DNA of 49,831 nt from a virus, in the IMG/VR virus record IMGVR_UViG_3300046780_001027, positions 1 through 49,831 of that record; one strand, written 5' to 3'. A model generated the notes under the pieces. It worked only from the letters and a program-made list of their open reading frames with translations, ran no database searches and was not told the DNA's origin. Position numbers and translations under genes: made by a program. Below, piece by piece: positions 1-49,831 of this stretch; position 1 is the first letter of the stretch, and every line of letters begins with the position of its first letter.

Positions 1-65
1 CCGGCGTCGTCCACGTCGAAGCCGTGGACGCGGATGAAGGTGGGGCTGGGGAACGGAGCGAGCAT
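1..65 (-). CDS. Partial leftward gene, 5' end only
   Basis: An ATG at 65 on the minus strand is preceded by a good ribosome binding site (GGGAGGT) and opens a frame running off base 1. Only the first 21 residues are visible (MLAPFPSPTFIRVHGFDVDD and one more). No family can be assigned. It diverges from the lysis-side cluster that begins at 137, so it would belong to the module lying beyond the left edge. Confidence 0.5.
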   Translation of the reverse strand, partial: MLAPFPSPTFIRVHGFDVDDA

Positions 66-136
66 GGGACCTCCCGATCCGCCGTCGCGGCGAATCTATA
101 GATCGGATATCCTATCCACGAATCGTGGAGGTCAGC
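66..136. promoter_or_regulatory. Divergent promoter region with two inverted repeats
   Basis: This AT-richer gap separates a leftward start at 65 from a rightward start at 137. It holds a perfect palindrome ATCTATAGAT (94-103) and an inverted repeat CCACG-AAT-CGTGG (116-128), with TATCCT-like hexamers between them. Promoters for both directions and a regulator site are likely; no exact -35/-10 pair is claimed. Confidence 0.4.
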
Positions 137-412
137 GTGAGCGCCATTCTGTCCGTGTTGCCGGTCAGCGACCTGGAGGAGCTCGCGCTGCAGGCCTTGC
201 AGTCCAAGCTCACCGTCGACGAGGTCGTCGACGAACTCGTGAAGATCGCGATGGCGCTCAAGCTGACGAGCCGGATCAAGCAGCCGTGGCGGAGCATCGT
301 CGAGAAGGCCGAGAAGCCCGCGCTGACCTTCGTGATCCGGGGCATCGTCTCCGTCGCCGAGGGCAAGCTGATCGAGGCGGGCGTGCTCCCGGCCCCCGCG
401 CTGGCGGCCTGA
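137..412 (+). CDS. Small hypothetical protein, 91 aa, first gene of the lysis-side cluster
   Basis: The GTG at 137 is chosen because GGAGGT at 127-132 precedes it; an in-frame GTG at 125 lacks such a site. The protein is rich in Leu, Val and Ala, with amphipathic helices (residues about 8-40) and a more hydrophobic C-terminal half. There is no clear signal peptide. It sits directly upstream of two tiny membrane proteins and in the same cluster as the endolysin, so a role at lysis or in the membrane is plausible by context only. I do not recognise the family. Confidence 0.65.
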   Translation: MSAILSVLPVSDLEELALQALQSKLTVDEVVDELVKIAMALKLTSRIKQPWRSIVEKAEKPALTFVIRGIVSVAEGKLIEAGVLPAPALAA

Positions 413-413
413 C

Positions 414-506
414 GTGGCGCTGGCCACCCTCCTCGGCTGGGGTGTTGTCGCGGGGGTCGTGGGCGCCTTCGCGGGGGTCGTCTACGCCCACCTGAGGGGG
501 CTCTGA
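414..506 (+). CDS. 30-aa single-pass membrane peptide (holin-like by context)
   Basis: A GTG at 414 follows the previous stop by one base. The peptide is almost entirely one hydrophobic segment (residues about 3-24) with a short basic tail ending AHLRGL. Its stop overlaps the next ATG (TGATG at 504-508). Its size and place upstream of an endolysin suggest a holin, antiholin or spanin-like accessory, but 30 residues do not allow a family call. Confidence 0.5.
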   Translation: MALATLLGWGVVAGVVGAFAGVVYAHLRGL

Positions 507-613
507 TGGACGCTCCTGCGCTGGAGCGCTGGGTCGCCTCGATCGTGGCGCTGTGTCTGGGCGTGGCGCTCGGGGTCGGCGTCACCTGCGGCGTCGTGTG
601 GCTGCTGACGTGA
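506..613 (+). CDS. 35-aa single-pass membrane peptide (holin-like by context)
   Basis: The ATG at 506 overlaps the preceding stop. A short polar N-terminus (MDAPALERW) is followed by one long hydrophobic stretch of about 22 residues containing two cysteines. The stop overlaps the GTG of the next gene by four bases. With the preceding peptide it forms a pair of tiny membrane proteins before the endolysin; a holin/antiholin pair is a guess from context. Confidence 0.5.
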   Translation: MDAPALERWVASIVALCLGVALGVGVTCGVVWLLT

Positions 614-1215
614 GGCGCGTCCGCACGTTGGCGCTGATCGGGAGTGCGGTGCAGCTCCGCACCTACTGGGGCGAGGGCTGTCCGGGGAGCGGCTACCACA
701 ACGCGATGGGGCGCGTACTCGAGCAGATCCCGGAGACTGACCGGGAGACGCGAGACGCGCTCGGTCGGCGGTGGTTCGGCCAGGAGATCCAGGCGGGCGA
801 CTGGCCCACCCACTGCGCCTACTGCGGCGAGCGTGCGCCGGAGACCGCGAATCGGCAGGTCTTCCCGTCGCTCGTGTACCGCGCGCCCGATGGGGAGACG
901 ATCTACGGCCGCGCGTTCCAGCGCGGCGACCTGTACCCGAGCCCGTGCTGGCGTACGCAGGCCGTTGGCGCCTGCGAGTGGGACAACTGCAACGGCACCC
1001 ACTGGACGCTGATCCTGCCCAACGGGCACTCCTGGGACATGTCCAGTCGCGCCTCCAACTGCACGATGCCGCAGGACCGCCAGCACCGCTGTTGGGTGCT
1101 CCACGGCGACCCGCCGCACTCCGCCGACAAGGCGGGGCACACCTGCGCCGCCGGCGCAGGCTCGATCCAGTCGGGCGACTTCCACGGGTTCTACCGAGAC
1201 GGGGAGATCGCGTGA
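610..1215 (+). CDS. Cys/His-rich conserved phage protein, 201 aa
   Basis: The start is the GTG at 610, overlapping the upstream stop. The protein has many Cys and His residues: CAYCGERAP near residue 74, then a block resembling DNCNGTHW, NGHSWDMSSRASNCTMP and HRCWVLHG, and ends with GAGSIQSGDFHGFYRDG. From memory this pattern resembles a hypothetical protein seen in many phages of high-GC hosts; its function is unknown. The paired cysteines suggest structural zinc. It sits in a rightward run with four-base overlaps. Confidence 0.75.
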   Translation: MRRVRTLALIGSAVQLRTYWGEGCPGSGYHNAMGRVLEQIPETDRETRDALGRRWFGQEIQAGDWPTHCAYCGERAPETANRQVFPSLVYRAPDGETIYGRAFQRGDLYPSPCWRTQAVGACEWDNCNGTHWTLILPNGHSWDMSSRASNCTMPQDRQHRCWVLHGDPPHSADKAGHTCAAGAGSIQSGDFHGFYRDGEIA

Positions 1216-1775
1216 AGCGCTGGCTCGCGATCGCGGGGATCCTGCTCGCCGGACTCGCGCTGATCGTCGCGATGTCGGCGCTCGCGGCCCCGCCGGCTCC
1301 GGTGCCGTCGGTCGCGGCGCCACCGGCCCCGGTGCCGACGTGGCCCCCGCCCGAGGTCTCGGACCACGGACCCCTGCCGGTGGACCCTTCTTCGCCCCCT
1401 CCGACGTCCGAGCCGCCTGCCCGTGCGACCAGCGACGCTCCGTCGGAGGGGGCGGACACCGTCGGGACCGACTTCCTCGGGTGGGTCACGGCGCTGCTCA
1501 AGCTCGCGACGGCGTTCGGCGCCGGGACCGGGGCCGGTGGGCTCGGCTACCACCTCACCTGTCGCCGGGATCAGCTCTCGCTGACCCGGGGCCCGATGGA
1601 CTGGGCCAACCTGCGGTCCGACCTCGACGAGACCCGGACGCTGCTGCGCGAGGTCCAGCCTCTTCTGGAGGCGATACAACCCGCTCCTTCGATCCCACCC
1701 GGCCCTTCCGCCTCGTCTCCGAGGCCGCCGAAGCCGCCGGACACGCTCACCCCTCCCGACGTGGTCCCGCTGTGA
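1212..1775 (+). CDS. Membrane-anchored proline-rich protein, 187 aa
   Basis: The GTG at 1212 overlaps the upstream TGA. Residues about 4-24 form a signal-like hydrophobic segment after a basic start (VKRW). A long Pro/Ala/Ser-rich linker follows (about 25-80), then a second hydrophobic stretch near 100-115 with a Gly-rich GAGTGAGG patch, then a coiled-coil-like region and a Pro-rich tail. The layout of an anchored segment plus extended linker is typical of spanin-like or cell-envelope proteins, but no lipobox is visible. Confidence 0.65.
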   Translation: MKRWLAIAGILLAGLALIVAMSALAAPPAPVPSVAAPPAPVPTWPPPEVSDHGPLPVDPSSPPPTSEPPARATSDAPSEGADTVGTDFLGWVTALLKLATAFGAGTGAGGLGYHLTCRRDQLSLTRGPMDWANLRSDLDETRTLLREVQPLLEAIQPAPSIPPGPSASSPRPPKPPDTLTPPDVVPL

Positions 1776-2128
1776 GCCCGAGCCCGGACGTCCTGCAGCG
1801 ACTCCGGGACCGTCTCAACGCCGGGCTGCTGCCGGCGGCCGGGGGCGCGCTCCACCGCGGGCCGATGATCGCCCCGGACGGCCGACAGGTCAGCGAGGCC
1901 GAGGCGCTGGTGCTGCGGGCCTACCGGCTCGACTGCGAGCTCGAGATCCTGATCGAGCTCGGCCGGGGGCCCGACAACGTGTTGGACCTGGACCGGCCGA
2001 TCTCGCCCTGGGCACCCGTCGTGGTGTTGTCGCTGGCCGTCGGGCTGTTGGTCGTCCACGTCGTCTCACTGGCCTTCGAGTCGCTCTCGCTGCTGGTGGT
2101 CCTGGCGCTGATCTGGGCGAGGACCTGA
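1772..2128 (+). CDS. Small membrane protein, 118 aa
   Basis: The GTG at 1772 overlaps the upstream stop. The N-terminal 70 residues are soluble and charged. Two hydrophobic segments make up residues about 77-95 and 98-115 in a tight hairpin. That topology is compatible with a two-pass holin, but the hydrophilic N-terminal domain is longer than usual. It directly precedes the endolysin gene. Confidence 0.65.
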   Translation: MSPSPDVLQRLRDRLNAGLLPAAGGALHRGPMIAPDGRQVSEAEALVLRAYRLDCELEILIELGRGPDNVLDLDRPISPWAPVVVLSLAVGLLVVHVVSLAFESLSLLVVLALIWART

Positions 2129-2131
2129 GGG

Positions 2132-2764
2132 ATGTGCATGTCTCGCTGGTGGCAACGCCGTGTCGGAGCCGCCGATCCGCTGGTCGGGGCGCCCGTGCTC
2201 GTGTCGGAGACCCCGACCCCCACACCCGCGCCGGTGCCGGTGATCCCACCCCCCGTGGCGCCGGCACCGGCGTTGGTCCCGACGCCCGCCGGCGTGTGGT
2301 GGTGCGCGCAGTTCCCGGGGAGCAACCGGCTGGAGGACCTCGCCGAGCCGTTCCGCGAGGACGTTGAGCGGTTCGTGGCCGACCTCCGGGCGCGTGGCTG
2401 CACGGTCGAGATCACCGCGACGCGCCGCCCCGAGCAGCGCGCCTGGCTCATGCGCCAGTGCTGGGACATCGTCCACGGGCTCGTGCGGCTCGACGAGGTC
2501 CCGGTGCGGCCGGACATCCCGGTCCAGCCCTGGACGCTCGTGGGGGCGCTCGACATGCGCGCCGAGTACGGGCTCGTCTACCAGCCCGCGCTCGACTCGC
2601 TCCACATCCGCGGGCTCGCGCTCGATATGCACGTCCACGACTGGATGGGTTCCGACGCCGACCTCTGGGCGCTGGGGGCGTCGTTCGACGTCCTCAAGCT
2701 CATTACCGATCCGACCCACCAGCGCACCAGCGACGCCGTTCACTGGTCGTCCACGGGGCACTGA
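2132..2764 (+). CDS. Endolysin, M15/VanY-type peptidase
   Basis: This 210-aa protein has a Pro-rich N-terminal region (about residues 25-50) and a C-terminal zinc peptidase domain. The M15 signature is visible as SLHIRGLALDMHV (about 154-166, the S-x-H-x-x-G-x-A-x-D pattern) and a second metal-ligand motif DAVHWS near the end. Such enzymes cut peptide cross-links of peptidoglycan and serve as phage endolysins. The N-terminus lacks a clear signal peptide, so export would depend on holin-type neighbours. The family call rests on these motifs. Confidence 0.75.
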   Translation: MCMSRWWQRRVGAADPLVGAPVLVSETPTPTPAPVPVIPPPVAPAPALVPTPAGVWWCAQFPGSNRLEDLAEPFREDVERFVADLRARGCTVEITATRRPEQRAWLMRQCWDIVHGLVRLDEVPVRPDIPVQPWTLVGALDMRAEYGLVYQPALDSLHIRGLALDMHVHDWMGSDADLWALGASFDVLKLITDPTHQRTSDAVHWSSTGH

Positions 2765-2766
2765 CG

Positions 2767-3069
2767 ATGATCGAAGGCACCGAGCCCGACCCGGGGCCCA
2801 CCTACTCCTCGGAGGTGACGCTCTCGGACGAGGGGCCGGCCCCCGACGATGCGGCGGAGGGCGTACTGCTCCACCGCCGCGTCCCGAGCCGGGCCGGGCT
2901 GCCGCTGACCGAGGCGGTGGGTCGGCTCGTCGAGCGGCTGGGCAAGGCCGAGGTGAGGCTCCACCGGCTGGAGGTCGCCGGCGGGGTCGTGGCCGGCGTA
3001 CTGCTCGGGGTCGTGGGGCTGGCGCTCGCGGAGGCGGTGCTGCTCGTCGTACTGTGGAGGGGGCTGTGA
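2767..3069 (+). CDS. Small coiled-coil membrane protein, 100 aa
   Basis: The ATG at 2767 follows the endolysin stop by two bases. An acidic N-terminus (about 1-35) is followed by a coiled-coil-like stretch with Leu heptads (about 42-70) and a C-terminal transmembrane segment (about 73-97). Placement immediately after the endolysin fits a holin or spanin role. No family is recognised. Confidence 0.65.
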   Translation: MIEGTEPDPGPTYSSEVTLSDEGPAPDDAAEGVLLHRRVPSRAGLPLTEAVGRLVERLGKAEVRLHRLEVAGGVVAGVLLGVVGLALAEAVLLVVLWRGL

Positions 3070-3401
3070 CCAGCGGGACCGTCGCCTACCTGAAGAAGCA
3101 CCTGGACCCGCGCCCACTGTCGATCACGGCCAACTCCGAGGCCGAGGGCGTCTTCGACCGAGACAGCGCGTACCGCGACCAGACCCAGAGGACCCGCAAC
3201 GTCGTCCGCGGGATCCTCGAGGAGTTCGAGCGGCAGGCGGTCCCGGACGACACCCTCGTGCCTGCGCTGCCGACGCCCGAGGACCGGTGGGCGTGGCTGT
3301 CGAACGCGGTCAAGGGCGGGATCGTCGGCGCGGCGCTGGCGCTCCATCTCGTCGAGGTGACCGTGATCGCGTGGCTGGTCCTCGACGCGGCGCGGCGCTA
3401 G
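3066..3401 (+). CDS. 111-aa protein with C-terminal membrane anchor
   Basis: The GTG at 3066 overlaps the upstream stop. The charged N-terminal 75 residues include LKKHL and several Arg/Glu-rich helices; residues about 83-105 are hydrophobic (IVGAALALHLVEVTVIAWLV). This is a soluble domain held at the membrane by a C-terminal helix. It ends the rightward lysis cluster; its stop at 3399-3401 overlaps the convergent gene's stop by four bases. Confidence 0.65.
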   Translation: MTSGTVAYLKKHLDPRPLSITANSEAEGVFDRDSAYRDQTQRTRNVVRGILEEFERQAVPDDTLVPALPTPEDRWAWLSNAVKGGIVGAALALHLVEVTVIAWLVLDAARR

Positions 3402-3643
3402 CCCTTGCGGCGGTAGATCGCCTCGAACCCGCGACCGTCGCCCGCGTCGATGAACTGGACGGGCTCGCCGCACCACGCGCTGACGATCTCGTCGGAGGGC
3501 CACTCAGGCGCGACGTAGTCGCCGCGCGCGTCGACCCGCTCGGCCTCCGACGCCTCGGTCAGCGACACGCTGTAGCGGGTCTCGCCCTCGGTGATCTCGG
3601 CCAGCGGCTCGACCACGAACTCCATCCCGTTCCACTGCGGCAT
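3398..3643 (-). CDS. Small acidic hypothetical protein, 81 aa
   Basis: The ATG at 3643 is preceded by AGGAGGACGAG, the same leader found at two other cassette genes in the window. The protein is acidic and probably beta-rich, with no recognised motif. It is the last of three small leftward cassettes, each separated by a GC hairpin and an AATTTAC element. Confidence 0.65.
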   Translation of the reverse strand: MPQWNGMEFVVEPLAEITEGETRYSVSLTEASEAERVDARGDYVAPEWPSDEIVSAWCGEPVQFIDAGDGRGFEAIYRRKG

Positions 3644-3672
3644 CTCGTCCTCCTGTGCCGCGGAAGTGCGGC

Positions 3673-3693
3673 GTAAATTGCCCCTCTCGGGGC
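3673..3693 (-). terminator. Hairpin plus AATTTAC element, copy 1
   Basis: On the minus strand GCCCC-GAGA-GGGGC forms a stable stem and is followed by AATTTAC. It sits just after the stop of the 3699-3908 gene. The same 21 bases recur exactly at 3941-3961. It may act as an intrinsic terminator or an mRNA 3'-end/processing element; the T-tract is short, so termination is only probable. Confidence 0.55.
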
Positions 3694-3698
3694 GCTCG

Positions 3699-3908
3699 CT
3701 ACGCCTGGACCGTCTCGCGCGCGGCCAGCGCGAAGAGCTCGGCCTCGGTCAGCGAGCGGCCGATCCGGCGCTCGATGGTCTCGAGCAGGTGGCTCGACGA
3801 AGCAGGGTTGCCGCGGATGCTCGCGACGGTCTCCCCGTCGACGAGCGCCACGAGCGCGTTGCGGTCGGTCGGGAAGCGGGGGTCGGCCGTGATCTGGATC
3901 GTGGTCAT
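3699..3908 (-). CDS. 69-aa hypothetical cassette protein
   Basis: The ATG at 3908 follows GAGAGGACACC. The protein begins MTTIQITADPRFPTDRNALV and has a charged C-terminal helix (LTEAELFALAARETVQA). No family is recognised. It lies between two identical hairpin elements, as an independent expression cassette. Confidence 0.6.
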   Translation of the reverse strand: MTTIQITADPRFPTDRNALVALVDGETVASIRGNPASSSHLLETIERRIGRSLTEAELFALAARETVQA

Positions 3909-3940
3909 GGTGTCCTCTCGGTTGCCGGCGGGATTGCCGG

Positions 3941-3961
3941 GTAAATTGCCCCTCTCGGGGC
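3941..3961 (-). terminator. Hairpin plus AATTTAC element, copy 2
   Basis: An exact 21-base duplicate of 3673-3693, placed seven bases after the stop of the 3968-4156 gene: stem GCCCC/GGGGC, loop GAGA, then AATTTAC. Its position between each cassette and the next argues for a 3'-end function. Confidence 0.55.
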
Positions 3962-3967
3962 CTCTCG

Positions 3968-4156
3968 TCAGAACAGGACCACCCCGACCAGGTCCGAGGC
4001 GCCGACCACCCGGAGGTCGGTCCGCCAGGCGCGGGGGAGCGGGCTCCAGGTCCGGGCGCGGGCCCAGATGTGGGGCTCGTTCTGGCGGCGGGCGAGGGTC
4101 GCGGCGTTCGCGAGGGTCACGAGGCGGCGGTACTGGGTGCGGGTCACGGTGAGCAT
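3968..4156 (-). CDS. 62-aa hypothetical cassette protein
   Basis: The ATG at 4156 follows CATCGGAGGACGAG, a leader identical to that of the gene at 36177. The protein starts MLTVTRTQYRRLVTLANAAT and looks like a short N-terminal helix followed by a Trp/Arg-rich stretch. Its promoter contains the 20-bp operator at 4182-4201, so it is probably controlled by the HTH protein encoded just upstream (4225-4518). Confidence 0.6.
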   Translation of the reverse strand: MLTVTRTQYRRLVTLANAATLARRQNEPHIWARARTWSPLPRAWRTDLRVVGASDLVGVVLF

Positions 4157-4176
4157 CTCGTCCTCCGATGCACTTA

Positions 4177-4204
4177 CTGTTACACGGAACCGGTTCAGTG
4201 TCCA
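4177..4204 (-). promoter_or_regulatory. Promoter with embedded 20-bp palindromic operator (site 1)
   Basis: Minus strand: -35 TGGACA (4204-4199), 16-base spacer, -10 TAACAG (4182-4177). The spacer is occupied by the near-perfect palindrome whose plus-strand form is ACACGGAACCGGTTCAGTGT (4182-4201). A repressor bound there would block the promoter. The same arrangement recurs at 4538-4565. Confidence 0.6.
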
Positions 4205-4224
4205 CAGAAAAGTGCAGAGGAAGA

Positions 4225-4518
4225 TCACTGCTCGGCGAGAACCCGGTGGACGTACCGCTCGGAGCATCCGATCTCGGCCGCGATCTGGCGGATCGTCGGC
4301 CGGGGATCGCGAGCGGCGGCCTCCCGGATCCGGTCCCGCCTCGCCTCCGCCTCGACGGTCCGCGCGGGCCCGGTGCGGTTCGCGGGGGCGGCGGCGATCC
4401 CGAGCCGGTCCCGGACCCACTCCTGCCAGGACTGGCCCGAGGCCGCTTGACGCGCGATCACCTCGGCGCGCTGCTCGGCGGTCACCAGGATCGGGGGGAG
4501 CCGCTGGTCACGCTTCAT
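4225..4518 (-). CDS. Small HTH DNA-binding protein, probable autoregulator
   Basis: A 97-aa basic protein. The C-terminal 25 residues form a helix-turn-helix of resolvase/Hin-like type: PTIRQIAAEIGCSERYVHRV. The middle is Arg/Glu-rich and could dimerise. The gene is bracketed by two copies of a 20-bp palindrome, one in its own promoter region (4543-4562) and one in the promoter of the downstream gene (4182-4201), so autoregulation is the simplest reading. The ATG at 4518 follows an AGGAGG site. Confidence 0.65.
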   Translation of the reverse strand: MKRDQRLPPILVTAEQRAEVIARQAASGQSWQEWVRDRLGIAAAPANRTGPARTVEAEARRDRIREAAARDPRPTIRQIAAEIGCSERYVHRVLAEQ

Positions 4519-4537
4519 GGGGCCTCCTCGTCTAGAG

Positions 4538-4565
4538 GAGTCACACGGAACCGGTTCGGTGTCCA
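4538..4565 (-). promoter_or_regulatory. Promoter region with 20-bp palindromic operator (site 2)
   Basis: The palindrome ACACGGAACCGGTTCGGTGT (4543-4562) differs from site 1 at one base. On the minus strand TGGACA (4565-4560) again serves as a -35 sixteen bases from a weaker -10 (TGACTC, 4543-4538). It drives the HTH gene at 4225-4518. Confidence 0.55.
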
Positions 4566-4566
4566 G

Positions 4567-4743
4567 TCAGCCCCGCGCCCGCCCGATCTGCCGCACCAGC
4601 GCCGTCCGGGCCTCCTCGGTGAGCGTCTCGGGCCGGTGCTGGGCCAGGAGCGCCTGGATCGCGAGCCGGTCCAGCCCGAGCGCCCAAAGGGCGGCGAGGA
4701 ACCTCTCTCGTTGCTGCTCCGAGCAAGCGGCCCCGGGGCTCAC
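4567..4743 (-). CDS. 58-aa hypothetical protein
   Basis: The GTG at 4743 overlaps the stop of the upstream gene. The protein is helical (residues about 5-35, Leu-rich) and ends in a basic tail RQIGRARG. It is the last gene of the long leftward operon before the HTH cassette. No family is recognised. Confidence 0.5.
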   Translation of the reverse strand: MSPGAACSEQQRERFLAALWALGLDRLAIQALLAQHRPETLTEEARTALVRQIGRARG

Positions 4744-5138
4744 ACCTGCACCCAGTTCTCGGGGTCGTTCAGCTCCTCGGCGGTCAAGCCCTCGCGAGTC
4801 GGCGCGAACGCCGCGAACCGCTCGAACTCCCGACCGTACCCACCACCCGAGGACCTCGTAGCGGTCCGCATCGGGCAGCGCGCGATCCCCTTCAGGTGCC
4901 GGTTCGGGTTGTCGGGCTCGTACCGGACGCGGGCCCCGATCGGGAGCACTTCGGGACGGTTCGCGAGGCCGCGGAGCGGGCAGCCGACCCAGCCGCCCTG
5001 ACGGCACGCGAGCGCCACCGCAGCCCGCTGATCGGGCGCCTCGACGACGGTGCCGACGCTCTGCCCCCAGCGCTCCGGGTAGTCGAAGAGGACCTCGTAG
5101 CGGCCGTTCACGTCTGGGAGGAGGAGCGGGAGGATCAT
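4740..5138 (-). CDS. 132-aa hypothetical protein
   Basis: It begins MILPLLLPDVNGRYEVLFDY; the ATG at 5138 has GAGGAGCGGGAGG upstream and overlaps the stop of the membrane protein gene before it. Residues 15-70 look like a small beta domain (VGTVVEAPDQRAAV), followed by GARVRYEPDNPNRHLKG and a C-terminal acidic end. No recognised family. Confidence 0.6.
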   Translation of the reverse strand: MILPLLLPDVNGRYEVLFDYPERWGQSVGTVVEAPDQRAAVALACRQGGWVGCPLRGLANRPEVLPIGARVRYEPDNPNRHLKGIARCPMRTATRSSGGGYGREFERFAAFAPTREGLTAEELNDPENWVQV

Positions 5139-6154
5139 CGGCTCACCCGCCACGCCCAGCCCGCGAGGACGAGGCCGAGGCCCACATCGGCGCCGTAGTG
5201 GGCCCCGACCGGGACCGCGGTCCCGACGAGCACGATCGCCCAGGCACCCGCGACCACGCGGACCCACCCGGGCGGGCTCGCGAGCCAGAGCAGCGCCCCG
5301 GACACGGCATGAAAACTGGGGGCCGCCACGAGCCCCGGGATCCCTTCCGAGTACGTCCACGTCGCCCCGGCGCGGAGCTCCGCCCACCCCGGCGCGGACC
5401 CGGCCGCGCAGCCCACGCTGTCCGCGGGACCGGCGGCCGGGGCGAGTACGTAGAGCACGATCCCAACGAGGCCGGCTGCGACGAACGCGTCGCCGACCCG
5501 GTGGATCCCCGGCGCCTGCGACCAGGCGAGGTAGGCGAGGAGGGCGATCAGCGCGAGCTGGCCGGAGTTGTAGCCTGCGACGGCGACGCTCCAGAGGTGG
5601 TGAGTCTGCAGCCAGGCCGCGGCCTCGACCGGCGCGGTCGGGTCCGGCCAGCCGAGCGGGGCGTCGGCAAGCGGCCCGGTGTAGGGCGTGGCGTAGACCG
5701 ACGCGAAGAGGACGAGCAGCATCGCGGCCCACGTTCTCGAGAGGGCGAGGGCGAACCGGGCGAGGCGCGGAGCGCTTAGACGCTCGAGCGCCAGCCCGCA
5801 GAGGGCGACGACGGCGACGGCGGCCCAGAGCCGGAACCCGAAGGAGAGCGCCACCTGCGCGGGGCTGCAGCCGGCGCCGAGGAGGTCCGCGGTGAGGAGG
5901 AGAACCCAGGGGGGAGCCCGCTCCGGGCTGCGCACACCGGCCGCACACCACCCACGAAAACGGGCACCCCAGGAACGGTTACGAGACCCCAGGACCGAGG
6001 ACGCGAGCCACGCGGGCGCGACGAGATCGGCGTTCGGACCGGTCCGGGTTCGATTCCCATGACCTGCCGCCACATACTGTTCTGGTGCGGATCCTGGGGT
6101 CGTGCGCACACCGCTGCGCACCCCTACCGCACACGCATCAGAATCGGCGTTCAT
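5135..6154 (-). CDS. PAP2-like multi-pass membrane protein
   Basis: The C-terminal 240 residues contain about six transmembrane helices and the PAP2/phosphatase hallmarks PSFHAVSG and VPVGAHYGADVGLG (two catalytic His and an Asp), as in lipid phosphatases or transferases of the PAP2_3 type. The ATG at 6154 has a strong GAGGAGG site and an ATGA overlap with the integrase stop, giving 339 aa. However, residues 1-70 look non-coding and span the putative attP, so a GTG at 5935 (266 aa) is the alternative start. The likely role is envelope or lipid modification; the substrate is unknown. Confidence 0.6.
   Translation of the reverse strand: MNADSDACAVGVRSGVRTTPGSAPEQYVAAGHGNRTRTGPNADLVAPAWLASSVLGSRNRSWGARFRGWCAAGVRSPERAPPWVLLLTADLLGAGCSPAQVALSFGFRLWAAVAVVALCGLALERLSAPRLARFALALSRTWAAMLLVLFASVYATPYTGPLADAPLGWPDPTAPVEAAAWLQTHHLWSVAVAGYNSGQLALIALLAYLAWSQAPGIHRVGDAFVAAGLVGIVLYVLAPAAGPADSVGCAAGSAPGWAELRAGATWTYSEGIPGLVAAPSFHAVSGALLWLASPPGWVRVVAGAWAIVLVGTAVPVGAHYGADVGLGLVLAGWAWRVSR
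5929..6113. other. attP: Candidate phage attachment site (attP) with arm-type repeats
   Basis: Next to the integrase gene, two direct copies of ACCCCAGGA (5966-5974, 5986-5994, exactly 20 bp apart) face one inverted copy TCCTGGGGT (6092-6100). An 11-bp repeat TGCGCACACCG flanks these outside (5929-5939, 6103-6113). Between the arms lies a tRNA T-arm-like core, GGGTTCGATTCCCAT (6046-6060), beside a perfect 12-bp palindrome CGGACCGGTCCG (6035-6046). This P-core-P' layout is typical of tyrosine-integrase attP sites that recombine into a tRNA 3' end. Confidence 0.65.
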
Positions 6155-7275
6155 GCTTCCCTCCTCGCCCCATCCAGGGCGTGCACGTTGTTCTCCTCGG
6201 CCTCTCCGATCCGCGGCACCAACGCCACGGCGGCGACCAATGGGAGCGCGTCGGGACCGACGTAGCGGGACCGCACGCCGGTCGAATGTCCCACCAAGAA
6301 CTTCACGGCTTCGTCGTCGGCGCCGGCCCGTTTCAGCCCCGACTGGAAGCCCGCCCGGAACGCGTGGTGGGCGCAGCCATCCCACACCGCTGGGTCGACA
6401 CCGGCTCGAGCCCAGGCGCGTTGGGCGTCTCGAGCGCGAGCCTCGCGACGCTCGCGCTCGCAGGGCACCACGAACCCCTCCCGACGTCCCCAGCCCGCGA
6501 GGATCGCCATCAGCACCGGAGCCACTGGCACCCACCGCCCGCGCTTCTCCTGCCGCGACTTCCCGAGCTCGGGCCGAACGTGCAACAGGGGGACCTCGAG
6601 GTCGAGCCGCAGATCGTCCCACCGGATCCCGAGCGCCTGCGAGACGCGGAGCCCCGTGCAGCGCATCACGACGTAGAGGTCCTGCTGCCACCCGTCGGCA
6701 GCCTCGATCGCGTCGTCCATCTGCGTCCAGGTGGGGGCCCGCTTCTCCGGCGACGGGGCCCGCTTCAGTCCCAACGAGTCGGGCTGCGGTACCCCGTGGT
6801 AGTCGCCGCGGGCCTGCCGCTGCCAGGCCCAGGACCAGCAGAGCTCGATCGCCGCGAAGTGCTTCTGGATCGTGTTGGGCCCGCGGCCGTGCAGGTGGCG
6901 CCCGGTCTCCGTGGCGGCGAGGTGGCGCTGGTAGTCCGAGAGTAGCGCGAACGAGAGCGCGTCAACGTCCCGATCCCCGACCCAGTCGCGGAAGAGGCGC
7001 AGGTGCTGGGCGTAGTTCCGCGTCGTCCCGGTCGCGTTGCGGCGCGCGCTGTCCGCGATGAAGCCTTCGAGGACCGTCCTCAACGACGTCGGGCCAGTTC
7101 GTCGAGCAGGCTCGTAGCGGCCGTACCGCTCGATCGCCCGGTCGATCTCTTCGGCGAGCGCGTGCGCGGCCCGCTCGGTGCTGACGCTGGTCTGGTGGGC
7201 TCGGGAGCCGCGTCCACCGTCGCGCCATCGGACGACCCAGGCGTCCCCCCGTTGCTTGACGCTCGCCACCGGCAT
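6151..7275 (-). CDS. int: Tyrosine site-specific integrase
   Basis: A 374-aa tyrosine recombinase. N-terminal arm-binding region (ASVKQRGDAWVVRWRDGG), SAM-like core-binding domain (about 70-160), and catalytic domain with Arg in CTGLRVSQALG (about 206), Lys near GKSRQEKRG (about 238), HHAFRAG (His-x-x-Arg, about 305), GHSTGVRSRY with the catalytic Tyr near 336. The ATG at 7275 is chosen for its GAGGAGG site; an upstream in-frame ATG at 7314 has none. It lies next to attP and downstream of an excisionase-like gene. Confidence 0.9.
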   Translation of the reverse strand: MPVASVKQRGDAWVVRWRDGGRGSRAHQTSVSTERAAHALAEEIDRAIERYGRYEPARRTGPTSLRTVLEGFIADSARRNATGTTRNYAQHLRLFRDWVGDRDVDALSFALLSDYQRHLAATETGRHLHGRGPNTIQKHFAAIELCWSWAWQRQARGDYHGVPQPDSLGLKRAPSPEKRAPTWTQMDDAIEAADGWQQDLYVVMRCTGLRVSQALGIRWDDLRLDLEVPLLHVRPELGKSRQEKRGRWVPVAPVLMAILAGWGRREGFVVPCERERREARARDAQRAWARAGVDPAVWDGCAHHAFRAGFQSGLKRAGADDEAVKFLVGHSTGVRSRYVGPDALPLVAAVALVPRIGEAEENNVHALDGARREA

Positions 7276-7460
7276 GCCTCCTCGAACCAATCGTCGATCC
7301 GATCGGCTCGCCACCGATACCTCGCGCTCCGGGTCGCGTGTACCCCCGCGTAGAGCACCCAGGCCGGGCGCTCGCAGGGGGCGCGTAGTAGTTCCACGAG
7401 GACCGTACGGGGGATCCCCAGGTGCTCGGCGACGACGTCGGTGTCGAGCCAGGGGGTCAT
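7080..7460 (-). CDS. Excisionase-like HTH protein overlapping int
   Basis: A 126-aa frame. The N-terminal half (LDTDVVAEHLGIPRTVLVEL ... YRWRADRIDDWF) resembles a MerR/excisionase-type winged helix used for DNA bending beside integrases. The C-terminal third is Ser/Pro/Arg-rich and overlaps the first 196 bases of int in another frame, which is unusually long and may be a non-functional read-through tail. The ATG at 7460 overlaps the upstream stop. The xis role is inferred from fold and position. Confidence 0.6.
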   Translation of the reverse strand: MTPWLDTDVVAEHLGIPRTVLVELLRAPCERPAWVLYAGVHATRSARYRWRADRIDDWFEEACRWRASSNGGTPGSSDGATVDAAPEPTRPASAPSGPRTRSPKRSTGRSSGTAATSLLDELARRR

Positions 7461-7540
7461 GTCGAGAACCAGCCGAGGAGTGCGATCCCGACCACGACGA
7501 TCAGCACCGTGAGGCCGCACGGCACGTCCTGGCGGATCAT
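7457..7540 (-). CDS. 27-aa membrane peptide
   Basis: The ATG at 7540 overlaps the stop of the PadR gene and its own stop overlaps the next ATG. The peptide is a short polar start (MIRQDVPCG) and a single transmembrane segment ending GWFST. Overlaps on both sides support real translation; function unknown. Confidence 0.45.
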   Translation of the reverse strand: MIRQDVPCGLTVLIVVVGIALLGWFST

Positions 7541-7842
7541 GGCCCACTCCCGACCCGATCCCGTCCGGCCGCTGTGATCCGGTAGACCCGGCGAGGCAGG
7601 CCGCCCCGCTCGGGACCGCCGGGCTCCTCCCAGCTCGTGACGAGCCCGCTCCGCTCCAGCCGGTGCAGGTGGACGTAGATCAGGCCGGTCAGATCGAGGC
7701 CCGCGCGGGCCTCCAGCCGGTCCCGCAACTGCAGGCCGTAGAGGGTGGCGTCGGCCAGCTCGTGCAGCAGCAGATCGTCGACCCGGTGCGGCGTGAACCA
7801 GGAGGCGAAGCCGCCGCGGAGCATGGCGTAGAGTTCTCTCAC
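7537..7842 (-). CDS. PadR-family transcriptional regulator
   Basis: A 101-aa winged-helix protein with the PadR pattern: LYGLQLRDRLEARAGLDLTG, then a recognition helix and wing YVHLHRLERSGLVTSWEE and the C-terminal YRITAAGRDRV. PadR proteins are small repressors that often respond to ligands or stress. It sits four bases into a membrane-peptide gene, upstream of xis/int, so it may regulate the integration module. The ATG at 7842 has GGAGGACGCC upstream. Confidence 0.75.
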   Translation of the reverse strand: MRELYAMLRGGFASWFTPHRVDDLLLHELADATLYGLQLRDRLEARAGLDLTGLIYVHLHRLERSGLVTSWEEPGGPERGGLPRRVYRITAAGRDRVGSGP

Positions 7843-7867
7843 GGCGTCCTCCTGGCCGCACGGGGGC

Positions 7868-8368
7868 TCATGCGGCCTCCACGCTGAGCCGGACCCGAGC
7901 CCGGTGCGCGGCCCTCAGGAGTCGCGCGAGCAGCCGCGCATACCGCAGCCCCGCAGACCGGTCCGTCGGCCAGCCGTAGCCGCGGGCCCCGCGCCCCCAC
8001 CCGCACGCGGCGTGACGACGCGGGGAGACCCGATCCTCGGACCCGCGCCACGCCCGCGTCCGGACCTCGAGCGAGGACCGTCGCGCGTCGAGCAGCTTGC
8101 AGGGCAGCTCGAAGGCCCAGAGCGCCGCCCAGACGGGGTCGGGAAGCTCGCGCGCGACATGCCACGCGGGATCGGGGAGTTCGCCGTCCTCGGGGTCCCA
8201 CCGGACGGTGAGGTAGACGTCGCCGCAGTCCCGACGCTGCCGACGGAGCCACCGGTAGACGGCGCGGGCCGAGACCTCGCCCGCGACGAGGTCGCCGCGG
8301 GACGCGCGCCAGGGCGGCCGACGGTCGGTCCGGGTCGGCGGGACGACGTCGGAGTAGCGGCGCCTCAC
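7868..8368 (-). CDS. 166-aa Arg-rich hypothetical protein
   Basis: The ATG at 8368 overlaps the upstream stop. The protein is Arg- and Trp-rich, beginning MRRRYSDVVPPTRTDRRPPW, with a possible small HTH (VSARAVYRWLRRQRRD). No family is recognised. The base composition matches its neighbours. Confidence 0.55.
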   Translation of the reverse strand: MRRRYSDVVPPTRTDRRPPWRASRGDLVAGEVSARAVYRWLRRQRRDCGDVYLTVRWDPEDGELPDPAWHVARELPDPVWAALWAFELPCKLLDARRSSLEVRTRAWRGSEDRVSPRRHAACGWGRGARGYGWPTDRSAGLRYARLLARLLRAAHRARVRLSVEAA

Positions 8369-8601
8369 CGCCCACCTCGCCGCGGCGTCACCCGGTACTG
8401 CGCCTCCCGGGTGCGCCCGCCCTCCGGGTACCGCCAGCGCCGCTCGACAGCGCCCAAGGCGAGCGCCGAGCCGAGTGCGGCGCCGAGCGCGGCGTCGCCC
8501 AGCCCCGCCTCACGGGCCCAGGCGGAGAGTTTCGACAGCGGCACCCAGCCGCGCAGGCGGAGGCGCGCGAGGATCGCGGTCCGGGCTTCCTCGCGGGTCA
8601 T
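8365..8601 (-). CDS. 78-aa winged-helix-like protein
   Basis: It begins MTREEARTAILARLRLRGWV with helical segments and a C-terminal beta-wing-like stretch WRYPEGGRTREAQYRVTP. The fold suggests DNA binding. The ATG and stop both overlap their neighbours by four bases in the leftward operon. Confidence 0.55.
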   Translation of the reverse strand: MTREEARTAILARLRLRGWVPLSKLSAWAREAGLGDAALGAALGSALALGAVERRWRYPEGGRTREAQYRVTPRRGGR

Positions 8602-8927
8602 GGCGACCACCCGGGGGGCCGATCCGAGCCAGGGCAGTAGTACCCACCCGGTCGCGCGTCGTGGGTGCGCAGCTTGCCGTCCTTCTCCCGGACGAGCGTC
8701 TCCCGGCCGCAGACCTGGCAGATCACCCGGCCGCGGCGCAGCGACTCGGCGGGCTTCCGCCGATCCCGCGCCCGACCCCACGCGACCAGCGACTCCTCGT
8801 GCTCGGCCTCGGCGCGATCGAGCTCGAGCCGCGCCTCGGCGAGCGCCACCTGAGCGGTGTAGAGCCGGTAGCTCGCGGCCTGGACGCTGGCCGAGCAGGA
8901 GGCGAGGTAGTCGGGTTCTGCGCTCAT
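8598..8927 (-). CDS. 109-aa coiled-coil plus zinc-ribbon-like protein
   Basis: Residues 10-60 form a Leu/Ala/Glu-rich coiled coil. The C-terminal part has CQVCGRETLV and later YYCPGSDR, giving up to three cysteines and a His for a possible metal site. No known family; perhaps a nucleic-acid-binding accessory. Confidence 0.6.
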   Translation of the reverse strand: MSAEPDYLASCSASVQAASYRLYTAQVALAEARLELDRAEAEHEESLVAWGRARDRRKPAESLRRGRVICQVCGRETLVREKDGKLRTHDARPGGYYCPGSDRPPGWSP

Positions 8928-9349
8928 CGTGCCCTCCAGGTGGCGCGGTCGAGGCGCTCGACGAGCTCAGCCGCGAGCAGCCGGCGCAGCGCGTGCCAGA
9001 CCGACGTCGGCGGGCGCCCGGTGTCGCGCGCGAGCTGCCCCCAGCTCGTGGGACCGAGGGCGCGCAGGCTGTCGAGGACATCGGTGTCGCGCACGATCCC
9101 GTCCTGGCGGCGGTAGGGCGCCCGCTGCCCGAGCCGCGCCTCCCAGCCGGGGAGCAGCGTCCACGTCGAGGGCCTGAGGCCGCAGGGGCCGGAGCCCGTG
9201 GCGAGCCCGCGCGCCCGCAACGCCTTGAGCGTGCCGCGAACAGCGCGCGGCGGGAGGCGGGCGCGCGCCGCGATCTCGGTGCTGGTCGCGGGGCCGTGCT
9301 GGAGGACCGCGAGGACCGCGCGCTGGGTGGGGCCCTGGCCGGGGTTCAT
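8924..9349 (-). CDS. Tandem winged-helix protein, 141 aa
   Basis: Two MarR-like winged-helix units are visible: residues 8-70 (AVLAVLQHGPATSTEIAARA, then LKALRARGLA) and 85-138 (VLDSLRALGPTSWGQLARDT, then LRRLLAAELVERL). Such duplicated wHTH proteins bind DNA. The target is unknown; the gene is embedded in the leftward operon with four-base overlaps. Confidence 0.65.
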   Translation of the reverse strand: MNPGQGPTQRAVLAVLQHGPATSTEIAARARLPPRAVRGTLKALRARGLATGSGPCGLRPSTWTLLPGWEARLGQRAPYRRQDGIVRDTDVLDSLRALGPTSWGQLARDTGRPPTSVWHALRRLLAAELVERLDRATWRAR

Positions 9350-9711
9350 GGCGTGCCTCCGAACAGCCCCGCCGCCCACCGCAGCGCCTCGGCCGCCGCG
9401 TGGTCGTCGGTCCCGAACAGTGCGCGCCGATCGCCGGCCCGCTGGCGCAGTTCGGCGGCTTCGCGGATCTGGAGCAGTGCGTCCGACCGCTCGTTCCGGA
9501 GTACTTCGACCAGGGCCCGGGATCCGGCGCCCTCTTCGCGCAGGATCTCGACCGCGGCGACGGCGCCGGTCCGCTCGGCCTCCAGCGCCCTGACCCGGTC
9601 GAGCAACCACGCCACGTCCTCGACCACGTCATCGAGGTCGCTGAACTCGACGGGGCCGGTGGGGCTGGTCAGGCGGGCGTGGCGGGCGCGGATCTCGTCG
9701 AGACGGGTCAT
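9346..9711 (-). CDS. 121-aa coiled-coil hypothetical protein
   Basis: It begins MTRLDEIRARHARLTSPTGP, followed by a long helix with heptads (WLLDRVRALEAERTGAVAAV). From memory, similar N-termini occur in small phage proteins of high-GC hosts. Function unknown. Start and stop overlap the neighbours. Confidence 0.6.
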   Translation of the reverse strand: MTRLDEIRARHARLTSPTGPVEFSDLDDVVEDVAWLLDRVRALEAERTGAVAAVEILREEGAGSRALVEVLRNERSDALLQIREAAELRQRAGDRRALFGTDDHAAAEALRWAAGLFGGTP

Positions 9712-10286
9712 CCGATCCTCCGGAACGCGACCCGGTAGACGGGCCACGGGTGGTCGTCGCCGTGCATCCCGAGCCACGCGGCCCCGAATGCGACGGCGTC
9801 GGGGAAGCCTTCGGCGCGCGCCTCCGCGTCATCGACCGAGAGGCGCCAGGCGGTCTCGTCGGCCGGCCCCATGGGCTGCTCGTCGTCGAGCGGCTCGGGA
9901 ATAGGGCGCGGCGAGAGCGGCCGGATCGAGACGACCTCGAGCCGCAGCCGACTCGCCCACCGTGGCATGTGGATCGAGGGGCGCCACCGGCCGGGGCCGC
10001 CCCAGATCGTCTCGGCGTCGTGCTCGCTGATCTTCCGGTTGAAGGTCCCGTCGGAGAACCAGATCGGCGCCCACGGGTGGCTGTAGCCGGCGTCTCGCGC
10101 GCGGAAGGCGATCTCGGTCGGGCTGAGGGAGCCGACGTGCTTGGGGGCCCGCCAGCGCTCGCGCACCCAGAGGTGGTCACCGGGCTCGGTCTTCGCCCAG
10201 GTTGCCCCCGTGCGGCGCGTGACGGTCTTGGACCCGTCGAGGATGGCCGCGACCATGGCGGGCTGGAAGAGGATTGGGCGACTCAT
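9708..10286 (-). CDS. ASCH-domain-like phage protein, 192 aa
   Basis: The pattern PAMVAAILDGSKTVTRR, PGDHLWVRERW, GRWRPSIHMPRWASRLRLEV is the conserved core of an ASCH-like family often found in phages. ASCH domains are thought to bind RNA or modified nucleotides. The C-terminus ends in YRVAFRRI. It may act on host RNA or nucleotide metabolism; no activity is established. Confidence 0.75.
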   Translation of the reverse strand: MSRPILFQPAMVAAILDGSKTVTRRTGATWAKTEPGDHLWVRERWRAPKHVGSLSPTEIAFRARDAGYSHPWAPIWFSDGTFNRKISEHDAETIWGGPGRWRPSIHMPRWASRLRLEVVSIRPLSPRPIPEPLDDEQPMGPADETAWRLSVDDAEARAEGFPDAVAFGAAWLGMHGDDHPWPVYRVAFRRIG

Positions 10287-10537
10287 GGCGTCACCTCGCA
10301 GACCGAGCACCCATGCGCCTGCGCGAGCGACGCCCGGCACCCCGACGACGCGCGCACCTCCCGCACCATCCGGGCGTGCCCCGCGTCGTCACACGCCGCG
10401 ACGAGCGTGCAGTCCGCCGTCCGGGCCCGCGTCTCCGGCCAGCCGGCGGGGTACAAGTCGTCTTGCTCGATCGCCGCGACGATCCAGGTCTCGCCGGTGG
10501 GACCGTGGCGGACGGTGTCGCCGATGCGGAGGGTCAT
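10283..10537 (-). CDS. 84-aa small beta-barrel-like protein
   Basis: It begins MTLRIGDTVRHGPTGETWIV, a KOW/SH3-like start, and contains five cysteines (for example CTLVAACDDAGH and HGCSVC). The ATG at 10537 has GGAGGTTGCC upstream. Function unknown. Confidence 0.6.
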   Translation of the reverse strand: MTLRIGDTVRHGPTGETWIVAAIEQDDLYPAGWPETRARTADCTLVAACDDAGHARMVREVRASSGCRASLAQAHGCSVCEVTP

Positions 10538-11307
10538 GGCAACCTCCACGCGACCAGCGGCTGGTCGGCTCGGACGTACAGGGGGTGGCGCGGCTGCCCG
10601 CTCTTCGTGACCCCGAGGCAGACCGGGCGACGCTCGCGCAGGAGCCCGGCCACCCGGCGGACGCGCGGGAGCACCCGGTCTCCGTGGCTGCCCCAGCCGA
10701 CCACGATCAGTTCGGCCTTCGCGATCTCGGCGCGCAGGTGGTCATCGTTGTTGGGCCCGACGACGTCGACGAACGTCTGGGTCAGCGCCGCGGGATCCGT
10801 CGCCCGGAACGCGAACAGGTTGCAGACCGTGACGGTCCCGCAGCCCTCGCGATCCGAGAAGCTGAGCACACGTCGGATCGTGGGGTCGTCGACCGTGGCG
10901 TCCGCGGTGCTGGGGTTGAGCATGATCCAGAGCGCCTCGGGGCCGGCGTAGTGCTGGGGCAGCGTGCGGGTGAGCGTGTAGCGGTAGGTGCCGCAGGGGG
11001 AGAGGGTGGCGCCCGTGAGCGGCTCCCACGAATCGGGCACGGGCTGGAGTTCGTCGAGCGTCCGAACCAGGTAGGCCAGCCCACGCGGGCGGATCTCCGC
11101 TCCACGCTCGACGAGGTAGTCGCGGAGCACGCGGAGCGACTCCGGCCCCTGCTGCTCGATCGGCAGGTGACGGGCCGCCAGCCACTGCTCGCGGCCCCAG
11201 GGAATCAGATCGGCAGCCACGGCGTGAACCTGGGAGGCCGCCCACGCGTCCGTGCGGAACACGGCGGACGCGAGGTCCATCGGGTGGGGGCCGCTCGGCG
11301 GGGTCAT
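10534..11307 (-). CDS. DUF1643-family protein with N-terminal extension
   Basis: A 257-aa protein. Residues about 100-257 match DUF1643: SPCGTYRYTLTRTL, WIMLNPSTADATVDDPTIRR, NLFAFRATDP, then GWGSHG and LGVTKSGQPRHPLYV. The first 95 residues form an extra helical domain not part of that family. DUF1643 proteins occur in phages and bacteria and have no established function. In operon with thyX. Confidence 0.75.
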   Translation of the reverse strand: MTPPSGPHPMDLASAVFRTDAWAASQVHAVAADLIPWGREQWLAARHLPIEQQGPESLRVLRDYLVERGAEIRPRGLAYLVRTLDELQPVPDSWEPLTGATLSPCGTYRYTLTRTLPQHYAGPEALWIMLNPSTADATVDDPTIRRVLSFSDREGCGTVTVCNLFAFRATDPAALTQTFVDVVGPNNDDHLRAEIAKAELIVVGWGSHGDRVLPRVRRVAGLLRERRPVCLGVTKSGQPRHPLYVRADQPLVAWRLP

Positions 11308-11594
11308 GGCGTCTCCTTCCGGATCTGCTCGGGCGACGTCCCGGCCACATCCGCGAGCAGGCCCGGGGCCTCCGTCGCCAGGTGGGCGGTCAGCCGCGCG
11401 AAGCCCCGCTTCTCGGTCTCGCCCGAGAACCCGCGGTAGCTCGTGCGCGCCGGGTAGACGCGCGAGGGTGGCTCGCCGGCCAGCCCCTCGAACACGAGGC
11501 ACCAGCCGAACAGGTGCAGCGTTCGGTTGACCCACCAGAGGAGTCCGGCGTCGCGGAACTCCTGCCAGGACGCTTCGCGGATGGGGCCGCTCAT
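11304..11594 (-). CDS. 96-aa hypothetical phage protein
   Basis: It contains LLWWVNRTLHLFGWCLVFE and a region ending RTSYRGFSGETEKRGFARLT. From memory this resembles small conserved phage hypotheticals; no function is known. It overlaps thyX upstream and the DUF1643 gene downstream by four bases. Confidence 0.65.
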   Translation of the reverse strand: MSGPIREASWQEFRDAGLLWWVNRTLHLFGWCLVFEGLAGEPPSRVYPARTSYRGFSGETEKRGFARLTAHLATEAPGLLADVAGTSPEQIRKETP

Positions 11595-12388
11595 GGCGTG
11601 CCTCCCCGGAAGACGGCCTCGTTCGGGAGGAGCTTCCGCGCCTGCACCCAGCCGCGGAAGTTGCCGGTGAAGCCGCTGTCCCCGGTCGCTATGGCGGCAT
11701 GCTCGAACGGCGACATGTGCCCGGACGCCTGCAGCCGGGTAGCCAGCGCCCGATCCGCGGCGGGGTCCCGCACGCCCCCGTGGGTGTTGTACGACACCCG
11801 CGCACACCGGCCCGCCGAGACCATCCAGTCGTCGCCCGGATCTCCGAACGGCAGATGCCACTCGGCGAAGTCGATCTCTCGGGGCGTCGATGCGTCCCGC
11901 GCGCTCCGCATCATCCGGGCGAGCCGCTGGAACTCCGGCTGCGCGTCGGGGTGGCAGCGGAGCGCGAAGAAGTTGTCCCACTCCGTCGCGGTGATGACGC
12001 CCGAGACGAACGAGAACGGCTCGAGGACGCGGTTGGCGAGTTGCTTGTGAACGCCGAGCAGCGCCAGGGTCTCGGCAGACCGGCAGGCGTCCCGGCAGGC
12101 GTCCATCCACGCATCCCGCGCCTGCTCGTCGCGCAGGCCGTCCAGGTCCGCGCCCGCCTGCATGCCCTTCCGGGCCGAGCCGAACGCCTCCGGGATGAAC
12201 GGGTGCTCGCGCACCGCCTCGATCCGCTTCGCCACTGGGACCGCGCGGGAGGACTCGAAGTTGCGCGAGAGCATCCGGTGCGTGTTGATCTCCGCGAGGA
12301 TGAACCGCGGGAAGCTGACGAGGTAAGTTACGAGTCGAACTCCAAGAGGAGAGATGGAGTCCGCCAAGATCCTGCATTCATACGCCAT
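11591..12388 (-). CDS. thyX: Flavin-dependent thymidylate synthase (ThyX)
   Basis: A 265-aa protein with the ThyX signature THRMLSRNFESSRAVP (36-51, the RHR-x7-S motif in a phage-type variant), the WDNFFALRCHPDAQPE segment and the C-terminal SPFEHAA. It makes dTMP from dUMP using FADH2 and methylene-tetrahydrofolate. Codons 1-21 (12326-12388) use many AT-ending codons unlike the rest, and encode a near-copy of the truncated native start at 13013-13093. An HNH endonuclease gene lies directly upstream, overlapping by 11 bases. The start ATG has GGAGGGCC upstream. Confidence 0.88.
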   Translation of the reverse strand: MAYECRILADSISPLGVRLVTYLVSFPRFILAEINTHRMLSRNFESSRAVPVAKRIEAVREHPFIPEAFGSARKGMQAGADLDGLRDEQARDAWMDACRDACRSAETLALLGVHKQLANRVLEPFSFVSGVITATEWDNFFALRCHPDAQPEFQRLARMMRSARDASTPREIDFAEWHLPFGDPGDDWMVSAGRCARVSYNTHGGVRDPAADRALATRLQASGHMSPFEHAAIATGDSGFTGNFRGWVQARKLLPNEAVFRGGTP

Positions 12389-13013
12389 GACGGCCCTCCG
12401 TGAGCGCCCGAACAACGCCCCACTTCTTGAGTCTGGCTGACAGCGATTGGCTGGTGATTCCGAGTTCGCGAGCCCACGCTGCCTGACTCAGCCTTCGCCC
12501 ATCGAACTCGATGAACTTCGTCGACCGACGGTTCTCAGCCTGCTCAGTGGCGGTCGCCCACCGACAGTTGCCCGGTTCGTATCCGCGGTCATTGTCGATT
12601 CGGTCGATCGACATCCCGGGCCCCGGCCGAGGTCCCATGTCGGCCAAGAACGCTTCGAACGAGGTCGCCCATGCCTCGCACACCGTGATCCCGCGCGCGC
12701 CATAGTTGGCGTAGCTCTCGCGGACGGGGTTGAGACACCGCGCCTTCATGGACATCCATGCATGATGCTCGGACGAGCCGGTACACCCGTGAGTCTTGCC
12801 CTTGGCGTCACCCGACGTCCTGCGACATCCACAGCTCATGAGTTGACCCGGCCTCCATTTGCGCAGGTCGCTGGCGGCCACGACACAGACGTGGCCGCAG
12901 GCGCACCGGCACTCCCATCTGGCCCCTCCATTGGAGGCGCGATCGGGAGAGAGCGCAGAGACGGTCAGGTCTCCGAACCTCTGGCCGGTCAGGTCGACGA
13001 TGCTCGCGGGCAT
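12378..13013 (-). CDS. HNH-type homing endonuclease inserted at the 5' end of thyX
   Basis: A 211-aa protein. The N-terminal zinc-ribbon-like region has CRCACGHVC and CGC (35-63). A central HNH-like motif SIDRIDNDRGYEPGNCRWA (135-153) is followed by a C-terminal HTH (LSQAAWARELGITSQSLSAR), the usual plan of phage HNH homing enzymes. Its composition is visibly less GC-rich than the flanks. The ATG at 13013 overlaps the stop of the thyX stub and uses GGAGGCCGTTG. It separates a truncated native thyX start from a recoded full-length thyX. Confidence 0.85.
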   Translation of the reverse strand: MPASIVDLTGQRFGDLTVSALSPDRASNGGARWECRCACGHVCVVAASDLRKWRPGQLMSCGCRRTSGDAKGKTHGCTGSSEHHAWMSMKARCLNPVRESYANYGARGITVCEAWATSFEAFLADMGPRPGPGMSIDRIDNDRGYEPGNCRWATATEQAENRRSTKFIEFDGRRLSQAAWARELGITSQSLSARLKKWGVVRALTEGRHGV

Positions 13014-13093
13014 CAACGGCCTCCCGTCACGAGCCGCACGCCGAGCGGGCTGACCGAGTCGGCGAGGATGCGAGCCTCGTAGCCGGGGCTCAC
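13013..13093 (-). pseudogene. thyX (fragment): Truncated native thyX 5' end
   Basis: The frame opens at a GTG (13093) overlapping the DUF3310 stop, as expected for the ancestral operon. It reads VSPGYEARILADSVSPLGVR then LVTGGR and stops. Residues 5-23 match 17 of 19 positions of the downstream ThyX N-terminus. The ORF stops just after the conserved stretch, where the endonuclease gene begins (TGATG). It is too short to be enzymatic; it might still serve translational coupling. Confidence 0.8.
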
Positions 13094-13350
13094 CGCGCAC
13101 CCCGGTACGACCGCGGATCGGGGCCCTCACCGCGCAGGAACGCCGCGAACGCCCGATACCAGCGCGCCTTCTCGCGGTCGTTCTCCGCCGGCCCCTTGTG
13201 CCCGGCCCGGAGTTCGTACTTCCGGGCGTTCCCGATGCAGAACGCGAGGCAACCCGCGTCGCCCAGCTCCTCGCGGATGATGTCGATCGCCTCGCGCCCC
13301 GTCGCCGTGTACCGGCTCGGGGCCGCGTCGAAGCCCGTGTCGTCGTTCAC
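13090..13350 (-). CDS. DUF3310-family protein, 86 aa
   Basis: The conserved pattern REAIDIIREELGDAGCLAFC, IGNARKYELRAGHKG and EKARWYRAFAAFL is typical of DUF3310 proteins of phages, sometimes compared with T7 gp1.7-type nucleotide kinases. The GTG at 13350 has GGAGGCGAA upstream. Being directly upstream of thyX, it fits a nucleotide-metabolism role. Confidence 0.75.
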   Translation of the reverse strand: MNDDTGFDAAPSRYTATGREAIDIIREELGDAGCLAFCIGNARKYELRAGHKGPAENDREKARWYRAFAAFLRGEGPDPRSYRGAR

Positions 13351-14363
13351 TTCGCCTCCTTCGTGGATCGCTGGACGATCCGGTCGATCACGCTCCCCAA
13401 CGCCCCCAGTCGCTGCCACCGGTCGTCGTCCCGGCGGACGTGCAGCGGCTCGGCCCGGTCGAGCAGCCGATCGACGGCGGCCACGACCCGGCGCAGCTCG
13501 GCGAATTCGCCCAGCGCGGAGGACGGGGGAGTCACGTCCGCCTCCTCGCCGCCCGAGACGGGCTCCGGCGACGACGCAGGATCGCCGCCGGAGGGCTCGC
13601 CCGGAACACCCGGGCGGACCGCCGGAGCGCCGGAGGGAGAACACCCCTCCGGGCTCGGGCTCGGTTGTGCAGGCTCGGCCGCGTGCTCGCCGGGCGGATC
13701 CCCGACCAGGAGCGGGTCACCGTGCCGGGTCGTAACTCCGGACCGCTCGGGGTCGTGGGCCTGCTCGTTCGCCACCGGGCCCGCGAGGGCCGGCTCCCCC
13801 TGGGCCTGGAAGGGTCCGAGGACGGCTTCGACCTCGGACCGGAGCCGGGCCACGTCGTAGCCCTTCGTCTCTCCGCGCTCGGCGTTCGACACCGAGGACG
13901 CGGCCCGCCCGATCTGCTTCGCGAGCGCGCCCTGGGAGAGACCGAGGGTGCCTCGGCGCGCACGGGCCCACGCGCCCCACTCCGGCCCCGAAGGCGGCAT
14001 CGGGGCGGTCGGATCGTTCTCGTGGTGGCCCGACGGCAGGACGTCCGCCGACGTGGCCGCGCGCCGGTACACGACCCCCTCGTGCACCGTCACGAGGCCG
14101 AGATCCACGAGCTCGCGGACCACGGTCGGCGTCGCAGCTCGCCACCCAATCCCGTCCTCGCGCACGCACGCCTCGGTCAGATCGGCGAGTGAGAGCCCGT
14201 GGCGGCCGTGCGGCAGGCAGAGCAGCACGAGCTGTCGCTGTCGCTCTCGCTCGGCCTCCCGCTCGGCGCGGAGACGGGTCCGGCGGGCCTTCCACGCTTC
14301 GGGGCCCGGAGCGGGCCCCGACTCGCGGGATTCGGCGTAGTGGTCGGCATCGGCGAGGGACAT
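13347..14363 (-). CDS. HTH regulator-like protein, 338 aa
   Basis: Three parts are visible: an Arg/Glu-rich N-terminal helix and a winged-helix-like unit (about 45-105, LCLPHGRHGLSLADLTEACV), an XRE-type HTH (about 130-185, LGLSQGALAKQIGRAASSVS), and a long Pro/Ser/Gly-rich linker leading to a C-terminal helical region. It may be a DNA-binding replication or regulatory protein. The ATG at 14363 is preferred over a GTG at 14378 because AGGAG precedes it. Confidence 0.65.
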   Translation of the reverse strand: MSLADADHYAESRESGPAPGPEAWKARRTRLRAEREAERERQRQLVLLCLPHGRHGLSLADLTEACVREDGIGWRAATPTVVRELVDLGLVTVHEGVVYRRAATSADVLPSGHHENDPTAPMPPSGPEWGAWARARRGTLGLSQGALAKQIGRAASSVSNAERGETKGYDVARLRSEVEAVLGPFQAQGEPALAGPVANEQAHDPERSGVTTRHGDPLLVGDPPGEHAAEPAQPSPSPEGCSPSGAPAVRPGVPGEPSGGDPASSPEPVSGGEEADVTPPSSALGEFAELRRVVAAVDRLLDRAEPLHVRRDDDRWQRLGALGSVIDRIVQRSTKEAK

Positions 14364-14429
14364 CGGGGCTCCTGACACCGAAGGCCCGTCTCCTCGCGGA
14401 GTACGGGCCGGGGAACGTTGCGGGATCGG

Positions 14430-14999
14430 CTAGAACGGGATCCCGTCCGGGTCCTCACCGGCCGGGTGGCCGGGCGGCATCGCTGCCGGGCGTCCCGAGG
14501 GCGCGGGCTTCGCCGTCCGAGCCGGCGCTCCCGCCGGGGTCCGGTCGCCCTGCGGCTTGTCGGCGTCGTCCCACGCGTCGGCGGTCGCCGACTTCCGGGT
14601 GATCCGGGCCCGGAACAGCTTCCGCGGCTGGCCCTTGCCGGACTTCTCGGTCTTGAAGAACTGGATCTTCAGGTGGCACCCGACGAGATCGCCGTCCTCG
14701 GGCTTGGACTTGAACGCCTCGCGCAGGGCCTTCCCGAACGCGGTGTAGGCGTTCGAGCGGAGGTAGACGTCCCGCTTGCCGTCGTCCTCGCTGTCCTCGT
14801 CACCGTCCGCGGTCTGGACCGTGACGATCGGCGTGAACTTCGCCGAACCGTCATCCCAGGTCTCCGGGATCTCGGTCCCGAACTTGGGGAGCTGCTTGGT
14901 GCGGATCGCGAGGATCTCGCCCTCGATGGTCTCGCCCACTTCTCCCCAGCTGACGGGCTTGGCACCCGACCCGTCGTAGATCTCGCTCACAACGCCCAT
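14430..14999 (-). CDS. Probable phage single-stranded-DNA-binding protein
   Basis: A 189-aa protein. Residues 1-125 are beta-rich, compatible with an OB fold (GEILAIRTKQLPKFG, LVGCHLKIQFFKTEKSGKGQ). A Pro/Ala/Gly linker follows and the tail is acidic, ending AGEDPDGIPF, which is the hallmark tip of SSB-type proteins that recruits repair partners. It would protect ssDNA during phage replication. The ATG at 14999 has GGAGGAG upstream. Confidence 0.65.
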   Translation of the reverse strand: MGVVSEIYDGSGAKPVSWGEVGETIEGEILAIRTKQLPKFGTEIPETWDDGSAKFTPIVTVQTADGDEDSEDDGKRDVYLRSNAYTAFGKALREAFKSKPEDGDLVGCHLKIQFFKTEKSGKGQPRKLFRARITRKSATADAWDDADKPQGDRTPAGAPARTAKPAPSGRPAAMPPGHPAGEDPDGIPF

Positions 15000-15002
15000 C
15001 GC

Positions 15003-15062
15003 TCACTCCTCCGGTTGCAGGTTCAACAACTCACACCACTGGCTCAGCGTCCTCCGGCTCAC
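15003..15062 (-). CDS. Possible 19-aa leader peptide
   Basis: The GTG at 15062 overlaps the previous stop and the frame ends four bases before the SSB-like start. It reads VSRRTLSQWCELLNLQPEE. The tight packing argues for translation, perhaps only to couple expression of the next gene. Very short, so uncertain. Confidence 0.3.
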   Translation of the reverse strand: MSRRTLSQWCELLNLQPEE

Positions 15063-15427
15063 GGCACCTCCCACCCGAGCTCTCGGAGCACCCGGCGGAT
15101 CTCGTCCTGCGCCTGCCCCTTGGTCGCGCACGAGCCCTCGCCCCGACTCGTCCCGGTCCCCGCCCACCACGACCACCGGGCGTCGCCGTCGAGGCCGTGG
15201 CAGGCCGAGCCGAGGGCGCGGCTCGTCAACGGGTGGTGCAGGCCGATCACCCCGCTCGCCGCGTGCCAGACGTGGACCTTGCGCATCGCGGCAGCGACTG
15301 CCGGGAGTTGGGCCGGGTGGGCGTCGAGCCAGGACGCGATCTCGGGGGCGGACGGATCGCGCTCTCGGTGGGAGGCGTAGTGCCCGCCGGACGGAACGTC
15401 TTCGAGGGCGACGAGGCGGCGGGTCAC
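15059..15427 (-). CDS. 122-aa hypothetical protein
   Basis: It starts at the GTG at 15427 within a GTGA overlap. It contains HVWHAASGVIGLHHPLTSRA and a Trp-rich RWSWWAGTGTSRGEG segment, and ends in a charged helix. No recognised family. Operonic with flanking genes. Confidence 0.55.
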   Translation of the reverse strand: MTRRLVALEDVPSGGHYASHRERDPSAPEIASWLDAHPAQLPAVAAAMRKVHVWHAASGVIGLHHPLTSRALGSACHGLDGDARWSWWAGTGTSRGEGSCATKGQAQDEIRRVLRELGWEVP

Positions 15428-15870
15428 TCGGTCCCTCCGTCGACGAGCGAGCCGGGCGGGATCTCGTGTGCCGCGCACGGTCCGTCGTGGTCAGGCTCGC
15501 GCGAGCAGACCCACCCCTGCGGGGCTCGGTCGCACGACCCACGCTGGAGGAGATCGGCCGCCGCCCCGTAGGCTTGCCGGGTCCCCAGCGCGAACGTGGG
15601 CCCGATGGTGCTCGTCGCGGTCGCTGCGGCCACGCGGAGGAGCGCGACGGCCCGCGCAACCTCCTCGGCGCCACAACGGGCGGCGCGCCAACCCGCGTTG
15701 GCCGACTCCTCCAGTCGCCGGAGCTCGGCCTCCACCTCGGAGGCGAGGTCCGGATCGACCAGGTCTGCGGACAGCCCGAGCGCGAGCCGGATCAGCTCCC
15801 GCTCGCGCTCCAGCATGCGGATCCGCAGGTCCCGGATCTCGATCTGCGCCAGGGCCTCGCGCTCGGTCAC
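15424..15870 (-). CDS. 148-aa coiled-coil protein with C-terminal Cys motif
   Basis: Residues 1-60 form a long charged helix (EIRDLRIRMLERERELIRLA). The C-terminal region carries GSCDRAPQGWVCSREPDHDG and PCAAHE, a Cys/His cluster compatible with zinc. Starts at GTG 15870. Function unknown. Confidence 0.55.
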   Translation of the reverse strand: MTEREALAQIEIRDLRIRMLERERELIRLALGLSADLVDPDLASEVEAELRRLEESANAGWRAARCGAEEVARAVALLRVAAATATSTIGPTFALGTRQAYGAAADLLQRGSCDRAPQGWVCSREPDHDGPCAAHEIPPGSLVDGGTE

Positions 15871-16076
15871 GGGCCACCCGCGACGGCGAACGGCGCCCGC
15901 ACGGCGTGGTCGATCTGGTCCGCGAACGCCGCGGACACGACGAGCCCGATCAGCACCGCCCCGAACAGGAGCGCGTCCCACGCGGCCGGCGGCAGCGCCC
16001 GACGCAGCGCGCGCAGGCCGACGAGGGCGAAGCCAGCCAGGGACACGAGTCCGCACCAGTCGCGCGGCCCCGTCAC
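15867..16076 (-). CDS. 69-aa two-pass membrane protein
   Basis: The GTG at 16076 overlaps upstream. Two hydrophobic segments (about 8-20 and 32-52) are separated by a basic loop RALRRALPPAAW. It forms a pair with the next membrane peptide. Function unknown. Confidence 0.5.
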   Translation of the reverse strand: MTGPRDWCGLVSLAGFALVGLRALRRALPPAAWDALLFGAVLIGLVVSAAFADQIDHAVRAPFAVAGGP

Positions 16077-16207
16077 CGGCCCACCCACTGCGCCGCGGCA
16101 CGCCGCGCCCGCCACCAGGACGGCACCAGGGGCCCGAGCCCCACGACGAGCAGGACCGCGCCCGACCCGGCGAGGGCGGGCGAGAGGAACGCGAGCAAGG
16201 TGGTCAC
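16073..16207 (-). CDS. 44-aa membrane peptide
   Basis: Begins VTTLLAFLSPALAGSGAVLL; a single hydrophobic stretch of about 28 residues is followed by a basic tail WWRARRAAAQW. Overlapping start and stop codons support translation. Function unknown. Confidence 0.45.
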   Translation of the reverse strand: MTTLLAFLSPALAGSGAVLLVVGLGPLVPSWWRARRAAAQWVGR

Positions 16208-16740
16208 GGCAAACCTCCGAGATGGGTGGCGACCAGCGCCAGAGCGAGCCGGTCGATCCAGCGCGCGCCGTCTGGGAGGAGGCGGGCGTCCGTGGGATCG
16301 AGGTCGGCGAGGGTGGGGACGACGTTCTCCACAGCCCGGGAGTAGGCCCAGCCGGTGAGCGGCGGGTCGCGCCTCGGTTGGTTCGCGAAGACCCGGGCAT
16401 CGCCGGGCTCGCCAAGCAACCAGATGGCCAACGGAGGATCGGCGCGGGCCGAGTAGCTTCGCCACCCCGGCGCCGTACACCCCACCTCCAGCCCCACCCG
16501 GCCCGCGCACCACCGCGCGACCCGGTCCGCCGTGGCGCTGTCCGAGAGGTCGAGATCGACCGAACCAGTGGACACGTTTGGCAGATCGTCACCAGCGAAC
16601 CGAACCCAGTGGTTGTCCACCTCCAGGACGCAACAGCCCGACTCCCCCCTGTCCCAGCAGAACAACCCCGCAGCGTTCAGGCCCGGCAACTTCGCCAGCG
16701 ACACCCGCAAGCGGGCCAACTCCTCCGACGTCAACGTCAC
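16204..16740 (-). CDS. 178-aa hypothetical protein
   Basis: GTG start at 16740 (VTLTSEELARLRVSLAKLPG). It is globular with several Trp and Cys residues (GLFCWDRGESGCCVLEVDNH) and a C-terminal helical region ending ALVATHLGGLP. From memory, the pattern N-term helix, then cysteine and DNHWVRFA block is like small phage hypotheticals. Function unknown. Confidence 0.6.
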   Translation of the reverse strand: MTLTSEELARLRVSLAKLPGLNAAGLFCWDRGESGCCVLEVDNHWVRFAGDDLPNVSTGSVDLDLSDSATADRVARWCAGRVGLEVGCTAPGWRSYSARADPPLAIWLLGEPGDARVFANQPRRDPPLTGWAYSRAVENVVPTLADLDPTDARLLPDGARWIDRLALALVATHLGGLP

Positions 16741-16949
16741 GGAGCACCCCGCAACACGCGCATGACCTCTTCCTCGGAGGGAACTTCGGACTCGGGCAAC
16801 TCCTCGGCGCCGAGACGATCGCGCCACCACACGTCGAGGAAGGCCCGAAGCTGCCGAAGCTGGGCCCGATCCAGCTTGTGGCTGATCGTGATCTCGGCGA
16901 TCGCGTTGGGGCCGAGTTCGAAGCGCATGAAGGTGTAGGGGTTCGTCAC
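16737..16949 (-). CDS. 70-aa hypothetical protein
   Basis: Starts VTNPYTFMRFELGPNAIAEI and ends with an acidic helix (SEEEVMRVLRGAP). No motif recognised. Operonic four-base overlaps on both sides. Confidence 0.5.
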   Translation of the reverse strand: MTNPYTFMRFELGPNAIAEITISHKLDRAQLRQLRAFLDVWWRDRLGAEELPESEVPSEEEVMRVLRGAP

Positions 16950-17260
16950 GGAGCCCCCCACACGACTGCGGCCGTTGCAGCGAGCCAGAGGTACTGGGCG
17001 ACCGCCGAGGAGAGGGACCAGGACAGGTCGGCGTCGGACAGATCGGTGCGCTTGCCGCCCCGCCAGCGCAGGGCGACGCGCAGCATCAACGCGACCACGA
17101 CGGCGACGAACGGGATCGGTGGCGCTCCGGCGGCCACGGCCCACCGCTCCCACGCGTGCTCGGCGACGACAGCGACGAGCAGCTCGTGGCTGATCGTCAG
17201 GAACAGGATCAGGAGCCACGCCACGGTGCTCGCGACGTCGGGCTCGGTCTTCTCGGTCAC
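16946..17260 (-). CDS. 104-aa multi-pass membrane protein
   Basis: Three hydrophobic segments are visible (about 11-30, 45-62, 88-102), with a basic loop ALRWRGGKRTD. The GTG at 17260 overlaps the upstream stop. Role unknown; possibly superinfection exclusion or membrane modification. Confidence 0.5.
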   Translation of the reverse strand: MTEKTEPDVASTVAWLLILFLTISHELLVAVVAEHAWERWAVAAGAPPIPFVAVVVALMLRVALRWRGGKRTDLSDADLSWSLSSAVAQYLWLAATAAVVWGAP

Positions 17261-17472
17261 GGCGTGCCTCCAGGCGTCCACGACAACTTGAGAGCGCCCT
17301 CGGGCGTCCGGTGCGGGTGCTGCTCGAACTTGGGGCGCTCGGGACCGCAGTGGCCGCCCTCGCGCGCGGCATGCTTGATGTACGTTCCCGCCTCGCCGGC
17401 GTCGGGGTGGCCGCAGCAGAAGTCGTCGTCGGGCTCCAGGAAGCACCAGCGGCACGCCTGGCAGGGGCTCAT
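17257..17472 (-). CDS. 71-aa Cys/His-rich zinc-binding-like protein
   Basis: The first 30 residues hold MSPCQACRWC and DDDFCCGHPD, followed by KHAAREGGHCGPE. Six cysteines and several His suggest one or two zinc sites. Starts at ATG 17472. Small zinc-finger proteins of this kind are common in phage early operons; no target is known. Confidence 0.55.
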   Translation of the reverse strand: MSPCQACRWCFLEPDDDFCCGHPDAGEAGTYIKHAAREGGHCGPERPKFEQHPHRTPEGALKLSWTPGGTP

Positions 17473-17876
17473 CGGGCACCCCGCAGGAGCGACTCGGCCA
17501 GCGTGGGGATCTGGCCGATCGCGCCCACCGTCGCGAAGCACTGGGGGTGGTGGTAGAACGCGCAGGTCTCCGGCGTCGCACCGAACAGATCCGGGTCGGC
17601 GCAGTGCATCAGCACCCGCTTGCCGGCCGCAATGGCCATCCCCAGTTCAGCGTGGGTGCCGCGCCCGCCGGGCAGGAGCACGATCACGAGATCGGCCTCG
17701 AGCACGCCGTTCGTCTCGAGGAGGGAGACCTCGCGGATCCGGGCCGCCCCCGCCGTCCAGACCGGCCCATGCGAGGTCCAGTCGTACGTGATCTCGTGCC
17801 CCTCGGCGGCCATCAGGTCCCGGACCGCGTTGTGGTCCGCGTGCCGTTCGAGCTTCGTGGCGATGTAGAACTTCAA
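17469..17876 (-). CDS. Nucleoside 2-deoxyribosyltransferase-like protein
   Basis: A 135-aa Rossmann-like protein: LKFYIATKLERHADHNAV at the start, ITYDWT, a central LVIVLLPGGRGTHAELGMAI and GKRVLMHCADPDLF. This is the pattern of the 2-deoxyribosyltransferase superfamily, with the Gly-rich loop and a Glu at the active-site position (HAELG). The start is a TTG (17876) with GGAGGAGAAGTC upstream and a TTGA overlap. Probable role in nucleotide salvage or modification, near thyX and a DNA methyltransferase. Confidence 0.7.
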   Translation of the reverse strand: MKFYIATKLERHADHNAVRDLMAAEGHEITYDWTSHGPVWTAGAARIREVSLLETNGVLEADLVIVLLPGGRGTHAELGMAIAAGKRVLMHCADPDLFGATPETCAFYHHPQCFATVGAIGQIPTLAESLLRGAR

Positions 17877-18079
17877 GACTTCTCCTCCGGGGCGTCGAGC
17901 ACGACGACGCCGTATAGACGATGGGTAGGGTCGGACGCCCGGACCGCGTCCAGGCAGGGCAGGACGGGGACGCCCTGGCTCCGCAGGAGGTCGAGCTCGG
18001 TGCGGCCAATGCGCCTGCGAGGCCACACCTCGCCCTGCGGTGGGGAGAGGCGGACGGCGATGAGCGGGTGGGCGGTCAT
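17873..18079 (-). CDS. 68-aa hypothetical protein
   Basis: Starts MTAHPLIAVRLSPPQGEVWP. It ends in an acidic tail DAPEEKS that overlaps the TTG of the next gene. No family recognised. It lies between the C5 methyltransferase and the deoxyribosyltransferase-like gene. Confidence 0.5.
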   Translation of the reverse strand: MTAHPLIAVRLSPPQGEVWPRRRIGRTELDLLRSQGVPVLPCLDAVRASDPTHRLYGVVVLDAPEEKS

Positions 18080-19554
18080 GCGGCCACCTCGGCGGGCTCG
18101 CGCCCGAACTGCGCGGCGACGACCGCGGCGACGACGTGGGGAGGTGCGCTGTTCCCGATCCGGCCGACCTGGTCTCTCTTGGACCCCGTGAGGACGTAGT
18201 TGTCCGGGAAGCCCTGCGCGCGGGCCAGTTCCCGGGGCTGCAACATCCGCATGCCGATGTTGGTGACGACGTACGGAGTCCCCTCCAGCGTCACCGTGAC
18301 CAGGCCGAACCGGTCGAGCGTGGTGATCGTGGGCAGCGGCTCGTCGACACGCTGCCCGATCCCGGCGCCGTAGTACTTCGTCATGAACGCGGCGACCCTG
18401 TGCGCGTTCTCGGCCGGCTCGGTGGCGAGGTCCGCGGTGCCGAGCGCCTTGGTGTCGGTGACGGTGACCGTGTGGACGGGCTCGGTCAGCGACGAACCGA
18501 TCGCTCGGTCCCAGCGATCCCCCGACCCGTTGTGCTTCGCGAGCCAGGCCGCGACGAGGGCGCCCTGCGACCCTGACGCGCAGACCGTGCCAAGGGGGCG
18601 CTGGATGTCGCGGATCCGCGGCGTCTGTCCCTTCCGCTCTCCGTTGCTGGTCGTGGCGAGGTAGGGCACGACGAGGCCGAATCGGTTCTCGGTGGTCTGG
18701 ACCGGCAACGGGTCGTCGAGGTCGTGGACGAGCCCACCCTCTCCGGGTCGACGCTCGCCCTGGTAGCGGACTAGGAAAGGACGCGCGGCCTCGATCACGA
18801 ATCGACGCATGCCGGCCGCGATCCGGCGCTGCGTCGCCTCGGCGAGCGGACGGTTCGGGATCCCGGGCGCGTCGACGAGCCGAGCCCACGCCTTCGCCTC
18901 GGCCCGTGTCGCGAAGATCGACAGCATCGGGATCCACCAGTCGATGCACCCGGACGCGGGGCGCCAGGGGAGGCGGTCCACTCCATGGGTGGGCTCGGGC
19001 CACACGATCGGTTCGCCGTCGCAGCGGGCGACGAGGAACAGGCGGCGGCGCGAGGTCGGCGCGCCGTAGTCGGCGGCGTTGAGGACTCGCCACTCGACGC
19101 GGTACCCAGCGAGTCGGAGCGCGGCGACGAACTCCCGGAAGGTCTCGCCGCGACGGCTCATGATTCGCTTGCCATCGGCATCCAGCGGACCCCACTGGAC
19201 GAACTCGGGCACGTTCTCGAGGCAGATCACGCGCGGGTGGACCTCGCGGGCCCACTCGACCATCACCCAGGCCAGGAGTCGTCGGCCGGTCTCTCGGGGC
19301 TTGCCCCCCTTCGCGTTCGAGTGGTCGGCGCAGTCGGGCGATCCCCAGAGCAGATCGATCGGGCGTCCCCGCGGGCGGAACGGACGGACCCGGAGCAGGT
19401 CTTCGCAGAGGTGCAACGTTCCGCGGTGGTTCGCCGCATGCATCGTGATCGCCGGCTGGTCGTGATTGATCGCGACCGCGGGAGCCACGCCGAGGGCCCA
19501 CTCGATCCCGAGGCTGGCCCCGCCTCCGCCCGCGAACAGGTCGACGACGTTCAC
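18076..19554 (-). CDS. C5-cytosine DNA methyltransferase
   Basis: A 492-aa protein with the 5mC methyltransferase motifs in order: I, DLFAGGGGASLG (5-16), IV, GSPDCADHSNAKGGKP with the catalytic Cys at 75, VI, ENVPEF (113-118), VIII, GAPTSRRRLFLVA (164-176), and IX/X near the end (RELARAQGFPDNY, GRIGNSAPP). Motif IV reads SPDC rather than the usual PPC, a variant seen in phage enzymes. It probably methylates phage DNA against host restriction. GTG start at 19554; a long insert with a target-recognition role lies between VIII and IX. Confidence 0.9.
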   Translation of the reverse strand: MNVVDLFAGGGGASLGIEWALGVAPAVAINHDQPAITMHAANHRGTLHLCEDLLRVRPFRPRGRPIDLLWGSPDCADHSNAKGGKPRETGRRLLAWVMVEWAREVHPRVICLENVPEFVQWGPLDADGKRIMSRRGETFREFVAALRLAGYRVEWRVLNAADYGAPTSRRRLFLVARCDGEPIVWPEPTHGVDRLPWRPASGCIDWWIPMLSIFATRAEAKAWARLVDAPGIPNRPLAEATQRRIAAGMRRFVIEAARPFLVRYQGERRPGEGGLVHDLDDPLPVQTTENRFGLVVPYLATTSNGERKGQTPRIRDIQRPLGTVCASGSQGALVAAWLAKHNGSGDRWDRAIGSSLTEPVHTVTVTDTKALGTADLATEPAENAHRVAAFMTKYYGAGIGQRVDEPLPTITTLDRFGLVTVTLEGTPYVVTNIGMRMLQPRELARAQGFPDNYVLTGSKRDQVGRIGNSAPPHVVAAVVAAQFGREPAEVAA

Positions 19555-19802
19555 AACGCCCTCCCCGCGAGCAGCGCCCGCTCGGCCAACGTCTCCGCCG
19601 CGTCCGCGGTCACCGCGCGGTGCGCCTTCCCGGCTCGATCCGTGACCGTCCAGAACGGGGCGGCGAATACGACGCGGACGCCGTCCTCGGTGATCGAGGC
19701 GCACGACGGGGCGTGGGCCACGAGGCGGTGGGCGGCCCGGCGGGCGGACTCGAGCACGCGCGCGCGAGTCTCGGCTGCGATGTCGTCGAGGAGGTCTTTC
19801 AT
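19551..19802 (-). CDS. 83-aa hypothetical protein
   Basis: Begins MKDLLDDIAAETRARVLESA, a charged helix, followed by a beta-rich part (VRVVFAAPFWTVTDRAGKAH) and a final helix. No family recognised. Directly upstream of the methyltransferase with a four-base overlap. Confidence 0.55.
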   Translation of the reverse strand: MKDLLDDIAAETRARVLESARRAAHRLVAHAPSCASITEDGVRVVFAAPFWTVTDRAGKAHRAVTADAAETLAERALLAGRAL

Positions 19803-20209
19803 GGCGTCACCTCGACGAGCCGGCCGTCGACCCGGGCGAGGCGGACGACGCGGGAGGCGAGGCCAACGCGAACGAGTTGCTCAGCGAACGACGACACCAC
19901 GAACCAGTCCGGGTTCATGATCTCGGCCGTCCCGTAGTGGTCGTCGATCTCACGACGGCCGACGCTGTAGACCCGTCGCGCCCGATCCCACCCCTCGGGG
20001 CAGAGGGCGCCGTCCCACCAGAGGGGGAGGGCGTACGTAAACGCACCTACGAACCGCTTGGAGTACCACTCGCCCGGCTGGTCTGGCTCGGGCGTCGTAT
20101 GGATCAGCGACGCCGTCGGGGCCCCGAAGTCGCACACGCCGGCCGCCAGCAACCCGCCCGGATCCCCCTCGGCCGGGACCACCAACACCGCCACGATCTC
20201 GGGGTTCAC
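19799..20209 (-). CDS. 136-aa hypothetical protein
   Basis: GTG start at 20209 with GGAGGTGGCTG upstream. It is globular with an Asp/Trp/Tyr-rich centre (GEWYSKRFVGAFTYALPLWW). No recognised family. Confidence 0.55.
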   Translation of the reverse strand: MNPEIVAVLVVPAEGDPGGLLAAGVCDFGAPTASLIHTTPEPDQPGEWYSKRFVGAFTYALPLWWDGALCPEGWDRARRVYSVGRREIDDHYGTAEIMNPDWFVVSSFAEQLVRVGLASRVVRLARVDGRLVEVTP

Positions 20210-20270
20210 CAGCCACCTCCGAGCAGCGTCCAGCCCACTTCCACGGGGCGGACGCGGGTGGGGATCAGGG

Positions 20271-20274
<4 letters not shown>
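20206..20274 (-). CDS. Possible 22-aa peptide
   Basis: An ATG at 20274 overlaps the upstream stop and the frame ends in the next gene's GTG. It reads MTLIPTRVRPVEVGWTLLGG then W. Overlapping codons on both sides are the only support. Confidence 0.35.
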
Positions 20275-20806
<532 letters not shown>

Positions 20807-20810
<4 letters not shown>

Positions 20811-20995
20811 GCGGTCTCCTTCGGGGCGTCCAGCGCCCACACCAACAGCTCGGCGGCTTCGTGCGAGAGCGCGAGCCCCACCACGCCGCCGCGTCCGTCC
20901 ACGACGCGCCAGCCGTCCTGCCAGCGCGGGGACGGCTCGGCCCTCCACGGGCGCGGGTGGTCTTCGAGGAGGGCGGAGAGCGCGGGGCGGGTCAT
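20807..20995 (-). CDS. 62-aa hypothetical protein
   Basis: Begins MTRPALSALLEDHPRPWRAE and continues with WRVVDGRGGVVGLALSHEAA, a small beta-alpha fold. No recognised family. Operonic overlap on both sides. Confidence 0.5.
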
Positions 20996-21207
20996 GGGGT
21001 CTCCAGGGCGGCCAGCGCCGCGTCGATCAGCAGGACCACGTCGGACTCGCCCTTGCGCTCCGCGACCGCCCGGAACTTGGGCAGGTCGCGGCGCAAGGTG
21101 TCGAGGACGGCGGCCCTCGGCCCCTCGAACGTCACCGAGAGGCCGGGGGTCTTGAAGACGAACCGCCGGCCGCGCCAGCCCACGAAGGGGACTGGGATGC
21201 GGGTCAC
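20992..21207 (-). CDS. 71-aa hypothetical protein
   Basis: GTG start at 21207 (VTRIPVPFVGWRGRRFVFKT). Beta strands are followed by a C-terminal helical part (RKGESDVVLLIDAALAALE). No known family. Confidence 0.5.
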   Translation of the reverse strand: MTRIPVPFVGWRGRRFVFKTPGLSVTFEGPRAAVLDTLRRDLPKFRAVAERKGESDVVLLIDAALAALETP

Positions 21208-21368
21208 CGCTGCACCTGCGCGCGCGTCCGGACCACCGTGCGACCCGCGAGCGCGCCGTAGCTCGAGGTGACCGCCACGAGCAGCCGGCGGCCCCGGATC
21301 TCCACCACGCGCCCGACCTCGTCCTCGGGCGTCAGCAGGACTTCGTCCCCGACCCGGAGGCGGCTCAC
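21204..21368 (-). CDS. 54-aa KOW/SH3-like protein
   Basis: The GTG at 21368 overlaps the upstream stop. It reads VSRLRVGDEVLLTPEDEVGR and so on, ending RAQVQR, a short beta-barrel-like sequence resembling a KOW or chromo-barrel unit. The tight overlap on both sides supports it. Confidence 0.5.
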   Translation of the reverse strand: MSRLRVGDEVLLTPEDEVGRVVEIRGRRLLVAVTSSYGALAGRTVVRTRAQVQR

Positions 21369-21883
21369 CGGGACACCACGTCGTCAGCGTCGTCGAACCA
21401 GCGGCCGGAGCGCTCGAGGTCGTCCAGCGACTCGTAGTCGGCGTCGGCGTCCATGGGCTCGCGGACCTCGTGCTCGAGCAGCGGCGCGTACGGCCAGCCG
21501 TCGGCGGCAAGGCGGGCGCGGGCCTGGATCTCGAGGTCGAGGATCCGCTGGTAGTACTCGGTCTGGGCGCGCAGCCCGGCGCAGGTCGGCGGCGGCGCGG
21601 GGGAGCGGCGACCGCTCGGGGTGTGGGACCGCTCCGGAGCTCCGGGAGGGGTCGGATCGCGCTCGTCGGTGACACCGGGGTACTGACCGGATCGGTCACT
21701 CGAAAAGACGCGGCAGACATCTACTTCCGCCGTGTGTACCGAATCGGTGTAACTCAACGATTCGCCGGAGCGACCGATAGTGGGGATCAGCCCAGCCTGG
21801 GCATCCGAGGAGCCGCCATGCGCGATGGACTTGACCAAGGGACCTCCGGGGGTGAGAGTCGGTTGACTTGCCACCGTTTCCAT
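21365..21883 (-). CDS. First gene of the long leftward operon, start uncertain
   Basis: The C-terminal 75 residues look coding (LRAQTEYYQRILDLEIQARA, then an acidic Asp/Glu-rich end). Upstream, the only in-frame ATG is at 21883, without a ribosome binding site, and residues 1-55 look like regulatory DNA: an inverted repeat ACCGAATCGGT (21738-21748) lies inside. The true start may be a non-standard codon downstream of that repeat. No family recognised. Confidence 0.45.
   Translation of the reverse strand: METVASQPTLTPGGPLVKSIAHGGSSDAQAGLIPTIGRSGESLSYTDSVHTAEVDVCRVFSSDRSGQYPGVTDERDPTPPGAPERSHTPSGRRSPAPPPTCAGLRAQTEYYQRILDLEIQARARLAADGWPYAPLLEHEVREPMDADADYESLDDLERSGRWFDDADDVVSR
21738..21748. promoter_or_regulatory. 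Inverted repeat upstream of the leftward operon
   Basis: ACCGA-A-TCGGT is a perfect inverted repeat, embedded in GTGTACCGAATCGGTGTAAC. It sits in the AT-richer interval where the leftward operon promoter is expected. It could be an operator for that promoter; it is different in sequence from the CAAACG operators. Confidence 0.35.
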
Positions 21884-21910
21884 ACGTAGATCGTTTATCT
21901 GGAGGGCCCG
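21863..21910 (+). promoter_or_regulatory. Promoter for the rightward gene at 21911
   Basis: A good -35 TTGACT (21863-21868) is followed after 14-17 bases by TACGTAGAT (21883-21891) as a weak -10 region, then a ribosome binding site GGAGG seven bases before the ATG. The CAAACG-N5-CGTTTG operator at 21918-21934 lies just downstream, where a repressor could block elongation or initiation. Confidence 0.4.
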
Positions 21911-22117
21911 ATGCCGTCAAACGGAAACCGTTTGGTCAGAGAAGAACCGAGGCGCAGGCCGGACTTACAGCTGATCGAATGCCGATCGGCCGTCGCCGAT
22001 GAAGTGGCGCGTCGGATCCTCGCCGGTCGACGAGCGGAGATCCTGTTCCGGCTCAGCGCGGCCGACCACACCGCTCTCGCTGAAGTGGAGGCGGTGCTCG
22101 GGCGCTACGGGTTCTGA
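21911..22117 (+). CDS. 68-aa switch-region protein
   Basis: The ATG at 21911 has GGAGG upstream. The protein is basic at the start (MPSNGNRLVREEPRRRPDLQ) and helical later (AEILFRLSAADHTALAEVEA). Its first codons contain an operator palindrome, so it is probably repressed in the lysogen. It lies opposite the leftward operon and convergent with the HTH gene 22118-22489 (stops adjacent). Role unknown; a Cro-like or anti-repressor function is possible by position only. Confidence 0.55.
   Translation: MPSNGNRLVREEPRRRPDLQLIECRSAVADEVARRILAGRRAEILFRLSAADHTALAEVEAVLGRYGF
21918..21934. promoter_or_regulatory. Operator CAAACG-N5-CGTTTG, copy 1
   Basis: CAAACGGAAACCGTTTG is a perfect inverted repeat with 6-bp arms and a 5-bp centre, overlapping codons 3-8 of the 21911 gene. 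The same arms and spacing occur at 22514-22530. It is probably the binding site of one of the two XRE-type proteins encoded nearby. Confidence 0.6.
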
Positions 22118-22489
22118 TCAGCCGGAGGAGGTGTTCGACTCCTTGCGCTGCTCGGCCAGGCCGATCGCGTGTTCGAGCATCTCGCGCATACTGTCGTCCA
22201 TGGAGTCCCAGACGCGCGCGAGACGGACTGCGGTGACGCTCGCCTCGGGCGCGAGTTCGCCCAGCGCCTCGAGCAGCGCGCTCTGGGCGCCGGGAAGCAC
22301 GACCAGCTGGGCGGAAAACCCCAGCCCTCGCAGCATCTCGATCGCTTCGTCGACGGTGCAGCCCACCTCTCCCCTCTCCCGCTGGCTCACCCAGCGCTGA
22401 TTCCGCCCCAGCCTAACCCCGAGGGTCTCCTGAGAGACCCTCGGGCGTATGCTCTCCCGGATCAGCCGCAGCCTCATCCCGATCGACAT
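22118..22489 (-). CDS. XRE-family regulator, candidate phage repressor
   Basis: A 123-aa protein with an N-terminal XRE HTH: MRLRLIRESIRPRVSQETLG, then LGRNQRWVSQRERG, and a C-terminal helical part (LLEALGELAPEASVTAVRLA). It is transcribed away from the next HTH gene across a shared operator. Its ATG at 22489 has no ribosome binding site, and a -10 TAGGCT lies so close that the message is probably leaderless, as for some prophage repressors. It is the best candidate for the lysogeny repressor. Confidence 0.7.
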   Translation of the reverse strand: MSIGMRLRLIRESIRPRVSQETLGVRLGRNQRWVSQRERGEVGCTVDEAIEMLRGLGFSAQLVVLPGAQSALLEALGELAPEASVTAVRLARVWDSMDDSMREMLEHAIGLAEQRKESNTSSG

Positions 22490-22578
22490 GGCACGCAGCC
22501 TACTCGGGCCTTCCAAACGCTCTCCGTTTGACTCGGGGGGCGAACCCGGGTAAACGGGAAGCATCTGGAGAGGCTCGG
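22490..22578. promoter_or_regulatory. Divergent promoter/operator of the genetic switch
   Basis: This 89-base gap between divergent HTH genes contains operator copy 2, CAAACGCTCTCCGTTTG (22514-22530). On the minus strand TAGGCT lies seven bases before the repressor ATG. On the plus side a further half-site, GTAAACGG (22550-22557), is followed by a CTGGAGAGG ribosome binding site. The arrangement resembles a cI/cro type control region. Confidence 0.6.
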
Positions 22579-22866
22579 ATGTCGAATCCAGTCGCCGACT
22601 GGTTGAGGGTCGCGCGTGAGACGCGAGAGGGAGGAAGGTTGTCACAGGGCAGCCTCGCCCGCATGTGCCAGAAGCTCGACCCCGACGCCCGCATTCAGCA
22701 GTCCCGGTTCTCGGAGTGGGAACGCGGCGAAGGGCGGCCCGAACTGCGGCAGCTGCTGGTGATCTGCGCGGCGCTCGGTCTCTCGAGGGCCGAGACCGCA
22801 CGCGCCCGTGAGGTCTGGGAAGCCGCCGAGCTCGCGAACATGCCGACGCTTCCCGGTGGAACCTGA
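22579..22866 (+). CDS. XRE-family regulator (cro-like by position)
   Basis: A 95-aa HTH protein: WLRVARETREGGRLSQGSLA, then IQQSRFSEWERGEGRPEL (recognition helix region). The ATG at 22579 has GGAGAGG upstream. It diverges from the 22118-22489 regulator and heads the rightward replication arm, as Cro-like proteins do. Which of the two binds the CAAACG operators cannot be told from sequence. Confidence 0.7.
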   Translation: MSNPVADWLRVARETREGGRLSQGSLARMCQKLDPDARIQQSRFSEWERGEGRPELRQLLVICAALGLSRAETARAREVWEAAELANMPTLPGGT

Positions 22867-23069
22867 CATGAGTGCCCCCTCTGCTGCGCGGTACGCTCTA
22901 AACGGATTGCGTATTGCAGTTGACAAGACGGAGCCCACTTCGTGGTCCGGGCCCGCCCTGGTGGCGGAATGAGCCACGGCTTACCCTTTGCCGCGCGCTC
23001 CCCGACCGGCGGGCTGGGTAGGGTGCGCACCGAGCTCGGCGAGAGCGCGCGGCATTCCGGGGTGACCCC
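22867..23069 (+). promoter_or_regulatory. Early rightward promoter region with degenerate operator
   Basis: This 203-base gap has a degenerate third operator TAAACG-GATTG-CGTATT (22899-22915) with the same 5-base spacing, immediately followed by a consensus -35 TTGACA (22920-22925). No strong -10 is obvious. A second TAGGGT (-10-like) lies near 23020. The operator would let the switch regulators control the replication operon. No gene is seen here. Confidence 0.5.
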
Positions 23070-23321
23070 GTGAGGCTCTCCTACGCCGACCCCGAGCCGC
23101 TGACCGAGGTGCTCACTGCGGTCGCCCGGCTGCAGGACGAGGGCACGATCGCGTTGGCCCCGCAGGTGGTCGAGGACGTCACGCTGCGGCCCTGGCAGAC
23201 GCGCGAGTTCCTCGGGCTCGCGGTCAACCGCGGGCTGCTGCTGGGCTCCGGCGGGGCCCGCACCAAGGGGTACCGGCTGACGGCGGAGGGCCGGGACTGG
23301 CTCGAAGGGGTGAGGCCGTGA
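23070..23321 (+). CDS. 83-aa winged-helix protein
   Basis: GTG start at 23070. The pattern VARLQDEGTIALAPQVVEDV, LAVNRGLLLGSGG, KGYRLTAEGRDWLEG is a winged helix with a typical C-terminal wing. It begins the rightward replication operon. Possibly a small regulator; target unknown. Confidence 0.6.
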   Translation: MRLSYADPEPLTEVLTAVARLQDEGTIALAPQVVEDVTLRPWQTREFLGLAVNRGLLLGSGGARTKGYRLTAEGRDWLEGVRP

Positions 23322-23494
23322 CCCGCCGTCCCTGGATCTGGGTCCAGCTGCTCCGCGTCGCCCGCGCGGAGGCGCACCGCTGGTGGCGGCTCGGACAGGA
23401 GGCGACGTACGCCCCCGACTACTGCCAGAGCCAGCGGGCGCTCTGGCGCGGGAAGGCCGCGGCGGCGCTGGCCGAGCTGCGGAGGGGCGCGTGA
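23318..23494 (+). CDS. 58-aa hypothetical protein
   Basis: The GTG at 23318 overlaps the upstream stop, and its stop overlaps the next GTG. The peptide is basic and Trp-rich (VTRRPWIWVQLLRVARAEAH). No family. Supported by overlaps and composition. Confidence 0.5.
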   Translation: MTRRPWIWVQLLRVARAEAHRWWRLGQEATYAPDYCQSQRALWRGKAAAALAELRRGA

Positions 23495-23586
23495 ACACTG
23501 CCCTCCTGGTCGTGGGCTCGTTCCTGGTGTCCTTCGTGGTCTCGGCTCTCACCACGGCGGTGATCGTCGTCCTGGTGCGCCGATGA
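23491..23586 (+). CDS. 31-aa membrane peptide
   Basis: VNTALLVVGSFLVSFVVSAL and so on, ending LVRR: a single transmembrane helix with a basic end. Start and stop overlap the neighbours. Function unknown. Confidence 0.45.
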   Translation: MNTALLVVGSFLVSFVVSALTTAVIVVLVRR

Positions 23587-24467
23587 GCGTCCGCTTCGAC
23601 ATCGCCGCCCCGCCCCCCGAGACGCGGTGGAACGTCCTCTCGCTGGGTGCCGGCGTGCAGTCCTCGACGCTCGCGCTGATGGCGGCGCACGGGGAGGTCA
23701 CGCCCCGGCTCGACGCGGCCGTGTTCGCCGACACCCAGGCCGAGCCCCGGGCCGTCTACCGGTGGCTCGACTGGCTCGAAGGGGAGATCGCCCGGCTGCC
23801 GTTCGCGTTCCCGATCCTGCGGGTGACGGCGGGGAGCCTGCGGCACAGCGCGCTGGAGATGCGCGTGACGGCGGACCAGCGTGTCTTCTCGAAGGTCGAC
23901 GTCCCTCTGTTCACGCGGAACCACGACGGCTCGGCCGGGATGGTGACCCACCGCAACTGCACGCGCGACCACAAGATCCGCCCGATCACCAAGGTGCTCC
24001 GCGCCCTCGCCGGGATCCGGCGCGGTCAGAAGACCGTCACGGTCACCCAGTGGATCGGGATCTCCTGGGACGAGATCCAGCGCGTCAAGGACAGCCGCGA
24101 GCCCTGGGCGCAGAACCGGTACCCGCTGGTCGAGCGGCGGATCCGCCGCTCGGACTGCCTGACCTGGATGCGGGGCCACGGGTACCCCGAGCCGCCCCGG
24201 TCGGCGTGCGAGTTCTGCCCGTTCCACTCAGACAGCGAGTGGCGGCGACTGAAGACCGAGGACCCGGAGGCGTTCGGCCGCGCGGTCCAGTTCGAGCAAG
24301 ACCTCCAGTACGTCAAGGGGCAATCCGAGAACTTCCGGACGGTGCCCTACCTGCACAGTTCCCTCCGGCCGCTCGGAGAGGTCGACTTCAGCAGCGCCGA
24401 GGACCGCGGGCAGCTCGGGCTCTGGCAGACGTTCGCCGTCGAGTGCGAAGGGATGTGTGGCGTATGA
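23583..24467 (+). CDS. PAPS-reductase-like (N-type ATP pyrophosphatase) phage protein
   Basis: A 294-aa protein. The PP-loop-like motif LSLGAGVQSSTLALMAA (19-35) binds ATP in this superfamily, followed by AVFADTQAEPRAVYRWLDWL. A C-terminal Cys pair SACEFCPFHSDSEW could hold a metal or sulfur. Relatives in phages are annotated as phosphoadenosine phosphosulfate reductases, but sulfate reduction is unlikely; nucleotide or DNA modification is plausible. It heads a cluster that includes a methyltransferase. Confidence 0.75.
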   Translation: MSVRFDIAAPPPETRWNVLSLGAGVQSSTLALMAAHGEVTPRLDAAVFADTQAEPRAVYRWLDWLEGEIARLPFAFPILRVTAGSLRHSALEMRVTADQRVFSKVDVPLFTRNHDGSAGMVTHRNCTRDHKIRPITKVLRALAGIRRGQKTVTVTQWIGISWDEIQRVKDSREPWAQNRYPLVERRIRRSDCLTWMRGHGYPEPPRSACEFCPFHSDSEWRRLKTEDPEAFGRAVQFEQDLQYVKGQSENFRTVPYLHSSLRPLGEVDFSSAEDRGQLGLWQTFAVECEGMCGV

Positions 24468-24640
24468 GCCCCACCGACACGTGGCGGTACCGCAACGAGC
24501 TGCGGGTGCTGCGGCAGGTCCAGGACTGCGACCGCGCCGCCCAGGGGCGCCGGGAGCAGGTGCGACGCACGCTGCAGGTCCGGCGCGCGGTGCTGCTGGG
24601 CGCGATGCCGTTCCTGGACGCAGATCGAGGCGAGGGATGA
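24464..24640 (+). CDS. 58-aa hypothetical protein
   Basis: ATG at 24464 within an ATGA overlap. Basic helix-rich sequence MSPTDTWRYRNELRVLRQVQ and RREQVRRTLQVRRAVLLGA. No family recognised. Confidence 0.5.
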   Translation: MSPTDTWRYRNELRVLRQVQDCDRAAQGRREQVRRTLQVRRAVLLGAMPFLDADRGEG

Positions 24641-25158
24641 CCGCCGTCCGCCCCTGCGGGATCTCGGTCGCGCGCGTCGGCGTCGCCCGGCTGCACCGCC
24701 ACCTCCGGCAGCCCCCGCCCTCGGCGCTCGTCGCGTTCGAGCTCGTCACCGACGGCTGGCCCGTCGGCTGGGCGCTGGTCGGGCGCCCGGCGTCGGCGGT
24801 GCTGCAGGCGCAGGGGTGGGTCGAGGTCACGCGCGTCGCGGTGCCCTCTCCCCAGGACGGCGGCCCGCGCAACGGGTGCTCGGCGCTGTACGGCGCGGCG
24901 GCCCGGTGGGCGCGCCGGGCTGGGTTCCCGCTGCACACCTACACGCGGATCGACGAGCCCGGTGTCAGCCTCCGCGCGGCCGGGTGGGTGCCGGTCGCCC
25001 GGAGTCGCGCCGGACGCGGCTGGGCCGGGCCCGCGCGCCCGAACGCGGCGGACCAGGACGGGCGCGTGCAGCGGATCCGGTGGACTCCCCGGTGGGCGTT
25101 CGTCGGGCCCGAGATCCCGGCCGAGTGGGTCGGCGTCGCGATGCGGAGGGCCGCATGA
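24637..25158 (+). CDS. GNAT-like (XF1762-type) acetyltransferase-like protein
   Basis: A 173-aa protein whose layout ARLHRHLRQPPPSALVAFEL, GWALVGRPAS, VEVTRVAVPS, RNGCSALYGAAARWARRAGF and HTYTRIDEPGVSLRAAGW matches phage proteins of the XF1762 type, which have a GNAT-like fold. The substrate is unknown. It lies between the PAPS-reductase-like gene and the SNF2/methyltransferase pair. Confidence 0.7.
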   Translation: MTAVRPCGISVARVGVARLHRHLRQPPPSALVAFELVTDGWPVGWALVGRPASAVLQAQGWVEVTRVAVPSPQDGGPRNGCSALYGAAARWARRAGFPLHTYTRIDEPGVSLRAAGWVPVARSRAGRGWAGPARPNAADQDGRVQRIRWTPRWAFVGPEIPAEWVGVAMRRAA

Positions 25159-25334
25159 CCCTGCACACCCGCTCCGACGGCCCCACCGCGTGCTCGGTCT
25201 GCAGCGCGGAGGAGTCGTACCCGTTCGTCCGGTTCGACGCGCGGATCGTGATCTGCTGGGACTGCCTCCGGCGGGCGTGGGCCATGGCGAAGCCGGCGTC
25301 GCTGCACGAACGCACCCCTGTGGAGGCGAAGTGA
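25155..25334 (+). CDS. 59-aa zinc-ribbon protein
   Basis: Two CxxC pairs, CSVC (about 13-16) and CWDC (about 35-38), frame a 20-residue loop, giving a classical zinc ribbon. Starts MTLHTRSDGPTACSVCSAEE. It precedes the SNF2-type helicase; may bind nucleic acid or protein. Confidence 0.6.
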   Translation: MTLHTRSDGPTACSVCSAEESYPFVRFDARIVICWDCLRRAWAMAKPASLHERTPVEAK

Positions 25335-26710
25335 CCTACGCCGACGTCATCGCGCGCAAGTCCGCTGTGACCGCGTTCCCCGGTCTCGAGCCGGACGAGC
25401 TGGCGCCGCACCTGTTCCCGTTCCAACGCGACCTCGTCCGCTGGGCGCTCCGCCGCGGCCGGGCCGCTATCTTCGCCGACACCGGGCTCGGCAAGACGGC
25501 GATGCAGGTCGAGTGGGCGCGCCAGGTCGCCCGAGAGGGGCGAGTGCTGATCCTCGCGCCACTCGCGGTCGCCGATCAGACCGTGCGCGAGGCGGCGCGG
25601 TTCGGGGTCGAGATGGTCTACCGGCGCCAGGACTTGGGCGACCGGATCACCGTCGCGAACTACGAGATGGCCGAGCACTTCCGGGGCGAGGACTTCGCCG
25701 GGATCGTACTCGACGAGTCGAGCATCCTCAAGAGCTTCACGGGCGCGACCCGGAACCTCCTGATCGAGATGTTCGCGCGCACCCCGTTCCGGCTCGCCTG
25801 CACCGCGACGCCGGCACCCAACGACTTCACCGAGCTCGGCAACCACTCCGAGTTCCTGGGCACGCTGTCCCGCGTCGAGATGCTCTCGGAGTTCTTCGTC
25901 CACGACGGAGGCACCACGCAGGACTGGCGCCTCAAGGGGCACGCGGTCCGCGCGTTCTGGGAGTGGGTCGCCTCGTGGGGTGCAGTGGTCCGGACGCCCG
26001 CCGCGCTCGGGTACGACGACTCGGCGTATCAGCTCGAGCCGATCGAGATCGTCGACCACATTCTGCCGGTCGACCACGCCGACGCACACGCGATGGGCTC
26101 GCTGTTCGTCGAGGACGCGCGGAACCTGAACGACCAGCGCGCGGTGCGGCGGGCCACGATGGAGCGCCGGTGCACGCTGATCGCGGACCTGGTCGCCGCC
26201 GAGCCCACCGAGCCGTGGCTCGTGTGGTGTGAGCTCAACGACGAGGGCGACCAGCTCGAGCGTCTGATCCCGGACGCGGTGCAGGTCCGGGGGGCGGACA
26301 GCCCCGAGAGCAAGCGGGACCGCCTCCTGGGCTTCGCCGACGGCCGGATCCGCGTGCTCGTCACGAAGCCCTCGATCGCCGGGTTCGGGATGAACTGGCA
26401 GCACTGTGCCCGGATGGCGTTCGTCGGGCCCTCGCACAGCTACGAGCAGACCTACCAGGCGATCCGCCGGTGCTGGCGGTTCGGACAGACCCGGACGGTT
26501 CAGGTCCATGTCGTCGCCGCCGAGAACGAGCGCGCGATCGTGCAGAACCTGCGCCGGAAGGAGCGCGACGCCGATCTCCTGGCCGCGGAGACCGAGCGGT
26601 ACGTCGGCCCGGCCATGCGTGCGGCGATGGGCGCCACCGAGCGCCGTTGGAACCCCTACCAGCCGACCCAGACGATGCGGCTCCCTACCTGGCTCCGGAG
26701 GACACGATGA
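25331..26710 (+). CDS. SNF2-type helicase/translocase
   Basis: A 459-aa SF2 protein. Motif I ADTGLGKTAM (49-58), motif II LDESS (127-131), motif III CTATPAPND, a C-terminal helicase domain with SIAGFGMNWQHC and the motif VI region TYQAIRRCWRFGQTRTVQVH. This is the compact phage SNF2 family with a DES(S) box. It overlaps the next gene, a DNA methyltransferase, by four bases; the pair may act together in modification, or the helicase may work in replication. GTG start at 25331. Confidence 0.85.
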   Translation: MTYADVIARKSAVTAFPGLEPDELAPHLFPFQRDLVRWALRRGRAAIFADTGLGKTAMQVEWARQVAREGRVLILAPLAVADQTVREAARFGVEMVYRRQDLGDRITVANYEMAEHFRGEDFAGIVLDESSILKSFTGATRNLLIEMFARTPFRLACTATPAPNDFTELGNHSEFLGTLSRVEMLSEFFVHDGGTTQDWRLKGHAVRAFWEWVASWGAVVRTPAALGYDDSAYQLEPIEIVDHILPVDHADAHAMGSLFVEDARNLNDQRAVRRATMERRCTLIADLVAAEPTEPWLVWCELNDEGDQLERLIPDAVQVRGADSPESKRDRLLGFADGRIRVLVTKPSIAGFGMNWQHCARMAFVGPSHSYEQTYQAIRRCWRFGQTRTVQVHVVAAENERAIVQNLRRKERDADLLAAETERYVGPAMRAAMGATERRWNPYQPTQTMRLPTWLRRTR

Positions 26711-27636
26711 GCGATCGGATCATGGACCCCACCGAGCCCGTTCGCGTGCTCGACCAGACGGCCGGCAAGAGCTGGGGGCTCTGGCAGGGCGACTGCGTCC
26801 AGGTGATCCGCGGGATCCCCGACGAGTCTGTCGGGTTCACCGTGTTCTCGCCGCCGTTCGCGAGTCTCTACACGTACTCGGCGAGCCCGCTCGACATGGG
26901 CAACTGCCGCGACGGCGACGAGTTCATCGAGTCGTTCCGGTTCCTCGTCGCCGAACTGATGCGCGTGACGATGCCGGGCCGACTGTGCTCGGTCCACAGC
27001 ATGCTGCTGCCCGCGTCGAAGGCGAAGGACGGCTTCATCGGCCTGCACGACTTCCGCGGCGACCTCGTGCGCGCGTTCCAGGCCGAAGGGTGGGTCTTCC
27101 ACTCCGAGGTCTGCATCTGGAAGGACCCGGTCACCCAGATGCAGCGCACCAAGGCGCTCGGGCTGTTGCACAAGCAGATCCGGAAGGACTCGGCCATGTC
27201 GCGGCAGGGCACCCCGGACTACCTGACCACGTTCCGCAAGCCCGGCGACAACCCCGAGCCCATCGCCCACACCGGCGAGGGCGACGATCTGCCGGTCGAG
27301 CTGTGGCAGCGGTACGCCTCGCCCGTCTGGATGGACATCGAGCCTAACGACACGCTGCAGCACCGGTCCGCGCGCGAAGAGGAGGACGAGCGCCACATCT
27401 GCCCGCTTCAGCTCGAGGTCACCCGGCGCGCGTTGAAGCTGTGGTCCAACCCGGGCGACGTGGTGCTGTCCCCGTTCGCGGGGATCGGCTCCGAGTTGTA
27501 CGTCGCGCTCGAGGAGGGCCGTAAGGCGGTCGGGATCGAGCTCAAGCGGTCCTACTACGAGCAGGCCGTCCGGAACCTGACCGAGATCGAGGCCGCTGCC
27601 GCTCGGCAGGGCTCACTGTTCGTGGTCGGGTCGTGA
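26707..27636 (+). CDS. DNA methyltransferase (N6-adenine or N4-cytosine type)
   Basis: A 309-aa protein. The catalytic motif IV SPPF is at 48-51 and the SAM-binding motif I near the C-terminus (SPFAGIGSELYVALEEGRKA), so the catalytic region precedes the SAM-binding region as in beta-class enzymes. SPPF occurs in N4C and some N6A enzymes, so the target base is undecided. It probably protects phage DNA from host restriction; no cognate endonuclease is seen nearby. Confidence 0.85.
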   Translation: MSDRIMDPTEPVRVLDQTAGKSWGLWQGDCVQVIRGIPDESVGFTVFSPPFASLYTYSASPLDMGNCRDGDEFIESFRFLVAELMRVTMPGRLCSVHSMLLPASKAKDGFIGLHDFRGDLVRAFQAEGWVFHSEVCIWKDPVTQMQRTKALGLLHKQIRKDSAMSRQGTPDYLTTFRKPGDNPEPIAHTGEGDDLPVELWQRYASPVWMDIEPNDTLQHRSAREEEDERHICPLQLEVTRRALKLWSNPGDVVLSPFAGIGSELYVALEEGRKAVGIELKRSYYEQAVRNLTEIEAAAARQGSLFVVGS

Positions 27637-27938
27637 TCGCCGCCCGCCTCGGCGCGCTCGCCCGTCACCTCCGGGCCGACCTGCTCGGCTGGACCGCGGC
27701 GGAGCTCGGCGCGCGCACCGGCGAGTCCTCGACCCGGATCCTCGACCGGGAGCAGGGGCTCCACGGCGGGCCGACCGAGGACGCGCTGCGGGTGCTGTGC
27801 GGGGAGCGCGCAGTCCGGGGCGTGCGTGGGGCGATCGACGCGTGGAGCGTGGAGGAGCTGCGGGACGTGGCGGCGCGGTGGGCGGCCGAGCGGGCACCGG
27901 GGAGGGCGGCCGAGCGGGCACCGGGGAGGGCGGCGTGA
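27633..27938 (+). CDS. 101-aa HTH-like protein with duplicated C-terminal tail
   Basis: GTG start at 27633. The N-terminal half (LLGWTAAELGARTGESSTRI) could be an HTH. The C-terminus is a tandem peptide repeat (AAERAPGR twice) coded by a 24-base direct repeat at 27881-27928. Function unknown; it lies between the methyltransferase and the DEAH helicase. Confidence 0.55.
   Translation: MIAARLGALARHLRADLLGWTAAELGARTGESSTRILDREQGLHGGPTEDALRVLCGERAVRGVRGAIDAWSVEELRDVAARWAAERAPGRAAERAPGRAA
27881..27928. repeat. 24-bp tandem repeat, two copies
   Basis: The unit begins GGCGGCCGAGCGGGCACC and is repeated exactly (27881-27904 and 27905-27928) with the start of a third copy. Being a multiple of three, it adds in-frame residues to the end of the 27633-27938 protein. 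Confidence 0.8.
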
Positions 27939-29398
27939 GCCCACTCCCTTCGACGCCCACCCTCCAAGGGATCCCCTGGTGCGGCCGAACGCCTCGCGAG
28001 TGGCAGCCCGAAGCGCTCGCCGCGCTGCTGGCAGCATGGCGTGAGAAAAAGCGCCCGCTCATCCAGGCGGCGACCGGATCGGGCAAGTCCCTGCTGCTGG
28101 CCGAGATCGCCGCGCAAGGCCGCGGGAGTGTGCTCGTCACGACCCCGACGCAAGCGCTGGTCGACCAGCTCTACGCTTCGATCAGCGGGCGACTCCCTGG
28201 CGAGGTCGGACGCGTCTATCAGCACTGCTGGGAGGCCGATCGACGCGTCGTCGTCGTCTGCACAGCGTCGCTCGGCAAACTTCTCGACGAGCGCCCGGAA
28301 TGGGGTTGCTGGATCGCCGACGAGGCGCACCGGATGGAGGCCGAGAGCCTCCGAAAGATCACTGCACGCATCAAATCTCGCGTCTCCGTCGGGCTCACCG
28401 CGACACCGTACCGCGCGGATGGGCGCGGGATGCGGAACTGGAGCGGGCAAGTCTACGCCTACCCGAGCGCGCGCGCGGTCGACGACGGGGTGCTCGTCCC
28501 GTGGCGTGCAGTCCGGTGGGACGGCTCCGGCAACCCGACCACCGACGAGTTGGTCAAGGACTGGGTCGAACACGCGGAAGGGCCGGGCATCGTCTCCGCC
28601 GTCAGCATCGCGGACGCCGAGACGTACGCGCAACGGCTCGGACCCACCGCAGCCGCGATCCATGACGAGCACAACGCGGCGACTCGCGCCGCACTGATCG
28701 AGGCATTGCGGGTTGGTCGGCTTCACTGCTTGGTCCACGTCAATTTGCTGACGGAAGGCGTGGACCTGCCCTGGCTTCGCTGGCTCGCGATGCGTCGTCG
28801 GGTTGGCTCGATCGTCCGACTCGTTCAAGAGGTCGGACGCGTGCTCCGGGCCTCTCCGGACAAGGATCATGCGGTCCTCTACGACCCGTACAACCTTCTC
28901 GGGAAGTTGGGCCTCACCCATGCCGCCGCGCTCGAAGACGCGCTCACGACCGAGGCGGTCCGCGGAGAGCCCGAGGACTGGATGATCCCGGGGCTCAACC
29001 AGGACAACATCTCGCAGCTTCCGAGCCCGGTGAAGGTCGAGATGCTCGAGGGCTGGGTTACCGACCTGGTCGGAGCCTGCCGGGCCTACAACCTCGCGGC
29101 GCCCCCGAAGTTCGGGCACGGCCCGTGGCGGACCAAGGCGGCCAGCGAGAAGCAACTCACGCGGCTCAAGACCTTGTGCCAGTGGGCTCGCTACTTCCCG
29201 AAGACGGAACACCGAGATCGGTTCCGGATGTTCGCCAACCGGCCAGAGCTCGAGCAGGGTCCGGCCAGCGACATGATCGACGTGATGCTCGCGTTCCGGG
29301 ACGCGGGCGCTCATGCGCGGCGGACCGGCGCCAACTGGCGGCCCCCGTTCGCGATCCCCGAGATCTTGCCCCCGACGGAGACCGCATGCGGTTCGTAG
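27935..29398 (+). CDS. DEAH-box SF2 helicase
   Basis: A 487-aa helicase. Motif I QAATGSGKSLLLAEI (about 45-59), Ia TTPTQALVDQ, motif II ADEAHRME, motif III GLTATPYRADG, motif V VNLLTEGVDLPWL, motif VI QEVGRVLRASPDK. It resembles the RecG/UvrB-like or type III restriction-type helicases used by phages in replication or recombination. The C-terminal 150 residues are a less conserved domain. GTG start at 27935. Confidence 0.85.
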   Translation: MSPLPSTPTLQGIPWCGRTPREWQPEALAALLAAWREKKRPLIQAATGSGKSLLLAEIAAQGRGSVLVTTPTQALVDQLYASISGRLPGEVGRVYQHCWEADRRVVVVCTASLGKLLDERPEWGCWIADEAHRMEAESLRKITARIKSRVSVGLTATPYRADGRGMRNWSGQVYAYPSARAVDDGVLVPWRAVRWDGSGNPTTDELVKDWVEHAEGPGIVSAVSIADAETYAQRLGPTAAAIHDEHNAATRAALIEALRVGRLHCLVHVNLLTEGVDLPWLRWLAMRRRVGSIVRLVQEVGRVLRASPDKDHAVLYDPYNLLGKLGLTHAAALEDALTTEAVRGEPEDWMIPGLNQDNISQLPSPVKVEMLEGWVTDLVGACRAYNLAAPPKFGHGPWRTKAASEKQLTRLKTLCQWARYFPKTEHRDRFRMFANRPELEQGPASDMIDVMLAFRDAGAHARRTGANWRPPFAIPEILPPTETACGS

Positions 29399-29985
29399 GC
29401 ATCGACCCCGGCCAGACCGGTAACTGCGTCGTGATCGGAGACGACGGCCTGACGGTGTTGGACGAGCAGGGCTGGACCGGCGCGGAGATGCGGCAGCTCG
29501 CTAGCGGTTCGTGGCGCGTCCGCTGGTCTCGGCTCCATTCCTCCGGGTCCACCTCCTGTCACCAGGACTTCGTCGGCAAGGGGACCGCCGCTCAGTTCCT
29601 GGTCGAGCACCACCGAACGCCGCCCGCGATCACGATCCTGCAGCGCGGTGACGTGGTCGTGCTCGAGGCGCAGCACGTCGGGGGGCCGCATGCGTCGCTG
29701 GTGCTCTCCGAATGGTGCGGCCGGCTGATCGCGACACTTCCGGAGGGGATCACCCTGCTCCGCCCGCTCGCGACGAGCTGGCGGGCCAAGGTCTTCCGGA
29801 ACGGGCGTCTCTGTCGCGAGGCGGCCAAGCGCGTTGCCGTCGCCACCGCGACCCCGTATCTGAATGCGGATCTTCCGATCACGCACGACCGGGCCGAGGC
29901 TTGGGCGATGGCCCGCTACGCCTGGGGTTGGGCTCGAACCCACGCGGACCAGCTCGGTCAGATCAATCCGCAGGTGACGCCGTGA
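29386..29985 (+). CDS. RuvC-like (RNase H fold) nuclease, probable Holliday junction resolvase
   Basis: A 199-aa protein starting MRFVGIDPGQTGNCVVIGDD, the first acidic strand motif of RuvC-type nucleases (IDPG). Further acidic residues at VVLEAQHVGG and HDRAEAWAMARY match the second and last catalytic positions. It should resolve branched DNA before packaging. The ATG at 29386 overlaps the helicase gene by 13 bases. Confidence 0.75.
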   Translation: MRFVGIDPGQTGNCVVIGDDGLTVLDEQGWTGAEMRQLASGSWRVRWSRLHSSGSTSCHQDFVGKGTAAQFLVEHHRTPPAITILQRGDVVVLEAQHVGGPHASLVLSEWCGRLIATLPEGITLLRPLATSWRAKVFRNGRLCREAAKRVAVATATPYLNADLPITHDRAEAWAMARYAWGWARTHADQLGQINPQVTP

Positions 29986-31361
29986 GCGTCATCTACCTGG
30001 CCCAGCGGCAGCCGATCCCTCCCGAGCAGGTCGGCACGATCCCGCGCCCGCTCGGGGCAAAAGTCGACGAGGAGAAGCTTGCCCAGCTCGTAGACGCGCT
30101 CCACGAGAAGGACGAGGTCGTGCTCTCCGGTCTCGCGGGTTCCGGCAAGACGACACTGATCCGGTGGCTCACGCCGACCTACCTCATCGCGCCCACCGGG
30201 AAGGCCGCGCAGCGCCTGGCGTTCGCCTGTTCGATGCTGCGGCCCGAGGACCAGGGTGTCCCGGAGGAGTACCGAAAGCTGCGCGAGGCGCACACCGTGC
30301 ACTCCACGGTCTACTCGCAGCCCGACGAGGTCTGGTTTCCGCCGGACCAGCTCGAGCCGTGTCAGGGGAAGGTCGTCAACGGGATCTACATGCCGACCCC
30401 TTGCAAGGGCTGCCAGTGCCGGCTCGAGCTGCGGTGGCCGGGCAAGGAGATCCCGCTCAAGTCGGGGATGGTCCTCGTCGTCGACGAGGCCAGCATGCTC
30501 GACGTCGAGATGGTCACCGCGATCCGGCAGCGGGTCCGCGAGCTTGGCCGCCGCGTGCGCGGGCTCAAGATCCTGTGGTCCGGCGACCCTGCGCAACTCC
30601 CGCCCGTGAACGGGCAGCCGGGGATCGACCTGCTGCAGCCGGACGTGATGCTGGACCACGTCCACCGGACGGAGCGGGCCGGGATCCTTGACCTGTCGAG
30701 CCGGGTCCGGGACGCCGCGACCGCGGACGAACTGATCCAGATCCTGGCCGACGTCGCGCGCGGTGCGTTCGAGGGCGTCGCGCCGGGTCCCGGACACATG
30801 GCCGAAGCGGCCGGCTGGCGGATCGCCACCGACAACCCCGACAGCCGGATGCTGATCACCTGGACCAACCAGGACCGGGTCGGGCTCAATCGGCTGGTTC
30901 GACAGGCGCTTCGACGGGAGACGTCGCTGCAGCGTGGAGACCGCGTCCTCGTCCGGACCAACAACCGGATGGCCGGACTGCTGAATGGCGAGATCCTGAC
31001 GGTCACCGCCGCGGAGCCGCACGAGAAGTCCGAGACCATCCGGATCCACGCGAAGCACGGTGGCGCTGAGAAGCGGTTCGTCGTGATGCCGCGACTGCTG
31101 GAGACGGCTGACCGTGACGCGTTCTTCCGCGAGCGCGCCCACTGCAACCCGCCGTGGGGCGACCCGATCGTCAACGTCCAGTATGGCTACGTGCTGACCT
31201 GCCACGCCGCGCAGGGCTCGCAGGCGCCGCACGTCGGGGTGATCTGGACGCCCGCCAACACCAGGGTCGCCCACAAGAACCTGGCAGACGCCCGCTCCTG
31301 GCTCTACACCGCAGTCACCCGGGCACAGTCGTCGCTGACGATCTGGCAGGTGTCGCGATGA
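29982..31361 (+). CDS. RecD/Dda-like SF1 helicase
   Basis: A 459-aa SF1 helicase: Walker A SGLAGSGKTTLIRW (49-62), APTGKAAQRL, motif II VVDEASMLD, motif III WSGDPAQLPPV, RNNRMAGLLNGE and the C-terminal YVLTCHAAQGSQ and LYTAVTRAQ motifs. An internal Cys cluster (CKGCQCRLEL) inserted before motif II is unusual and might bind zinc. It probably unwinds DNA during replication or recombination. Confidence 0.85.
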   Translation: MSVIYLAQRQPIPPEQVGTIPRPLGAKVDEEKLAQLVDALHEKDEVVLSGLAGSGKTTLIRWLTPTYLIAPTGKAAQRLAFACSMLRPEDQGVPEEYRKLREAHTVHSTVYSQPDEVWFPPDQLEPCQGKVVNGIYMPTPCKGCQCRLELRWPGKEIPLKSGMVLVVDEASMLDVEMVTAIRQRVRELGRRVRGLKILWSGDPAQLPPVNGQPGIDLLQPDVMLDHVHRTERAGILDLSSRVRDAATADELIQILADVARGAFEGVAPGPGHMAEAAGWRIATDNPDSRMLITWTNQDRVGLNRLVRQALRRETSLQRGDRVLVRTNNRMAGLLNGEILTVTAAEPHEKSETIRIHAKHGGAEKRFVVMPRLLETADRDAFFRERAHCNPPWGDPIVNVQYGYVLTCHAAQGSQAPHVGVIWTPANTRVAHKNLADARSWLYTAVTRAQSSLTIWQVSR

Positions 31362-33937
31362 GCGACACCGACACGTTCCGCCCCTGCCCGATGCCGCGCC
31401 ACGGCGCCGACGTGCCCGGCTGCGTCTGCACCGAGTTCCACCCGCCCCAACTCGAGAACGAAGGGATCGGCTGGGACGGGATCGCGAACCTGGCACAGCT
31501 CCAGTTCGACCTCTCGGTCTTCCGCTCGCAGCACGACAACGTGCCGAAGCACCGGCGCTACACCTGGGCCGAGCTCGTCGCAAAGCTGACGCCCGAGACG
31601 CCGCCGGTCATCCCGAACGGACGCGACCGTCCAGCCTGGTCGCCGGCGAGCTACCCGCCCGACGTGCTGCGACGGAATGCGACGGTCCGCAGCGTCTCTC
31701 TGCTCGTCGGCGACGTCGACGACGGCACGGATCCCGAGCACGTCCTCAACACGCTGTTCCCCGGCTACGCGTGCCTCGTTCACACGAGCTGGTCCCACCA
31801 GCGGGAGAAGAAGGGCATCACCTGCGCGCGCTCTCGCTTCGCGGTCCCGCTCGCCTCTCCCGTCCCGCCCGACGAGTGGGAGCGGGTCTGGCGCGGGCTG
31901 CAGCACCTCACGAAGCACGTCGGGATCGCGATCGATCCCGCCGTCGACTCCCCCTCCGAGATCTACTTCTTGCCGTGCCTCCGGGACGCTGCGCAACCGT
32001 GGTGGTTCGGGCACCGCGACGGCGCCGTGTTCGACTGGCACACGTTGCCGGAGGCGCCGGCCGCCGCGAAGCCGAAACCGAGCATCGTCGGGGACCTCTT
32101 CTCGCATCGAGGACCCGGATCGGGGTCTGGAGCGACCCCGGAGGCCCGGATCGCCGGATTCACCCGAGGGAAGTGCGACGAGATCGCTCGGGCAGAGTCG
32201 CGGCACGAGGCGCTGCTCCGCGCGTCCAAGTGGATCGCCGGCCTCTGCGCGCGGTACACCGTCGACCCAGCGCCCTTCGCGGCTCAACTCCTCGACGCGG
32301 CCGGCGACAGCAACGATGCCGAACGGACCTGCCGGGACGGGTTCGAGTACGGCCGGAACGAGCCCTGCGACTTCCCGCCGGACCGGCCGATGCCGGGCCG
32401 CACGATCTCGTCCGGGAACGGCCAGTCCGCCCCTCCAGACGAGCCGCTGGTCGACCTGTCGATCCTCTCCTGGCTCCCGCACACCGACCTCGGGAACGCG
32501 AAGCGACTCGACGCGCGACACGGGGCCGACCTGCGATGGTCCGCCGTTCGCGAGAGCTGGATCGTCTGGGTCGGGACGCACTGGGAGTGGGACGAGCACG
32601 AACTGCCGCACCGGTGGGCCCAGGACACCGTCGAACGGATCGGCGAGGAGATCGGGCATCTGCAGTCCGCGCTGACCGCGCTGGGCCCCTTCCAGGAAGG
32701 CGAGCCCGAGGCGACGACCCGGCGTCGAGAGTCGCTGGAGGCTCGCGTGAAGAGCGCGCGGAAGCACGCCGTCACGAGCCAGATGAGCCCTCGCATCAAG
32801 GCGGCCTCGACCGAGGCCAAAGCGCTGCCGGGCCGCGCGGTCTCGATGGATGACCTCGACACCGAGCCGTGGCTGCTCAACACGCTCTCCGGGACGATCG
32901 ACCTGCGGACCGGCGCCTGCCGACCGCACCAGCGGACTGACCTGATCACCCGGGTCGCCCCGGTGCAGTACGACCCCGACGCCACGTGCCCCCGGTTCCT
33001 CCGGTTCGTCGAGTCGGTCTTCCCGAACGCCGACGTCCGGAGCTTCGTCCAGCGTGCGGTCGGCTACTCGCTGACCGGCGACGTGCGCGAGCAGGTCTGG
33101 TTCGTGCTCAAGGGTGAAGGGTCGAACGGCAAGAGCACGTTCATCGACGTGATCCACCTGCTACTCGGGCAGTACGCGACGACGGTGCCCCGGACGGTGC
33201 TCGAGCAACAGCCCTACGACCGCCACGAAGCCGAGCTCGTCGACCTCAAGGGCGCCCGGTTCGCGTCCGGCAACGAGCCCCGGAAGGGCAAGCGCTGGGA
33301 CGCCGAGCGCATCAAGCAGATGTCCGGTAACGACCGGATCAAGGCCCGTGGGATGCGAGAGAACTTCTTCGAGTTCGACCCGTCCCACAAGCTCTGGGTG
33401 GCCTGCAACGATGCGCCCTCGACCGACGACACGAGCCACGGGTTCTGGCGGCGCCTCGTCGTGATCCCGTTCGTCGTCCGGTTCCGGAAACCCGAAGAGC
33501 CCGAGGATGACCGACCGCTGGCCGATCTCGATCTCGCGGCGGTGCTGGAGCGCGAACTTCCCGGGATCCTGAACTGGGCCCTCGCGGGCCTCGCCGACTG
33601 GATGCAGCACGGCCTCCGGATCCCGCCGGCCTGCTTGCTCGCCGCGCGCGAGTACCGGAAGGAGCAGGACGAGGTGCAGCGCTTCGTGGCCGACTGTTGC
33701 GATCTCGTGCCCGGTGTCAGCGTTCGGGGGTCGGTCCTGTTCGCCGCCTTCCGGCAGTGGCGCGACGCGCAGGGGCTGAGCGGGCGCATGTTGAGCAGCG
33801 TCCAATTTGGCAAGGGGCTGACCGACGCCGGGATCCTGCAATTCGACGGCGCAGGCCGCGTTTCGATGCGGAGCGGGATCCGCTTGAAGCCGGACGAAGT
33901 GCTCGAAAACAACGAGGACCCCGGCTACTCCGAGTAG
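31358..33937 (+). CDS. Primase-helicase (SF3, phage/plasmid P4-like)
   Basis: An 859-aa protein. The N-terminal half (about 1-320) contains CPMPRHGADVPGCVC and a primase/polymerase-like region (VSLLVGDVDDGTDPEHV, RSRFAVPLASPVPPDEW). The C-terminal half has the D5_N domain (SGTIDLRTGACRPH) and an SF3 helicase core with Walker A KGEGSNGKSTFID (about 585) and the region DPSHKLWVACNDAPSTDDT. It is the replication initiator type used by phages with a nearby origin, and the iteron region follows directly. Confidence 0.88.
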   Translation: MSDTDTFRPCPMPRHGADVPGCVCTEFHPPQLENEGIGWDGIANLAQLQFDLSVFRSQHDNVPKHRRYTWAELVAKLTPETPPVIPNGRDRPAWSPASYPPDVLRRNATVRSVSLLVGDVDDGTDPEHVLNTLFPGYACLVHTSWSHQREKKGITCARSRFAVPLASPVPPDEWERVWRGLQHLTKHVGIAIDPAVDSPSEIYFLPCLRDAAQPWWFGHRDGAVFDWHTLPEAPAAAKPKPSIVGDLFSHRGPGSGSGATPEARIAGFTRGKCDEIARAESRHEALLRASKWIAGLCARYTVDPAPFAAQLLDAAGDSNDAERTCRDGFEYGRNEPCDFPPDRPMPGRTISSGNGQSAPPDEPLVDLSILSWLPHTDLGNAKRLDARHGADLRWSAVRESWIVWVGTHWEWDEHELPHRWAQDTVERIGEEIGHLQSALTALGPFQEGEPEATTRRRESLEARVKSARKHAVTSQMSPRIKAASTEAKALPGRAVSMDDLDTEPWLLNTLSGTIDLRTGACRPHQRTDLITRVAPVQYDPDATCPRFLRFVESVFPNADVRSFVQRAVGYSLTGDVREQVWFVLKGEGSNGKSTFIDVIHLLLGQYATTVPRTVLEQQPYDRHEAELVDLKGARFASGNEPRKGKRWDAERIKQMSGNDRIKARGMRENFFEFDPSHKLWVACNDAPSTDDTSHGFWRRLVVIPFVVRFRKPEEPEDDRPLADLDLAAVLERELPGILNWALAGLADWMQHGLRIPPACLLAAREYRKEQDEVQRFVADCCDLVPGVSVRGSVLFAAFRQWRDAQGLSGRMLSSVQFGKGLTDAGILQFDGAGRVSMRSGIRLKPDEVLENNEDPGYSE

Positions 33938-34279
33938 GAGTGAGGGTCCTCGAACGGCAAGATCCGCTGCCCACCTACGTGGAGTGAAATCCGTGGGGAG
34001 GGTCAGATCGGCTTCCCACACCGATGGGGACTGGTAGCCGTGAGGGGTGTGGGGGAATCCCTAGATGAGCAGCGATGGAGAGTAGGTAGAGGGATTGTTG
34101 TTGTGATCTTCGGTCATCTTAGAAAACACCCACACCCCTCACTACTGCTAGCGCTGGTCGATGTGGGGAGCCGATCGAAGTCTACCCACAAATACCCACA
34201 CCCCTCACTACGGGTAGACAGACGGCAGATCTCCGCTCCGCTGCTCGATGAGAGCAGCGTCGTCGGGTATGCTCTCGAC
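33938..34279. other. Non-coding iteron region, candidate replication origin
   Basis: This 342-base gap has no gene. It contains an exact 18-bp direct repeat ACCCACACCCCTCACTAC at 34128-34145 and 34194-34211, and a 14-bp inverted match GTGAGGGGTGTGGG at 34040-34053. Shorter TACCCACA copies occur at 34183-34190 and 34193-34200, and an AT-richer stretch lies at about 34092-34127. Repeats of this kind directly after a primase-helicase gene suggest an origin. It also carries the promoter for the gene at 34280. Confidence 0.55.
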
Positions 34280-34801
34280 ATGGCCCCGAAGCCACCGAAG
34301 GCGAAGAAACCCCGCATCCGCAGCTCCGCCCCCCGCTCCAAAGGCCGTACGACGCTGTGCACGCCGGCCGTGATGGACGCGATCGTCGCCGCGTACCAGG
34401 CCGGGAAGGGCCGCAAGGCCGCGGCCACCGCCGCCGGCGTCAGTCCCGCCTCGCTGTTCGAGTGGCTCGCGCGCGGCCGGGCCGGAGAGCAGCCCTACGT
34501 CGACCTCTTGACCCGGATCGAGGGGGCGCGCACGTCCGTGGTCGAGGGGCTGCGCGGGGTCGTGCTCGATCTGGCGCACTCGGAGGATCCGCACGTCGCC
34601 GGGACCAACGCGCGCTGGCTACTCGAGCGGCTGTCCCCCGAGGAGTACGGGAGGCGCAGCGAGGTGACGGGCCCCAAGGGCGGCCCCGTCCAGATCGCGG
34701 CGACCGTGGCGCCCGCGTTCAGCGATACCCAGCTCCGCGAGCTCGCCGCGACGCCCGGCGCGCTCGAGGCCGCGATCCGGGGGTTCCTCACGCCGGGCTG
34801 A
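34280..34801 (+). CDS. terS: Terminase small subunit-like DNA-binding protein
   Basis: A 173-aa protein: basic N-terminus, then an HTH (AYQAGKGRKAAATAAGVSPA, SLFEWLARGRAGEQPY), a helical oligomerisation region, and the end motif SPEEYGRRSEVTGPKGGP that is typical of phage small terminases. It recognises DNA for packaging. It lies 3 kb from terL and on the opposite strand, which is unusual. Its 3' end overlaps the convergent gene by 14 bases. Confidence 0.75.
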   Translation: MAPKPPKAKKPRIRSSAPRSKGRTTLCTPAVMDAIVAAYQAGKGRKAAATAAGVSPASLFEWLARGRAGEQPYVDLLTRIEGARTSVVEGLRGVVLDLAHSEDPHVAGTNARWLLERLSPEEYGRRSEVTGPKGGPVQIAATVAPAFSDTQLRELAATPGALEAAIRGFLTPG

Positions 34802-35012
34802 CCATCCCCAACGCCCGCCGCAGGTACCAGTCCTCCAGCGCCTCGCAGAGCGCCAGCTCCACGTCCTCCTCCAGATCCTCGGAGTCGACGATCCCGAGGA
34901 ACCGCGCCACCTGGACGAGCCCTACGTCGGACAGGCTCTGGAACCACCGCCAGACGGCGCGGCCGAGGTCGTGGGGCGCGAAGACGAAGCCGGCGAAAGT
35001 GAACACGGGCAC
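34788..35012 (-). CDS. 74-aa hypothetical protein
   Basis: GTG start at 35012 with AGGAGGTGCCC upstream. VPVFTFAGFVFAPHDLGRAV is followed by an acidic helix (DSEDLEEDVELALCEALEDW). No recognised family; convergent with terS. Confidence 0.6.
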   Translation of the reverse strand: MPVFTFAGFVFAPHDLGRAVWRWFQSLSDVGLVQVARFLGIVDSEDLEEDVELALCEALEDWYLRRALGMVSPA

Positions 35013-35072
35013 CTCCTACGGCGGAAGCCCCGCGCTCCGGGCGGAGGCGGGGGGAGGGTGCCTAGGGTGCGG

Positions 35073-35318
35073 TCAGCGCGCGGCCCGGTACTGGGTCCGC
35101 TCGGGCGCGGGTCCCGTCCACGTCCACCGGTCGACGCGGACGGCGACGATCGAGGGGTCGGCCTCCGCGAAGCCGAGCTGCTTCACCAGCTCGGCGTAGG
35201 TGGCGCCATAGCAGTAGTCGCCGTACGTGGCGCTGTCCGCCGACACCCACACGTCGTAGAGCGCGTCCTCGGAGGTGGCGTCGGTGGACGGCAGGAGGGC
35301 AAGGATCGTGCGGCGCAT
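35073..35318 (-). CDS. 81-aa hypothetical protein
   Basis: ATG at 35318. It begins MRRTILALLPSTDATSEDAL and contains a Tyr-rich segment (YGDYCYGATYAEL). No known family. Separate cassette with its own gap on either side. Confidence 0.6.
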   Translation of the reverse strand: MRRTILALLPSTDATSEDALYDVWVSADSATYGDYCYGATYAELVKQLGFAEADPSIVAVRVDRWTWTGPAPERTQYRAAR

Positions 35319-35393
35319 GGGAAACCTCTGGGGATGGCGTTTAGGTGGCGTACGGGACTCGTGGAGGCGCGCCGGGGGTTGAGACGGACAAGG

Positions 35394-35425
35394 GGCCCCG
35401 GAACGCGCTCGGCGCTCCTGGGGCC
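35394..35425 (-). terminator. GC-rich hairpin between cassettes
   Basis: Outer arms GGCCCC (35394-35399) and GGGGCC (35420-35425) with further inner pairing (GGA-CGC / GCG-TCC) form a long stem. It lies just after the stop of the leftward gene 35437-35892, so it is a likely transcription terminator for that gene. Confidence 0.5.
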
Positions 35426-35436
35426 GTTTACGGGGC

Positions 35437-35892
35437 CTACTCGACCGCCGGGTAGACGTGGACCGTGCACCCGTACCGGTGCGGGGCCGGCTCCGTCGCG
35501 AGTCCCACCAGCGCGCTCAACTCGCCGAGGCGGAGGTCCGCGGTGCCCTTCAGGGCCCCACGACGGGTCCGCAGGTCCAGGGCGTCCTTGGCGGCGGCGA
35601 TCGCCGGCTTCGGGACCTCGGCGAGCTGCGCGAGGAGCCAGGCGCGGCCGGTGCGCACGGTGACGAGCGCGGTCTGGATCTCCGGGCTCTCGAGGTTCTG
35701 GACGGCGACGGCGCGGTCGGCGGGGGAGGCGTCGGAGAGGCGCTCGAACCCGCAGAGCTCGCGCGCGTCGGACAGGTCCCGGATGCTGACGCCGTGGGGC
35801 GCGAGCTGGCGCTCCAGGGTCGAGCGCTGGGCGGGCGTCCACGAGTCGGGCGCGGCGTGGTGGGCGATCGTGACGGGGGCAGGCGTGGTCAT
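35437..35892 (-). CDS. 151-aa hypothetical protein
   Basis: ATG at 35892. Helix-rich, with TPAQRSTLERQLAPHGVSIR, DLSDARELCGFERLSD and PKPAIAAAKDALDLRT. No family recognised. Cassette bounded by a hairpin on each side. Confidence 0.6.
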   Translation of the reverse strand: MTTPAPVTIAHHAAPDSWTPAQRSTLERQLAPHGVSIRDLSDARELCGFERLSDASPADRAVAVQNLESPEIQTALVTVRTGRAWLLAQLAEVPKPAIAAAKDALDLRTRRGALKGTADLRLGELSALVGLATEPAPHRYGCTVHVYPAVE

Positions 35893-35904
35893 GGGGTGCT
35901 CCAG

Positions 35905-35926
35905 GTAAATTCGGGGCCGGCGCCCC
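35905..35926 (-). terminator. Hairpin plus AATTTAC element, copy 3
   Basis: Stem GGGGC/GCCCC (35913-35926) with a 4-base loop, followed on the minus strand by GAATTTAC (35912-35905). It lies after the 35935-36177 gene and shares the layout of the two copies at 3673 and 3941, though the loop differs. Confidence 0.45.
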
Positions 35927-35934
35927 GGTCTCGG

Positions 35935-36177
35935 CTAGGCCACCTTCGCAGCGGCCTTGTTCGCGGCGGCGACCGCGCGGTGGACCGCTGCGATCACGTT
36001 GCCCGCGCCGAACGCGCGGACGGTCTTCTCGGGGACGAAGGCGCGAGCGCCGTGGACCGCGACGTGGATCTCGGGCCAGCCCACGAGTTCGACGCGCGCC
36101 ATGTCGCGGTGCTCCCAGCCGATCTCGGCGTCCAGACCCTCGATCAGCAGCGCGGCGACAACCAGGTCTGCAGTCAT
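35935..36177 (-). CDS. 80-aa hypothetical cassette protein
   Basis: The ATG at 36177 has the leader CATCGGAGGACGAG, identical to that at 4156. The sequence MTADLVVAALLIEGLDAEIG, WPEIHVAVHGARAFVPE is a small alpha/beta protein ending in an Ala/Lys-rich helix. No recognised family. Its promoter contains the CACTATCGATAGTG palindrome. Confidence 0.6.
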   Translation of the reverse strand: MTADLVVAALLIEGLDAEIGWEHRDMARVELVGWPEIHVAVHGARAFVPEKTVRAFGAGNVIAAVHRAVAAANKAAAKVA

Positions 36178-36317
36178 CTCGTCCTCCGATGAAAGAAGTG
36201 TACCCCCACTATCGATAGTGTGCCACCACATTTTGGTTACACGCTTGGTTACGCGCTCTTCGCAGAGTGGTGGCCCACTAGTTGGGTCCGTGGTACGACG
36301 GATTGGTGGAGGACCGC
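36178..36317. promoter_or_regulatory. Divergent control region with palindrome and tandem repeat
   Basis: Minus strand: -35 TGGCAC, 17-base spacer, -10 TACACT; the perfect 14-bp palindrome CACTATCGATAGTG (36207-36220) fills the spacer, so a bound protein would block the leftward promoter. On the plus side is a tandem 12-mer TTGGTTACACGC / TTGGTTACGCGC (36233-36256). The ribbon-helix-helix-like protein encoded at 36318 is a natural candidate to bind one of these. Confidence 0.5.
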
Positions 36318-36512
36318 GTGGTCGACAAGCGACGGCACCGAGACCAGCGGGTCGTGTTCTGGGTGACGGAGGGTGAGCTCGATGCGCTCAGGGGTCAGGC
36401 GCGCGCGTCCGGACTCGAACTGTCCGCCTGGCTGCGACAGGTCACACTCGGGAGTGCGATCGAGGAGGACGGTCGCCGTCTGCGCGGGTCGGCTTCGAAG
36501 GAGTCCCTATGA
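36318..36512 (+). CDS. Ribbon-helix-helix/MobC-like DNA-binding protein
   Basis: A 64-aa protein: VVDKRRHRDQRVVFWVTEGE, LDALRGQARASGLELSAWLR, QVTLGSAIEE. A short beta strand, then two helices, as in RHH repressors and MobC-like accessory proteins. The GTG at 36318 has GGAGG five bases upstream; upstream TTG/GTG codons lack it. It probably regulates the divergent promoter in front of it. Confidence 0.6.
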   Translation: MVDKRRHRDQRVVFWVTEGELDALRGQARASGLELSAWLRQVTLGSAIEEDGRRLRGSASKESL

Positions 36513-36574
36513 TCGTCATCCTGCGCGCCCGGCTCGCCCGGCTCCGCGCGCTGCTCGAGGAGGAGACCGAATGA
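36509..36574 (+). CDS. 21-aa peptide
   Basis: ATG at 36509 within an ATGA overlap; the stop overlaps the next ATG. MIVILRARLARLRALLEEET and E: one charged amphipathic helix. Supported only by overlaps on both sides. Confidence 0.4.
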   Translation: MIVILRARLARLRALLEEETE

Positions 36575-36753
36575 CCCCCCACGACCTGCAGATCCGTCTC
36601 ACCCTGGCGCTGACCGCGGCCGACGCCTGGCGCCGGGCCGAGCGTCAGCGCCCCGGCGCGGACCCGGACGGTCGTCGCGCCGGATGGCTCCGGGAGGCGC
36701 TGGCCGTGCGGGCCGAGCTCCGCGCGCATCCTACGCCCCGGGAGACCCCGTGA
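36571..36753 (+). CDS. 60-aa helical hypothetical protein
   Basis: ATG at 36571. MTPHDLQIRLTLALTAADAW and an Arg-rich helix ending PTPRETP. The last bases and the following GTG are part of a 26-base repeat shared with the end of the next gene (36729-36754 and 37220-37245). Confidence 0.55.
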   Translation: MTPHDLQIRLTLALTAADAWRRAERQRPGADPDGRRAGWLREALAVRAELRAHPTPRETP

Positions 36754-37244
36754 CCCTCGCCGACGCGTTGCACGCGCTCCACGCCGCCGGCCGGCTCCGC
36801 GCCCCGCTCCTCCCCGGGATGCGCGTCGGGCACCTCCTGTACGGGCACGGCCGGGTGCTCGCGGTCGGGCCCCTCGTGTCGGTCGCCTGGGAGCAGCCGA
36901 TCGGGCCGCCGCAGGTCCCGGCGGCGGGGCTGCACCCGGACCCGTCGGATCCGGCGACCCGGGGCGTGCTGCTCGCGCTGCTGCGGGAGGCGAGCGGGGA
37001 CGCGTCGTTGTCGGTGCTGCGCAACGGGGGGCGTGCGGGTGGCTGCGGTGGTGCCCGGTCCTGGCGGGTCGTCACCTGTGACGCGTCGGAGCACCCGGGC
37101 GCTGAGGCGCCCACCGAAGGCGAAGCCCTCGCCTCCGCCCTCTGCGCTCTCGCCAGGGCCCTTCCCAGCCCCGAGCCGTCCCGGGGCACCCCGGAATCCG
37201 CCGCCGAGCCCCACGCGCGTCCTACGCCCCTGGAGACCCCGTGA
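36750..37244 (+). CDS. 164-aa hypothetical protein
   Basis: GTG start at 36750. The first half resembles a small beta domain (GMRVGHLLYGHGRVLAVGPL) followed by a helical part and a low-complexity Pro/Ala/Glu tail ending RPTPLETP. Its start (VTLADALHALHAAGRL) resembles that of the next gene (VTLPDALATIRADGTF), suggesting duplication. Confidence 0.55.
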   Translation: MTLADALHALHAAGRLRAPLLPGMRVGHLLYGHGRVLAVGPLVSVAWEQPIGPPQVPAAGLHPDPSDPATRGVLLALLREASGDASLSVLRNGGRAGGCGGARSWRVVTCDASEHPGAEAPTEGEALASALCALARALPSPEPSRGTPESAAEPHARPTPLETP

Positions 37245-37582
37245 CGCTGCCCGACGCCCTCGCCACGATCCGCGCCGACGGAACGTTCGCCGTCCTCACG
37301 GGCCCGGCGGCTCAGGCCCTCGCGTACGTCGACACCCTCGACCTCGAGGCCGCCGTTGCCGCGCAGGACCCGCTGCTGTTCGGCGCCCTGCTCGCGCTGT
37401 GGCGCCACCTCTGCGACGATCCGACGGCGCACGTCGCGCCGCGGGCGTACCGCGGGGGCTGGCGGGTCTGGCTGAGCGCCGGGCGGGAGTACCTGGAGCC
37501 CGTCGCGGAGACGGACCTGGACACCCTCGTGGCGGCGTTCGTCGGGGAGGCGCAGGAGCGGATCCGCGAGTCGCGCCCATGA
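37241..37582 (+). CDS. 113-aa hypothetical protein
   Basis: GTG start at 37241, overlapping the previous stop. VTLPDALATIRADGTFAVLT is followed by helices and a short beta segment (YRGGWRVWLSAGREYLE). No family recognised. Last rightward gene before the convergent terminase. Confidence 0.55.
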   Translation: MTLPDALATIRADGTFAVLTGPAAQALAYVDTLDLEAAVAAQDPLLFGALLALWRHLCDDPTAHVAPRAYRGGWRVWLSAGREYLEPVAETDLDTLVAAFVGEAQERIRESRP

Positions 37583-37600
37583 CCGAGCCCGCCGTTGACC

Positions 37601-37622
37601 CTCGCCTCGGCGCCGAGGCGAG
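37601..37622. terminator. Perfect palindromic terminator between convergent genes
   Basis: A 22-base perfect palindrome with arms CTCGCCTCGGC and its complement lies between the rightward stop (37582) and the leftward terL stop (37628). As a symmetrical hairpin it can end transcription from both sides. No U-tract, so it may work by pausing. Confidence 0.6.
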
Positions 37623-37627
37623 CCCGC

Positions 37628-39199
37628 TCATCCCCCGAGCTGCGAGAGATAGGCGTCCAGCGCGCCGTAGACCGACGCGTTGCCCCGGGTAATCGCCTCG
37701 TTGTCCCGCAACCACAGCTCGAGCTGCGACCAGGCGTCCATCCGGTCGTTGGGGCCGAAGGGGAATCCGAGGATTTCCGAACGGTACTCGCCCACCGTCG
37801 GCATCCACTGGGGCTCGGGCAGGAAGACCCGGCCGCCGGCCCACGCGGTCGCCGCGAGCTGCGCGCGCGCCATCTTGTCGCCGTACTGGTCGGGCAGGAA
37901 GCCGACCAGTCCGGGGATCTCGTCTTGCAGGTCGCGGACCAGGGCGGCCCCGTTGGCCTTGAGCTCGACCAGCGTGACCGCGGGGTTCCACATCGCGTAG
38001 GCGTCTCGCGTGGCCTGCCGCAGCTCGACGTAGTCCATCCGCGCGTGGATCTCGCCCAGCAGGTACCGACCGGTGCCGCTGATCCCAAAGCCCTGGATGC
38101 TGACGAAGCTCCCGGCCTTCGTCCGCTTGAAGGTCGCGTCGATCGTCACCGCGACGAACGGCCAGCGATCGGGCGGCCGCTGCGGATCCCAGGGGTAGGT
38201 GCGGGGCCAGTGGGCCTTGATCAGCCCGCCCGTCGGAGGCAGCGGCCGCTGGTCGAGCTGCGCGCTGGCCTGCCCCGGCACCTCGTCGAGTTCGGCGGCG
38301 AGTTTGCCGACCTCGTCCTCGGGCATCCGCTCGGGGGCCAGCAGTTCGCCCGCCTCGGTTCGCGGGTCGTCCGGGTGGTTGTGCGGCGACCCCGGGTCGA
38401 ACCGCATCGCGAGGATCACCGTGCGCGTCTGGCCCTTGTTCCGCGCGAGGATCCGGCCGGGCACGTCGATCTCGTGGACCCGCTGGGCGATGACGACCCG
38501 GAAGCTGACTCGCCGATCGTAGACCCGGGTGGCGAGGATCGTGGCGACCCGGTTCCACGCCTTGTCCAGCGTATCCTTGACCGACACCGCGTCGCCGAGC
38601 ACATCGCGAACCTGGTGCGGGTCGTCGACGATGAGCCCGTCGCCGCGCTGGCCGGTCACCGAGCCGCCGATCCCGAAGCACTGCCGGTGGCCGCGAGCGC
38701 TGTTCTCGAAGTACCGTTTCGCGTTCTGGTCGCTCGCGAACGTCCACCGTGGGGTCCCGTAGATCGCCTCGACGTGGGCCTGCAGCCGCTGGTACCACTC
38801 GCTTTCGATCACCTCGCGCATGCGCCGGTTGTCGCGGATCGCAAGGTCTTCGCCACCGGACAGCGCCACGAACCGCTTCGTGGGTTCTCTCATCCACCAC
38901 CACGCCGGCCACAGGACCGAGACCAGCAGCGACTTCGCGAACCCCGGCGGGATGCAGATCAGCAGGTCGCGCACTTCGCCGCGGGTGACCGCTTCCAACT
39001 CCGAGCAGATCACGTCGAGGTACCAGGACCACTCGAGCGTCGTCGCCGGGTCGAGGATGTGAAACGCCTGCTGCACGAAGCTCGCGAGGTGTTCGTGCGC
39101 GTCCACCGCGAGCACCCGCTCCAGATCCCTCGCGGCGGTGTCCTCGCCGCGGAGGCACATATCCACAGCCGCTGCTCTTTGGGCGGCTGTGAGATTCAT
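37628..39199 (-). CDS. terL: Terminase large subunit
   Basis: A 523-aa packaging motor. Walker A-like IPPGFAKSLLVSVLWPAWWW (83-102) with Trp-rich flank, Walker B GLIVDD (188-193), and C-terminal nuclease-like acidic residues around VAVTIDATF and VELKANGAALV. It cuts and translocates phage DNA. Codons 1-14 (39158-39199) use AT-richer codons than the rest and duplicate the start of a truncated upstream copy (39801-39848); an endonuclease gene overlaps its ATG. Confidence 0.9.
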   Translation of the reverse strand: MNLTAAQRAAAVDMCLRGEDTAARDLERVLAVDAHEHLASFVQQAFHILDPATTLEWSWYLDVICSELEAVTRGEVRDLLICIPPGFAKSLLVSVLWPAWWWMREPTKRFVALSGGEDLAIRDNRRMREVIESEWYQRLQAHVEAIYGTPRWTFASDQNAKRYFENSARGHRQCFGIGGSVTGQRGDGLIVDDPHQVRDVLGDAVSVKDTLDKAWNRVATILATRVYDRRVSFRVVIAQRVHEIDVPGRILARNKGQTRTVILAMRFDPGSPHNHPDDPRTEAGELLAPERMPEDEVGKLAAELDEVPGQASAQLDQRPLPPTGGLIKAHWPRTYPWDPQRPPDRWPFVAVTIDATFKRTKAGSFVSIQGFGISGTGRYLLGEIHARMDYVELRQATRDAYAMWNPAVTLVELKANGAALVRDLQDEIPGLVGFLPDQYGDKMARAQLAATAWAGGRVFLPEPQWMPTVGEYRSEILGFPFGPNDRMDAWSQLELWLRDNEAITRGNASVYGALDAYLSQLGG

Positions 39200-39747
39200 C
39201 GAGGGATTACCGAGCTGATTGCCTCTATAATCCCGGCCACGGATGGGGCTGACCAATACATGAGGTAACGGAGTGCAGCGCCGAGCCACGTCACGCCATG
39301 CTTCTCAATGACGCCCAGCCTGCGGTTGCACTTATGGCATAGCACATCCCTGGCGGACATTTTCACGGGCTTACCGTGGTCGTGGTCGCGAACCAGCTTG
39401 TTGTCGTCGCTGCCGGGGTGCCCGCAAATGGCGCATGTGCTTCCATCCGGAACCAGCACTTCGATGCCTAGCCGTCGTGCTACCTTCGCGGCGTACTGGC
39501 GCCTCAGGACGGCGTTCCATCGTTCAGGATCCGCAGCCTTGTTGCGCCTCCTGGTCTCGCGTTGGATAGCGCGTTCCTGGACGGGATTGCGTTCCCTCCA
39601 CCGACGCTTGGTTTCACGAACCGCTTCTCGCGCCGCCGGATCGTCCAACCGCCGCCGTAGACGTTCAGTTTCCCTGGTCTTGTGGTTTTCCAGGAAGACT
39701 GTGTATTCCTCGTCAGTTTCGTCCGATTTCTGCTTCCGAATGCCCAT
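39196..39747 (-). CDS. Endonuclease VII-like HNH endonuclease inserted at the 5' end of terL
   Basis: A 183-aa protein. A charged N-terminal helix (residues 1-90) leads to a zinc-containing endonuclease VII-type core: CAICGHPGSDD (105-115), LVRDHDHGK (118-126), DVLCHKCNRRLG (134-145). The composition is visibly less GC-rich than the flanks. Its stop overlaps the terL ATG (ATGA). It separates a native terL start from a recoded complete terL, the same design as at thyX, so a homing role is likely; resolvase activity as in T4 is the alternative. Confidence 0.8.
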   Translation of the reverse strand: MGIRKQKSDETDEEYTVFLENHKTRETERLRRRLDDPAAREAVRETKRRWRERNPVQERAIQRETRRRNKAADPERWNAVLRRQYAAKVARRLGIEVLVPDGSTCAICGHPGSDDNKLVRDHDHGKPVKMSARDVLCHKCNRRLGVIEKHGVTWLGAALRYLMYWSAPSVAGIIEAISSVIPR

Positions 39748-39800
39748 GATACATCGTATCGCGTGGTGTGATCCGGGGCGAGGATACTGACGTCACTTTG

Positions 39801-39848
39801 GAGGCACCGCTCCACCGCTTCGGCGCGCTGGGCCGCGGACAGCGTCAC
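39801..39848 (-). pseudogene. terL (fragment): Truncated native terL 5' end
   Basis: A GTG at 39848 overlaps the stop of the head-morphogenesis gene (GTGA) and reads VTLSAAQRAEAVERCL, then diverges. The complete TerL starts MNLTAAQRAAAVDMCL: 10 of the last 14 aligned residues are identical. The frame stays open into the endonuclease region but is no longer terL-like after TGCCTC, the apparent insertion point. Confidence 0.75.
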
Positions 39849-41356
39849 GGCACCCCTCTCGCGCGGACGGCGGCCCACGCCCGGTCCAGCGCGGCCTCGT
39901 CGGACAGCGTCAGGCGCACGAACTCGTCGCCGATCGGGGCGCTCGGAGCCTCCGCCGCGTCCGCGCGGTCCGTGCGGATCTCCGACAGGTACGCCGAGAA
40001 CACCCGCGAGGACAGCGAGCCGGGCGACAGGTCGAACGCGATCTCGATCGCCTGCCCGTTCGCGCGCCACCAGTCCCGCCCGGCCTCGGAGCCCATCAGG
40101 TCGGACACCCGGACGGCCGGGGCCAGCTCGGCGGGGAGGCGGAGCCCGGCGGGTAACGCTCCGTCGAAGCCCAGCCGGGGCCAGACGTAGTAGCCGACTA
40201 GCGGCTGTCCGGGGCCGCCAGCGGCCTTGGTGCCGATCCCGGTGAAGCCCGCGGCCCGCAGGGCCTCGACCTGCCGCGCGAAGATCGCGCGCCCTGCGCC
40301 CTGCCCGCGGGCGTCGAGCCGGAAAAACTCGTGGTAGGCGTACAGACCGGAGGAGCGCAGGCTGTAGCTGCGCTCCAGGCTGATCCCGGGTCCGGAGATC
40401 GACAGTCCGATCCGGTTCGGCCCGTCGAGCCGCATCGCGATCGACGCCACGGCTCGGCCCTCGACGCCGGCCCAGCGGACGACGTCGGCCGGCGAGAACG
40501 GGCGCCCCAGCGCCAGCGCGATCACCCGAGCGGCCTCGGAGGCCGAGGCCCCGCCGAACAGGTCGAGGTGCGCGACGTTCGCGAAGGGGGAAGGCGGAGG
40601 CGCGGGCGTCGGGGCCGCCCCGGGAGCCACCGCCTCGGCCCAGCACCGGCACCCGAAGGGCTCGCCCGGTGCCCCGTCCTCCGGCGGATCGTCCCACCGG
40701 AACACCCGCCCTTCGCGTTGCTGGTGCGCGGGCCGCACATGCGCGTCCTGCTGCGTCCGCCAGACGTACGACCGGGCGCCGAGCTGCGTGGCGCGCACCT
40801 CGGTCACCGCCGCCACCAGATCCCCCGTCGCGTCCCGCGCGGTCAGCGCCGCCCGGACCTCCGCGGGCCCGAGCACCCCGGTCGCCGCCGCGACGGGATC
40901 CTCCCCCGCGTCCGCCGCGGTAGCCGCCGCCTCGATCGCGATGTCGACGAGCCGAGCCTCCGCCTCGGCGATCCGGGTCGCGGTCTCGCGCGTCCAGGCG
41001 GCCACCGAGGCGCGCGTCGCCGACGTGCCGGCCCGCAGCAGGGCGCCGAGGTCGACGCCCGGCAGCTGCGCCTCCAGGTCCGCGACCACCGCCGATGAGA
41101 CCGCCGCGTCGACCTGCTGGGCGAGCGGCGCGAGCGAGGCGGGCGCCACGGGAAGGGTGGCGGAGAGTGCGGCGCGGATCCGGACCGCGAGCGCGCGGAT
41201 CTGGGAGCCCAGGAACCCGTCCGCACGGTCGTCGTCGTGACGCACGGCGTGGAGCTGCTCGAGGACCACCGTCCGGATCACGCGGATTCGGCGGCGCAGG
41301 CGCGCGGCCAGGCGTCGCTCGAGGTGGGAAGGCCACGCAGGGCGACGACGGTTCAC
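39845..41356 (-). CDS. Head morphogenesis protein (Mu gpF/SPP1 gp7 type) with C-terminal GNAT-like domain
   Basis: A 503-aa protein. The minor-head signature WRTQQDAHVRPAHQQREGRV, FRWDDPPEDGAPGEPFGCRC occurs at about 205-245. The C-terminal third, LYAYHEFFRLDARGQGAGRA, IFARQVEALRAAGFTGIGT, has the acetyl-CoA-binding GQGAGRA loop of GNAT enzymes. A head protein carrying an acetyltransferase-like domain is unusual. GTG start at 41356. Upstream in the operon: a Zn-ribbon protein and the portal. Confidence 0.8.
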   Translation of the reverse strand: MNRRRPAWPSHLERRLAARLRRRIRVIRTVVLEQLHAVRHDDDRADGFLGSQIRALAVRIRAALSATLPVAPASLAPLAQQVDAAVSSAVVADLEAQLPGVDLGALLRAGTSATRASVAAWTRETATRIAEAEARLVDIAIEAAATAADAGEDPVAAATGVLGPAEVRAALTARDATGDLVAAVTEVRATQLGARSYVWRTQQDAHVRPAHQQREGRVFRWDDPPEDGAPGEPFGCRCWAEAVAPGAAPTPAPPPSPFANVAHLDLFGGASASEAARVIALALGRPFSPADVVRWAGVEGRAVASIAMRLDGPNRIGLSISGPGISLERSYSLRSSGLYAYHEFFRLDARGQGAGRAIFARQVEALRAAGFTGIGTKAAGGPGQPLVGYYVWPRLGFDGALPAGLRLPAELAPAVRVSDLMGSEAGRDWWRANGQAIEIAFDLSPGSLSSRVFSAYLSEIRTDRADAAEAPSAPIGDEFVRLTLSDEAALDRAWAAVRARGVP

Positions 41357-41745
41357 GTGGGCTCGACGCCTTCGGGGCAGCGCTCGCGCTGGCACTCGAC
41401 CCACCAGTCGACCGGCGAGGACTGGCGATCGTCCCACGTCGTGGGCAGCCCGCACGTCTTGCACGGGTACTCGCCGGTCTGTCCCACGTTGATCTGGTCG
41501 CAGTCCCTGCACCGCCCCGTGGGCTCCTGCCCGTTGAGCAAGGGCGCCTCGAAGGTGAACTCCCGGTGCGCGATCTCGATCAGGAAGTCGGGGTAGGGCG
41601 GGAAGGGCACGCCCGAGTCGCTCGGGCTCTGGTCCCACGCCTGCCGATCGTGGATGTGCTTCTGGTTCTCGTCGAGCCGGTCGACGGGGCAGAGGCAGTC
41701 GCGGTTCTGGTAGTCCCGCGTGATCGTCCAGCGCTGTGTACTCAC
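41353..41745 (-). CDS. 130-aa zinc-ribbon head-operon protein
   Basis: GTG start at 41745. The C-terminal half has CRDCDQINVG and CKTCGLPTTW as CxxC pairs, and CQRERCPEG. It lies between the portal and the head-morphogenesis gene and starts with a sequence resembling structural accessory proteins (RWTITRDYQNRDCLCPVDRL). Function unknown. Confidence 0.6.
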   Translation of the reverse strand: MSTQRWTITRDYQNRDCLCPVDRLDENQKHIHDRQAWDQSPSDSGVPFPPYPDFLIEIAHREFTFEAPLLNGQEPTGRCRDCDQINVGQTGEYPCKTCGLPTTWDDRQSSPVDWWVECQRERCPEGVEPT

Positions 41746-44165
41746 TTCGCCTCCATCGGCACGTTGGGCTCGTTCGCGGGGGCTTCCACCCCGGGCCGCG
41801 CCCGCAGCACGACCCGATCCCCGACGCGTACCTGCACCTCGCCGACCGGCACCCGCGGGCCACCCGGGGCGGTCCCGTCCGGCACCAGCGGCACGTCGAG
41901 CAGCGCCGCCTCCGCCTCGGGCGTCAGCGGGGCCGACGCGTAGCCCACGGTCAAATGCGCCCGGAACGTGGGGAATTGGCGGGCAGAGATCCGGTGCGCG
42001 AGCGCGCGCAGCAGGGTCGCGTTGAGCCCCGCGACCGCGTACGCGTCCGAGAACTCCAGCACGATCGGCGTCCCATCCGGACCCGGCGGGAACGCGCGCA
42101 GGGTGGGCCACGCGAGCATCGGGCCGGGGTCGAGCGCCTCGACGGCCTCGCCGACCTCCTCGACCACCTCTTGCACGGCATCCGGCGCCAACCCGGTCCC
42201 CACGTACAACACCGTGACGTGGGGGTCCTCCTCCACCGTGAGGCGCTGTCCGATCGCGGCCTCGACCGCCGCGCGGAGCCCGGGGTCTGCGGCGGGAATC
42301 AGGACTACGACGGAGTCCGCCGCCGCGTCCCCGTGCGCCATCGCCGCGTACAGCGCGGCCATGTGGGCCTCGGCCTTCGCCTTCGTCGGGTGCGATCCGC
42401 CCGGCACGGCCTTCCCGGTGGCCTTCTTGACGACCACGTACGCGGAGCCCTGGTGCTCGATCTCGTAGTCGTCGAGCCGGATCCCGTCCTGCTGCAGCGT
42501 GGCGATCTGCTGCCGGAGCTTCCGGATATGCGCCCGGACGCTCGTGTGACCGGGCGGCGCACCGGGGGCGGGCTCGGACGCCGGGTCCGCAGGTGGCGGG
42601 TTCGCCCCGCCAGCGGCGAGGTGCGCCTGCGCCGCCGCGATCGCCGCTTCCTCGGCCGGATCGGGCTCGGGTGGCGGCGGCAGTCCGAGCAGGTCCGCCG
42701 CCGTCGCCGGCTCGATCACCCCGGCCGAGATCAGCGCGGGGATCGTCGCGAGCCCGCCGCGCGCGTGGAGTGCTGCTTCGAACACGGTCGCCTCCGGGAC
42801 CGTCACGGGGTCCAGGTCCGACGAGTAGCCCTCCGCGCCGAACCGGGACCGGGTCACGTCGGCCGCCGTGTAGACGCCGGCGGTGATGTTGATCTGGTCG
42901 GTCTCCGCGATCGTCTTGCGCAGCTCGGCCACCTGTTGCGCGGTGGGCTCGTCGAGCGGCGCGAAGGTCAGCGCCCACTCGTCGGGGGTCTGGCCCTTCG
43001 TCGGCCCGTCCTGCGAGGCGTAGAGGACCGTGTAGAACTGCTCGAGCGGGCGCCGGAGCCGCTGCTCCTGGTACCCCGAGATGACCCGGCGCTCGGACTC
43101 CCGGCCGCCCTCGTTGTCGGTACTGAGCCCCCCCGGCGGCTCGCCGCTGAGCATCGAGCGCGGCCAGCCGAGCACGGTGGCGAGCATCGACTGGGCGCCT
43201 TCGGACAAGTCCTTGAAGCCGGTGGCCGGCGTCGCCTTCTTGTCGTAGCTGTCGTTCGGACCCAACACCGCCATGTTGAGCACGCTGAGGGCTTGCTGGA
43301 ACCGCTGCAGGTAGGTCCGGAACGTCGACGCCTGGTCGCCGGTCGTCTTCTGCGCCAGCTCGCCGATCTTGAGGACTCCGATGCTCAGCTCCTCCGCCAG
43401 CACCGCCCCGCCCTGCGCGGTGGCCGTGAGCCGCGCGATCTCGTCGAAGACGGCCTGCAGGATCGAGTCGTCGGGGAGCCCGTTGGTCCGGCCGGTCCGG
43501 ATCCGGCTGGGCGTCCGCTTCGCCCCCCGGAAGAGGAGTACCCGGCTGGCGTGGACCTGCGCGTAGAACCCGTCCGTGCTGATCTGCCAGAGCTCGGGGA
43601 GCCGGTAGCCGGGCTGCCGGACGTCGCGCTGCCAGCGCAGCGGGCGCGCATCCCAGGCGTCGAAGACGGGGAGCGACTGGAGCGAGCCGACGCGTTCCGG
43701 GATGAGCGGCTGCGCGAGCCACTGGTCGGGGCGGCTCCGGAACGCCGGCGGGATGTCGTCCTGGGTGACCATCAGGACGATGGCGTCGCCGTAGAGCCGC
43801 GACATCTTCCCGGCGTCGGTCGTGGACTCGTAGATCCCGAGCCGGGACTCGGTGACGGCGTCGATCTCCGGGACGGACCAGCCCTTCCGGCACGCCTCGT
43901 CCGGCAGCAGGTCGACGATCCGGCGGAACAGCCCGCCCGACGAGTAGCCGGCCTCGAGCTCGGGATCGGAGAGCGGGCACCAGAACACGGAAGGGCGCGC
44001 CGCGGCCCCCTTGTCGAGCTGGCCGCCGAGGCCCGTGAGGGGGTTGTAGAGGGCGTCTTCGCGGTCTTCGAGCAGGAGGCGCCCCAGCGGGGCCGGCCCC
44101 GGGAGCGCGGGCGCCGCGTCCGATCGCGCGCTCACGCGCCCCAGCAGCCAATCCCACATGCCCAT
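41742..44165 (-). CDS. Portal protein (DUF1073) fused to a 2H-phosphoesterase-like domain
   Basis: An 807-aa protein. Residues about 30-470 match the DUF1073 phage portal family (SGGLFRRIVDLLPDEACRKG, YGDAIVLMV, GWPRSMLSGEPPGGLSTDNE). After a Pro/Ala linker, residues about 590-780 carry two H-x-T motifs, PHVTVLYVG (near 647) and AHLTVGYAS (near 735), the hallmark of 2H phosphoesterases such as the anti-CBASS nuclease Acb1. The linker also has a short DUF-like region (GSAYVVVKKATGKAVPGGSH). ATG at 44165 with GAGGAG upstream. Confidence 0.82.
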   Translation of the reverse strand: MGMWDWLLGRVSARSDAAPALPGPAPLGRLLLEDREDALYNPLTGLGGQLDKGAAARPSVFWCPLSDPELEAGYSSGGLFRRIVDLLPDEACRKGWSVPEIDAVTESRLGIYESTTDAGKMSRLYGDAIVLMVTQDDIPPAFRSRPDQWLAQPLIPERVGSLQSLPVFDAWDARPLRWQRDVRQPGYRLPELWQISTDGFYAQVHASRVLLFRGAKRTPSRIRTGRTNGLPDDSILQAVFDEIARLTATAQGGAVLAEELSIGVLKIGELAQKTTGDQASTFRTYLQRFQQALSVLNMAVLGPNDSYDKKATPATGFKDLSEGAQSMLATVLGWPRSMLSGEPPGGLSTDNEGGRESERRVISGYQEQRLRRPLEQFYTVLYASQDGPTKGQTPDEWALTFAPLDEPTAQQVAELRKTIAETDQINITAGVYTAADVTRSRFGAEGYSSDLDPVTVPEATVFEAALHARGGLATIPALISAGVIEPATAADLLGLPPPPEPDPAEEAAIAAAQAHLAAGGANPPPADPASEPAPGAPPGHTSVRAHIRKLRQQIATLQQDGIRLDDYEIEHQGSAYVVVKKATGKAVPGGSHPTKAKAEAHMAALYAAMAHGDAAADSVVVLIPAADPGLRAAVEAAIGQRLTVEEDPHVTVLYVGTGLAPDAVQEVVEEVGEAVEALDPGPMLAWPTLRAFPPGPDGTPIVLEFSDAYAVAGLNATLLRALAHRISARQFPTFRAHLTVGYASAPLTPEAEAALLDVPLVPDGTAPGGPRVPVGEVQVRVGDRVVLRARPGVEAPANEPNVPMEAK

Positions 44166-44344
44166 CGACGGCTCCTCGCGGACCCGCACTGGACGCGGGC
44201 TCTGGTGTCAAGTATACCCAAGATAGATTTTCCGCCCTACCCGGTCGCCGGGTGCATTGGAACGTAGATGGTTCCCCGCACCGACAGCACCGAGCCAACG
44301 TGGCAGCGCCGCTCTGATCGCGGCCTGTCGACGTGGAGGTCTGC
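44166..44344. promoter_or_regulatory. Divergent late promoter region between portal and protease genes
   Basis: This 179-base gap separates the leftward portal operon from the rightward capsid operon. The AT-rich segment 44206-44232 contains GTATAC, with a minus-strand TATACT (44216-44211) and a TTGACA (44211-44206) overlapping it; exact pairing is unclear. A GGAGGT site precedes the GTG at 44345. No gene or RNA is seen. Confidence 0.4.
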
Positions 44345-45547
44345 GTGAAGCAGACCCGGGTGGATCGCGGGAGCCTCGTCGCGTCCAAGCGCATGCCGGA
44401 CGGCTCCTGGCAGTTGTCCGGCCACGCAGCCCGGCCCGGGATCTACCTGTACCGGCGTCCGGACGGCTCCACGTTCCGCGAACTCGTGCCGCGGCAGGTG
44501 CTGCAGGACACCGCCAAGGGACTGGCCCGGGTCGCGATCACGCTCGGGCACCCTGACCCGCAGAAGTACCCGAAGGGCGTCACCCCGGACAACGTGAGCG
44601 AGCTGCAGATCGGGGACACGGGCAGCATCGTCACGCTCGAAGACGACGGCCACGTACGCGTCCAGGCCGTGATCCGCCGCCGGGACGGGATCCAGGCGAT
44701 CGAGCGCGGGACCCACGAGTTGTCCCCCGGCTACGAGGCCGAGGTCGACTTCACCGGCGGGACGGATCCCGAGTTCGGTTCGTTCGACAGCGTTCAGCGA
44801 AGCCGGGCGTACAACCATCTCTCCGTGGTCGACGCTGCGCGCGGAGGCCACGACGTGGCGCTCCGGGTCGATGGGTTCTCCACTGAACCTCTCCGGGCGG
44901 ATCCGCCCACCAACCCCGCGGGCACACCCGCACGAGGAGCACGAATGCTCTCCGTCCTCATGCAGTGCCTGGCGCTTCTCGGCCGGGCCGATCGCTACGA
45001 CTCCGAGGAGGTCGCCGGCGCCTCGCTCGTCGACGCGCTGCGCTCCGAGAAGAACCGTCGCGACGGGGTCGAGTCCGCGCTCCGGTCCGATCTCGCGAGC
45101 ACGGTCACCGAGCGCGACGCCCAGCGCTCGCGCGCCGACGCCGCCGAGCGGGACCGCGACGCGGCCCGCGCCGACGCCGACGCCGCGAAGGCGAAGCTCG
45201 CCACGCTGCAGACCGAGGCGAAGACCCGCGCGGACGCGGCTGAGCGGACCGACCTCGCCGACCTCTGCGCCCGCTACCGGGTGGACGCCGCGGGGGAGCT
45301 GCCCAAGGTGAAGCGCCAGATCGCGGCAGCCTTCCTGGGCGAAGAACTGCGCGCGGATGCTGGTGACGACGAGGTCAACGGGATCATTCGGGCGGCCCGC
45401 AAGGAGCTCGCGCGGGGCCGCGAAGCCGGCGAGCACGCCTGGGACCCGCCGGTCGACGTTCCGGTCCGCCGCGACGGGGAGGGCCGCCGGCCCTCGGCGC
45501 GGGAGCGCTACCACGCGGCCCTCGGTCTCGACAAGGCGACGAGCTGA
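44345..45547 (+). CDS. Head maturation protease/scaffold-like protein (DUF2213 type)
   Basis: A 400-aa protein. The N-terminal 190 residues match DUF2213 (SKRMPDGSWQLSGHAARPGI, ELVPRQVLQDTAKGLARVAI, THELSPGYEAEVDF, NHLSVVDAARGGHDVAL). The rest is a long coiled coil rich in Ala/Arg/Glu (about 230-310), like an internal scaffold. Phage DUF2213 proteins sit where prohead protease-scaffold genes are expected. GTG start at 44345 is chosen for its GGAGGT. Confidence 0.75.
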   Translation: MKQTRVDRGSLVASKRMPDGSWQLSGHAARPGIYLYRRPDGSTFRELVPRQVLQDTAKGLARVAITLGHPDPQKYPKGVTPDNVSELQIGDTGSIVTLEDDGHVRVQAVIRRRDGIQAIERGTHELSPGYEAEVDFTGGTDPEFGSFDSVQRSRAYNHLSVVDAARGGHDVALRVDGFSTEPLRADPPTNPAGTPARGARMLSVLMQCLALLGRADRYDSEEVAGASLVDALRSEKNRRDGVESALRSDLASTVTERDAQRSRADAAERDRDAARADADAAKAKLATLQTEAKTRADAAERTDLADLCARYRVDAAGELPKVKRQIAAAFLGEELRADAGDDEVNGIIRAARKELARGREAGEHAWDPPVDVPVRRDGEGRRPSARERYHAALGLDKATS

Positions 45548-45792
45548 TGGACCTCGAGCGGGCCCGAGAGCTGGCCGCTCTCTTCCTCGCGTCTGGGGAC
45601 GAGGTCGAAGTGGCGCGGGCGCGCACCCGCGAAGTGGAGGCCGTCGCGCGCGAGGCGCAGGCGCGCGCGCTCGCCGCCGAGGCGGCCCTGGCCGGGGTGC
45701 AGAAGCGCGCGCTCATCGCCGAGGCCGAAGTGGCGCGGCTCCAGGCCGAGAACTCGAAGCACAAGGCCCAGACGGGCGGAGGTGTGAAATGA
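45547..45792 (+). CDS. 81-aa coiled-coil protein
   Basis: ATG at 45547 in a TGATG overlap. Almost entirely one charged helix with Ala/Glu/Arg heptads (AREAQARALAAEAALAGVQK). Probably an accessory scaffold or head assembly factor. Stop overlaps the next gene. Confidence 0.6.
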   Translation: MDLERARELAALFLASGDEVEVARARTREVEAVAREAQARALAAEAALAGVQKRALIAEAEVARLQAENSKHKAQTGGGVK

Positions 45793-47000
45793 CCTGGGCG
45801 CTCTTCCTGGGGCTCCTCGTCGGTGGCATCGCGCAGACGTGGGCCGACGTGTCGTCCCGCTCGCGGCAGGGGGTCCCGGGCGACTGGATCTACTCGAGCA
45901 TCGACCGCGTGTCCCGGTCCGCGATCAACGCGCAGGGACAGGTCGCGCAGGTGGCCACGATCGTGGTCGACACCGCGACCAACTCGGCGACCTACACCTG
46001 GACGATCGAGGGGCAGGTCCTCACCTACACCGCCGACTCCTCCACCAGCGCGACCGAGGTCGGCGACGGGATCGTCGCGGCCATCAACGCGAACGGGATC
46101 GTCCGCGGCAAGGTCACCGCCGTCAACGCCGCGGGCACCGTGACGATCACGGCGCTGCGGGCCGGGACGATCGGCAGCTTCACCGCGTCGGACGCCGACG
46201 CGAAGCTGACGACCACCGAGTCGAGCACGGCCGCGGCCGACGCGTCCGCGATCGAGTTCGGCCGGGCGCTGGTCCTGACCGCGTACAACACCGCCCCGGT
46301 GGGAGCCACCTACGCCGACCAGGAGCGCCTCGCGCGCGTCCCGCTCTCGACCGGGTTCACGGCGCAGGTGATCACGCTCACCTCGGTGAACGGGACGGCG
46401 ACCACCAAGCACATCCGGGCGTTCGAGATCCGCGACGGGGAGCGGGTGCTGATCGTCGACGCGGAGTACGCCGGCTCGGCGACCGAGGCGACCGACGCGA
46501 CCAACATCGCCGCGGCCTTCAACCTCGCGGCTCCCGCGAACACGATCCTCGCCGCTGTCGCGGCCTCGGTCACGGTGACCTTCACGGCCGAGGTGCCGGG
46601 CCTCGAGTTCGAGATCGAGGCCGAGGTCGTCACCGACGGGGACGTGACGATCGCCAACACCACCGGGCCCAGCATCGCTACGAGCCTCCGGCGCGCGTGG
46701 CTCGGGATCTCGCTGTACAGCCCCTCCGATCCGGCGAGCACGATCGGCGGCAGCAACGGCAGCTACGCTGGCAACCAGGGCGTCGAGTACGCCGTGCGCG
46801 GGGTCGTCTGGGTCACCTCGGCGGAGACGCCCGTGGCGGGCGCCACCGTGTACGTCGAGACCGTCACCGGCGCCACCCAGGGCCGCTTCTACGTGTCCGG
46901 CTCCTCCACGCGGGTCGCGCTCGGCCGGGCCTCTGCGCGGTGGGAGCGGGACGGGCTCGTGACCAACGACTCACTCGCCGCGATCCGGCTGGGAGCCTGA
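45789..47000 (+). CDS. Head decoration/structural protein
   Basis: A 403-aa protein. It begins with a hydrophobic segment (MTWALFLGLLVGGIAQTWAD) that may be trimmed. Two beta-rich repeat units follow (YTWTIEGQVLTYTADSSTSA near 80 and a related AFEIRDGERVLIVDAEYAGS near 210), and the C-terminal 100 residues resemble phage head-cement proteins (GATVYVETVTGATQGRFYVS). Placed immediately before the major capsid gene, as decoration genes usually are. Confidence 0.65.
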   Translation: MTWALFLGLLVGGIAQTWADVSSRSRQGVPGDWIYSSIDRVSRSAINAQGQVAQVATIVVDTATNSATYTWTIEGQVLTYTADSSTSATEVGDGIVAAINANGIVRGKVTAVNAAGTVTITALRAGTIGSFTASDADAKLTTTESSTAAADASAIEFGRALVLTAYNTAPVGATYADQERLARVPLSTGFTAQVITLTSVNGTATTKHIRAFEIRDGERVLIVDAEYAGSATEATDATNIAAAFNLAAPANTILAAVAASVTVTFTAEVPGLEFEIEAEVVTDGDVTIANTTGPSIATSLRRAWLGISLYSPSDPASTIGGSNGSYAGNQGVEYAVRGVVWVTSAETPVAGATVYVETVTGATQGRFYVSGSSTRVALGRASARWERDGLVTNDSLAAIRLGA

Positions 47001-47001
47001 G

Positions 47002-48165
47002 ATGCAGCTCTACGATGTGTCCGAGGGCCGCACGGTGCCCCCTGTCGCGATCAGCGCAGCGCTGAACGCCGCCTTCCGGATGCGGTCTCGTCCCGCCGAT
47101 CGCTCGATCGGGGAGGGCGGCCGGTACGACGCCGACGGCTACGTGGCCCTCGACGACACGATCGAGCACTACCACCGGCACGTCGACGGGCTGGCGATCC
47201 GCGCCCTCGGCCAAGGCTGGCGGCCGGGCCCCGAGCTGGTCCAGCGGGCGCAGCGGGCCGACGCGCTGCCGATCGGCGCTGGCGGCTTCCCGCGCGATTT
47301 CGAGTACATCCGGCGCACGGTCCTCGAGGAGAAGCGGCAGCCGCTGACCGCGATGTCGTTCTTCCCGATCGACACGTCGGTTCCGCTCGGCGCGCGGACC
47401 CACACCGCGCGCCGCTCGCTCGGGTACGGCGAAGCGCAGATCTACCGGGGAGGGGCCGAGCACGGTCGCGCCCGGGTGACCTTCGCCGAAGAGGTGTTCA
47501 ACACCTGCTTCATCACCTGCGCGGTCGACCAGAACCTCTTCGACTCGTTCTCGACCGACTTCGCCAGCCTCGGGCTGTACGAGAAGGAACTGCGGCACGC
47601 ATACCGGCTGGTCGAGGAGCGCCGGAATCGGATCTGGTGGTTCGGGGACGTGGGCGCCAACCTGTACGGGGTGGCGAACTACCCGAGCCTGGCGAAGACC
47701 GTGGTCAGCACCGCGTTCACCTCGTCCTCCACGCCGGAGGCGATCGTGGCCGCGCTGCGCGACTTCGTCAACACCCCGATGGTCCAGTCGGGGCTGATGT
47801 TCTCGGCGACGGACCTGCTCGTCTCGCCGAAGATCGGCTCCTACCTGTCCACGCCGATGACCAGCTTCGCGACCATGACGATCCTGAAGACGTTCATGGA
47901 AGGGCAGGCCCAGATCGGCAACGCCGGGATCCGGTCGATCAACATCGCCCCGGAGCTCGCCGGCATCGGGCCGAGCGGCACGGACGCGATGCTGGCCTAC
48001 CGCAAGGACCTCGACACCGTGGGGCTCGTGGACATCCAGCCGCCGACCGCGCTGCCGGTGTTCCAGGCGAGCCCGCTCGACCAGACCACGGTCGTCTTCT
48101 CGTCGATCGGGGGCGCGTCCGCCTACGACGTGGGCAACATGCACCTCGGCTACGTCACCGTCTGA
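47002..48165 (+). CDS. Major capsid protein
   Basis: A 387-aa protein in the capsid position. It resembles the DUF2184/HK97-like major capsid proteins: PRDFEYIRRTVLEEKRQPLT, YGEAQIYRGGAEHGRARVTF, AYRLVEERRNRIWWFGDVGA, SPKIGSYLSTPM. ATG at 47002. It should form the capsid shell with the decoration protein upstream and be processed by the protease at the head of the operon. Confidence 0.8.
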   Translation: MQLYDVSEGRTVPPVAISAALNAAFRMRSRPADRSIGEGGRYDADGYVALDDTIEHYHRHVDGLAIRALGQGWRPGPELVQRAQRADALPIGAGGFPRDFEYIRRTVLEEKRQPLTAMSFFPIDTSVPLGARTHTARRSLGYGEAQIYRGGAEHGRARVTFAEEVFNTCFITCAVDQNLFDSFSTDFASLGLYEKELRHAYRLVEERRNRIWWFGDVGANLYGVANYPSLAKTVVSTAFTSSSTPEAIVAALRDFVNTPMVQSGLMFSATDLLVSPKIGSYLSTPMTSFATMTILKTFMEGQAQIGNAGIRSINIAPELAGIGPSGTDAMLAYRKDLDTVGLVDIQPPTALPVFQASPLDQTTVVFSSIGGASAYDVGNMHLGYVTV

Positions 48166-48179
48166 TCTCGGAGCTGTCC

Positions 48180-48500
48180 GTGAAGTCCTACCGGATCGAG
48201 AACCGCAGCCGCGCCAAGTTCCGCTTCCAGGCCATCGCCAAGGACGGGGCGCGCGACGCCGACCACGACCTCGTGCTGGGGGACGCCCAGGACACCGACG
48301 AGGTGCTCGCGGAGAAGGGCATCGAGCGCAACGCCCGGTGCCCGTCGCCGGTGGTGACCGTGACCGAGGCGCAGCTGGCGAAGCTGTCTCCCGTGGCGCG
48401 GCGGGAGTACGACGCGCTGCGGGCGGGTACTCGCCCGAAGACCGGTCCCTACGCCTCCGGCCCCTGGCCGGTGCTCGTGGTCACCGAGTCCGGCGCGTGA
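48180..48500 (+). CDS. 106-aa head-operon hypothetical protein
   Basis: GTG start at 48180 after CTCGGAGC. VKSYRIENRSRAKFRFQAIA, RDADHDLVLGDAQDTDE, then VTVTEAQLAKLSPVARREYD. No family recognised; follows the capsid gene, so possibly a head-completion accessory. Confidence 0.6.
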   Translation: MKSYRIENRSRAKFRFQAIAKDGARDADHDLVLGDAQDTDEVLAEKGIERNARCPSPVVTVTEAQLAKLSPVARREYDALRAGTRPKTGPYASGPWPVLVVTESGA

Positions 48501-48838
48501 GCACCCCCACCGTCGCCGACTACCGGACCCGGATCCCGATCGCCCACAACGGCGTGCCGAACGTCGTGGTGGAGACGTTCCTCGCGGATGCGGTGACGGC
48601 GCTCGACGCGACGGTGTTCGGGACGCGCCTCGTGGAAGCGTGCGTGTGGTGGGCGGCGGCTCGGATCGAGCACCAGGTCCAGTTGGGGCTCTACCCGACG
48701 GACAGCGCCTGCAATCCGCCGGCTGTCGACATGAGCAAGGTCCAGAAGCCGGATCAGACGGCGTACTGGGTGCTGTACCTGCAGATCCAGAACAGCCGAG
48801 CGGGTTCGGGGCCGTTCGTGGTGACGCAGTCGTGCTGA
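48497..48838 (+). CDS. 113-aa head-tail connector-like protein
   Basis: GTG start at 48497. VSTPTVADYRTRIPIAHNGV, CVWWAAARIEHQVQLGLYPT, then PDQTAYWVLYLQIQNSR. Size, position and helix-rich N-terminus fit DUF4054-type head completion proteins, but the match is weak. Overlaps the next gene by 7 bases. Confidence 0.55.
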   Translation: MSTPTVADYRTRIPIAHNGVPNVVVETFLADAVTALDATVFGTRLVEACVWWAAARIEHQVQLGLYPTDSACNPPAVDMSKVQKPDQTAYWVLYLQIQNSRAGSGPFVVTQSC

Positions 48839-49422
48839 TCGACGTCGAGCAGTTCAAGGGGATCTACGGTCGCATCGTCGGCTCGATGCGGTACGAGGAG
48901 ATCGCCGCGCTGATCGACGGCGCGGACGGCCTGATGGCCCGCTACTGCGGCTACCGTCCGAACACCGCGGGCGCCCGTACCCTGGCCGCCAGCGACTACG
49001 ACCTCTACTACGACGGCCCCGGCCGTGCGCTCCCCGGCACGCTCTGGCTCGGCGCGCGCCCGGTGGTCTCGGTCGCCACGGTCACGGTGTCCGGGACCGT
49101 GCTGACCGTCAACACGGACTACACCGTCGACCTCGAGCGGGGCCGGCTCGGACTCGTCTCGACCGGCGCCCTCGGATCCTGGCCCGTCGGCTTCCAAGCG
49201 ATCGAGGTCACGTTCACCGCGGGCTACGATCCGACGCCCGCCGACCTGATCCCGCTCACCGCCTCCGTCGTCCAGGCGATGTTGGACCGCCCGAACCTGC
49301 AGGGTCAGCAAGCGGCTTCCCTCGGCGGGGTCTCCGTGACGACCTCCGACCTCGACAACTTCTTGCCCGCGGCTGTCCGCGCGGCGCTCGATGCCGGGTA
49401 CAAGCTCGCCGGGTGCTGCTGA
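48832..49422 (+). CDS. Head-tail connector protein
   Basis: A 196-aa protein. LIDVEQFKGIYGRIVGSMRY, ARPVVSVATVTVSGTVLTVN, TDYTVDLERGRLGLVSTGAL and ITFTAGYDPTPADL-like strands match the gp6/HK97-type connector family, with a helical N-terminus and beta tail. GTG start at 48832. It should bind the portal and complete the head. Confidence 0.65.
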   Translation: MLIDVEQFKGIYGRIVGSMRYEEIAALIDGADGLMARYCGYRPNTAGARTLAASDYDLYYDGPGRALPGTLWLGARPVVSVATVTVSGTVLTVNTDYTVDLERGRLGLVSTGALGSWPVGFQAIEVTFTAGYDPTPADLIPLTASVVQAMLDRPNLQGQQAASLGGVSVTTSDLDNFLPAAVRAALDAGYKLAGCC

Positions 49423-49831
49423 TGCTGCTCGAACAGTGGGTCGTCGACCTCCCCGAAGCGCTCGGCAAGCTTCCGAGCCTCGCCGAGCGGAAGCTCCGCG
49501 AGGTCGGCCGCCGCGCCCTCGAGCTCGCCCGCGCGAACGCCCCGTCCGACTCCGGCGCGCTCCGCGAGTCGCTGCAGGTCAACGAGAGCGCCGGTCAGGT
49601 CACGATCTACTCCACCTCGCCCTACGCCGCGATCCAGGAGTACGGCGGGACGATCGTGGGCAACCCCTGGCTCGCGATCCCGCTGGTGGATGCGGTCCGG
49701 GGCCTGCCGGGTCCGCGCTCGGATCCAGCGGACCTGTTCGTGCTGCGGGCCCGCGACGGGCGCCTGTTCCTCGCGAGTCGCCTGTTCGGCCAGCTCCAGA
49801 TCCGCTGGAAGCTCCAGCACTCGGTCACGCT
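49422..49831 (+). CDS. HK97 gp10-like neck/tail-completion protein, partial
   Basis: ATG at 49422 in a TGATG overlap; the frame runs off the window after about 136 residues. SLAERKLREVGRRALELARA, NAPSDSGALRESLQVNES and YSTSPYAAIQEYGGTI are typical of HK97 gp10-family proteins that complete the neck. The 3' end lies beyond 49831. Confidence 0.7.
   Translation, partial: MLLEQWVVDLPEALGKLPSLAERKLREVGRRALELARANAPSDSGALRESLQVNESAGQVTIYSTSPYAAIQEYGGTIVGNPWLAIPLVDAVRGLPGPRSDPADLFVLRARDGRLFLASRLFGQLQIRWKLQHSVT

Follow-up and report, generated by a model that had tools for sequence, protein, structure and literature searches.

Organization of the thyX locus

The window, that is the whole stretch of DNA analysed here, corresponds to a virus record with a length of 49,831 bases. 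Direct reading of its minus strand reveals, in this order, a DUF3310 gene, a truncated thyX start (hereafter the stub), a gene for an HNH endonuclease and a complete thyX gene. This agrees with the initial annotation, according to which the native thyX start survives upstream in a GTGA overlap with the DUF3310 gene and is followed by the HNH gene and a complete thyX. The DUF3310 gene (13090..13350, minus strand; Pfam PF11753, E=6e-13) is the native upstream neighbour; its stop codon overlaps the GTG start codon of the stub, and the identical junction is found in the uninterrupted relative L003. The stub (13013..13093, minus strand) starts with GTG at position 13093, ends at position 13013 and comprises 26 codons and a stop codon. 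Codons 1-23 (13093-13025; MSPGYEARILADSVSPLGVRLVT) are homologous to thyX and match the start of L003 thyX, and they are followed by the residues GGR and the stop codon TGA; the GC content of the stub is 0.74. The HNH gene (12378..13013, minus strand) is intact and encodes a protein of 211 amino acids, whose ATG overlaps the stop codon of the stub (TGATG), thereby coupling the HNH start to the stop of the stub.

The complete thyX gene starts with an ATG at position 12388, within the last codons of the HNH gene, and ends at position 11591; its product begins with MAYECRILADSISPLGVRLVT, followed by YLV. It is composed of a carried replacement of the thyX 5' end (12326..12388, minus strand), which consists of 21 low-GC codons and is synonymously different from the stub, and of the GC-rich native thyX body (11591..12325, minus strand; Pfam Thy1 PF02511, E=4.5e-17), which shares 77% amino acid identity with L003. 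The carried start is preceded by GGAGGGCC, which lies within the end of the HNH gene. The complete gene product matches the Pfam Thy1 profile with 62.9 bits (cut-off 24.8) and phrog_85 with E=1e-66; its score for the NCBIfam thyX equivalog is 68.6 and thus below the cut-off of 87.9. The start regions at both ends of the HNH gene (window positions 13000-13030 and 12375-12405) are near-identical, with ACGGGAGGCCGTTGATG preceding the HNH start and ACGGAGGGCCGTCATGG preceding the thyX restart.

HNH genes are frequently located in introns, and the locus could in principle contain an intron, an intein or another splicing element, or could result from a coding or assembly artefact. We regard the chance of this as practically negligible, as the complete thyX requires no splicing, the downstream copy uses different codons for 14 of the 17 residues that it shares with the stub, which an assembly error cannot produce, and the pattern recurs in unrelated contigs and in genomes of cultured strains. 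An intron was rejected on the basis of an Rfam search, group I introns included, which gave no match at E<=1 in the region 11300-13800.

Two thyX starts with separate histories

Stub and carried copy are identical at 17 of 19 aligned residues, and 14 of these 17 residues are encoded by different codons; both counts given in the initial annotation were reproduced. The extent that had been assigned to the segment holds for the carried copy, which indeed spans 21 codons; however, the homologous part of the stub had to be corrected to 23 codons (MSPGYE in the stub compared to MAYE in the carried copy). The similarity score of the two segments is 85, and the maximum among 2000-3000 mismatched pairs is 37-43, which excludes chance as the source of their likeness. 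Fourteen of the codon differences are synonymous and two are nonsynonymous (P<0.001), and a random placement of the same number of base changes would be expected to cause approximately 12.2 amino acid changes instead of the two observed. This pattern indicates that both copies have been shaped by purifying selection. A stub freed from its function could not diverge in this way, so that the two ends must have been functional in separate lineages while they diverged, and only later came to lie side by side. Furthermore, the codon divergence at identical residues (14/17) exceeds that of every 19-codon window of the thyX body compared to L003 (maximum 0.69, mean 0.41). Both copies contain the unusual residues LVT, in place of which L003 has LTS and most other ThyX proteins have LTT. 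Thus, the carried end comes either from a close donor or, as an old copy, from the lineage of the window phage.

The carried segment also stands out by its base composition. Its low-GC codons start with ATG GCG TAT GAA TGC AGG, and the first 69 nucleotides of the complete thyX have a GC content of 0.51, whereas the remainder of the gene reaches 0.71, the HNH gene 0.65 and the window as a whole 0.72; the claim that GC-rich composition resumes past the AT-rich start was therefore correct. At third codon positions, GC is 0.47 in the carried segment and 0.95 in the stub, and only 0.4% of all 69-nucleotide segments of the window have a GC content as low as that of the carried segment.

An HNH gene flanked by two copies of one gene end might have been generated by a duplication after insertion, either as a target-site duplication or by local copying of the thyX start, followed by drift in place. 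However, although the stub is not under selection as a ThyX start any more, synonymous changes account for 14 of the 16 altered codons, and the carried copy has 51% GC within a genome of 72% GC. Moreover, no exact direct repeat of at least 16 nucleotides flanks the HNH gene in any of 322 loci encoding relatives of the HNH protein (0/322), which argues that fresh local duplications are not being missed. Local duplication, which we consider very improbable, was rejected on account of the synonymous pattern, the composition and the lack of exact repeats.

Uninterrupted relatives

A search for an uninterrupted thyX in relatives, as proposed in the initial annotation, identified L003, the closest thyX relative with 76% amino acid identity, in which DUF3310 is joined to thyX via GTGA without an HNH gene. 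Because L003 joins the two genes directly, the stub is the native thyX start and its junction with DUF3310 is native. Over 19 codons, nucleotide identity to L003 is 70% for the stub and 63% for the carried copy, and 8 of 19 codons of the stub, but only 5 of 19 codons of the carried copy, are identical to those of L003 (counted by hand). The expectation that the uninterrupted allele would match the codons of the stub was thus borne out in direction, but the margin is only moderate, since L003 itself is 24% diverged in protein. When the complete thyX is compared to L003, codon identity amounts to 0.29 over the carried part and to 0.70 over codons 24-50. The jump at codon 23/24 places the end of the replaced piece at the insertion point, and both the displaced and the carried segment end there.

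One could also turn the argument around and regard the low-GC start as native and the stub together with DUF3310 as the newcomer, as it is the low-GC start that is used by the complete thyX. This is extremely improbable: L003 joins DUF3310 to thyX by GTGA, and the GC content of the stub is normal for the phage, whereas that of the carried segment is among the lowest 0.4% of the window.

A donor phage with the carried thyX end was not found in an N-terminal scan of viral contigs, which returned only L003 and distant thyX genes, and a scan for DUF3310 yielded only L003, L504 and a weak third match, L505. In L504, a related phage, the slot after DUF3310, which also has the GTGA overlap, holds a different ThyX (L504:2758-3501) with an RHR motif in place of the type found in the window, suggesting that unrelated ThyX versions alternate at one operon position.

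The expectation that the uninterrupted allele resembles the stub and not the carried copy was met more sharply at sister loci, where relatives of the HNH gene interrupt other genes. Uninterrupted relatives are available in five cases, in all of which the stub or remnant is the native copy. In Synechococcus phage S-CBS4, the uninterrupted exo gene starts with MKFPRYEPNRLQINKKRYYV; the stubs of L356 and L360 (ARYEPNRLQINKKRY) match this 5' end in protein and in most codons, whereas their carried starts (KHYSPNRISLNGKRNYV) do not match S-CBS4 exo. In L468, too, it is the stub and not the carried copy that matches the uninterrupted relative, Pseudomonas phage KLEP17-4, with which L468 has four consecutive codons of the stub and the end of the upstream gene in common. 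In L271, the ancestral tail ending in LQ and a stop codon, as well as the intergenic sequence of Acidovorax phage AP1, are kept by the remnant and not by the carried end, and the remnant of L111 keeps the TGATG overlap with the next gene that is present in Synechococcus phage Yong-M2-251. Hence, the displaced copy lies at the native junction in all sister cases with empty-site relatives (L356/L360, L468, L271 and L111).

The HNH endonuclease

The HNH protein matches the HNH endonuclease family phrog_374 (E=2.2e-61) and retains all 18 invariant as well as the nearly invariant positions of a 40-member family alignment. It consists of N-terminal Cys motifs, a central HNH region and a C-terminal helical region that is DNA-binding-like. 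An AlphaFold2 model of the protein has a mean pLDDT of 91.5. The best structural match of the model is the HNH endonuclease PacI (3ldy; Z 6.7, i.e. below 8, rmsd 2.4 over 78 residues, model residues 73-165), so that a resemblance of the central part to this enzyme is only suggestive. A Foldseek search with the model gave nothing significant, and a solved relative was not found by sequence. A feature by which homing endonucleases are recognised, namely a target site that is uninterrupted in relatives, is seen in L003 for the window and in S-CBS4 and KLEP17-4 for the sister loci; cutting and homing by this HNH family are putative. Residues 133-168, which comprise the conserved DRID..NCRWAT segment, weakly match the carboxysome protein CsoS2B (E=0.0019), probably because of a shared short motif.

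Recurrence across the HNH family

The first sign that the arrangement is not confined to thyX came from L111, in which a DnaB helicase ends with SEMPPAFEGFF and a stop codon just before the HNH gene, while the HNH protein itself ends with ADMPPAFEGFM and a stop codon. For 322 loci with relatives of the HNH protein, taken from viral contigs and bacterial genomes, it was asked whether the end of a neighbouring gene is repeated across the HNH gene. A first same-locus null with unrestricted scoring showed no excess, as it was swamped by low-complexity and tandem repeats; instead, a gene-structured flank test was used, with an entropy filter, 1654 control ORFs from the same loci and a score threshold of 48. 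Gene-end duplications flank 19 of 322 HNH loci but only 9 of 1654 control ORFs (p=1e-9); four of the 19 passing loci (L115, L279, L347 and L429) are doubtful on inspection. From a wider scan, 18 cases were curated by eye (L381, the window, L448, L218, L361, L271 (=L228), L346, L306, L375, L351 (=L212), L220, L330 (=L111), L468, L487, L356, L379, L484 and L211). Their host genes include thyX and genes for a DnaB helicase, a ParB-like protein, a PDDEXK exonuclease, an AAA_24/Sak4-like protein, NinB, a P22-type portal protein, DUF7484 and others. Duplicated ends are found at the 5' and the 3' ends of genes, with the HNH gene in both orientations; the C-terminal cases are L111, L228 and L361. L212 is the cleanest case: MAVALSPTLIPQ is present on both sides of an HNH gene that is antisense to the host gene, all 12 residues are identical and 9 of 11 non-Met codons differ. 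Pooled divergence between stubs and carried ends is 0.32, 0.20 and 0.66 at the first, second and third codon position, respectively, although part of this synonymous excess is due to ascertainment, as the curated cases were found by protein similarity. For its expression, the nuclease often makes use of the start or stop of the host gene. In L356, L360, L468, L484, L487 and L448, the HNH N-terminus is joined in frame to the stub, and in L111, L271 and L220 the C-terminus of the HNH protein consists of the remnant; in the window, this role is filled by the TGATG coupling. In phage D3, whose orf78 is an HNH gene beside orf79, no stub is visible, and a GIY-YIG seed from which to examine other HEG families was not found among the collected loci.

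The composition of the carried ends follows a similar trend in the family. In 15 of 17 informative cases, the intact gene bears the AT-richer of the two copies (sign test, p=0.0023), and in 15 of 16 this copy also has the lower GC3 (p=0.0005). The HNH gene has a higher AT content than the flanking sequence in 18 of 18 curated cases. However, carried ends are nearer to the HNH gene in GC than the stubs are in only 9 of 18 cases, which is no consistent trend, and the exact composition of the donor is thus not given by GC. Over the whole set, 289 of 322 loci have an HNH gene that exceeds the flanking sequence in AT content, with a mean difference of -4.9% GC, whatever the GC content of the host.

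Alternatively, a chance recombination event with another phage might once have joined an HNH gene and an adjacent thyX start, in which case the carried end would be a passenger of co-conversion and its codon differences would have no role. Co-conversion of flanks is standard for phage homing endonucleases (PMC2988022), and the carried segment does resemble a diverged donor. However, such a one-off hybrid is unlikely, given that the arrangement recurs in about 18 loci, in many host genes and with one HNH family, and that the carried segment does not continue into the gene body but ends at the insertion point.

A probable homing element with a spare gene end

The structure of the locus, the native stub, the precise boundaries, the separate histories of the two ends, their composition and the recurrence in the family can all be read from the compared sequences. 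Together, they make it probable that a free-standing homing element, consisting of the HNH gene and a replacement thyX 5' end, inserted after codon 23 of the native thyX. The proposal in the initial annotation that the element brings its own synonymous 5' segment, thereby keeping the enzyme intact, is supported by L003, by the sister loci and by the approximately 18 recurrences. Before it met the stub, the carried end would have evolved in another lineage of lower GC content, where it was a functional gene end; this would explain why it is near-identical in protein but different in codons. During homing, the HNH enzyme would cut an uninterrupted thyX at the insertion site, and repair from an element-bearing phage would copy the HNH gene and the carried end into the break, with the stub and the thyX body serving as homology arms. 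What remains of the old start would be a short stub that links its translation to that of the HNH gene. Translation from the carried start, which lies within the last codons of the HNH gene, would restore full-length ThyX without splicing.

It is tempting to speculate that the codon differences are themselves an adaptation. They should protect the element against cleavage by its own enzyme, in keeping with the putative loss of the cleavage site proposed in the initial annotation, and against deletion by recombination between the repeats, and they should block a type of repair in which the carried end, but not the nuclease gene, is copied. Under this reading, a native-like carried end would be self-cut, would disappear through recombination between the repeats or would serve as a repair template from which the nuclease gene is not copied, and selection would therefore keep carried ends synonymously unlike their targets, turning the elements into natural home-and-rescue drives. 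We consider this a real but tentative possibility, as passive import from a diverged, lower-GC phage predicts an identical pattern and would look the same as selected recoding. If the adaptive reading is true, HNH elements would have a means of spreading in essential phage genes that requires neither introns nor inteins.

Relation to known systems

The closest parallels come from fungal mitochondria, in which mobile ORFs create hybrid genes, for instance atp6, atp9, cox2 and nad3 of Glomus sp. and atp6 of Allomyces macrogynus; the Glomus atp6 copies share 63.5% nucleotide and 91% amino acid identity (PMC3630166). In both systems, an endonuclease ORF in a coding gene brings a foreign replacement end and the native end is left as a remnant, and in the window, too, two copies of a gene end flank the endonuclease, with a foreign copy joined to the gene body and the other copy being native. 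The fungal ORFs with replacement C-termini are elements of the same kind. However, these ORFs encode LAGLIDADG or GIY-YIG enzymes, are mitochondrial and have been described for C-terminal ends (PMC3630166), whereas the window case is N-terminal and lies in a virus record. The parallel to fungal HEG insertions that had been drawn initially holds for the carried replacement end. In addition, the phage and prophage elements differ from the fungal ORFs in that they encode HNH enzymes, affect 5' and 3' ends, occur in both orientations and often have the stub or remnant fused in frame to the nuclease.

In T4-like phages, free-standing HNH genes (mob genes) are found within important phage genes, as in the split genes nrdA of Aeh1 with mobE and gene 60 of T4 with mobA, and likewise spread by break repair and co-conversion (PMC2988022). 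These split genes work in pieces, whereas in the window a single polypeptide is made, since the element provides an entire replacement end. Other phage HEGs, located at boundaries of genetic exchange, similarly lie beside or inside essential phage genes (PMC10448857); a term search of the main text of this article retrieved introns as well as interrupted genes, but no gene end that is carried and synonymously diverged, and carried gene ends were likewise not found by a term search in PMC2988022. Among the open-licence papers searched, no phage precedent for HEGs with duplicated or hybrid gene ends was found. A further analogy is provided by the synthetic home-and-rescue drive HomeR, in which a nuclease element also targets an essential gene and carries a recoded stretch of its target; the recoded 22 or 27 amino acids rescue function and prevent gene conversion with the native allele (PMC7968924). 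The designers recoded these residues because repair might copy the rescue end without the nuclease. HomeR is an engineered Cas9 system in flies with rescue of the 3' end, whereas the phage elements are natural and affect 5' and 3' ends, and the role of recoding in them is putative.

HEGs inside essential genes are usually explained by self-splicing, i.e. introns or inteins, or by split genes that still work. Bringing a spare gene end appears to be a third and apparently common route in phages, which would account for short orphan gene fragments and for patches of atypical codons at gene ends beside HNH genes. In this way, essential genes can also become hybrids of different phage lineages, and the elements may represent a natural counterpart of recoded-rescue gene drives that is testable in simple phage crosses.

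Insertion sites of related HNH genes

Some further loci illustrate how the HNH genes are placed. In L212, L346, L306, L203 and L218, the HNH gene runs antisense to the gene with the replaced end. The HNH genes of L271/L228 and L273 are 65% identical and share one site behind a P22-type portal gene. No remnant is visible in L273, which is perhaps an older insertion or has lost its remnant. Relatives of the small gene phrog_1588 have the HNH gene at their 3' end in L136 and L211, whereas in L158/L435 it is located at the 5' end, which suggests two HNH lineages, each with its own end of the gene as target.
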